35,642 bases of DNA from Promicromonospora citrea. GTDB taxonomy: Bacteria > Actinomycetota > Actinomycetes > Actinomycetales > Cellulomonadaceae. The position numbers and the translations under genes were made by a program. The notes under the pieces were generated by a model. The model worked only from the letters and a program-made list of their open reading frames with translations. It did no database searches and was not told the DNA's origin. Position 1 is the first letter of the stretch. The number at the start of each line of letters is the position of its first letter. Where the stretch lies: contig NZ_JABEMG010000037.1 in NCBI RefSeq assembly GCF_013004695.1, positions 1-35,642 of the forward strand, written 5' to 3'. Shown here piece by piece: positions 1 through 35,642 of this stretch.

Positions 1-318
1 TCCGAGGACGGCTTCCGCATCCTCGTGCGCGACTCCCCCGTCGCTCAGGCCACCGGCACGTTCTCGAGCCTCATCGGCGACGTCGCCACGCAGGTCGAGG
101 CCATCCTCGAGCCGCAGTTCCGGTCGAACGGCCTCGCGACGAAGGCCGCGCCGCTGTACGCGCAGATGCTCGTCGGCATGATCGCGCTCACCGGGCAGTA
201 CTGGCTCGACGCGCGCAGCCCGGGCAAGGCGGAGGTCGCGGCGCACCTGGTGAACCTCGCGTGGAACGGGCTGCACAACATGGAGAAGAAGCCGGAGCTC
301 ACGCGCTTCTCGCGCTGA
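1..318 (+). CDS. TetR/AcrR-family regulator, C-terminal part (5' end outside window)
   Basis: The frame is open from base 1 to a TGA at 316-318 and gives 105 residues of a helical C-terminal domain. Its composition and ending (AWNGLHNMEKKPELTRFSR) look like the ligand-binding/dimerisation half of TetR-family repressors; the N-terminal helix-turn-helix must lie upstream of the window. The ligand cannot be told from this fragment. It converges with the small peptide gene on the minus strand. The GTG at base 25 is an internal codon, not the start. Family assignment rests on overall helical character and the typical C-terminal tail, so it is moderate; another all-helical regulator is possible. 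Confidence 0.6.
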   Translation, partial: SEDGFRILVRDSPVAQATGTFSSLIGDVATQVEAILEPQFRSNGLATKAAPLYAQMLVGMIALTGQYWLDARSPGKAEVAAHLVNLAWNGLHNMEKKPELTRFSR

Positions 319-341
319 CGCGACGCATTGATGCCGCGTCA
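316..341 (+). terminator. Hairpin at the end of the TetR gene
   Basis: TGACGCG (316-322) pairs with CGCGTCA (335-341), with an inner GCAT/ATGC stem around a TG loop. The stop codon lies in the left arm. No T-tract follows, so it would be an actinobacterial type of terminator without a U-tail, or only an mRNA 3' structure. Confidence 0.35.
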
Positions 342-429
342 ACAATGGCGGTGAAATGTCTATTCGCCGTCGATTTGCCCGAACCGTGCGCGGCACTCTG
401 CGCTGCTGCAGGAAAGTGTGCGCACACGC

Positions 430-476
430 AAAAGAACGAAGGCCTCCCGCGGTGGCACCGCAGGAGACCTTCGTTC
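430..476 (-). terminator. Rho-independent terminator of the small peptide transcript
   Basis: Arms 434-452 and 458-476 pair in three blocks (9+4+4 bp) around a 5-nt loop. The two interruptions are C/A on the plus strand and so become G-U pairs in minus-strand RNA, making the minus-strand stem continuous. On the minus strand the stem is followed by TTTT (complement of 430-433). Both points assign it to the minus-strand peptide gene that ends about 55 nt upstream. Confidence 0.85.
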
Positions 477-530
477 AGCTGGGGATGGAAATACGCCGCG
501 GCTGACGGCGACGTACGACGTCCTACCTGC

Positions 531-614
531 TCAGAGGCCCAGGAGGTCGCGAATCTGGGCCAGCGTGATGCCGAGCGAGTCGAGCAGGGTCGAGAGGATG
601 TCGACGACAGTCAT
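531..614 (-). CDS. 27-residue amphipathic leucine-rich peptide (unrecognised)
   Basis: The ATG at 614-612 is preceded by GGAAGGAA at good Shine-Dalgarno spacing; the frame runs 27 codons to TGA. The peptide begins MTVVDILSTLLDSLG and ends with IRDLLGL. Hydrophobic residues fall at 3, 4, 7, 10, 11, 14, 18, 21 and 25, the spacing of one face of an alpha helix. Asp5, Asp12 and Asp23 against Arg22 make it net acidic. Two imperfect repeats, LLDSLGI and IRDLLGL, are visible. It has no signal peptide and no cysteine. A promoter upstream and a strong terminator downstream frame it as a stand-alone transcript. I do not recognise it; a surface-active or signalling peptide is conceivable. The alternative is a non-coding RNA with a chance short frame. 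Confidence 0.6.
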   Translation of the reverse strand: MTVVDILSTLLDSLGITLAQIRDLLGL

Positions 615-685
615 GGTGCTATTCCTTCCAGAAAACGGGAATCACAGGATGATCACCTGCGAGCGGAACAGTGTTCGCGTTCTAC

Positions 686-714
686 ACGCTAAGCACGCGA
701 GACGGACCCTGCAA
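686..714 (-). promoter_or_regulatory. Candidate promoter of the 27-residue peptide gene
   Basis: On the minus strand TTGCAG (714-709) is followed after 17 nt by TAGCGT (691-686), a sigma-70-like pair. Transcription would start near 679, giving a leader of about 65 nt before the peptide ATG. Confidence 0.5.
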
Positions 715-749
715 CGGGAATTGGATATTCGCTCTTAATGAGCACCCAC

Positions 750-775
750 TTTCACCCTGTGATAGTGAGGTGAAA
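750..775. promoter_or_regulatory. Inverted repeat TTTCACC-N12-GGTGAAA, possible operator
   Basis: Perfect 7-bp arms at 750-756 and 769-775, about 36 bp upstream of the -35 element of the peptide gene. The site is AT-richer than its surroundings, as protein-binding sites often are. Which regulator would bind is unknown. Confidence 0.4.
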
Positions 776-876
776 ATCGAGCCACGCTCCGGCACAAACC
801 GGGCAGTGCGGACGCCGGCGACGGCCGGGTCCGCAGGCGTCGCTGCCGGCCGCGCCCGCCGCGCGACCCGCCCGGA

Positions 877-946
877 TCGTCTTCCACCCCGACGTTTCTC
901 GGCTTTGCGGGCCGTCAAAGCCGAGAAACGTCGGGTCGGAAGACGA
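877..946. repeat. Long near-perfect palindrome (31-bp arms, 8-nt loop)
   Basis: Left arm 877-907, right arm 916-946, loop 908-915. Twenty-nine of 31 positions pair: 9 bp outside, two mismatches (886/937 and 887/936), then 20 bp without a break (CCCGACGTTTCTCGGCTTTG and its complement). It lies between two divergent transcription units, so it does not terminate any gene seen here. A miniature transposable element remnant, a cruciform-type binding site or a structured RNA are possible. No flanking target duplication was seen and no second copy was noticed in the window. Confidence 0.8.
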
Positions 947-956
947 GTGGTCGGAG

Positions 957-975
957 AGCCCGCCGTCCGCGGGCT
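957..975. other. Short hairpin AGCCCGC-N5-GCGGGCT
   Basis: Perfect 7-bp arms with a 5-nt loop, directly between the long palindrome and the MarR operator. Together with the promoter at 686-714, the repeat at 750-775 and the palindrome at 877-946, this accounts for what I can see in the gene-free stretch 615-1016. Confidence 0.45.
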
Positions 976-983
976 GTCGAGAT

Positions 984-997
984 TCTTGACGTCGAGA
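984..997. promoter_or_regulatory. Probable MarR self-operator
   Basis: TCTTGACGTCGAGA is a palindrome with 12 of 14 symmetric positions. It ends 7 bp before the -10 hexamer of the marR-like gene, the usual place for autorepression. The TTGA/TCAA-type half-sites suit winged-helix MarR dimers. Confidence 0.55.
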
Positions 998-1004
998 CAT
1001 CCGG

Positions 1005-1010
1005 TAGCCT
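1005..1010 (+). promoter_or_regulatory. -10 element TAGCCT, leaderless start of MarR gene
   Basis: TAGCCT is followed by exactly six bases and the ATG at 1017, and no Shine-Dalgarno sequence is present. This predicts transcription starting at the start codon. The overlapping -35 region is covered by the palindrome at 984-997. Confidence 0.5.
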
Positions 1011-1016
1011 CTCGCC

Positions 1017-1520
1017 ATGGAGCACACGAGTCCCGCCGACGAGGTCGACCGCATCGTCGCCGCGTGGCACCACGTGCGCCCGGACCTCGAGCTGGAACCG
1101 CTCACGGTGTTCAGCCGGGTGTCCCGCCTGGCCCGCCACCTCGACCTCGCGCGGCGCACCGCCTTCGCCCGGCACAGCCTGGAGACCTGGGAGTTCGACG
1201 TGCTCTCGGCGCTGCGCCGGGCGGGCGAGCCCTACCGGCTCTCGCCGGGCACCCTCGTCACGCAGACGCTCGTGACCAGCGGCACCATGACCAACCGGAT
1301 CGACCGGCTCGAGTCCCGCGGGTTCGTCGAACGGCAGCGCTCCCCCGACGACCGCCGCGGCGTGCTGGTGCGCCTCACGGACGAGGGCCTCGCCCGCGTC
1401 GACGCCGCGATGAGCGACCTGCTCGACATCGAGGCGGGCGTGCTCAAGGCCCTGGCCCCGGCCGAGCGACCGCAGCTCGCCGCCCTGCTGCGCACCGTCA
1501 CGGCGCAGTTCGACGACTAG
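1017..1520 (+). CDS. MarR-family transcriptional regulator
   Basis: A 167-residue winged-helix regulator. An N-terminal extension with a tryptophan (IVAAWHHVRPDLELEP) precedes the core; the recognition region TSGTMTNRIDRLESRGFVER (about residues 88-107) and the wing DDRRGVLVRLTDEG are textbook MarR. The extension resembles the urate/small-molecule-responsive PecS/HucR/UrtR/TamR branch, which commonly controls its own gene and a divergent or nearby one; that subgroup call is from memory. A matching palindrome sits at 984-997 upstream of its leaderless start. The regulated partner is not obvious: the nearest candidates are the exporter at 2148-3404 and the divergent peptide gene at 531-614. Confidence 0.92.
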   Translation: MEHTSPADEVDRIVAAWHHVRPDLELEPLTVFSRVSRLARHLDLARRTAFARHSLETWEFDVLSALRRAGEPYRLSPGTLVTQTLVTSGTMTNRIDRLESRGFVERQRSPDDRRGVLVRLTDEGLARVDAAMSDLLDIEAGVLKALAPAERPQLAALLRTVTAQFDD

Positions 1521-1537
1521 CGGCGCGACGACGACGC

Positions 1538-1996
1538 TCAGCCGGCCCGGCTCACCACGACCTTCTCGCGGCCGAGGCGGTCGGGCAGGAAGAACAGGTC
1601 GTCGGCGTCGGCGACGTAGAGGGGCAGCTCGACGGTCCGCGCGGGCAGGCCGTCGATGCCGGTGACCGTCAGCGCGACGTGGTCCGCCGCGCCCTTGGAG
1701 ACGTACCGCCAGGTGCCCTCGAGCTCGTCGGGCACGTTCTCCAGCGCCCGCCGCACCGCCCGCGGGAGCGTGTCGTCGAGCACGTCGCCGGGCACGCCGA
1801 CGGCGGTGAACGTGCCGTCCTCGTCGAGCGCGACCCGGGTGCCCGTGCCGTCGCCCACGTAGGAGCCGACGAACTCGTCCTCGCTGTGGGTCCTGTCGAG
1901 GACGTCGAGAGTGATGCCGCACCCCGTGAGCAGCACCGGCAGCACCACCGCCCCGGCGAGCGCTGCCGTCGCGCGGCGGACCTGTCGCTGGTTCAT
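1538..1996 (-). CDS. Small secreted lipoprotein, unknown function
   Basis: 152 residues with a classical lipoprotein signal: positive N-terminus (NQRQVRR), hydrophobic stretch at about 9-23 and lipobox LTGC with the acyl-accepting Cys26. The ATG at 1996-1994 is preceded by GAGG at 7-nt spacing. The mature part is acidic and contains GSYVGDGTGTRVALDEDGTFTA-like strands that suggest a small beta fold with a 'dose-dependent value' look common in actinobacterial lipoproteins; no catalytic motif is visible. The longer frame reading through the preceding gene is only an antisense shadow. It converges with the MarR gene (17-nt gap) and is divergent from the exporter gene. Confidence 0.8.
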   Translation of the reverse strand: MNQRQVRRATAALAGAVVLPVLLTGCGITLDVLDRTHSEDEFVGSYVGDGTGTRVALDEDGTFTAVGVPGDVLDDTLPRAVRRALENVPDELEGTWRYVSKGAADHVALTVTGIDGLPARTVELPLYVADADDLFFLPDRLGREKVVVSRAG

Positions 1997-2147
1997 GCGT
2001 GACCTCGGTTGTTCCGGACGTTCCGACCGGTCGCCCAATCTAGCCGCGGCAGCGTGATCCCTCCTGCGCAGGATGTGGTCGTGCGGTGCACGTCCCAGGT
2101 GCACGTCCCCGTGGACGCACCGGCAGGGCGCGAGCCCCTCCCGCACA

Positions 2148-3404
2148 ATGAACATCATCATGAGCACCATCCGTGCCTCGTCCGGCGGCCTCGCGCTGCT
2201 GGTCGCGGTCCTCGCCTTCGCCCTCAACCTCCGCACCCCGATCACCTCCCTGCCGCCGGTCATGGCCGACGTCGCGGACGGGCTCGGCCTCGACCAGACC
2301 CTGGCGGGGCTGCTCGTGGGCCTGCCCGCCCTGTGCTTCAGCGTCGTGGCGCCCGCCGCGTCGGCCCTCATCGCGCGGCTGGGACCGTACCCGGCCGTGA
2401 CGGTCGCCCTGGTGGGCGTGGTGGCGGGCACGCTCGTGCGGTCGGCGGGTTCGGGGACGGCGGGCGTCGTGGCGGCGTTCACCGGCACGGTGCTGCTCGG
2501 TGCGGCGATCACGGTGGGCAACGTGGTGGTGCCCGTCATCATCGCGCGCGACTTCGCGGACCGGACCGCCCCGGCGACGGGCCTGTACTCCTCGGTGATG
2601 AACCTCGGCTCGGTGCTCGCGACGTCGCTCACCGCGCCGCTCGCCGCCCTGCTGGGCTGGCAGGGTGCCGTGGCGTCGTGGTCGCTCATGGCCGTGGCCG
2701 CGCTCGTCGTCTGGCTGGCCACCACGCGCGGGGCCGGCAGGCCCGGGACCGCGCGCGCCGTCCGGGGACCGGCCGCGGCGCCCGCGGCCGACCGCCCGGC
2801 ACCCGAGCGCCCGGACGAGACCTGGGCCGGTGTCCTGCGCCGCCCCCTCACCTGGGTGCTGTCCCTCGCGTTCGCGGGCCAGTCGTTCTCCTACTACGCG
2901 GTCACCGGCTGGCTGCCGGAGCTGCTGCGTGACCTGCTCGGCGTGTCCGTGACGACGGCGGGCAACGCGGCCGCGCCGTTCCAGGGCCTGGCGATCGCGG
3001 GCAGCGTGCTCGTGCCCCTCGTGCTGGCGACGCGTGCGCCGATGCGCGTCGCCGCCGTCGCCATGGGGCTGCTGTGGGCCGTGCTGCCCGCGGGGCTCCT
3101 GCTGGCCCCGCAGTGGTGGCTCGTGTGGGTCTGCCTGTCCGGCATCGCACAGGGCGGCAACTTCGTCGTGATCTTCACCGTCGCGGCCCAGCGGTGCCGC
3201 ACCGTCGCGCAGACCCGGCGCACCGTCGCGGCCGTGCAGACGGTCGGCTACGCGGTCGCCGCCACGGCGCCGTCGGTGATCGGCGCGGTCCACGCCGCCT
3301 CGGGCGGCTGGACGGCCGCGCTGCTGGTCATGCTCGGCTCGACGCTCACCCTGGGGGTCGCCGAGGTCGTCGCGACCCGGCGCCCGAGGCCGCGCCCGGC
3401 TTAA
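2148..3404 (+). CDS. MFS transporter, CynX/NimT type
   Basis: About 418 residues with 10-12 hydrophobic segments. The N-terminus contains NLRTPITSLPPVM right after TM1, the hallmark of the cyanate-transporter-like (CynX/NimT) branch of the major facilitator superfamily; a charged loop of about 50 residues (GAGRPGTARAVRGPAAAP and on) splits the two halves. Members move small anions or drugs, and the substrate cannot be read from sequence. I place the start at the ATG 2148; the ATG 2160 is an alternative, and the frame stays open upstream of both without a convincing ribosome site. The gene ends 56 nt before lat on the same strand, but lat has its own promoter. Confidence 0.85.
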   Translation: MNIIMSTIRASSGGLALLVAVLAFALNLRTPITSLPPVMADVADGLGLDQTLAGLLVGLPALCFSVVAPAASALIARLGPYPAVTVALVGVVAGTLVRSAGSGTAGVVAAFTGTVLLGAAITVGNVVVPVIIARDFADRTAPATGLYSSVMNLGSVLATSLTAPLAALLGWQGAVASWSLMAVAALVVWLATTRGAGRPGTARAVRGPAAAPAADRPAPERPDETWAGVLRRPLTWVLSLAFAGQSFSYYAVTGWLPELLRDLLGVSVTTAGNAAAPFQGLAIAGSVLVPLVLATRAPMRVAAVAMGLLWAVLPAGLLLAPQWWLVWVCLSGIAQGGNFVVIFTVAAQRCRTVAQTRRTVAAVQTVGYAVAATAPSVIGAVHAASGGWTAALLVMLGSTLTLGVAEVVATRRPRPRPA

Positions 3405-3424
3405 CAGGAACTTTTCCATTCTTG

Positions 3425-3454
3425 TTGAATCGTGGCAGGATCATTGCCTACCTT
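3425..3454 (+). promoter_or_regulatory. Promoter of lat (leaderless)
   Basis: TTGAAT (3425-3430), an 18-nt spacer and TACCTT (3449-3454), then six bases to the ATG at 3461. The region is AT-richer than its surroundings. No Shine-Dalgarno sequence is present, so the transcript most likely begins at the start codon. Confidence 0.65.
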
Positions 3455-3460
3455 GCCGCT

Positions 3461-4771
3461 ATGACGACATCTCTTGAGCCCACCGCAGTGCTCCCCACCC
3501 TTCGCGAGCACCTCCTGGTCGACGGCTTCGACCTCGTTCTCGACCTCACCCGGTCGCACGGCTCCACGCTCGTCGACGCGCGGGACGGCCGCGAGTGGCT
3601 GGACCTGTTCACGTTCTTCGCCTCGTCCCCGCTCGGCATGAACCACCCGGCGGTCGCCGACGACGCGGCGTTCCGCGAGGAGCTGGCCGCCGCCGCCGTG
3701 AACAAGCCGTCCAACTCCGACGTCTACACGGTCGAGATGGCCCGCTTCGTCGAGACCTTCTCCCGCGTGCTGGGCGACCCGGCCCTGCCGCACCTGTTCT
3801 TCATCGACGGCGGCGCGCTCGCCGTCGAGAACGCGCTCAAGGTCGCGTTCGACTGGAAGTCCCGGCACAACGAGGCGAACGGCCGCTCGCCCGAGCTCGG
3901 CACGCAGATCATGCACCTCGAGCACGCCTTCCACGGCCGGTCCGGGTACACGATGTCGCTCACCAACACCGAGCCGGGCAAGGTCGCCCGGTTCCCCAAG
4001 TTCGGGTGGCCGCGCATCCCCGCCCCATACCTCGCCGAGGGCAAGGACATGGACGCCGCCGAGGCCGAGGCGCTGGCCGCCGCGCGCGCCGCGTTCGAGG
4101 CGAACCCGCACGACATCGCGGCGTTCGTCATGGAGCCGATCCAGGGCGAGGGCGGCGACCACCACTTCCGCCCGTCGTTCCTGCAGGGCATGCAGAGGCT
4201 GTGCCGCGAGTTCGACGCGCTGTTCATCCTCGACGAGGTGCAGACGGGCGCGGGCATCACCGGGACGGCGTGGGCCTACCAGCAGCTCGGTGTCACGCCC
4301 GACGTCGTCGCGTTCGGCAAGAAGACGCAGGTCTGCGGCGTCATGGCGGGCGGGCGCGTCGACGAGGTGCCGGACAACGTGTTCGCCGTCTCCTCGCGCA
4401 TCAACTCCACGTGGGGCGGCAACCTCACCGACATGGTGCGCTCGCGCCGGATCCTGGAGACCTACGAGGCCGAGGGCCTCCTCGACCGCGCCCGGGCCAT
4501 GGGCAAGCGGCTGCAGGACGCCCTCGGAGAGCTGGCCGCGCGGCACGACGGCGTGACCGACGTGCGCGGCCGCGGCCTCATGTGCGCGCTCACGCTGCCC
4601 TCGCGCGAGGTGCGCGACCGGGTGCTGGCCGCGCTCGCCGAGCGGAACGTGCTGCTGCTGGGCTGCGGCGAGCGGTCGGTGCGGTTCCGCCCCGCGCTGA
4701 CGGTCGCGGCGGAGGACCTCGAGGCCGGCGTCACGGCGCTCGACGAGGCGCTGGGCCAGGCGCTCGCCTGA
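3461..4771 (+). CDS. lat: L-lysine 6-aminotransferase
   Basis: 436-residue class-III PLP aminotransferase. It transfers the epsilon-amino group of lysine to 2-oxoglutarate, giving the semialdehyde that cyclises to piperideine-6-carboxylate, the first step of lysine catabolism through 2-aminoadipate. Diagnostic stretches shared with the M. tuberculosis enzyme: LFTFFASSPLGMNHP, INDGGALAVENALKVAFDWK-like substrate region (here FIDGGALAVENALKVAFDWK), MEPIQGEGGD, FILDEVQTGAG with the PLP-nitrogen Asp, and FGKKTQVCGVMAG (from residue 285) carrying the Schiff-base lysine. Length is normal for the family. No aldehyde dehydrogenase is adjacent; the LrpA-like regulator lies 2.3 kb downstream. The gene converges on the next one with a 3-nt gap. 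Confidence 0.95.
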   Translation: MTTSLEPTAVLPTLREHLLVDGFDLVLDLTRSHGSTLVDARDGREWLDLFTFFASSPLGMNHPAVADDAAFREELAAAAVNKPSNSDVYTVEMARFVETFSRVLGDPALPHLFFIDGGALAVENALKVAFDWKSRHNEANGRSPELGTQIMHLEHAFHGRSGYTMSLTNTEPGKVARFPKFGWPRIPAPYLAEGKDMDAAEAEALAAARAAFEANPHDIAAFVMEPIQGEGGDHHFRPSFLQGMQRLCREFDALFILDEVQTGAGITGTAWAYQQLGVTPDVVAFGKKTQVCGVMAGGRVDEVPDNVFAVSSRINSTWGGNLTDMVRSRRILETYEAEGLLDRARAMGKRLQDALGELAARHDGVTDVRGRGLMCALTLPSREVRDRVLAALAERNVLLLGCGERSVRFRPALTVAAEDLEAGVTALDEALGQALA

Positions 4772-4774
4772 CGC

Positions 4775-5458
4775 TCAGCCCTCCTGCGCGCCGACGCTGT
4801 CGGCCATGCGCAGCAGCTGGTCGACCGTCGGCCCCGCGCTCCCCGTGGGCGTGCGGCCGACGGTCGACAGCAGCAGGTAGGACCCGGTGTCGTCGGTCCA
4901 CTCGACGCGGACCGGGCCGTAGCCGTTGTTGTCCACCCGGGTCACCCGGGCCTCGCCGCGCGACTCCGGCAGGTCCTGCCACTCGACCGTCACGGTGTCG
5001 CCGGACAGCTCGTCCGACACCTCCGACGAGCCGGGGTACGCCACGTACAGCACGGCCGACGCCGGGTGGTGCGCGCCCGCCCGCACCTCGTCCGCCGGCC
5101 ATCCCGGGCCCGGGCCGCCGCCGAGCGTCTCGGCGTTCACCTCGCCGTCGAGCGGGTACGTGATCCACGTGCCGAGGTGGTCCTCCGCGGTCGTGCGGCC
5201 GATGCCGACGGAGATGTCGGACGGGCACTCGACCACGGCACGCGTCACGGCCTCGGGGACCCAGTGCGGCTGGGGCAGGTCGGCCGCGCACGTGCCGGCC
5301 GTGAGGTCCGCCGCGTCGGCGGGCGCGACCACGGGCTCCTCCTCGCGCGCGCCCAGCACGAGCGTCACGACGACGATGACGATCGCACCGAGCAGCGTCA
5401 CCGCGCCGCCGAGCAGCCACTCGGGCCGGATCCTCGGCTCGTCGATCGTGGTGACCAC
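4775..5458 (-). CDS. Membrane-anchored extracytoplasmic protein, unknown
   Basis: 227 residues: short cytoplasmic N-terminus (TIDEPRIRPEW), one transmembrane helix at about residues 15-36 (LLGGAVTLLGAIVIVVVTLV), then an acidic soluble domain with two cysteines (Cys58 and Cys78) that could form a disulphide outside the cell. No enzyme motif was recognised. The GTG start lies one base after the TGA of the preceding gene, so the two are translationally coupled and probably act together. The upstream partner carries a peptidoglycan-binding-like fold, which suggests a cell-envelope role by association only. Confidence 0.75.
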   Translation of the reverse strand: MVTTIDEPRIRPEWLLGGAVTLLGAIVIVVVTLVLGAREEEPVVAPADAADLTAGTCAADLPQPHWVPEAVTRAVVECPSDISVGIGRTTAEDHLGTWITYPLDGEVNAETLGGGPGPGWPADEVRAGAHHPASAVLYVAYPGSSEVSDELSGDTVTVEWQDLPESRGEARVTRVDNNGYGPVRVEWTDDTGSYLLLSTVGRTPTGSAGPTVDQLLRMADSVGAQEG

Positions 5459-5459
5459 G

Positions 5460-5990
5460 TCAGCCCCCGCACTCGATCTCGGTCACCGCGTCGCGCGAGA
5501 GGGCCACGACAGCCTCCGAGGAGACGGGGCTGCGCGCGACGCCGGGCGGCACGACGGAGCCCCAGTCGCAGTCGTTCTCGGCGAAGTACGTGACCCGCGC
5601 GCCGTCCGGCGACCAGTACCGGACACGGTGGTCCGGGCCGCGGCACTCGAACCCGGGGTCGCACACCCCGACGAGCAGCGCGCGCATCGTGACCCACGTG
5701 CTCTCGTCGACGCAGCCGGTCACCGGCAGCCCGTTGTACGCCTGGAACGCCTCGGCGGCGACCCGCGACGACGCGTCCCACGACCCGTCGACCGGTTCGA
5801 GACCCGTGCTCGCGTGCAGCACGTTCTGCGCGGCCACGACGGCACCCCCCGACGTCGCGCCGCACTCGCCGACCGGGTCGTTGGACCGCCACATCGCGCT
5901 CGAGTGGACGGCCTGCACCACGGCGGCGACGAGCAGGGCAGCGACCACCGTTCCGCCGCCGGCCTGCAGCCAGGTCCGGGTGCTGGGCAT
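5460..5990 (-). CDS. Membrane-anchored protein with peptidoglycan-binding-like domain
   Basis: 176 residues with an N-terminal membrane anchor or signal (about 12-30: GGTVVAALLVAAVVQAV). Residues about 50-105 fit the PG_binding_1 pattern: VVAAQNVLH, VDGSWDASS, AEAFQAYNGL, then VTGCVDESTW, which in the family binds cell-wall peptides. Several extracellular cysteines (43, 98, 110, 115, 141, 174 region) may form disulphides. The ATG at 5990-5988 follows AAGGAG at about 11 nt. It heads a two-gene operon and is divergent from an LD-carboxypeptidase, another cell-wall function. The exact ligand is unknown. Confidence 0.78.
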   Translation of the reverse strand: MPSTRTWLQAGGGTVVAALLVAAVVQAVHSSAMWRSNDPVGECGATSGGAVVAAQNVLHASTGLEPVDGSWDASSRVAAEAFQAYNGLPVTGCVDESTWVTMRALLVGVCDPGFECRGPDHRVRYWSPDGARVTYFAENDCDWGSVVPPGVARSPVSSEAVVALSRDAVTEIECGG

Positions 5991-6046
5991 GTCGTTCGGC
6001 GCTCCTTCGTCCGCTCACCCGGCCGGGGCGCGGGCTTCCGGTGGCG

Positions 6047-6052
6047 AGCGTA
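6047..6052 (-). promoter_or_regulatory. -10 element TACGCT of the 5460-5990 operon
   Basis: TACGCT on the minus strand, with TTCCGT 18 nt upstream as a possible -35. The predicted start near 6040 gives a leader of about 50 nt before the ATG. Confidence 0.4.
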
Positions 6053-6123
6053 ACAATCTGCGCGTATACGACGGAAGCGACGCACCGGACATGCTCGGGG
6101 CCGGCGGCGGTGCGCGGGTGATT

Positions 6124-6147
6124 CCGGAGGGAGACACACCCCTCCGG
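6124..6147. promoter_or_regulatory. Inverted repeat CCGGAGGG-N8-CCCTCCGG
   Basis: Perfect 8-bp arms in the 188-bp divergent intergenic region, ending 18 bp before the -10 hexamer of the LD-carboxypeptidase gene, that is over its -35 position. It fits an operator; no gene ends here that would need a terminator. Confidence 0.45.
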
Positions 6148-6165
6148 TGCGGCACGCCACCGGAG

Positions 6166-6171
6166 TAGTGT
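6166..6171 (+). promoter_or_regulatory. -10 element TAGTGT, leaderless start
   Basis: TAGTGT is followed by seven bases and the ATG at 6179 without a Shine-Dalgarno sequence. Confidence 0.5.
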
Positions 6172-6178
6172 CGAGCCC

Positions 6179-7105
6179 ATGCTGCGGCCACTGGTCGGCC
6201 CGCCGCGCCTCGCGCCCGGCGACACCGTCGCCGTCGTGGCGCCCTCCGGACCCGTCCCGGCGGAGCGGCTCGACGCGGGTGTCGCCCACCTGCGGTCCTG
6301 GGGGCTCGACGTGCAGGTGATGCCGCACGTACGCGACACCCACCCCGTGCACGGCTACCTCGCGGGCTCCGACGCCGCGCGGGCGGCGGACTTCCAGGAC
6401 GCGTGGCTCGATCCCGACGTGCGCGCCGTGATCGCCGTGCGCGGCGGCTACGGCGCCGCGCGCATGGTCGACCTCACCGACTGGGACGCGCTCGCGGCGA
6501 CCGACGCCAAGGTCCTCGTGGGGTCGAGCGACGGCACCGCGCTCCACCAGGCGGTCGGCCGGCACCTGGGCGTCGTGTCGCTACACGCGCCGATGCCGGG
6601 CACCGCGGCGTTCCTCGCGTCGCCGGCCGCGCGCGAGCACCTGCGCCGCACGCTGTTCGAGCCGGACACCGCCTGCGTGCTCACGGGCCCCCGCGCCCAC
6701 CCGCTGGCCGGCGGCACGGCCCGCGGCGTCACCACCGGCGGCTGCCTCTCGCTGCTGGCCACCACGGCCGGCATCGGCAGCCCGCCGCCGTCGGCCGCGG
6801 GCGGGCTGGTGCTGCTGGAGGACGTCGACGAGCCGACGTACCGCATCGACTCGTTCCTCACGTACCTGCTGCGCCTCGGCTGGTTCGACGGCGCGTGCGG
6901 CGTCGTCCTCGGCTCGTGGGAGGGCTGCGGCGCGGCCGAGCCCGTCGTGGCCGACCTGCTCGGCCCGCTCGGCATCCCCGTGCTGGGCGAGCTCGGGTTC
7001 GGCCACGGGCCCGACCCGCTCACGGTCCCGCTCGGCGTCGAGGCGGTGCTCGACGCCGACGCGGGCACGCTGCGCCTCGTGCAGCCCGCGCTCGCGCCGC
7101 GCTGA
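6179..7105 (+). CDS. LD-carboxypeptidase (peptidase family S66, LdcA/MccF type)
   Basis: 308 residues without a signal peptide, so cytoplasmic. S66 enzymes cleave the L,D bond of tetrapeptides in murein recycling; the MccF branch cleaves microcin C-type peptide-nucleotides instead. Visible motifs: LAPGDTVAVVAPSGPV at the N-terminus, AVRGGYGAARM, nucleophile Ser117 in GSSDGTALH (usually G-[YF]-S-D), Glu214 in LLEDVDEPTYRIDSFL and His276 in GFGHGPDPLT. These match the Ser-Glu-His triad of the family. Length is typical. Its divergent neighbour has a peptidoglycan-binding-like domain, favouring the cell-wall role, but MccF-type function is not excluded. Confidence 0.9.
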   Translation: MLRPLVGPPRLAPGDTVAVVAPSGPVPAERLDAGVAHLRSWGLDVQVMPHVRDTHPVHGYLAGSDAARAADFQDAWLDPDVRAVIAVRGGYGAARMVDLTDWDALAATDAKVLVGSSDGTALHQAVGRHLGVVSLHAPMPGTAAFLASPAAREHLRRTLFEPDTACVLTGPRAHPLAGGTARGVTTGGCLSLLATTAGIGSPPPSAAGGLVLLEDVDEPTYRIDSFLTYLLRLGWFDGACGVVLGSWEGCGAAEPVVADLLGPLGIPVLGELGFGHGPDPLTVPLGVEAVLDADAGTLRLVQPALAPR

Positions 7106-7113
7106 ACGCCCGG

Positions 7114-7580
7114 CTACCGGCCCGGCTCGGTCGACTGCCCCTCGAAGTACGTCTGCAGCACCACCGTGGTGCGGGTCGAGACCTGCGCGGTGCGCCGGAT
7201 CCGCCCGAGCAGCTCCTCGAGCGCGCGCGGCGAGGCCACCCGCACCGTGAGCAGGTAGTTCGCGTTGCCCGCCACCGAGTAGCACGACTCGATGCCCGGC
7301 ATCCCGCGCAGCCGGTCGGGCGCGTCGTCCTCCTGCGCCTGGTCCAGGGGCGTGATCTCGACGAACGCCGACAGGGGCAGGCCCACCGCCTCCGGGTTCA
7401 CCACGGCGCGGTAGCCCGTGATCACGCCGCGGGCCTCCAGCTTGCGCACCCGCACCTGCACCGCGGACAGCGACAGGCCCGAGATCTCGGAGAGCACGGC
7501 GAGCGTCGTCCTGCCGTCGTTGCGCAGGGCGTCGACGAGCGCCCGGTCGATCGCGTCGAGCGGTGCCACGTCGTTCTCGG

Positions 7581-7584
<4 letters not shown>
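7114..7584 (-). CDS. Lrp/AsnC-family regulator, LrpA type
   Basis: 156 residues. N-terminal helix-turn-helix (LDAIDRALVDALRNDGR, then ISGLSLSAVQVRVRKLEARG) and a C-terminal RAM/AsnC ligand domain (LSAFVEITPLD, IESCYSVAGNANYLLTVRVA, LLGRIRRTAQVSTRTTVVL). From memory it closely resembles M. tuberculosis LrpA (Rv3291c), which sits beside lat and responds to nutrient state; the stretch DDAPDRLRGMPGIESCYSVAG is especially similar. Here lat is 2.3 kb away with other genes between. The ATG overlaps the stop of the ABC-F gene as ATGA, so it is translated by coupling as second gene of that operon; GGAGG lies 7 nt upstream. Likely target: the lat promoter. Confidence 0.9.
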
Positions 7585-9422
<1,838 letters not shown>

Positions 9423-9428
9423 CAGTCA

Positions 9429-9434
9429 AGGGTA
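9429..9434 (-). promoter_or_regulatory. -10 element TACCCT, leaderless start of ABC-F gene
   Basis: On the minus strand TACCCT is followed by six bases and the GTG at 9422. It lies 9 bp from a plus-strand -10 (9444-9449), so the divergent promoters overlap. Confidence 0.55.
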
Positions 9435-9443
9435 GTCGCGCGC

Positions 9444-9449
9444 TAGGCT
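9444..9449 (+). promoter_or_regulatory. -10 element TAGGCT upstream of the esterase gene
   Basis: TAGGCT on the plus strand would start transcription near 9456, giving a leader of about 85 nt. No convincing -35 was seen. The leader is very GC-rich and holds no clear riboswitch. Confidence 0.35.
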
Positions 9450-9540
9450 CGGCCCGGCCGACGGCGGCCGCACCCCCCTGCGCACCACCCCGCCGGCCGC
9501 GGGACGACCCCGCCGAGCGACGACGCGAGGAGCAACAGAC

Positions 9541-10527
9541 GTGGCACAGTTCGACCTGCCGCTGCCGGACCTGGAGCGGTTCTCCCCCGAGATCGACGAG
9601 CCCGAGGACTTCGACGAGTTCTGGTCCGGGACGCTCGCGGAGGCGCGGGCGTCGGGCGGCGCGGCGACGCTGGAGCGCGTCGACACAGGGTTCACGCAGG
9701 TGCTGGTCGACGACGTGACCTTCCCCGGGTTCGGCGGCCACCCGGTCAAGGCGTGGCTGACCCGCCCGGCGCACGCGGAGGGCGACCTGCCGGTCGTCGT
9801 GGAGTACCTGGGCTACGGCGGCGGGCGCGGCCTGCCGCACAACCACCTGCAGTGGGCGGCGGCGGGCTACGCGCACCTCGTCATGGACACGCGGGGGCAG
9901 GGCTCGGGCTGGGGCTCGGGCGGCGCCACGCCGGACCCGGTGGGGTCGGGCCCCGCCTCGCCCGGCTTCATGACGCGCGGCATCCTCGACCCGCGCGAGC
10001 ACTACTACCGCCGCGTCTTCACCGATGGCGTGCGCGCGGTGGACGCCGTCCGCACGATCGCGGGTCTGGACCCCGAGCGGGTCGCGGTGACGGGCGTGAG
10101 CCAGGGCGGCGGCATCACGATCGCCGTGGCGGGCCTGGTGCCCGACGTCGTGGCGGCGATGCCGGACGTGCCGTTCCTGTGCCACTACCGTCGGGCGGTG
10201 TCGATCACGGACAACCTGCCCTACGGCGAGATCACGCGGTACCTCTCGGTGCACCGCGACCCCGCCGTCGAGGCGCAGGTGTGGCGCACGCTCTCGTACC
10301 TGGACGGCGTCTCGTTCGCACGCCGTGCGCGCACGGCCGGGCTGTTCTCGACGGCGCTCATGGACACGACCTGCCCGCCGTCGACGGTGTACGCCGCGTT
10401 CAACGGGTGGGCCGCGGGGCAGGACGGCGTCGTGCGCGAGATCGACGTCTACCCGTACAACATGCACGAGGGCGGTGGCGACTACCGGTTCCCGCGCAGG
10501 CTGGAGTGGCTGGGCGCCCGGCTCTGA
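9541..10527 (+). CDS. Acetylxylan esterase / cephalosporin-C deacetylase (CE7)
   Basis: 328 residues, alpha/beta hydrolase of carbohydrate esterase family 7, which removes acetyl groups from xylo-oligosaccharides and similar esters in the cytoplasm. Family marks: EPEDFDEFW near the N-terminus, TFPGFGGHPVKAWL, RGQGSGW in the oxyanion region, nucleophile Ser187 in GVSQGGG, Asp275 in MDTTCPPST and His309 in NMHEGGG, in the order and spacing of characterised CE7 hexameric enzymes. No signal peptide. The GTG at 9541 follows AGGAG with 8-nt spacing. Together with its serine-less paralogue downstream it interrupts the usual run from ispE to the ABC-F gene. Confidence 0.93.
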   Translation: MAQFDLPLPDLERFSPEIDEPEDFDEFWSGTLAEARASGGAATLERVDTGFTQVLVDDVTFPGFGGHPVKAWLTRPAHAEGDLPVVVEYLGYGGGRGLPHNHLQWAAAGYAHLVMDTRGQGSGWGSGGATPDPVGSGPASPGFMTRGILDPREHYYRRVFTDGVRAVDAVRTIAGLDPERVAVTGVSQGGGITIAVAGLVPDVVAAMPDVPFLCHYRRAVSITDNLPYGEITRYLSVHRDPAVEAQVWRTLSYLDGVSFARRARTAGLFSTALMDTTCPPSTVYAAFNGWAAGQDGVVREIDVYPYNMHEGGGDYRFPRRLEWLGARL

Positions 10528-10576
10528 GCGCCCGCGCCCCCGGACGGGGCCGTGCGGGGGTGTCGGACCCGGGCGG

Positions 10577-10582
10577 TAGGCT
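10577..10582 (+). promoter_or_regulatory. -10 element TAGGCT upstream of the second esterase-like gene
   Basis: TAGGCT lies 34 bp before the GTG at 10616, in the 88-bp gap between the paralogues. It would give a leader of about 27 nt carrying the GGAGG ribosome site. The -35 is not clear, and read-through from the first gene is possible. Confidence 0.35.
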
Positions 10583-10615
10583 CCCCCCGCACGACCCGTC
10601 CCCGGAGGTGTCCCC

Positions 10616-11425
10616 GTGCCCGAGTACGACCTGCCGCCCGTCGCGGTGATGCCGGCTGGCCCGCCTGCCACCGACGAGCCCGCGGACTTCGACCTGTTCT
10701 GGTCCCGCACGCTCGCCGAGCACCGCGACCTCGAGGTCGCCCCCGAGCTGGCGGCGGCGAGCGCGCGGTCGCGCGACCTCGTCGCGGAGACGGTGACGTT
10801 CGCGGGGTTCGGCGGCAGGCCGGTGGCGGGCCGGCTGCTGACTCCCGCCGGCGCCGGGACGCCTCTGCCCGGCGTGGTCGAGCTGCGGCCGGCGGGACGC
10901 GGCGCCGACCGCGACCTGGAGTGGCTGGCGGGCGGCGGGTTCGTCCACCTGGTCGTCGAGCTGCCGGGCGACGACCTCGACGACCCGTACAACCGCGGCG
11001 TGTTCACCGACGCCCTGCGGTCGGTGCAGGCGCTGCGCACCGTGACGAGCGTCGACCCGTCGCGCGTGGCCGTGCTCGGCACCGGCCCCGTCGCCGCGGC
11101 GGCGGTCGCGGCGGCGGGCCTGCTGCCGGACCTCGCGTGCGCGATGGTCGAGGGCGACATCCCCGCGGCGCACAAGGACTCGCTCGTCGCGTTCGCGCGC
11201 CGCGCCAGCACGCCGCTGCAGCTCACCCAGGGCGCCGGTGCGCAGGTGCTGCTCGAGGAGTGGGGCTTCAACGCCGCCCTCGCGCTCGCCGCGATGACGG
11301 GGACGGTCAAGCGCGTGGTCGAGTGCGTGCTCACCGAGGACGAGGACGTGCCGGGCCGCCGCGCCCGCTGGATCACGGCGCACACGCGGCTCTCGGACGT
11401 CTTCGTGCCGACGGTCGCGTACTGA
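10616..11425 (+). CDS. CE7 esterase-like protein lacking the catalytic serine (pseudoenzyme)
   Basis: 269 residues, clearly homologous to the preceding gene: EPADFDLFWSRTLAEHRD, VTFAGFGGRPVAG, YNRGVFTDALRSVQALRTV and VDPSRVAVLG align with it block by block. At the nucleophile elbow the active copy has GVSQGGG and this one GTGPVAAAA, so Ser is replaced by Gly. The oxyanion RGQGSGW region is missing, the Asp motif (DTTCPPST) and the His motif (HEGGG) are not found, and the chain is about 60 residues shorter. The frame is intact with a good ribosome site (GGAGG, 7 nt, GTG), so it is not a decayed pseudogene. A non-catalytic role, such as a subunit of the oligomeric esterase, is an inference. Confidence 0.85.
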   Translation: MPEYDLPPVAVMPAGPPATDEPADFDLFWSRTLAEHRDLEVAPELAAASARSRDLVAETVTFAGFGGRPVAGRLLTPAGAGTPLPGVVELRPAGRGADRDLEWLAGGGFVHLVVELPGDDLDDPYNRGVFTDALRSVQALRTVTSVDPSRVAVLGTGPVAAAAVAAAGLLPDLACAMVEGDIPAAHKDSLVAFARRASTPLQLTQGAGAQVLLEEWGFNAALALAAMTGTVKRVVECVLTEDEDVPGRRARWITAHTRLSDVFVPTVAY

Positions 11426-11429
11426 CCGG

Positions 11430-12380
11430 CTACCGGGCGACCGAGGTCACGACCTGCGTCCCGGGCGCCGGCCCGGACGCGCACCAGATGCTGTCCACGA
11501 CGTCGGCCGCCGTCCAGGCGGCGCCCAGCGCGAGCGCGTGCTGCCGGGAGCGGGCCAGGGCGGCGACCGTGGGTCCGGACCCGGACACGACGACGCCGAG
11601 CGCCCCCGCCTCCGTCGCGACCTCCAGCACCTCGGCGAGCTCGGGCCGCAAATCGAGCGCGGCGGGCTCCAGGTCGTTGTGCAGCGCCGTGCCCAGCGCC
11701 ACCGGGTCGCCCGCCCGCAGCGCGTGCATGAGCTCGGCGTCGTCGGCGGGGTCGACGGTGGACGCCCTGCTCCCGGCGAGCTCGTCGAACCGGCGGAACA
11801 CGCTGGGCGTCGACAGGCCCGTGCGCTGCGTGCCGAAGCACCAGTGGAACTCGCCCCGCGTCATCGCGGGCGTCAGGAGGTCGCCGCGCCCCGTGCCGAC
11901 GGCGGTGTGGCCGAGCAGCGAGAACGGCACGTCGGCGCCGAGCTCCGCCGCCATCTCGACGAGCTCGGGCCGCGGCACACCGGCCTCCCACAGCGTGTCG
12001 CACGCGACGAGCGCCGCGGCGGCGTCGGCGGAACCGCCCGCCATGCCGCCCGCGACCGGCACGCCCTTGGTGAGGTGGAGCGCGACGTCGGCGGCCAGGC
12101 CGGTGCGCTCGGCGAGCAGGGCGGCGGCGCGCCAGGCGAGGTTGGTCTCGTCGGTGGGCACCGCCTCCGCCTGCGGCCCCGAGACCGTGAGCGAGATGCC
12201 GGAGCCCGGCGCGACCTGGGTGGCCGTCACCTCCTCGAACAGCGACACGGCCTGGAAGATCGTGGCCAGCGGGTGGTAGCCGTCGGGGCCGACGGGTCCG
12301 ACGCGCAGCGCGAGGTTGACCTTGCCGGGCGCGCGCACCCGGACCGACGGCGGCGGCGCCGCGCTGAGCCGCGCGCTCAC
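11430..12380 (-). CDS. ispE: 4-diphosphocytidyl-2-C-methyl-D-erythritol kinase
   Basis: 316 residues, GHMP kinase that phosphorylates CDP-methylerythritol in the MEP isoprenoid pathway. The N-terminal RAPGKVNLALRVG with its lysine, the glycine-rich ATP loop PVAGGMAGGSADAAAAL and the C-terminal GVVVSGSGPTVAAL are diagnostic. Length is usual. The GTG start overlaps the rsmA stop as GTGA, so translation is coupled to rsmA, the order found in most actinobacteria. It converges on the esterase-like gene with a 4-nt gap and no obvious terminator between them. Confidence 0.95.
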   Translation of the reverse strand: MSARLSAAPPPSVRVRAPGKVNLALRVGPVGPDGYHPLATIFQAVSLFEEVTATQVAPGSGISLTVSGPQAEAVPTDETNLAWRAAALLAERTGLAADVALHLTKGVPVAGGMAGGSADAAAALVACDTLWEAGVPRPELVEMAAELGADVPFSLLGHTAVGTGRGDLLTPAMTRGEFHWCFGTQRTGLSTPSVFRRFDELAGSRASTVDPADDAELMHALRAGDPVALGTALHNDLEPAALDLRPELAEVLEVATEAGALGVVVSGSGPTVAALARSRQHALALGAAWTAADVVDSIWCASGPAPGTQVVTSVAR

Positions 12381-13276
12381 GCGTCCTCCTGCCCGGGGGC
12401 CTGTCCGCCGGTGGCGCGCGCGTCCGCCGCGGGCAGCTGCTCCGCGACACGGGCGAACTGGTCCACCGTAAGGGTCTCGCCGCGCGCGCCCGGGTCGACG
12501 CCGGCGGCACGCAGCGCGTCCTCCGCGGCCGCTCCGGAGCCGAACAGCCCGGACAGCGCGGCGCGGAGCGTCTTGCGGCGCTGCGCGAAGGCGGAGTCGA
12601 CGACCGCGAACACCTGCTCGCGCGTCGCCGTGGTCGGTGGTGGGTCGCGGCGCTCGAGCTGGACGAGCGCCGAGTCGACGTTGGGGGCGGGCCAGAAGAC
12701 GGTGCGGCCGATCGTGCCGGCCCGGCGCGCCGACGCGTACCAGGCGGCCTTGACCGACGGCACGCCGTAGATCTTGCTGCCGGGCGCCGCGGCGATACGG
12801 TCCGCGACCTCGGCCTGGACCATGACGAGCACGTGCTCCAGGGTGCCGAACCGCTCGAGCATGGTGAGCAGCACCGGCACGGCCACGTTGTACGGGAGGT
12901 TGGCGACGAGCGCCGTCGGCGGGGCGCCGGGCAGCGTGGTGACGTCCATCGCGTCCGAGAGCACGACCTCGAAGTCGGCGTCGGGGAAGCGCGCGGCGAC
13001 CGTGGCGGCGATCTGGCCGGCGAGCACGGGGTCGATCTCGACGGCGACGACGGAGGCGCCCGCCTCGACGAGGCCGAGGGTCAGCGAGCCGAGGCCCGGC
13101 CCGACCTCGACGACCCGCTCGCCGGGCCGCAGGTTCGCCGTGCGCACGATCTTGCGGACGGTGCCGCCGTCGTGCAGGAAGTTCTGGCCCAGCGTCTTCG
13201 TGGGCCGGACGCCCAGACGCCCTGCCAGGTCGCGGATCTCCGCGGGACCGAGCAGGGCGCCTGAGGTGTCGTTCAT
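12377..13276 (-). CDS. rsmA: 16S rRNA dimethyladenosine transferase
   Basis: 299 residues, KsgA/RsmA: dimethylates two adjacent adenines (A1518/A1519, E. coli numbering) of the 3' helix of 16S rRNA using SAM. Motifs: LGQNFLHD (29-36), SAM loop VVEVGPGLGSLTLGL, VAVEIDPVLA, catalytic NLPYNVAVPV, and FWPAPNVDSALVQL with FAQRRKTLRAAL in the C-terminal helical domain. The tail after about residue 280 is Ala/Gln-rich and poorly conserved. A leaderless promoter precedes it inside the short gap after the cell-wall hydrolase gene, so rsmA-ispE can be expressed independently of the upstream genes. Confidence 0.97.
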   Translation of the reverse strand: MNDTSGALLGPAEIRDLAGRLGVRPTKTLGQNFLHDGGTVRKIVRTANLRPGERVVEVGPGLGSLTLGLVEAGASVVAVEIDPVLAGQIAATVAARFPDADFEVVLSDAMDVTTLPGAPPTALVANLPYNVAVPVLLTMLERFGTLEHVLVMVQAEVADRIAAAPGSKIYGVPSVKAAWYASARRAGTIGRTVFWPAPNVDSALVQLERRDPPPTTATREQVFAVVDSAFAQRRKTLRAALSGLFGSGAAAEDALRAAGVDPGARGETLTVDQFARVAEQLPAADARATGGQAPGQEDA

Positions 13277-13283
13277 GCAGGGG

Positions 13284-13289
13284 AGCCTA
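13284..13289 (-). promoter_or_regulatory. -10 element TAGGCT, leaderless start of rsmA
   Basis: TAGGCT on the minus strand is followed by seven bases and the rsmA ATG. It sits within the 24-bp gap to the upstream gene, leaving its -35 inside that gene's 3' end. Confidence 0.5.
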
Positions 13290-13300
13290 ACCGACTGCCG

Positions 13301-14857
13301 TCAGTACCAGCCCACCGACTCGGAGTGGCCCCACGCACCGCACGGCGTGCCGTAGCGGTCCGCGATGTAGCCGAGCCCCCACGTGATCTGGGTCGCCGGG
13401 TTGGTCGCCCAGTCGGAGCCCGCCGAGCCCATCTTGGAGCCGGGCAGCGCCTGCGGGATGCCGTAGGCGCCGGACGACGGGTTGGCCGCGCTGGGGTTCC
13501 AGCCGGACTCGCGCTGCCACAGGAGGTCGAGGCAGGTCCACTCGGAGCCGGTCCAGCCGCGGGCGGCGGCCAGCTGCTGGCCGATCTCCTTGACGGAGCC
13601 GGACGGCACCGGCGTGCTCGGCTCGGCGGCCACCCGGGTGGTCGCCTCGGTCTCGGCCTCGACGACCGGGCGCTCCTTGGTGCCCGTGACGACGACCCGG
13701 TCCACCGGCTTGCGGGTCACCTTGTCGGAGAGCTCCTTGCGGTGGACGACCTCACCGTCGATCGTGCGCACGAGGACGACCCGGGTGCGCACACCCTTCC
13801 TGCCCTCGGTCCGCACGACGTCGTCGAGGTCCTCGTACCGGTCGGAGTCCTTGACGGTGCGCGTGGAGAAGTCGAGGTCGGTCTTCGTGGTGACCTTCTT
13901 CGTCTCGACGCGCTGCACCTGGATCGCGACGTCGGCACCGGCCTCGCCGGCCCGCTTCGCGTCCTTGGCGGCGACGACCTTGTCCTGCCGGAGCGACGCC
14001 ACGGGGGCGATGCTCACGCGGTCGTCCTTGTCGAGCTCGATCTCGAGCTCGTCCAGGACCTCGTCGACGCTGCGGGAGTGGTCCTCGACCACGCGGGTCG
14101 AGCCGTCGGCCACGACGGCGACGGGGCCGTCGTCGTCGAGCCGCAGCGGGAGCGACGCACGGTCGCCCGAGCGGGACGCCACGAGGGCGACGTCGCCGCC
14201 GCGCTCGGCGAGCGTGGACAGCGCCTCGGCCGCGTCGGTCACGGCGACCCACACGTCGCGCTGGTCCTCGCCGTCGGTCATGGTGACCTGGCGGGCGTAG
14301 CGGACGACGACCTGGTCGCCGTCCGAGAGGCGGGTGTCGGTGCCGGGGGCCACGACGTCGCGCGCACCCAGGCGGATGCCCTGCGACTCGAGCATGCCCT
14401 GCACGTCACCGGAGTAGGTGGTGAGGGTCGAGGTGGTGCCGTCGACGTCGAGCGTGACGGTCTTGCGTGCCTCGGCGAAGGCGACCGAGCCGGACGTGAC
14501 CAGCGCTGCGGCCGCGAGACCGGCCACGAAGGGCCAGCGGCGGGTCTTCAGGGGGGTGGTCCGAGTCGGTGCCGGCTCGGACGGTGAGTCGATGCTGGGG
14601 ATGGAGCCAGAACTCAGCTGCTCAGAACGGGGGTTCACTCGTGTCCAGTCGTCGGACGTCCCGGGCACGGGCGGCGAGGCGGGCACCCGCGCGCGGGCTC
14701 CCTGCCGTGGACCGGCCTGGGGGGCCGGGTGGCTCGTACGAGCCGTCACGGTCTCGACCGGCCGATCCGGCGGTCTGACACCGGCCGCGAGGGTCGCTCC
14801 CGGTGCCCGTCCTGCCATCGCCGGAGTGCCGTGGATTACACCACGGGGCACCCCCAC
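13301..14857 (-). CDS. Cell-wall hydrolase with DUF348-G5 stalk and lysozyme-like C-terminus
   Basis: 518 residues from the longest start. Layout: cytoplasmic Pro-rich tail, transmembrane helix at about 108-130 (WPFVAGLAAAALVTSGSVAFA), three DUF348-type repeats (first: KTVTLDVDGTTSTLTTYSGD), a G5 domain with the RKGVRTRVVLVRTIDGEVV stretch, and a C-terminal lysozyme-like domain of the aggregation-promoting-factor type with the likely catalytic Glu450 in LWQRESGWNPSA, then SGAYGIPQ and a GHSESVGWY end. It is an RpfB-like molecule with another catalytic head. The start is uncertain: GTG 14857, ATG 14818, or GTG 14668 at the motif VPG-x3-DDWTRV shared with the next gene. Presumably it cleaves peptidoglycan at the cell surface. 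Confidence 0.85.
   Translation of the reverse strand: MGVPRGVIHGTPAMAGRAPGATLAAGVRPPDRPVETVTARTSHPAPQAGPRQGARARVPASPPVPGTSDDWTRVNPRSEQLSSGSIPSIDSPSEPAPTRTTPLKTRRWPFVAGLAAAALVTSGSVAFAEARKTVTLDVDGTTSTLTTYSGDVQGMLESQGIRLGARDVVAPGTDTRLSDGDQVVVRYARQVTMTDGEDQRDVWVAVTDAAEALSTLAERGGDVALVASRSGDRASLPLRLDDDGPVAVVADGSTRVVEDHSRSVDEVLDELEIELDKDDRVSIAPVASLRQDKVVAAKDAKRAGEAGADVAIQVQRVETKKVTTKTDLDFSTRTVKDSDRYEDLDDVVRTEGRKGVRTRVVLVRTIDGEVVHRKELSDKVTRKPVDRVVVTGTKERPVVEAETEATTRVAAEPSTPVPSGSVKEIGQQLAAARGWTGSEWTCLDLLWQRESGWNPSAANPSSGAYGIPQALPGSKMGSAGSDWATNPATQITWGLGYIADRYGTPCGAWGHSESVGWY
14826..14851 (-). other. Hairpin at the 5' end of the 13301-14857 gene
   Basis: CCGTGG-N6-CCACGG with an outer GTG/CAC pair around a two-base bulge. 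If the true start is the ATG at 14818 it would sit in the leader and could influence translation; if the start is 14857 it is coding. No c-di-AMP riboswitch consensus was found here. Confidence 0.35.
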
Positions 14858-14874
14858 GCCAGCGAGGACAACCG

Positions 14875-14904
14875 AACGTAACTGATTTGTTATCGCTCGG
14901 ACAA
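14875..14904 (-). promoter_or_regulatory. Promoter of the first RpfB-like gene
   Basis: On the minus strand TTGTCC (14904-14899), an 18-nt spacer and TACGTT (14880-14875), within an AT-rich island that contrasts with the surrounding sequence. The start would be near 14868. Confidence 0.55.
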
Positions 14905-14943
14905 ATATCTCGGTGGATTGACGGTGTGGTCTCGGTCACGTGT

Positions 14944-14961
14944 CTTGGACAGTCGTCCAAG
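14944..14961 (-). terminator. Hairpin CTTGGAC-N4-GTCCAAG after the rpfB-type gene
   Basis: Perfect 7-bp arms 12 bp downstream of the stop at 14974. No T-run follows on the minus strand, so termination is likely but weak; an operator for the next promoter is the alternative. Confidence 0.4.
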
Positions 14962-14973
14962 TCCTCGGCCGGC

Positions 14974-16689
14974 TCAGGACAGCCCCAGCGCGGCCGAACA
15001 TCCTGGCCACGGGCCCCATCCGGCACGCTCCTGCAGGGCCTGCGCGCGCATCGTCTGCTCGGCGGCCGACGCCTCGGACGGCAGGCCGGACCCGCCCATC
15101 GCCGCCCAGGTGCCCGGCGAGAACTGGTACAGCCCGTAGTACCCGTTGCCCGTGTCGGTCGTGGGATCGCCACCCGACTCGCACGCGGCGAGCGCCGACC
15201 AGACGCCGGCGGAGGCCGAGAGCGCCTCGGCCCGGGACTCCCCGTCCGGGTCGGGGTCGTCGTCACCACCCTTGCCGTCCTTGCCGTCCTTGCCGTCCTT
15301 GCCCGTGCCGTCCTTGCCCGTGCCGCCCTTCGCGCCGTCCTTCGCGCCGGTCGGCTTCTCGGACGCCTTCCCGGACGACTTCTCCGACTTCTCCGGCTTG
15401 GGCGCCGGGCGTGCCTTGGCGCCGTACATGATGACCCGGTCGACGGGCTGGCGCGAGACCCAGGTGTTGAGCTTCTCGCGCTCCACGACCCGGCCGTCCA
15501 TCCGGGTGACGTCCCACGACGTGACCCGCTCGCCCGCCGACCCGGCGCTCGCCACGTACGGGCCCAGGTCGCGGTACCGGCCCGGGTCGGTGGCGGTGAC
15601 CGTCTCGAACGGGATCTCCTCGCGGGTCTCCTCGATGGCCGACCGCACGTCCCGCACGACGACCGTCACCACGGGCTCCTGCCCGCCCTCGGCACCGCTC
15701 TCGGCACCGCTCTCGCTGCGGTGCTCGACCACGAGCAGGTCGTCGCCGTCGACCCGCACGTCGTGCGCGGCGAGCAGCGCGTCGAGCGTCACGGCGCCGT
15801 CGGCCACCTCACGGACCTCCCCGCCCGCCTCCAGCGCGACCGGGCCGTCGGCGTCGAGCGGCAGGGGCAGCGAGGCGGTGCCGCCTCCGCGCGCCGGGAT
15901 CAGCGCGACCCCCTCGCCCTCGCCCGCCAGCCGGGTGAGCGCCTGGTCGGCGTCCAGCGCGGCGACCCAGACGCGCCTGCGCTCGCCGTCGGCCCGGAGC
16001 GTGAGCTCGTGCGCGGTCCGGACGACGACCGTGCTCCCGTCACGCAGCGCGGCGTCGAGGCCCGGCGTGACCTCGTCCCGGCCGCTCACCGCGACGCCCT
16101 CGCCGGTCAGCAGGTCGGCGACGTCGCCCTGGAAGGTCTCGACCGTGCGGACCTCGCCGTCGACGTCCAGCGTGACGGTCTTGTGGGCGACGGTGTAGGC
16201 GGCAGCACCCCCGCCGCCCGCCAGGACGACGGCGGCCGTGGTGAGGACGGCGGCCGTGCGCCGCCGGCGTGGCGGCTCCGGCTCGGGCGGAGGCGGCGGT
16301 GGTGGCGGCGGGACCGCTACGACACCGAGCTCCGCGGCGGGGACGACCGGCATCGGGCCGGACGGGTGCCCCGGCGGGAGGTCGGCCATCACCGCGGACA
16401 CGGCGGTCTCGGCCTCGGCCGCGGTGTCGGGCACCACGAACATCGCCGCGGGGAAGACCTCCTCCGGGCGCGGCGGCGGGCCGAACGGCTCGACGTCGAG
16501 GAACGTCTCGGTGCGGCCGACGGAGAGGTCGGCCTCGGGAAGGAACGCGTCGCTGGGGCTGCCCTGAGCCGGAGGCGGAGGTGTCACGCGGGTCCAGTCC
16601 TCGAGCGGTCCGGGCACGGTGACCGGGGTGCACGACTCGCACGTGCCTCCCGCTGGGGCGCGGGCCCGGCCGACCGATCCGGCTTTCAC
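14974..16689 (-). CDS. rpfB: Resuscitation-promoting factor, RpfB type
   Basis: 571 residues. Cytoplasmic tail with a run of eight prolines, transmembrane helix at about 143-165, three DUF348 repeats (first begins KTVTLDVDGEVRTVETFQGD), a G5 domain ending VSRQPVDRVIMYGAK, a Lys/Asp/Gly-rich linker (GKDG repeats) and the Rpf transglycosylase-like domain: WSALAACESGGDP with catalytic Glu504, GYYGLYQFSPGTWAAMGG, and ALQERAGWGPWPGCSAALGL. Rpf proteins cleave peptidoglycan and wake dormant cells. Of the three tandem genes only this one has the true Rpf head. Start GTG 16689; GTG 16617 at the shared motif VPG-x3-EDWTRV is an alternative. Confidence 0.93.
   Translation of the reverse strand: MKAGSVGRARAPAGGTCESCTPVTVPGPLEDWTRVTPPPPAQGSPSDAFLPEADLSVGRTETFLDVEPFGPPPRPEEVFPAAMFVVPDTAAEAETAVSAVMADLPPGHPSGPMPVVPAAELGVVAVPPPPPPPPPEPEPPRRRRTAAVLTTAAVVLAGGGGAAAYTVAHKTVTLDVDGEVRTVETFQGDVADLLTGEGVAVSGRDEVTPGLDAALRDGSTVVVRTAHELTLRADGERRRVWVAALDADQALTRLAGEGEGVALIPARGGGTASLPLPLDADGPVALEAGGEVREVADGAVTLDALLAAHDVRVDGDDLLVVEHRSESGAESGAEGGQEPVVTVVVRDVRSAIEETREEIPFETVTATDPGRYRDLGPYVASAGSAGERVTSWDVTRMDGRVVEREKLNTWVSRQPVDRVIMYGAKARPAPKPEKSEKSSGKASEKPTGAKDGAKGGTGKDGTGKDGKDGKDGKGGDDDPDPDGESRAEALSASAGVWSALAACESGGDPTTDTGNGYYGLYQFSPGTWAAMGGSGLPSEASAAEQTMRAQALQERAGWGPWPGCSAALGLS
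15272..15328. repeat. Coding tandem repeats in the rpfB linker
   Basis: Three copies of the 9-mer TTGCCGTCC (15272-15298) and two copies of a 15-mer starting TTGCCCGTGCCG (15299-15328). They encode GKD/GTGKD units of the linker between stalk and catalytic domain. Unit sizes are multiples of three, so slippage would change linker length without breaking the frame. Confidence 0.8.
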
Positions 16690-16693
16690 CGTG

Positions 16694-16721
16694 ACGGTAA
16701 CCCCCGCGTTATCGGATGCAA
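16694..16721 (-). promoter_or_regulatory. Promoter of rpfB
   Basis: TTGCAT (16721-16716), a 16-nt spacer and TACCGT (16699-16694), four bases before the GTG at 16689. The very short distance means transcription starts at or inside that codon, so either the mRNA is leaderless or the real start is further downstream. Confidence 0.45.
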
Positions 16722-16751
16722 GTGATATCGCGTGGTGTCGCCCGAAAAGCG

Positions 16752-16776
16752 TCCGGAAAGCGCATTGATTTCCGGA
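16752..16776 (-). terminator. Terminator after the third RpfB-like gene
   Basis: TCCGGAAA (16752-16759) and TTTCCGGA (16769-16776) form an 8-bp stem with a 9-nt loop, 24 bp beyond the stop at 16801. On the minus strand the stem is followed by CGCTTTTC, a short T-run. Confidence 0.55.
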
Positions 16777-16800
16777 ATGTCAGCGAAAGAAAAGGCCGCC

Positions 16801-17973
16801 TCAGTACCAGCCGATCTCCACCGAGTGCGCCCAGGCGGCGCACGGCGTGCCGTACCGGCCGGAGATGTAACCGAGCCCCCACTCGATCTGGGTCGCGGGG
16901 TTGGTCAGCCAGTCGCTGCCCACGCTGGCCATCTTGGAGCCGGGGTTGGCCTGCGCGATGCCGTAGGCCTCGCTGCTCGGGTTGTCCGCGTTCCAGCGCC
17001 AGCCGCTCTCCTTCTGCCAGAGCTGGTCGAGGCAGGCGAACTCGTCGTCGCCCCAGCCGCGCTCCGCCGCCATCGCCTTGCCCAGGGCGCGGGCCGAGCC
17101 CGCGTCCACGGGCGCCGTGGCCACGTCCATCGTGCCGACGGCGACCACCTCGTCGACGGGCTCGCGCGTCACCTTCCGGTCCACCACGGTGCGCTCGACG
17201 ACGGCGCCACCCACGGTCTTGACCTCGTACGTCACCTCGGCCTCGCCCGGCACGCCCGCGGTGCGGATCGACTCGTAGCCCTTGGGCAGCTCGGGGTCCT
17301 CGACCGTCGTGGTCTCGAACGGCAGCACCTCGGTCACCGTCTTCGACGACGACACGTCGCGGCTCACCATGATGACCATGCCGTCGACCGCCGCGGCGTC
17401 GAGCGGCACCGAGGTGACGTCGCCGTCGGCGAGCGTGATGCCCGCCTCCTCGAAGACCGCGCGCACCGTCGAGCGGGTGGTGTGGAACTCCAGCACGGAG
17501 CCGTCCACGGCGATGTTGATCTCCTTGACGGTCGAGAAGCGCACCGGGTCGCGGTCCAGCCGCGCCGAGCGCGACGCCGTCGCGAGGGCGCCGTCGCCGC
17601 GCGGTCCGAGGGAGGCGAGGAACTCGCCGACGGTCCCCGCCGTCGTGCGGACGGTGATGACCTGGCCGTCCAGCTCGAACGTGATGGGCCTGCTGGTGCG
17701 CACCACGACCGAGGACCCCGCCTCGACGGGGGCGTCCGGCGCGGGCTGCACCACGTCGTCGGCGCCGAGCTCGACGCCGTGCATCTCGAGCGCCTGGCCG
17801 ACCGTCGTGCCGTACACGCCGACGGTGTGGAGGTTGCCGTTGTAGTCGATCGTCAGGGTGCCGGCGTTCGCCACGTAGGTGCCGGTCACCGCGACGAGCG
17901 CGCCGACGACGGCACCGCGCACCAGCCACCGGGCCGGGCGACTGTCCCGCCACGGCCGTGCGTACCTCACCAC
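16801..17973 (-). CDS. Cell-wall hydrolase with DUF348-G5 stalk, second lysozyme-like paralogue
   Basis: 390 residues from the GTG at 17973 (GTG 17979 or 17970 also possible). Short basic N-terminus, membrane helix at about 20-38 (VRGAVVGALVAVTGTYVA), DUF348 repeats (first GTLTIDYNGNLHTVGVYGTT), G5 domain around KTVTEVLPFETTTVED to VTREPVDEVVAVGT, and a C-terminal lysozyme-like domain with Glu322 in LWQKESGWRWNAD and SEAYGIAQANPGSKM. Its last 100 residues nearly repeat those of the 13301-14857 product, both ending in GWY. It lacks the long cytoplasmic tail of the other two. It sits at the position, after tatD, normally held by rpfB. Confidence 0.87.
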   Translation of the reverse strand: MVRYARPWRDSRPARWLVRGAVVGALVAVTGTYVANAGTLTIDYNGNLHTVGVYGTTVGQALEMHGVELGADDVVQPAPDAPVEAGSSVVVRTSRPITFELDGQVITVRTTAGTVGEFLASLGPRGDGALATASRSARLDRDPVRFSTVKEINIAVDGSVLEFHTTRSTVRAVFEEAGITLADGDVTSVPLDAAAVDGMVIMVSRDVSSSKTVTEVLPFETTTVEDPELPKGYESIRTAGVPGEAEVTYEVKTVGGAVVERTVVDRKVTREPVDEVVAVGTMDVATAPVDAGSARALGKAMAAERGWGDDEFACLDQLWQKESGWRWNADNPSSEAYGIAQANPGSKMASVGSDWLTNPATQIEWGLGYISGRYGTPCAAWAHSVEIGWY

Positions 17974-17982
17974 GAGCACCAG

Positions 17983-17988
17983 ACCGTA
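17983..17988 (-). promoter_or_regulatory. -10 element TACGGT before the third RpfB-like gene
   Basis: TACGGT on the minus strand lies 9 bp before the GTG at 17973. If active, transcription starts near 17976, which argues against the GTG at 17979. The 110-bp gap to tatD otherwise shows no riboswitch-like structure. Confidence 0.35.
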
Positions 17989-18083
17989 ACGGAACGCGCC
18001 GCGCCGGAGAAGGCGTACGGACAGGAAATGAAATGCCGTTCTTCGGTGGTACGCGTGCTTTCTTGCCGCCCCTGGTGGCCGGC

Positions 18084-19031
18084 TCACCAGGTCCCGTAGA
18101 CGCGCTCCGCCGTGGCGGACAGGTCGGCGCACAGCGTGGCCAGGTCGGCGCCCAGGTGGTCGGCCATGGCGCGCACGGTGTGGGCCACCGCGAACGGGGC
18201 GTTCGGCTGCCCGCGGAAGGGGTGCGGCGTGAGGTAGGGCGCGTCGGTCTCGACGAGCAGCAGCTCGCGCGGTGCGACGTCGAGGGCCTGGCGCAGGTGG
18301 TCGTTGGCCTTGAACGTCACCGGCCCGGCGAACGACAGGTACCACCCGTGCTCCGCGCACACCTTCGCCATGTCGGCGTCGCCGCTGTAGCAGTGGAAGA
18401 CGGTGCGCTCGGGCGCGCCGTCGGCGAGCAGGATCTCGATGACCTGGGCGTGGGCGTCGCGGTCGTGGATCTGCAGCGCGAGGTCCAGCTCCTTGGCGAG
18501 CGCGACGTGCGCGCGGAACGCCTCGCGCTGCGCGCGCTCGCCGCGCGGCCCCGTGCGGAACAGGTCCATCCCGGTCTCGCCGATCGCGCGGACCCGGTCG
18601 GTGCCGCGGGCCAGGTCGGCGATCTCCGCCACCGCGTCGTCCAGGGGCACCGCGTGGTGCTCGCCCGGCTCGGGCTCCAGGCCGTCCGGCCCCACCTCGC
18701 GGACGCCCGCGTGCAGCGTCGCCTCGTTGGGGTGGATGGCGAGGGCCCCGACGACGCCCTCGCTGCCCGGCCGGGCGAGCAGGTCGACGGTCCACCGCGC
18801 CGACGGCAGGTCGCACCCGACCTGCACCACGCGGTCCACCCCTGCGGCGGCCGCCCGGGCCAGGTGGTCGGCCACCGACGGCGGCCAGGCCTGTCCGGCC
18901 GGCTCGCCGCCGGGGGCCGCGGGCGGCAGCACCGCCGCGATGTGGTCGAGGTGGGTGTGGTTGTCCACCACCGGGACGGGCAGCGGCTCCGGGTCGGCCG
19001 GGAAGCCGCGCTCGCGCGTGCGCCTCGCCAT
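18084..19031 (-). CDS. tatD: TatD-family metal-dependent hydrolase
   Basis: 315 residues, amidohydrolase-like TIM barrel; TatD proteins are 3'-5' DNA exonucleases or deacylases in the cytoplasm. Metal ligands visible: His25 and His27 in DNHTHLD, Glu in IGETGMD, His in QIHDRDAH, His in VFHCYSGD and Asp in VETDAPYLTPHPFRG. The first motif is NHTH where many homologues have DTHCH or DAHCH. It starts three bases after the metG stop, forming an operon metG-tatD as in other actinobacteria. The N-terminus is slightly extended and Pro-rich. Confidence 0.95.
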   Translation of the reverse strand: MARRTRERGFPADPEPLPVPVVDNHTHLDHIAAVLPPAAPGGEPAGQAWPPSVADHLARAAAAGVDRVVQVGCDLPSARWTVDLLARPGSEGVVGALAIHPNEATLHAGVREVGPDGLEPEPGEHHAVPLDDAVAEIADLARGTDRVRAIGETGMDLFRTGPRGERAQREAFRAHVALAKELDLALQIHDRDAHAQVIEILLADGAPERTVFHCYSGDADMAKVCAEHGWYLSFAGPVTFKANDHLRQALDVAPRELLLVETDAPYLTPHPFRGQPNAPFAVAHTVRAMADHLGADLATLCADLSATAERVYGTW

Positions 19032-19034
19032 CGG

Positions 19035-20756
19035 TCAGGCCGCGGGGCCCGCGCCGAACCGCTCGCGGTACGCCTCGAGGTCCTCGTCGCTGATCTTGGC
19101 GAACAGGACCGGCGGCACGGTGAACGCGGTCCCGGCGGGCAGCGTGTCGAGCGCCGCCGCCTCCTCGGGGGTGACCCACGTGGCGGAGTCGCCCTCGAGC
19201 GCGAACACGCCGCGCAGCGTCGCCGCGGTGGCCGGGATGAACGGCTCGGAGACCACGGCGTACAGCCGGATCAGGTTCATCGCCGTGCGCAGGGTGAGCG
19301 CGGCGGCGTCCTGGTCCGTCTTGATCTGCTTCCAGGGCTCCTTCTCCACGAGGTACGCGTTGCCCGCGGCCCACAGGGCGCGCAGCGCGGCCGCCGCCTT
19401 GCGGAGCTGGAGGGCCTCCATGTGCTCCTCGAGCTCGGCCAGCCCACGCGCGACCTCCGCGCCCAGCCGCACCTCGGCCTCGCCCGGCTCGCCACCGGCC
19501 GGGACCGTCTCGCCGAACCGCTTCGCCGAGAACGTCAGGACGCGGTTGACGAAGTTGCCGAGCGTGTCCGCGAGGTCCTTGTTCACCGTGCCGGCGAACT
19601 GCTCCCACGTGAACGAGGCGTCGTCGGACTCCGGCGCGTTCGCGACGAGCTGGTACCGCCAGAAGTCGGCGGGCAGGATCTCCAGCGCCGCGTCGGTGAA
19701 CACGCCGCGCTGCTGCGACGTCGAGAACTTGCCGCCGTAGTAGGTCAGCCAGCTGAAGCCCTTGACGAAGTCGACCATCGTCCACGGCTCGCGCACGCCG
19801 AGCTGCGTGGCGGGGAACATCACCGTGTGGAAGGGGACGTTGTCCTTGGCCATGAACTGCGTGTAGCGCACGTCGTCCGCCTCGTACCACCAGGACTTCC
19901 AGTCCCTGGCCTCGCCGTCGGGCGCGGCGTCGGCCCACTCCTTGGTGGCGCCGATGTACTCGATCGGGGCGTCGAACCAGACGTAGAAGACCTTGCCCTC
20001 CGCGGCCAGCTCGGGCCACGTGTCGGCCGGGACGGGCACGCCCCACTCGAGGTCGCGCGTGATCGCGCGGTCGTGCAGGCCCTCGGAGAGCCACTTGCGC
20101 GCGATCGACGTGGACAGCAGCGGCCACTCCTTGCTGTTCTCGTCGATCCAGGCCTCGACCTCGCCCTGCAGCTTCGACTGCAGCAGGAACAGGTGCTTCG
20201 TCTCGCGCACCTCGAGGTCGGTCGAGCCGCTGATCGCCGAGCGCGGGTCGATCAGGTCGGTCGGGTCCAGCACGCGGGTGCAGTTCTCGCACTGGTCGCC
20301 GCGCGCCTTGTCGTAGCCGCAGTGGGGGCACGTGCCCTCGACGTAGCGGTCCGGCAGGAAGCGGCCGTCGACCGGCGAGTACACCTGCCGGATGGCGCGC
20401 TCCTCGATGAACCCGTTCTCGTGCAGGCGGCGGGCGAAGTGCTGCGTGATCTCGGCGTTCTGCTGCGAGGAGCTGCGGCCGAAGTGGTCGAACGTGAGCC
20501 CGAACCCCTCGTAGACGGCCTTCTGCGTCTCGTGCGCCTGCGCGCAGAACTCGGCGACCGGCAGGCCGGCCTTCGCGGCCGCGAGCTCCGCGGGCGTGCC
20601 GTGCTCGTCGGTGGCGCAGATGTACAGCACCTCGTGGCCGCGCTGGCGCAGGTACCGCGAGTAGACGTCGGCCGGGAGCATCGACCCGACCATGTTCCCC
20701 AGGTGCTTGATGCCGTTGATGTACGGAAGCGCACTGGTGACGAGGTGGCGAGCCAT
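19035..20756 (-). CDS. metG: Methionyl-tRNA synthetase
   Basis: 573 residues, class-I aminoacyl-tRNA synthetase. HIGH-type motif HLGN (18-21) after PYINGIK, zinc knuckle with Cys143, Cys146, Cys156 and Cys159, tRNA/active-site stretch [11 protein letters not shown], and the KMSKS-equivalent KFSTSQQRG at 343-351. The anticodon-binding helical domain covers about 380-530. No C-terminal tRNA-binding EMAP-like domain is present, as in other actinobacterial enzymes. The ATG at 20756-20754 is chosen because conserved sequence begins there; upstream in-frame codons carry no homology. GGAG lies 9 nt before it. Confidence 0.97.
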
Positions 20757-20809
20757 CGCTGGATGCTCCAATTGGTCGGGAGTTCTTCGGGACAGGACTG
20801 TCGCCACCA

Positions 20810-20815
20810 ATCCTA
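20810..20815 (-). promoter_or_regulatory. -10 element TAGGAT of metG-tatD
   Basis: TAGGAT on the minus strand with GAATTC 17 nt upstream. The predicted start near 20803 leaves a leader of about 47 nt, too short for a T-box; none was seen. Confidence 0.4.
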
Positions 20816-20874
20816 GAGCCACGCTGCGAGCGGAATTCTCCGGCGGGTGTGGTGACAGGCCGCAGAATGAAGGC

Positions 20875-21471
20875 ATGAGCAGCACCGCGTCACAGCCCGT
20901 CCGCCGCGCCCTCGTCGTCGTCGACGTGCAGCCCACGTTCTGCGAGGGCGGTGAGCTCCCGACCGAGGGCGCGAACGCCGTCGCCCACCGGGTCGCCGCC
21001 TACGCGGCCGCCCACCGGGACCGCTACGCCCTCGTGGTCACCACGCAGGACTGGCACATCGACCCCGGCGAGCACTTCAGCGACGAGCCGGACTTCGTGA
21101 CGTCGTGGCCGCGGCACGGCGTCGCGGGCACGCCGGGCGCCGAGCTCCACCCCGCGCTCGCCGGCCTGCGGCCCGACGCCCGGATCAAGAAGGGGCAGTA
21201 CGCCCACGGGTACTCCGGCTTCGAGGGCGCCGACGAGCGGGGCCGCGACCTGGCCTCGATCCTCGCGGAGGACGGCGTCACGGACGTCGACGTCGTCGGG
21301 CTCGTCGAGTCGCACTGCGTCAAGCACACCGCACTCGACGCCCGCCGCACCGGCCTCGGCGCCCGCGTGCTGACCGACCTCACCGTGCCCGTGTCGCCCG
21401 AGCAGGGCGAGATCGCGGAGCGCGAGCTGCGGGCCGCCGACGTCGGGCTGCTGGACAGCTCCGCCCTCTGA
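20875..21471 (+). CDS. pncA: Nicotinamidase (isochorismatase-like hydrolase)
   Basis: 198 residues. Converts nicotinamide to nicotinate for NAD salvage, and in mycobacteria also activates pyrazinamide. Catalytic triad: Asp17 in [13 protein letters not shown], a lysine in [11 protein letters not shown] (105 or 106) and Cys148 in [13 protein letters not shown]. The metal-site pattern [11 protein letters not shown] followed by WPRHGVAG is present. Length is typical. The start is the ATG at 20875; CAGAAT six bases before it may be a leaderless -10. The gene is divergent from metG and converges on pmt with a 21-nt gap. Confidence 0.95.
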
Positions 21472-21492
21472 GGGCGGTGCCGGACCCGGCCG

Positions 21493-23271
21493 CTAGATCC
21501 AGCTCGGCAGCAGCATGAGGCGCTGCCAGTACTCGTACGGCACCGGCATCGCCGTCCAGATCGGGTAGTAGAGCACGCTCACACCCACGACCACGACCAG
21601 CAGCACGGCCGCGAGCCACACCACCACGCGCCGGTCCCCGCTGCGGCGCGGCGTCCGCTCGACCCCCAGGGCGAGCAGGTACGTCAGGGTCAGCACCACG
21701 AACGGCGTGAACACGATCGAGTAGAACGTGAAGATGGTGCGGTCGCCGAGCGGCCACGCGTACAGGAACCAGGGCAGCCAGCCCGCCGCGATCCCGGCCA
21801 GGACCGCCGCCCCGCGCCAGTCGCGGTACCGCAGGGCCAGCACCAGCACGATCGGGATCGCCACGGCGCCGAGCCACCAGATCAGCGGGTTGCCGAGCGA
21901 CGTCACCGCCGTCGCGCAGTCACCCGCGGCGTCGGCGGGGCAGGGCCCCTGGCCGGGCGCGTACTTCTCCCAGTAGAAGGACGTCGGGCGCCACTGCACG
22001 ATCCAGCCCAGCGGGTGCGACGCGTAGTTGTGCGGCTGGTCCAGCCCGTTGTGGAAGGCCCACATCGTGGTGTGGTACTCCCACAGCGACCGGCCGGCCT
22101 GCCACACCTCCGTGGCCCAGCCCCCCGGCCACCAGCCCGGCGGCGCCACGCCGTTGGACTCCGCCCAGGTGCGCATGTACGACATGGGGTGCGCGAACCA
22201 CGCCGACCACGACGCGACGTACACCGCGAGCACCGTCGGCAGCACCAGGACGGCCGCGGGCACGGCGTCCACCACCAGCGCGTCCTCCCACCAGCGCTCG
22301 ACACCCGCCGTCCGGCGCGCCGTGAAGTCCCACACCACCGTCAGCAGCCCGAACGCCGCCACGAAGTACAGGCCCGACCACTTCACCCCGCACGCCAGGC
22401 CCAGCGACACCGCGGCGGCCAGCCGCCACCACCGGAAGCCCAGGCGCGGGCCGTACCGCCCGACCGCACCGCCCGCCTCCACGATCTGCGCCACCCGGTC
22501 GGCCAGCCGGCGCCGCGCCCCCTCGCGGTCCAGCACGAGACAACCGAACCCGACCAGCACCCAGAACATGAGGAACTGGTCCAGCAGGCCCGTCCGCGAG
22601 TGCACGATCGCCTCGCCGTCGACGGCCAGCAGCAGGCCCGCCACGAGGCCCAGCGCGGTCGAGGCGAACAGCCTGCGCGCGATCCGCACCAGGAGGAACA
22701 CCGCGAGGATGCCGATCACGGCGCTCGCGATGCGCCACGCCGCCGGGTCCTGCGCGCCGCCCAGGAGGCGCATCCCGAGCGCGATCATCCACTTGCCGAC
22801 GGGCGGGTGCACCACGTACTCGGCCTCTGCCGTGTCGTACGAGCTGACGTCGCCCGCCTCGAACGCCGGGTTGGGCTCCTCGGGCCAGGCGGCCTCCCAG
22901 CCCAGGCTGGCCAGCGACCAGCCCTCCTTGACGTAGTACGTCTCGTCGAAGACGAGGGAGCCCGGGCGGGCCAGCTCCCACAGGCGCGCACCGGCCGCCA
23001 CCGCGGTCACGAGCAGCGCACCGAGCACGCCCCACACCCGGTCGGACACCGTGCGGCCCAGCGCGAGCCGCCGCTCCCCCAGCAGGTCGCGCAGCAGCCG
23101 CTCGCGCACCGGCGGCTCGGGCGGCGCCTCGGGCCGGCCGACGGCGGGGAACGACCCGGTGCTCACCGCCGCGCGGCGCAGGTGCGCCCCGTACGTCCCC
23201 GGCACCACCTGCTGCACCTCGGGCTGCCCACCGGGCAGGGGCGCTCCTGTGGCGTCAGGCTGCTGAGACAC
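21493..23271 (-). CDS. pmt: Polyprenyl-phosphate-mannose protein O-mannosyltransferase (GT39)
   Basis: 592-residue polytopic membrane protein with a cytoplasmic tail of about 85 residues and roughly 11 transmembrane segments. The first outer loop holds the catalytic acidic pair in FDETYYVKEGWSL; further family marks are VHPPVGKWMIALG, HSRTGLLDQFLMFW, GVKWSGLYF and the C-terminal WQRLMLLPSWI. It transfers mannose from polyprenyl phosphate to secreted proteins; candidate substrates here are the Rpf-like proteins and lipoproteins. It is divergent from rsmI, the same arrangement as Rv1002c/Rv1003 in M. tuberculosis. GTG start, leaderless. Confidence 0.94.
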   Translation of the reverse strand: MSQQPDATGAPLPGGQPEVQQVVPGTYGAHLRRAAVSTGSFPAVGRPEAPPEPPVRERLLRDLLGERRLALGRTVSDRVWGVLGALLVTAVAAGARLWELARPGSLVFDETYYVKEGWSLASLGWEAAWPEEPNPAFEAGDVSSYDTAEAEYVVHPPVGKWMIALGMRLLGGAQDPAAWRIASAVIGILAVFLLVRIARRLFASTALGLVAGLLLAVDGEAIVHSRTGLLDQFLMFWVLVGFGCLVLDREGARRRLADRVAQIVEAGGAVGRYGPRLGFRWWRLAAAVSLGLACGVKWSGLYFVAAFGLLTVVWDFTARRTAGVERWWEDALVVDAVPAAVLVLPTVLAVYVASWSAWFAHPMSYMRTWAESNGVAPPGWWPGGWATEVWQAGRSLWEYHTTMWAFHNGLDQPHNYASHPLGWIVQWRPTSFYWEKYAPGQGPCPADAAGDCATAVTSLGNPLIWWLGAVAIPIVLVLALRYRDWRGAAVLAGIAAGWLPWFLYAWPLGDRTIFTFYSIVFTPFVVLTLTYLLALGVERTPRRSGDRRVVVWLAAVLLVVVVGVSVLYYPIWTAMPVPYEYWQRLMLLPSWI

Positions 23272-23277
23272 CGGGCC

Positions 23278-23283
23278 AGCATA
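23278..23283 (-). promoter_or_regulatory. -10 element TATGCT, leaderless start of pmt
   Basis: TATGCT on the minus strand, six bases before the GTG at 23271. It occupies the 33-bp gap to the divergent rsmI start, so both promoters must overlap here; the rsmI -10 was not clearly found. Confidence 0.5.
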
Positions 23284-23304
23284 GAGCGTGGGACCCTGTG
23301 CTTC

Positions 23305-24180
23305 ATGACCGACTCGTCCCCGGCCCCCGGGCCAGCGCCCGAAGCCGGATCCCTCGTCCTGGCCGCCACCCCGATCGGCAACGCCGAGGACGCCTCGCCC
23401 CGCCTGGTCCGCCTGCTGGCCGGTGCCGACGTCGTCGCGGCGGAGGACACCCGGCGCCTGCACGCCCTCGCCGCCCGGCTCGGCGTCCAGGTGCGCGGCA
23501 CCGTCACGAGCTACCACGAGCACAACGAGACGGCCCGCGCCGACGAGCTGCTCGACGTCGTGGCCGGTGGCGGCACCGTCGTGGTCGTGACGGACGCGGG
23601 CATGCCGTCGGTCTCCGATCCCGGGTACCGCGTCGTGGAACGCGCGATCGAGCGCGGGCTGCGCGTCACCGCCGCGCCCGGGCCCAGCGCCGTGCTCACG
23701 GCGCTCGCGCTGTCCGGCCTGCCGACCGACCGGTTCACGTTCGAGGGGTTCCTCCCCCGCAAGCCGGGCGACCGCGCGAGGACGCTGGCCGCCGTGGCCG
23801 GCGAGCCGCGCACCATGGTGTTCTTCGAGGCCCCGCACCGCATCGCGGCCACGCTCGAGGCGATGGCCGACGCGTTCGGCGCCGAGCGCCCCGCCGCCGT
23901 CGCACGCGAGCTCACCAAGACCTACGAGGAGGTGCTGCGCGGCCCGCTCGCCGAGCTGGCCCGGCGAGCGGCCGACGAGCAGCTCCGCGGCGAGATCTGC
24001 GTCGTCGTGGGCGGCGCGCCCGCCACCGAGGCGAGCGTGGACGACGTCGTCGGCGAGGTGCTCGACCGCGTGACGGCGGGCGAGCGACTCAAGACCGCCG
24101 TCGCCGAGGTCGCCGAGGCCACGGGGGTCGCCAAGCGCGAGCTCTACGCGGCGGCGCTGGCGGCGCGCGGGGCGGACTGA
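23305..24180 (+). CDS. rsmI: 16S rRNA C1402 2'-O-methyltransferase
   Basis: 291 residues, SPOUT-unrelated tetrapyrrole-methylase fold that 2'-O-methylates C1402 in the ribosomal decoding centre. Family signatures in order: LVLAATPIGNAEDAS, AAEDTRRLHALA, TSYHEHNE, VTDAGMPSVSDPGYR, PGPSAVLTALALSG, FEGFLPRKPGDR and FFEAPHRIAAT. The C-terminal helical tail (LKTAVAEVAEATGVAKRELY) is also typical. Length is normal. The ATG at 23305 has no clear ribosome site. Confidence 0.96.
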   Translation: MTDSSPAPGPAPEAGSLVLAATPIGNAEDASPRLVRLLAGADVVAAEDTRRLHALAARLGVQVRGTVTSYHEHNETARADELLDVVAGGGTVVVVTDAGMPSVSDPGYRVVERAIERGLRVTAAPGPSAVLTALALSGLPTDRFTFEGFLPRKPGDRARTLAAVAGEPRTMVFFEAPHRIAATLEAMADAFGAERPAAVARELTKTYEEVLRGPLAELARRAADEQLRGEICVVVGGAPATEASVDDVVGEVLDRVTAGERLKTAVAEVAEATGVAKRELYAAALAARGAD

Positions 24181-24205
24181 CCCCGCCCCGCGCCCGCCGC
24201 GCGGG

Positions 24206-25756
24206 TCACCAGTCGACCTGCGGCGTCGGGTGGTAGACCGCGCCCTCGCGGCGCCACGCCGCCGCCTCGACCGCGACACGGGCCCGGAACGACTCCCAGT
24301 CCTTGGCGTCCGGCCGCGACCACGCCGTCTCGGCGACCGCGGCCAGCCGGGGCAGCAGCATGGAGAACAGGTCGGCCCGGTTGGCCAGGGTCTCCGTCCA
24401 CACGGCCGCCGAGACGCCCTCGATCGCGGACTCCGGCAGCCCGGTGACGAGGCGCGCCGGGTCCCACTCGTAGGAGTCGCGCAGCTCGACGAACGCCGCC
24501 CACTCCAGGCCGAGCGGGTGGTCGGGGGTGTACTTCATGTCGAGGTAGGCGCGGTCCGCCGGGGACATCACGAACCGGGCGCCCGCGTGCGCGGCCCGCA
24601 CGAGCGGCGCGGGGTCCGGCCGCGTGTCCCAGTACTGCAGCACGGTGCCCGGGCGCACGGAGGGCTCGTCGTCCGCGGCCTCCTGCGCCGCGTCGCCGCC
24701 CAGCGCCGCGACGGCGTCCTGGTCCCCGTGGGCCGAGCCCGCCGCCTCCTGCCACGCGACGGGCGTCTTGCCCGCACCGCGCAGGACGTCCTGGCACAGG
24801 CGCACGAACCCGCCGTACTCGGCAGCGCCCATGACGAGCACCTCGTCGCCGCCGAAGTGCACCCACGGCCCGAGCGTCATGCCGGCGACGTCGGTGAGCA
24901 CGTCACGCAGGAACGGCTCGGTCGCAGGCAGGTCGAGGTGCAGCCGCGAGAAGCCGACCTCGATCCCGTCGTACACGTCCGTCGGCTCGCCGGACGGCGT
25001 GAGCTCGCCGTACGCGTGCGTCGCCGCGTTGACGTGCCCCGGCACGTCGATCTCCGGCACGACGACGATCTCCCGCTCGGCCGCGTACTCCTGCAGCGCG
25101 CGGAACTCCTCGGCCGTGAGGTACCCGCCGGGCGCGCCGTCGACAGCGCCCTGCGAGGACTTCCCGGTCAGCGCCGGGCGGGAGGGGATCTCGAGCCGCC
25201 AGCCCTGGTCGTCCGTGAGGTGCAGGTGCAGCCGGTTCATCTTGTAGGAGCCCACGAGGTCGACCACCGCGCGCAGGTCGTCGGGCCCGAACCAGTGCCG
25301 CACCACGTCGAGCGACAGGCCGCGCCACGCGTAGCGCGGCTCGTCCCGCACGACGACGGCGCCCGCCTCGACCGCGCCGCCCGGCCGCCCGCGGCGCGCG
25401 TTGACGAGCTGGCGGAGGGTGCGCACACCGTGCAGCAGCCCGGCCCGTCCCGGCGCCGCGACCGTCACGCCGTCCGTCGTCACGGTGAGCGTGTAGCGCT
25501 CGGGGTTGTCCGACCCGGCGGGGCCGGCGGCGGGATCGGTCACGAGGGTGACGGTCGCCGGCGCGGTGCCGGCCGGGCCTCCGACCACCGCGCCCGCCTC
25601 GGCGAGCAGCTCGCCCGCGAGCCGGGCGGTGACCGCGTCGGGGGCGTGCAGGGTGACGGCGGCGAGGCCGAGCACCCCCTCGCCCGGTTCCAGGTCGACA
25701 GGTGCGGGGATGACGGCGTCGGCGGCCACGGCCGCACCGCTGCTCACGGTAGTCAC
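24206..25756 (-). CDS. Beta-N-acetylhexosaminidase (GH20), no signal peptide
   Basis: 516 residues. An N-terminal GH20b-like domain (about 15-125) is followed by the catalytic barrel: YAWRGLSLDVVRHWF, KMNRLHLHLTDDQGWRLEI, VVVPEIDVPGHVNAA, and the catalytic pair Asp304-Glu305 in VHFGGDEVL, then VLQYWDTRPDP and a conserved tryptophan in SAAVWTETLAN. It removes terminal GlcNAc or GalNAc from oligosaccharides by substrate-assisted catalysis. No signal peptide or anchor is visible, so it acts on imported chito- or muro-oligosaccharides in the cytoplasm. GTG start at 25756; GTG 25747 is an alternative. It converges on rsmI. Confidence 0.93.
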   Translation of the reverse strand: MTTVSSGAAVAADAVIPAPVDLEPGEGVLGLAAVTLHAPDAVTARLAGELLAEAGAVVGGPAGTAPATVTLVTDPAAGPAGSDNPERYTLTVTTDGVTVAAPGRAGLLHGVRTLRQLVNARRGRPGGAVEAGAVVVRDEPRYAWRGLSLDVVRHWFGPDDLRAVVDLVGSYKMNRLHLHLTDDQGWRLEIPSRPALTGKSSQGAVDGAPGGYLTAEEFRALQEYAAEREIVVVPEIDVPGHVNAATHAYGELTPSGEPTDVYDGIEVGFSRLHLDLPATEPFLRDVLTDVAGMTLGPWVHFGGDEVLVMGAAEYGGFVRLCQDVLRGAGKTPVAWQEAAGSAHGDQDAVAALGGDAAQEAADDEPSVRPGTVLQYWDTRPDPAPLVRAAHAGARFVMSPADRAYLDMKYTPDHPLGLEWAAFVELRDSYEWDPARLVTGLPESAIEGVSAAVWTETLANRADLFSMLLPRLAAVAETAWSRPDAKDWESFRARVAVEAAAWRREGAVYHPTPQVDW

Positions 25757-25803
25757 GATTGTTAGGGCCCCTTCGCTCTGGTGGTGCCCGCAGTTTCGCA
25801 GGT

Positions 25804-27465
25804 TCAGCCTGCGGAGACCAGGCCGACGGGCGGTTCGGCCGGGAGCAGGGGCGTCGCGTCGGCCGGGAGGTGGGACGGGGCGGACCAGCCCGGGTAGGTG
25901 TGCGCGGGGAGGTCGCCCGCGACGTCCGCCCAGACACCGGCCGCCGTCGCCTGGCCCTCGGCGGGGCCTGCCGCCGTGAAGACGACCGCCACCTGCGGCG
26001 GCACGTCGAGCCGGGCCCGGTCCACCACGGAGGCGGCCGTGGACTGGTGCACCTCGAGCATCACCTGCGGGAGGCCGTGCTCGGTGGCCAGGCGCGCGAG
26101 CCGGTCGACCACCTCCTGCAGCTCGGCCACGGGCACGGAGCCCGCCTCGGCCCCCTCACCCGCCAGGCGGAACTCCGGGTGCACCGACAGCCCGACGCCG
26201 GGCCGCGTCAGCAGCGGCTCGAGGTCGTCGAGCTGCGCGGCGAGCGGCTGGTTGCCCGGCGCGACGTCGAGCAGCGCGAGCTGCCCCGCCTCCCGGATCG
26301 CGTCGACGGCCGCCGTGACGTTCTCGAGCGGCTGCTCGGCGACGAAGTCGCCGTCCTCGCCCGCGGAGCCCGACCGCACGCTCGCCACGACCGTGACGAC
26401 GGGCGTGGCCTCGAAGGCGGCCGCCGCCGCGGCGGCCTCGTCCACCGCCACCGCGGCGTGCGCGGCCCGGTCCCAGGACGACGTGGGGGTCACGTACGTG
26501 GTGGACACGTACCGGCCGGGGAACAGGCGCAGCACGCCACCGGGCAGCGTCTGCCCGGACATCGCGACCTCGACCTGCCAGCCCAGGTCGTCCGCCGTCC
26601 CGAAGCCGCTGCCGATGCCGACCACGCCGAGCGGCTTGAGCGTCCGGAGGGTCTCGACCGTCCGCGGGCTCGTGGCGAGCTCGCCGCCCGGCACCTCGAC
26701 CGGGACGGCACCCGCGGCGAGGGCCGTGCCGATCGCGGCCTCGTGGCCGGGCCGCGGGTCGACGGCGACGAGGATCTCCTGGAGCAGCTCCGGGTCCTGC
26801 GGCTCGGGAAGCTGGGCGCGCAGCTTGTCGACGTCGACCTCGTCGAGGCGGTCGGCGGTGGGCAGCGGGATCGTGTCGTCCGCGCCCTTCTCGTCCGCGT
26901 CCTTCTCGTCCTTCTCGTCCGCGTCGTCCGCCCGTCCGCCGGCGGCCGCCTCGGCGGCGGCGCTCAGCGCGTCGGGGTCGAACCGCACGACGTCGGCCTC
27001 GCCCGTGGCCGGTCCGACCTCGGCAGCGGCCTCCTCGTCCCCCACGGCGACGACAGTCTCGACGCCGAGCCGCTCGAGCTCGGCGACGATGTTGGCGTCG
27101 GAGACGCCACCGTCGGTGAGCAGCACGGGGGCGGCCACGGCCGCCCCGGCGGCCGCTGCGGTGGCGCGGTCGTCGGCGTCGTCGGCCGGGGCGAGGACCG
27201 CGACGGGAGAGGCGTGGAAGAACGCCTGGCTCGCGGTGAGCGCGAGCTCGGCCGGGTCGGTCGAGTCGAGCACGAGGGCAGGGCCGGACGGCTCCCTGAC
27301 CTGGAAGTTCTCCCCTGTGCTGCCGTCGGTGCCCTCGGCCGTCGGCACGGTGCAGCCCGCGAGGACGAGGGCGGATGCCACCGGGAGGGTCACGAGGAGA
27401 GTCGCGGCCGAGGCCGAGCGGTGGCGTGGGACGAATCGGGCGTTCCGGATGACCACGGGCTCCAT
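25804..27465 (-). CDS. Large secreted lipoprotein with cell-wall-binding-repeat-like segment
   Basis: 553 residues. Signal with lipobox LAGC, Cys38 lipidated. Residues about 85-145 (AVLAPADDADDRATAAAAGA, then VLLTDGG and LERLGVETVVAVGDE) resemble a CWB2-type cell-wall-binding repeat. An acidic low-complexity stretch follows (DEKDEKDADEKG, about 185-205), then a region with VLPF-free alternating strands and helices that looks like a distorted TIM barrel (LLDVAPGNQPLAAQLDDLEP, GVGLSVHPEF, VMLEVHQST), reminiscent of hydrolase-like folds but without a motif I can name. The function is unknown. It is upstream of the GH20 gene on the same strand with a 47-bp gap and could be co-transcribed. Confidence 0.82.
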   Translation of the reverse strand: MEPVVIRNARFVPRHRSASAATLLVTLPVASALVLAGCTVPTAEGTDGSTGENFQVREPSGPALVLDSTDPAELALTASQAFFHASPVAVLAPADDADDRATAAAAGAAVAAPVLLTDGGVSDANIVAELERLGVETVVAVGDEEAAAEVGPATGEADVVRFDPDALSAAAEAAAGGRADDADEKDEKDADEKGADDTIPLPTADRLDEVDVDKLRAQLPEPQDPELLQEILVAVDPRPGHEAAIGTALAAGAVPVEVPGGELATSPRTVETLRTLKPLGVVGIGSGFGTADDLGWQVEVAMSGQTLPGGVLRLFPGRYVSTTYVTPTSSWDRAAHAAVAVDEAAAAAAAFEATPVVTVVASVRSGSAGEDGDFVAEQPLENVTAAVDAIREAGQLALLDVAPGNQPLAAQLDDLEPLLTRPGVGLSVHPEFRLAGEGAEAGSVPVAELQEVVDRLARLATEHGLPQVMLEVHQSTAASVVDRARLDVPPQVAVVFTAAGPAEGQATAAGVWADVAGDLPAHTYPGWSAPSHLPADATPLLPAEPPVGLVSAG

Positions 27466-27555
27466 TGTCCCCCACGGGACGCACGGGTGGGAACCCCGGC
27501 GCCGCTGGGCGCCGCCACCGACCCATGTAGACGAACAGGTAACTCCACTACGCGG

Positions 27556-27561
27556 TACACT
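27556..27561 (+). promoter_or_regulatory. -10 element TACACT of the TetR gene
   Basis: TACACT in an AT-richer stretch, no good -35, start predicted near 27568. Flanking ACCCAT (27521-27526) and ATGGGT (27563-27568) form a distant 6-bp inverted pair that might mark an operator. Confidence 0.45.
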
Positions 27562-27622
27562 GATGGGTCCACCAGTCGGACCTCACCACCAGACCCCCAC
27601 CGTCGAACCCAGGAGCCCCGGG

Positions 27623-28204
27623 ATGAGCACCAGCCCTCCCTCCACCCGCGACCGCATCCTCGACGCGGCCACCGACCTCTTCTACGCGCACGGCATCCGC
27701 GCCGTGAGCGCCGACAAGATCATCGAGCGGGCCGGCATCACCAAGGTCACGTTCTACCGGCACTTCCGCACCAAGGACGCGCTCGTCGTCGCCTACCTCG
27801 AGCGGCAGGCGGCCAGGGAGCGTGCCGCGCTCGACGAGCTGCGCGCCGCCGCGGACGGCCCGGCACAGGCGTTCCACACGTTCGCGCACGTGATCGGCGC
27901 CGAGGCGTGCAAGCCCGGCTTCCGCGGCTGCTCGTTCATCAACGCGGCCGCCGAGTACGCCGAGCCGGCCAGCCCCGTGCGCGTCGTCGTCGCCGAGCAC
28001 CGGGCCTGGTACCGCCGCACGTTCGCCGAGATGCTCACCGAGCTGGGCGTGCCGGACGCGGAGCGGGCGGCCGGGGAGCTCATGATGCTGCGCGACGGCG
28101 CCATGCTCGCGGGCTACCTGGGTGACCCGGCCCAGGTCGCCGACTCCCTCGACCTGGCGATCTCCGCCGTGGTCGAGAGCCGGGGCACGCCCGCCCGGGC
28201 CTGA
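27623..28204 (+). CDS. TetR/AcrR-family transcriptional regulator
   Basis: 193 residues. N-terminal helix-turn-helix: TRDRILDAATDLFYAHGI, then VSADKIIERAG and the recognition helix ITKVTFYRHFRTKDALV. The C-terminal domain contains FRGCSFINAAAEYAEPASPV, a stretch seen in a large actinobacterial TetR subgroup often placed next to reductases or peroxidase-like genes; no such gene is adjacent here. The ATG follows AGGAG with 7-nt spacing. The ligand is unknown. It is divergent from the lipoprotein gene and upstream of the kinase-LuxR gene, either of which may be regulated by it. Confidence 0.93.
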   Translation: MSTSPPSTRDRILDAATDLFYAHGIRAVSADKIIERAGITKVTFYRHFRTKDALVVAYLERQAARERAALDELRAAADGPAQAFHTFAHVIGAEACKPGFRGCSFINAAAEYAEPASPVRVVVAEHRAWYRRTFAEMLTELGVPDAERAAGELMMLRDGAMLAGYLGDPAQVADSLDLAISAVVESRGTPARA

Positions 28205-28236
28205 CGCCCGCTGCCGCGCCGGCACGGCCCGGGCCC

Positions 28237-28252
28237 GCGGGAGGGGTCCCGC
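28237..28252 (+). terminator. Hairpin GCGGGA-N4-TCCCGC after the TetR gene
   Basis: Perfect 6-bp GC-rich stem 32 bp after the TetR stop; no T-run, so a weak or factor-assisted terminator. Confidence 0.4.
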
Positions 28253-28282
28253 AAGACCCTGTTCCGGCGCTCCGGCGTGCAC

Positions 28283-28288
28283 TACCGT
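28283..28288 (+). promoter_or_regulatory. -10 element TACCGT of the kinase-LuxR gene
   Basis: TACCGT with TTCCGG 15 nt upstream. The predicted start near 28295 gives a leader of about 58 nt that ends in a strong GGGAGG ribosome site. Confidence 0.4.
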
Positions 28289-28352
28289 CGTTCCCGCACA
28301 GCGCCGCTCGCGCAGACGCGGGGCGGCGTGTCATCCGAGGGGGAGGCGACAG

Positions 28353-31300
28353 GTGCGCGCGGGGCAGATCATCGGTGAGCGCTACCGGCTCGAGGAACGG
28401 CTGGGCGCGGGCGGCCACGGCGAGGTGTGGCGCGCCGCCGACCTCCGCCTCCACGAGCGGCCCGTCGCGCTCAAGCGCACCCGCCACGACGGCGACGAGG
28501 GCGGCGCCGAGCGCGTCCGGCGCGAGGCCCGCAGCCTGTCCCGCATCAGCCACCCGCACGTCGTCGCGGTGCACGACGTGGTCGACGACGCCGGCGAGGT
28601 CTGGGTCGTCATGGAGTACGTCGCCGGCCGGACGCTCGCCGAGACGCGATCCCTGTCCCCCGCCGCGGCCGCCCGGTACGGCGCGCAGCTCGCGGGCGGG
28701 CTGGCCGCCGTGCACGCCCACGGCATCCTCCACCGCGACGTGAAGCCCGCCAACGTGCTCGTCACCGACGACGGGTTCGCCAAGCTCGCGGACTTCGGCA
28801 TCTCCCGCCCCCTGCACGACGAGGAGACGGTCACGGCGACCGGCGCCCTCACCGGCACACCGGGCTACCTCGCCCCCGAGGTGGCCAAGGGCGGCCGGTT
28901 CACCGAGGCCGCCGACGTCTGGTCGCTGGGCGCGACGCTGTACCACGCGGTCGAGGGCACCACCCCGTTCGGCGACGACAACGCGCACGCCCTGCTGTGG
29001 AAGACCGTCACGCAGGACGTGCGCCCGCCCGAGCGCGCGGGGGAGCTCGGACCCGTGCTGCTGCGGCTGCTCGCCCGCAGGCCCGGCGACCGCCCGCGGC
29101 TCGAGCGGGCGCGGCAGGAGCTCGCCACGCTGGCCGACGCCCTCGACGACGTCCGCGGCGGCGCCGGCCGCACCGTCGTGGTCGCGGGTGAGGCGGGCAT
29201 CGGCAAGACCCGTCTGCTCGACGAGCTCACCGCCCGGGCCGACGGCGCGACCCTGCTCGTCGGCCAGTGCGCCGACTCCGGCTCCGGCCCCGTCCCCTAC
29301 GCCGCCCTCGCCGGCCTGCTCCAGGGCGTGGTGCGGTCGGCCGGGCAGGACGCCGCCGTCGCCGCGGCAGGTCCCGCCGCCTCGGCCCTGTCCGCGGTGG
29401 CACCCCAGGTGTTCGCCCCGGGCGACGCCGGCGCCGACCGCGTGCCCGAGGTGCTCACCGACCTGCTCGCGACGCTCGCCGCCCGCGGCCCGCTCGTCGT
29501 CGTGCTCGAGGACCTGCACTGGTCGGACGACCTCACGCGCGCCACCGCCGTCCGTCTGGCGCGCACCGCGCCGCCCGGCCTGCTCCTGCTGCTCACCTAC
29601 CGCAGCGACGACGTCGGCCGCGCCCACCCGCTGCGCGCCGTCATGGCAGAGCTCGGCCGCGCCCGGCTCACGACCCGCCTCGACCTGACCCGCCTCGGCG
29701 CCGACCAGGTGCGCGAGATGGCGCAGGACCTGCTCGACGGCACGGGCCTCGACCACGACCTGCTGACCGACCTCGCCGACCGCAGCGAGGGCGTGCCGTT
29801 CTACGTCGAGGAGCTCGTCGGCTTCCTGGGCACCGACCTGCCCGAGAGCCTGCGCGACATCCTGCTGCTGCGGTACCGGGGCCTCGGCCGCACCGCGCAG
29901 GCGCTGTGCCGCGCCGTCTCCGCGGGCGGCCCCGCGGTGCCGCACGACCTGCTCGACGCCGTCCTGCGCACGCTCCGGCAGGCCGGGGCCCCCGCCCCGG
30001 TCGACGACGCCGACGAGGCCGCCCGCGAGGCCGTCGACGCCCAGGTCCTCGTCGCCTCCGGCACGGGGTACGCCTTCCGGCACGCCCTCGTCCAGGAGGC
30101 CGTGTACGCCGAGCTGCTGCCCGGCGAGCGCAGGCGCCTGCACACCGCGTACGCCGAGGCGCTCGAGCAGAGCACGCCCGGGCGGTCCGCCCCCGGCGCC
30201 GTCGCCGCCCTGACCCGCGTCGCCGACCACTGGTGGCGCGCCGGCGTCCTCGACAAGGCGCTCGCCGCCGCCGTCACCGGGCATCACGCGGCCGCCGACG
30301 GCGCCGCCTCCGCCTCCGCCGTCACCCTGGGCGAGCGCGCCCTCGAGCTCTGGGAGCAGGTGCCCGACCCCGCGTCCGTCGCCGGCCTGCCCCACCACGA
30401 GCTGCTCCGCACCGTCGCCGAGTCGCTGCGCGGCGCCACCCGCACGAGCCGTGCCCTCGCCGTCGCGCACGAGGCCGTCGCCGAGTGGCCCCGCGACGAC
30501 CACGTCGGGCTCGCCCGCGTCCTCGCCGACACCGCCCTCATCGCCGGCCACGCCGGGTCCGACGAGGGGCCGGAGCTCGTCGAGCGCGCCCTCGCCCTCG
30601 TCGAGCCCGGCCGCGACGACACCGTGCGCGCCCAGCTCCTCGTCCTGCGCGCCCGCCGCGCCATGCTCGACGGCCGGTCCCACGAGGGCATCGAGGCCGC
30701 GACCGCCGCCTACGAGACCGCCTCCGCCGTCGGCAACGACGAGCTGCGCTCCGTCGCCCTCAACCTGCGCGGCGTGAGCCGCATCCAGCTCGGCGACGCC
30801 GACGGGCTCGCGGAGATCGAGCGCGGCCGCGAGCTCGCCGGCGACGCGTGGCAGGGCCTGAGCCGCTACTACATCAACGGGTCCGACGCCCGCATCGTCC
30901 TCGGCGACTGGGCCGGCGCCGTCCGCATCGCCCAGGAGGGCGTCGCAGCGGCCCGGCGGCACGGCGCCTCCGAGGGGTCGCGGCTCATGATCGAGGGCAA
31001 CGTCGTCGAGGCCCGGATCGAGCTCGGCGAGTGGGACCAGGCTGCCGCCTGGTACGACAGCGCGCTGCCCCTCGTGCACGACAGCGTCTACCTCGTCTAC
31101 CTCACCGAGCGCCGGGCCTGGCTCGCGCTGTGGCAGGGCGACGTCGAGCACGCACAGGCAGAGGCCCGGCGCCGCGCCGCGACCTGGGACCGCTACGGCA
31201 GGCTCGAGACCCAGATCCGCGCCCGCGTCGGCGTCACCCGAGCGAGCCTCGCCCTGCTGCGCGACGAGCCGCACGCCGCCCTCGGGCACGTCGCCGGCGT

Positions 31301-31946
31301 GCTCGACCCCGCCGAACCCCACATCCCCGTCTACGACCTGCCTCGCCTCGCCGTCGCCGCCCGGGCGCTGGCCGCCCTGCGCGCACGAGGCGTCGCCGTC
31401 GACGACGCGCCCTACCGGGCGGCGCTCGCGGCGTGCGCCCACTGGCCCACGTTCCCGGTGTGGTCGGCGGTGTTCGAGGCCGAGCTGGGCACCGGGTCCT
31501 GGACGGCGGCCGCCGAGCTGCCCGGCCCGGCGTACCTGCGCCCGTACGCGCTGCTGCGCGAGGGCGAGCGGCTGGTCGAGGCCGGAGAGCGGACGGCGGC
31601 CCGGCAGGCGCTCGGGTCGGCCACGCGCGAGGCGGAGCGGATCGGTGCGCGGCTCGTCGTCCGGCAGGCCGAGGCGCTGGCCGCGCGGGCCGGGCTGGCG
31701 ACGTCGGGGCAGGCGGCGGCCGTGCCGACCGCGCCGAGGCGGACGGCACCGGACGGGCTCGACGCCCTCACGGCGCGCGAGCGTCAGGTGCTGGACCTCG
31801 TGGCCGAGGGCCTGACCAACGGGCAGATCGCCGCACGGCTGTTCATCTCGGCCAAGACGGCCTCGGTGCACGTGTCGGCGATCCTCCGCAAGCTGGGCGT
31901 GGCGACCCGGACGGAGGCGGCCCTGCGATCTACCCTCCAGAGGTGA
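28353..31946 (+). CDS. Fusion of Ser/Thr protein kinase, AAA-type ATPase, helical repeats and LuxR DNA-binding domain
   Basis: 1197 residues. Kinase domain about 8-255: glycine loop LGAGGHGEVW, Lys41 in VALK, HRDVKPAN with catalytic Asp129, Asp147 of DFG and GTPGYLAPE, all intact. ATPase module from about 275: Walker A GEAGIGKT (279-286) and a Walker-B-like VVVLEDLHWSDD, as in MalT/LAL regulators. About 600-1120 is helical, TPR-like. The end (1139-1190, LTARERQVLDLVAEGLTNGQ and on) is a LuxR helix-turn-helix. The kinase-plus-MalT layout recalls mycobacterial PknK, but here a DNA-binding domain completes it. No transmembrane helix. GTG start after GGAGG with 6-nt spacing; the end overlaps the next gene as GTGA. 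Targets and signal are unknown. Confidence 0.93.
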   Translation: MRAGQIIGERYRLEERLGAGGHGEVWRAADLRLHERPVALKRTRHDGDEGGAERVRREARSLSRISHPHVVAVHDVVDDAGEVWVVMEYVAGRTLAETRSLSPAAAARYGAQLAGGLAAVHAHGILHRDVKPANVLVTDDGFAKLADFGISRPLHDEETVTATGALTGTPGYLAPEVAKGGRFTEAADVWSLGATLYHAVEGTTPFGDDNAHALLWKTVTQDVRPPERAGELGPVLLRLLARRPGDRPRLERARQELATLADALDDVRGGAGRTVVVAGEAGIGKTRLLDELTARADGATLLVGQCADSGSGPVPYAALAGLLQGVVRSAGQDAAVAAAGPAASALSAVAPQVFAPGDAGADRVPEVLTDLLATLAARGPLVVVLEDLHWSDDLTRATAVRLARTAPPGLLLLLTYRSDDVGRAHPLRAVMAELGRARLTTRLDLTRLGADQVREMAQDLLDGTGLDHDLLTDLADRSEGVPFYVEELVGFLGTDLPESLRDILLLRYRGLGRTAQALCRAVSAGGPAVPHDLLDAVLRTLRQAGAPAPVDDADEAAREAVDAQVLVASGTGYAFRHALVQEAVYAELLPGERRRLHTAYAEALEQSTPGRSAPGAVAALTRVADHWWRAGVLDKALAAAVTGHHAAADGAASASAVTLGERALELWEQVPDPASVAGLPHHELLRTVAESLRGATRTSRALAVAHEAVAEWPRDDHVGLARVLADTALIAGHAGSDEGPELVERALALVEPGRDDTVRAQLLVLRARRAMLDGRSHEGIEAATAAYETASAVGNDELRSVALNLRGVSRIQLGDADGLAEIERGRELAGDAWQGLSRYYINGSDARIVLGDWAGAVRIAQEGVAAARRHGASEGSRLMIEGNVVEARIELGEWDQAAAWYDSALPLVHDSVYLVYLTERRAWLALWQGDVEHAQAEARRRAATWDRYGRLETQIRARVGVTRASLALLRDEPHAALGHVAGVLDPAEPHIPVYDLPRLAVAARALAALRARGVAVDDAPYRAALAACAHWPTFPVWSAVFEAELGTGSWTAAAELPGPAYLRPYALLREGERLVEAGERTAARQALGSATREAERIGARLVVRQAEALAARAGLATSGQAAAVPTAPRRTAPDGLDALTARERQVLDLVAEGLTNGQIAARLFISAKTASVHVSAILRKLGVATRTEAALRSTLQR
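31931..31936 (+). promoter_or_regulatory. -10 element TACCCT inside the kinase-LuxR gene
   Basis: TACCCT lies six bases before the GTG at 31943, within the last codons of the preceding gene. It would allow leaderless, independent expression of the DUF3097 gene besides coupling through the GTGA overlap. Confidence 0.45.
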
Positions 31947-32806
31947 ACGACGATCGCTACGGGTCCGACGTCCTCTCCCCCGAGTTCCCGGGGGCGCACC
32001 GGGGGCGGCGCCCCACGTCCCAGCCGGTGGCCGCGGAGCCCGGCCTCGTGGTCGAGGAGGTGCAGACCGGCTGGGTCGGCGCCGTGGTCCGGGTCGAGAA
32101 GTCGGGTGGGATGCACGTCGTCGTGCTCGAGGACCGCCGTGGCCGCACGCGCACCTTCCCGCTCGGGCCGGGGTTCTGGGTCGAGGGCAAGCCGGTCGTG
32201 CTCACCGCGCCGGTGACGCCGACCGCACCGGCGAGGCCCGCGCGCACGGCGTCCGGGTCGGTCGCGGTGCACGGCGCGCGGGCACGCGTCGCCCGCGGCA
32301 GCCGCATCTGGGTCGAGGGCAGGCACGACGCCGAGCTCGTCGAGAAGGTGTGGGGCGACGACCTGCGGGTCGAGGGCGTCGTCGTCGAGATGCTCGACGG
32401 CGTGGACCACCTCGCCGAGCGTCTCGCCGAGTTCGGGCCCGACGCCGACCGCCGCGTCGGCGTGCTCGTCGACCACCTCGTGCCGGGCTCCAAGGAGCAG
32501 CGCATCGCCGACGAGGCGCTGCGCGGCGTGCCGCAGGGCACCGTGCTCGTGCTGGGCCACCCCTACGTCGACGTGTGGCAGGCGGTGCGCGCCGAGCGGC
32601 TCGGGCTCGAGCGCTGGCCCACGATCGACCGCGGCACCGAGTGGAAGCTCGGCATCCTGCGGTCCCTGGGCTGGCCTGCGCAGACGCAGGCCGACGTCGC
32701 CCGCGGGTGGCAGCGCATCCTCCGGTCGGTGCGCGACTACCGCGACCTCGACCCTGCCCTGCTCGGCCGGGTGGAGGAACTGATCGATTTCGTGACCGTC
32801 TCGTGA
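31943..32806 (+). CDS. DUF3097 family protein
   Basis: 287 residues, an actinobacterial conserved protein of unknown biochemistry. The N-terminus ends in a Pro/Gln-rich segment; a small beta domain follows (VEEVQTGWVGAVVRVEKSGG, RTFPLGPGFWVEGKPV). From Trp123, WVEGRHDAELVEKVWGDDLR and then VVVEMLDGVDHL and VGVLVDHLVPGSKE look like a TOPRIM-like fold with the acidic Glu125 and later Asp residues, so nucleic-acid action is plausible but not shown. It overlaps the kinase-LuxR stop (GTGA). It is often found near hemW in actinobacteria, and hemW lies 2.7 kb away here. Confidence 0.85.
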   Translation: MNDDRYGSDVLSPEFPGAHRGRRPTSQPVAAEPGLVVEEVQTGWVGAVVRVEKSGGMHVVVLEDRRGRTRTFPLGPGFWVEGKPVVLTAPVTPTAPARPARTASGSVAVHGARARVARGSRIWVEGRHDAELVEKVWGDDLRVEGVVVEMLDGVDHLAERLAEFGPDADRRVGVLVDHLVPGSKEQRIADEALRGVPQGTVLVLGHPYVDVWQAVRAERLGLERWPTIDRGTEWKLGILRSLGWPAQTQADVARGWQRILRSVRDYRDLDPALLGRVEELIDFVTVS

Positions 32807-32817
32807 GGTAGAACCTC

Positions 32818-32823
32818 TACGGT
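32818..32823 (+). promoter_or_regulatory. -10 element TACGGT, leaderless start of the DUF4870 gene
   Basis: TACGGT, then seven bases and the ATG at 32831, which favours this start over the GTG at 32822. A short inverted repeat GAGGT-N3-ACCTC (32805-32817) lies just upstream. Confidence 0.5.
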
Positions 32824-32830
32824 GGGGCAC

Positions 32831-33274
32831 ATGTCAGAGAACCCGCAGCAGCCGCCGGCGCCCCAGCAGCCGCAGCCGCAGCCGCAGCCGCAGCCCGGCC
32901 CCTACACCGCCCACCCGCAGTCCGGCGTGCCGTACCAGCCGCAGCCGCTGAACCCGTCGGACGAGCGGCTGTGGGGCGTGCTCGCCCAGATCGTCCCGTT
33001 CGTCGCCGGCTTCATCGCACCGCTGGTGATCTGGCTCGTGTTCCGCGAGCGCAGCCGGTTCGTGGACCAGGAGGCGAAGGAGTCGCTGAACTTCCAGATC
33101 ACGGTGGTCGTCGCGCACGTGGCCGCGCTGCTGATCACCCTGGTCACGTTCGGGTTCGGCAGCATCGTGTACCTCGTGTTCGTCGCGGTGATCGTGTTCC
33201 AGATCCTCGCGGCGGTCGCCAACAACCGCGGCGAGCCGTACCGCTACCCGGTCAACATCCGCTTCATCAAGTAA
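32831..33274 (+). CDS. DUF4870 membrane protein
   Basis: 147 residues. A Pro/Gln-rich cytoplasmic tail (APQQPQPQPQPQPGPY) precedes a DUF4870 core: DERLWGVLAQIVPFVAGFIAPLVIW with TM1, the conserved VDQEAKESLNFQIT loop, and two further helices (VAHVAALLITLVTFGFG, IVYLVFVAVIVFQILAAVA), ending in NNRGEPYRYPVNIRFIK. The function of the family is unknown. Leaderless start. A four-copy tandem repeat begins 10 bp beyond the stop. Confidence 0.9.
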   Translation: MSENPQQPPAPQQPQPQPQPQPGPYTAHPQSGVPYQPQPLNPSDERLWGVLAQIVPFVAGFIAPLVIWLVFRERSRFVDQEAKESLNFQITVVVAHVAALLITLVTFGFGSIVYLVFVAVIVFQILAAVANNRGEPYRYPVNIRFIK

Positions 33275-33284
33275 CCCACCCCGC

Positions 33285-33348
33285 CGAGGTAGTCACCCAG
33301 CGAGGTAGTCACCTGGCGAGGTAGTCACCCCGCGAGGTAGTCGGGTCG
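33285..33348. repeat. Four tandem 16-bp repeats (CGAGGTAGTCACCCNG)
   Basis: Units start at 33285, 33301, 33317 and 33333. The first three differ only in their last bases; the fourth keeps CGAGGTAGTC and then changes to GGGTCG. Each unit holds the mini-palindrome GGT-AGTC-ACC. The array lies between two convergent genes, directly before the terminator at 33361-33409. A related GAGGTAG sequence occurs upstream of the DUF4870 gene at 32805-32811. Confidence 0.9.
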
Positions 33349-33360
33349 ACCGACGCTGAC

Positions 33361-33409
33361 ACGACGACGCACCCGCCACCGGCTCGACCGGTGACGGGTG
33401 CGTCGTCGT
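33361..33409 (-). terminator. Strong hairpin terminator between convergent genes
   Basis: Outer stem 33361-33375 / 33395-33409 (15 bp) and inner stem CACCGG / CCGGTG around a 5-nt loop. The single C/A interruption (33376/33394) becomes a G-U pair in minus-strand RNA, so the minus-strand stem is continuous over 22 bp, assigning it primarily to the gene at 33431-34321. It may also stop plus-strand transcripts. No T-run is present. Confidence 0.8.
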
Positions 33410-33430
33410 TCGCAGGCGTGGTGCCCGGCG

Positions 33431-34321
33431 TCAGGCCGCGGCGACCGGCCCGCCCGCGATGCGCCGGTAGGCGTACGCCACCGCCAGGGTGCACAGCGGG
33501 GAGGCGACCAGCAGCCCGACCAGGCAGGCGATCGCGCCGAGGATGGTGATGCCGAGCACGGCGAGCTCGAGGAGGAAGACCGACCCGAAGTTCTGCCCCA
33601 CCTGGCGGAACGAGGTGGTCAGGGCCGCCCAGGCGTTGAGGTTGCGGTCGACCACGTTGTGGTAGGTGAAGACCGAGAAGATGGCGACGACGAGGACGCC
33701 GACGAGGCACGCGAGCAGGCCGACGAAGCTGGCCGCGAACAGCAGGAGCGCCGTCAGGAGGATCATCCCGTAGCTGTTGACCTTGAAGAGGGTGCCCCAG
33801 GTCGCCTTCTCGCCGCCGACCTCGCGCAGTGCCGCGTTGATGCCGAGCGCCGAGAGCACGGAGGTCACGAGGTAGCCGATGATCTGCAGCGTCGAGCTGC
33901 CCGCCGAGACCCCTGCCGCCGCGCCGGGCGTGATGTCGCCGCGCATGGCCGCCTCGTTGAACTCCTGGACGTCGCTGGCGGACGGCCCGTTGAAGATGAC
34001 GCTCACGACCCCCATCAGCAGCGAGAACAGCACCCAGAAGAGCCAGTTGCCGGTGAACCTCCGCCAGCCGAAGCCGAGCGCCTCGCCCACCTGGAACGAC
34101 CCGGCGGGCTGCGTGCCGTACTGCTCCCCCGGTCCGCCGTAGGCCGGGGGCTGCCCCGCACCGCCGTACGCGGGCGGCTCGGACGCACCGCCGTACGCGG
34201 GCGGCTGCGACCCGCTCGGCGGCGGCGTCGCGTCACCGGGCGGAGGGGTGGGACCTCCGGCAGCCGGCGTCGGGCCACCGGCCCCCGGCTCGTACGGGTT
34301 CTGGGGGGTGTTCTCGGTCAT
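33431..34321 (-). CDS. Multi-pass membrane protein with PPAYGG-repeat tail
   Basis: 296 residues. The N-terminal 75 residues are Pro/Gly/Thr-rich with three copies of PPAYGG; then FQVGEALGFGWRRFTGNW leads into about five transmembrane helices (for example WLFWVLFSLLMGVVSVIF, LLTALLLFAASFVGLLACLV, VFLLELAVLGITILGAIACL). The GFGWRRF...NW entry is typical of a family of actinobacterial integral membrane proteins of unknown function. The ATG follows AGGGAG at 5-nt spacing. It is paralogous in layout to the next gene (Pro-rich tail, W-rich amphipathic segment, helices). Confidence 0.82.
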   Translation of the reverse strand: MTENTPQNPYEPGAGGPTPAAGGPTPPPGDATPPPSGSQPPAYGGASEPPAYGGAGQPPAYGGPGEQYGTQPAGSFQVGEALGFGWRRFTGNWLFWVLFSLLMGVVSVIFNGPSASDVQEFNEAAMRGDITPGAAAGVSAGSSTLQIIGYLVTSVLSALGINAALREVGGEKATWGTLFKVNSYGMILLTALLLFAASFVGLLACLVGVLVVAIFSVFTYHNVVDRNLNAWAALTTSFRQVGQNFGSVFLLELAVLGITILGAIACLVGLLVASPLCTLAVAYAYRRIAGGPVAAA

Positions 34322-34391
34322 GTGCGCTCCCTAGGGCTGGTCCGGGCTGTCCGACCTCCACCTTCACCCTTTCTCCGCATCGTCGCACGTC

Positions 34392-34397
34392 ACATTA
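34392..34397 (-). promoter_or_regulatory. -10 element TAATGT of the 33431-34321 gene
   Basis: TAATGT on the minus strand, in an AT-rich 88-bp gap. The start near 34385 gives a leader of about 64 nt. The gene may therefore be transcribed separately from its upstream neighbour. Confidence 0.4.
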
Positions 34398-34409
34398 CCG
34401 AAGCGTTAT

Positions 34410-35408
34410 TCACCTCTCCGTGGCCGGGTACACCGGCCGGTCCGTCCACCGCTGGACCAGGTACGCCCCCAGGAGCAGCATCACGGGCACCGCGACGATC
34501 AGCCCGAGCCCGCACGTGACGACCGACGCCACGACCAGCCCCGCGCCGATCGCGTAGACCCCCAGGGCCGCGGGCAGGTGGCCGAGCACGAGGCCGATGC
34601 CCCGGCCGAAGGCGGCCCCGAGGCCGGCGCCGTCGAGCAGGAGGTACGGCACGGGCAGCAGAAGCAGGACGAACACGACCTGCACGAGCCAGCCCACCAT
34701 CGGGACGGCGGTGCCGACGAAGCCGAGCGCCCCGGCGATCAGCGCGTAGCAGAGCAGGCCGCCGAACCCGCGCAGCACGAAGTAGTCGCGCACGGCGACC
34801 TGGTGCCGGTAGGTCGCGGCGACGGCCCCGGCGTACAGGAGCGCCTGGAACAGGAACCCGATGGCCGTGCCGGTGGCGGCGAGCGCCTTGGCGTCGACGG
34901 TCTGCCCCGCGGCCTGCGCGGCGGCGACGGCTGCCGGGTCGCCCGCGTTGCGGAACGCGTCGAGCGTGGACGGGCTGAACACCAGCCCTACGGCCAGCTG
35001 CGCGCCACCGACCAGCAGCGTCAGCACCACCCAGCGGCCCCAGCTCCGGCCGAACGAGGCCCACGCCCAGCGCCACGCGGCGCCGACGGTCGCGGGCTGG
35101 TGGGGCTGCGCGGCCCGCTCGGGCGGGACGGCGGGCGCGTGGCCGGGCCAGCCGTCCCCGGTCCCCGGGCCGGCCGGGTACACGGGCAGGGCGTCCGGCG
35201 CGGGCGGGCCGACGGGCGCGGGCGGGCCGACGGGCGGTCGCCAGGGCTCGTAGTCGGGTCGGCCGTAGGGGTTCGCCGGGCGGCCGTACGGGTCCCGGGG
35301 CCCGTACGGGTCGAACGGCCCGGGCTCCTGGGACGGCGGCGACGGTTGCTGCCGGGGCTGCTGTCCGTACGGGTCCTGCGGGTTCCAGCCGCCAGAGGTG
35401 TCACTCAT
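34410..35408 (-). CDS. Multi-pass membrane protein with DPYG/NPYG-rich tail
   Basis: 332 residues. The first 105 residues are disordered and rich in Pro, Gly and Tyr (DPYGQQP, DPYGP, DPYGRPANPYGRP); then GAAWRWAWASFGRSWGRW and about five hydrophobic helices (WVVLTLLVGGAQLAVGLVF, AIGFLFQALLYAGAVAA, VGWLVQVVFVLLLLPVPYLL, and a last pair near residue 270-315). The layout matches the downstream gene, suggesting an old duplication. Function unknown. The ATG follows AAGGGG with 7-nt spacing. Confidence 0.82.
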   Translation of the reverse strand: MSDTSGGWNPQDPYGQQPRQQPSPPSQEPGPFDPYGPRDPYGRPANPYGRPDYEPWRPPVGPPAPVGPPAPDALPVYPAGPGTGDGWPGHAPAVPPERAAQPHQPATVGAAWRWAWASFGRSWGRWVVLTLLVGGAQLAVGLVFSPSTLDAFRNAGDPAAVAAAQAAGQTVDAKALAATGTAIGFLFQALLYAGAVAATYRHQVAVRDYFVLRGFGGLLCYALIAGALGFVGTAVPMVGWLVQVVFVLLLLPVPYLLLDGAGLGAAFGRGIGLVLGHLPAALGVYAIGAGLVVASVVTCGLGLIVAVPVMLLLGAYLVQRWTDRPVYPATER

Positions 35409-35446
35409 CCACGTGCCCCTTGCCGGGCGGCGCGGAGCCGCCCCTC

Positions 35447-35452
35447 ACCGTA
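35447..35452 (-). promoter_or_regulatory. -10 element TACGGT of the 34410-35408 gene
   Basis: TACGGT on the minus strand with GGTCGC 17 nt upstream; start near 35440, leader about 32 nt. Confidence 0.4.
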
Positions 35453-35531
35453 TGAACTCGCACAACGTAGCGACCCGCGAGCCGCCGGAGCAAACAATCG
35501 ATGTCGGGCACACGGGACGCTCCCGCAGGCC

Positions 35532-35548
35532 GGGAGAACCGCTCTCCC
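35532..35548 (-). terminator. Hairpin GGGAGA-N5-TCTCCC directly after hemW
   Basis: Perfect 6-bp stem adjacent to the hemW stop codon; no T-run. Weak by itself. Confidence 0.4.
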
Positions 35549-35642
35549 TCAGCTCGTCAGGTCGCGCACCACCGCGTCGGCCAGGAGGCGGCCGCGCCGG
35601 GTCAGCCGGGCGCGCGCCGGTGCGCCGCCGGCGCCCACGGCC
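35549..35642 (-). CDS. hemW: HemW-like protein, C-terminal end (5' part outside window)
   Basis: The minus-strand frame entering from the window edge gives 31 visible codons (including stop), ending RARLTRRGRLLADAVVRDLTS. This matches the usual C-terminus of HemW, the radical-SAM haem chaperone formerly annotated as coproporphyrinogen oxidase (pattern LT-x-RG-RLLADAVVRDL). The neighbouring DUF3097 gene supports it, as both often lie together in actinobacteria. The radical-SAM cysteines are outside the window, so the call rests on the tail only. Confidence 0.65.
   Translation of the reverse strand, partial: AVGAGGAPARARLTRRGRLLADAVVRDLTS

What the first reader, a model, noticed from the sequence alone, without database searches (positions are those of the whole stretch)
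430..714. Stand-alone gene for a 27-residue amphipathic, acidic helix peptide
Promoter-like elements (TTGCAG, 17 nt, TAGCGT), a good ribosome site (GGAAGGAA), a 27-codon frame and a strong minus-strand terminator form a complete unit too short for usual gene calls. The peptide has Leu/Ile/Val on one helix face and two imperfect repeats (LLDSLGI, IRDLLGL), without signal sequence or cysteine. This resembles the general design of phenol-soluble-modulin or corynebacterial PorA/PorH-like peptides, but its charge is negative and this lineage lacks a mycolate layer. It could be a surface-active, antimicrobial or signalling peptide.
Basis: partly seen in the sequence, partly recalled or inferred. Interest (0 to 1): 0.75.

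Follow-up and report, generated by a model that had tools for sequence, protein, structure and literature searches.

The report
Tiny conserved amphipathic-peptide gene in Promicromonospora
A real, so far unclassified gene makes a 27-amino-acid peptide with an oily and a watery side in soil bacteria of one genus, and its control region is conserved even more strongly than the peptide, which suggests a tightly controlled peptide acting on membranes or surfaces.

Summary
The unit is real. A 27-codon frame (window 531-614, minus) lies between a TTGCAG-17-TAGCGT promoter and a 20-pair terminator. Promicromonospora genomes hold 18 copies, each exactly 27 residues: 12 of 13 genomes, 6 with two paralogues. 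In group A, amino-acid and hydrophobic-class changes fall below all 5000 simulations, though pN/pS is only 0.61-0.77.

A model of them found two genomes of another genus where this leader precedes a different, 23-residue acidic amphipathic peptide. Leader hairpin P2 shows compensatory changes. All 18 copies keep a C-rich motif before the terminator, predicted mostly unpaired; its complement is not enriched.

Nothing significant in Pfam, NCBIfam, PHROGs or PDB. Neighbours differ between copies, so it is stand-alone. Best mechanism: a regulated, membrane- or interface-active peptide that works like a phenol-soluble modulin (0.4). Rivals: type I toxin-like peptide; RNAIII-like dual-function RNA. 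Expression, export and function are inferred, not shown.

The parts
531..614 (-). 27-codon ORF, MTVVDILSTLLDSLGITLAQIRDLLGL
   Evidence: 18 copies of exactly 27 aa; coding-pattern test
622..629 (-). ribosome-binding site GGAAGGAA, 7 nt before ATG
   Evidence: sequence; GGAAGGAA in 12 of 12 group A copies; group B varies
615..685 (-). conserved 5' leader region (transcription start inferred a few nt inside)
   Evidence: mean pairwise identity in group A 0.92-0.99 from -70 to -11
642..662 (-). leader hairpin P2 (TCGCAGG...CCTGTGA)
   Evidence: pairs 1-6 form in 18 of 18 copies, pair 7 in 17 of 18; pair 5 occurs as AT 12, GC 4, CG 1, TA 1; the same hairpin can be read in G208 and G210
666..676 (-). 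GAAC-ACT-GTTC inverted repeat near the expected start site, possible 5'-terminal hairpin
   Evidence: spacing 3 nt in 16 of 18, 2 in L010, 5 in L020
686..691 (-). -10 element TAGCGT
   Evidence: TANNNT in 18 of 18
709..714 (-). -35 element TTGCAG
   Evidence: TTGCA in 18 of 18
723..729 (-). conserved upstream AATATCC
   Evidence: in both paralogue groups (L010 and L013 deviate) and in G208 and G210
750..765 (-). conserved upstream element CTATCACAGGGTGAAA, probable regulator site
   Evidence: identity 0.93 at -150..-131 in group A; related forms in group B by eye
478..487 (-). C-rich motif CATCCCCAGC between ORF and terminator
   Evidence: CCCCAG in 18 of 18; C-run more unpaired than the transcript mean in 18 of 18, barely so in L018 and L019; identity 0.83 in the 20-nt bin overlapping the motif and the start of the terminator, 0.43-0.60 in the bins beside it
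434..476 (-). intrinsic terminator, 20-pair stem; T run 430-433
   Evidence: stems of 13-20 pairs in 18 of 18 copies, but without a clear T run in some (for example L002, L011)

Best explanation
A single-gene mRNA of about 250 nt, driven by a conserved, probably multi-input promoter and protected by 5' and 3' hairpins, makes a short, acidic, amphipathic helical peptide, probably in large amounts. The peptide is most likely released unprocessed, or held at the envelope, and acts at membranes or interfaces (surfactant, wetting, anti-competitor), so that its physical pattern matters more than its exact sequence. Shown: gene anatomy, conservation of frame, hydrophobic pattern and leader. Inferred: transcription start, expression level, export, membrane action, and the benefit to the cell. 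It works like a phenol-soluble modulin (PSM); membership in that family is not claimed.
For: All 18 copies are 27 aa, with substitutions that preserve hydrophobic class (group A: 11 class changes against 34.8 simulated, 0 of 5000 as low; group B: 6 against 9.4, P 0.057). The helical moment peaks at 95-105 degrees in 14 of 18 copies (145 in the other 4), with shuffle P 0.0135 or lower in 9 of 18 and 0.05-0.22 in the other 9. In G208 and G210 the same leader carries a different 23-aa acidic amphipathic peptide (P about 0.02), so property rather than sequence is kept. No constant partner gene: the downstream TetR gene is convergent in 12 of 12 group A copies, and group B neighbours vary. Promoter and leader are the most conserved part. 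No signal sequence seen (by eye); no significant domain.
Against: No expression, export or activity data. No search for a PSM-type exporter was made; the only exporter-like neighbours seen, by eye, are a LysE-type gene beside two group B copies and an MFS gene near G208's copy. Net charge is -1 to -3, unfavourable for binding anionic membranes. This copy's amphipathicity is borderline, and half of the copies do not pass P 0.05. G15-x-T17 (G15 in 17 of 18) may break the peptide into two short helices. The gene is absent in G002, so it is dispensable.
Confidence: 0.4

Rival explanations
1. Type I toxin-like peptide: made inside the cell, inserts in the cell's own membrane, and is held down by leader structure and an antisense RNA not yet seen.
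For: Short hydrophobic peptide, structured leader, strong terminator, two copies in 6 genomes, absence in one species. Membrane type I toxins are generally under 60 aa, hydrophobic and helical (passages of PMC8309996).
Against: No antisense gene identified (no transcript data to test it); peptide acidic, with few basic residues; similarity to E. coli TisB is no better than shuffles (P 0.11-0.44 for 4 of 18 copies tested).
Confidence: 0.2
2. Dual-function RNA: the mRNA makes the peptide and also uses its exposed C-rich motif to block ribosome sites of other mRNAs, as RNAIII does.
For: CCCCAG kept in 18 of 18 copies, C-run predicted unpaired above the transcript mean in 18 of 18 (0.40-0.98); conserved above its flanks in group A. 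RNAIII encodes a PSM and uses C-rich loops against ribosome sites (passages of PMC2837412).
Against: The complement AGCTGGGGATG occurs 52 times in 13 genomes against 80 for the reversed control; the C-run of L018 and L019 is hardly more open than average; motif not evident in G210; no targets known.
Confidence: 0.15
3. Intracellular micropeptide that binds and tunes a membrane protein or regulator.
For: Invariant D5, L10, T17, L25, G26 suggest some specific contacts; stand-alone gene with a conserved promoter.
Against: Rapid sequence change; the 23-aa version in another genus shares little.
Confidence: 0.15
4. Peptide pheromone whose conserved C-terminus (LLGL and variants) is the signal, sensed by a regulator such as the neighbouring TetR.
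For: Conserved C-terminus; group A lies beside the same TetR gene in 12 of 12.
Against: TetR is present in 41 of 44 genomes searched, 29 of them without the peptide; group B has other neighbours.
Confidence: 0.06
5. Leader peptide/attenuator, or a chance frame in a non-coding RNA.
For: Leader RNA more conserved than the frame; pN/pS 0.61-0.77. In 2 of 5 group B contexts read (G000, G011) the next downstream gene is on the same strand.
Against: Downstream gene is convergent in 12 of 12 group A copies and in 3 of 5 group B contexts; constant length and coding pattern.
Confidence: 0.04

Closest known systems
Phenol-soluble modulins (Staphylococcus)
   Same: Short, amphipathic, helix-like, no signal peptide seen, small gene
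   Different: No sequence relation shown; other phylum; export not shown; acidic with almost no lysine
RNAIII of S. aureus
   Same: One structured RNA with a short amphipathic peptide frame and an exposed C-rich motif
   Different: About half the length (RNAIII length recalled); no target shown; C-rich complement not enriched
TisB and other membrane type I toxins
   Same: Size, structured leader, amphipathic helix
   Different: No antisense RNA found; acidic; similarity at shuffle level
Corynebacterial PorA/PorH
   Same: Small helical proteins without signal peptide (recalled)
   Different: Those sit in a mycolate layer; PorA of C. jeikeium has 40 aa (title in listing); no comparison was run

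Membership tests
Phenol-soluble modulin | short amphipathic alpha-helix | tested here: inconclusive
Phenol-soluble modulin | secreted through PSM transporters (Pmt/AbcA; passages of PMC12607899) | not tested
   export needs experiments; the genome was not searched for such transporters
Phenol-soluble modulin | sequence relation to described families | tested here: not met
   2 of 18 copies scanned: NCBIfam none at E <= 10; Pfam only Xre-like-HTH 0.23 and RBD_ZCCHC3 0.25, below cut-offs. No direct comparison with PSM sequences was made
Type I toxin-antitoxin | antisense RNA pairing with the mRNA | not testable with these tools
   no promoter-like site on either strand by the strict scan, which also misses the conserved promoter and so proves little; no transcript data
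Type I toxin-antitoxin | sequence relation to TisB | tested here: not met
   shuffle P 0.11-0.44 for 4 copies
RNAIII-like dual-function RNA | conserved unpaired C-rich motif | tested here: met
   18 of 18 Promicromonospora copies above transcript mean (L018, L019 barely); not evident in G210
RNAIII-like dual-function RNA | pairing with ribosome sites of target mRNAs | tested here: inconclusive
   full 11-nt complement not enriched (52 against 80 in the control); shorter or imperfect pairing not tested
PorA/PorH | location in a mycolate outer layer | not tested
   recalled that this lineage lacks such a layer
Rfam RNA families | match above gathering score | tested here: not met
   none in the window; best ctRNA_pGA1, 26.4 bits against a threshold of 45, on the terminator

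The most novel reading that the evidence does not exclude
An actinobacterial counterpart of RNAIII that arose independently: one conserved, stable RNA whose leader and C-rich 3' motif regulate other genes, while its reading frame is a fast-changing slot for short amphipathic peptides (27 aa in Promicromonospora, a different 23 aa in a second genus).
Probability: 0.13. Interest if true: 0.82.

Novelty: new variant of a known kind. Interest (0 to 1): 0.5.

Why it matters
Genes this short are easily missed by annotation. Here comparative evidence, not expression, singles one out with its promoter, leader, terminator and relatives. A regulatory leader that outlasts the peptide it carries is unusual, gives a practical handle (search by leader, not by peptide) for finding hidden peptide genes, and makes the function directly testable in soil bacteria that are not known to me as pathogens.

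Tried and rejected
Rejected or left: attenuator/uORF (downstream gene convergent in 12 of 12 group A copies; but same strand in 2 of 5 group B contexts read). LexA-type operator at GAAC-N-GTTC: spacing is 3 nt in 16 of 18, 2 in L010 and 5 in L020, whereas the SOS box (recalled) has a fixed 4. A PafBC-type damage promoter (recalled; the paper PMC6789036 was seen only in the listing) was dropped because the spacer does not match by eye. TisB kinship. The weak Pfam match to an Xre-like HTH (E 0.23, below cut-off) agrees with a G-x-T helix step seen by eye and was not pursued. Weak profile hits outside the genus (E 5.8e-4 to 0.5) lie in open frames of 139 aa or more and were taken as chance without reading each; one search also lists one in G002 (E 0.28, frame of 398 aa). 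Three of the 15 genomes matched (G028, G040, G041) were dropped for the same reason. PHROGs: 3 families at E 0.19-0.26 and one PDB chain at E 1.5, ignored. Phage collection and viral contigs: no match. A shared regulon was sought with the promoter pattern at up to 3 mismatches in 13 genomes: the 17 sites found are 17 of the 18 peptide units themselves (G005 missed), no other gene. Small frames beside TetR in 18 loci from other genera and in G002: none convincing, while the control L070 was found. Paper searches in this limited library with no report of this gene: (Promicromonospora + small protein + peptide: 1 paper, by title off topic) and, on the wider themes. Neighbour genes were named by eye from a crude GC3 gene finder; no family search was run on them.

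Full report
What is there. On the minus strand, window 714 to 430 holds a complete small transcription unit: TTGCAG, 17 nt, TAGCGT; a leader of about 70 nt; GGAAGGAA; a 27-codon frame; 54 nt; a 20-pair hairpin with TTTT. Window 430-690 (minus) folds better than 200 shuffles (z -4.1), largely through the terminator.

The frame is a gene. The peptide has a 48%-identical paralogue in the same genome. In 59 relatives, 15 genomes matched at E <= 10: 12 are of the same genus (12 of 13), 3 are weak matches inside long frames. In all, 18 copies form two groups: A (12 copies, beside one TetR gene) and B (6 copies, in G000, G006, G007, G009, G010, G011). All are exactly 27 aa; M1, D5, L10, T17, L25 and G26 are invariant. 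Substitutions placed at random on the group consensus give more amino-acid changes than seen (A: 58 against 78.7 on average, none of 5000 as low; B: 24 against 33.4, P 0.0002) and more hydrophobic-class changes (A: 11 against 34.8, none of 5000 as low; B: 6 against 9.4, P 0.057). The test treats copies as independent, so relatedness inflates its strength; absence of stops is no evidence (P 0.27 in A, 0.71 in B). pN/pS is 0.61 in A and 0.77 in B: the pattern is guarded more than the letters.

Reach. A profile of the 18 copies found only this genus strongly: 12 of 221 family genomes at E 3.9e-12 or lower; the other 36 of the 48 genomes matched at E <= 0.5 have 0.0037 or weaker. Among 396 order and 394 class genomes only G000 matched strongly; 4 and 6 others had E between 5.8e-4 and 0.01, in frames of 310-618 aa. 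G002 lacks the unit: in it the TetR gene and a dehydrogenase-like gene nearly meet, and a TetR tree groups G002 with G001 inside the genus (support 0.87), so loss is likelier than original absence.

The leader outlasts the peptide. In group A mean pairwise identity in 20-nt bins is 0.87-0.99 from -110 to -11, 0.75-0.85 over the frame and 0.20-0.65 upstream of -150. A covariance model of promoter and leader found, beyond 12 Promicromonospora genomes, G208 (E 7.5e-19) and G210 (E 1.5e-9) of one other genus among 221 family genomes; 4 further matches at 0.19-0.41 were not credible (two of the four were read). A longer model that includes these two gave E 2.0e-25 and 4.9e-18 for them and nothing else outside Promicromonospora in 221 family genomes; in 396 order genomes it found G000 and one match at 0.31. 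These scans over more than 40 genomes use stricter filters, so weak relatives may be missed. After the leader stand MYGTNLLDCIVWALREIVATIGL and MYGNSLIDYILWALREIVATIGL, 23 aa, acidic and amphipathic (P about 0.02). The G208 peptide aligned with the 18 copies gives shuffle P 0.003 to 0.30: suggestive at best. A search of that genus found the 23-aa peptide in 2 of 4 genomes, the same two.

RNA features. Leader hairpin P2 forms pairs 1-6 in 18 of 18 copies, with pair 5 as AT (12), GC (4), CG (1), TA (1). Near the start site GAAC-N-GTTC has spacings of 2, 3 or 5 nt, which fits an RNA hairpin better than a protein operator. Between frame and terminator lies a C-rich motif (CATCCCCAG in A, CCCCCAGCAG in B) whose C-run is predicted more open than the transcript mean in 18 of 18, though only 0.40 against 0.37 in L018 and 0.41 against 0.38 in L019. 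Its 11-nt complement AGCTGGGGATG occurs 52 times across 13 genomes against 80 for the reversed control, so no support for targets came from this. The promoter pattern at up to 3 mismatches occurs in the genus only at the peptide units (17 sites), so no regulon was seen.

Surroundings (names by eye, crude gene finder). Group A is convergent with TetR in 12 of 12 copies and, in the window, divergent from a MarR-type gene. Five of the 6 group B contexts were read: neighbours include LysE-type, DUF1269-like and NUDIX genes; the downstream gene is convergent in 3 and on the same strand in 2 (G000, G011). In G208 and G210 neighbours differ again. The unit is therefore treated as stand-alone.

Interpretation. 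A conserved control region on a small, fast-changing amphipathic peptide fits a peptide whose physical effect at membranes or interfaces is what is selected. PSMs are the nearest working model (passages of PMC12607899), RNAIII a bolder one (passages of PMC2837412), and type I toxins the chief rival (passages of PMC8309996). The G15-x-T17 step (G15 in 17 of 18) could break the peptide into two short helices; the 23-aa version lacks it. Structure prediction was not possible at this length. No expression data were available; the mechanism is inference at 0.4.

Noticed in passing
window 877-946: A very strong imperfect hairpin (about 30 pairs; window 870-950 folds at -57.6 kcal/mol, z -8.2) lies between the peptide promoter and the MarR-type gene. 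Its arm sequence occurs in none of the other loci fetched (3 of 143 loci, all this same window stretch). Possibly a small mobile repeat or a bidirectional terminator.
   Followed up: partly
window 399-433 (minus) and the same place in other copies: Just after the terminator most copies of both paralogue groups keep TGCG/CGCA inverted repeats that can form a second hairpin (by eye; folds), although the two groups sit at different genome places; could be a back-up terminator or protein sites.
   Followed up: partly
window 753-763 and 641-651: The upstream element ATCACAGGGTG is complementary to leader CATCCTGTGAT (one G-U). Seen by eye in group A only, not in group B or the second genus.
   Followed up: no
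L002 and L021 (group B copies): Peptides with two cysteines (C12 and C23, the same helix face by spacing), which could allow disulphide-linked dimers.
   Followed up: no
L069 (G002): Empty site: TetR and a dehydrogenase-like gene nearly meet where other species carry the peptide unit.
   Followed up: partly
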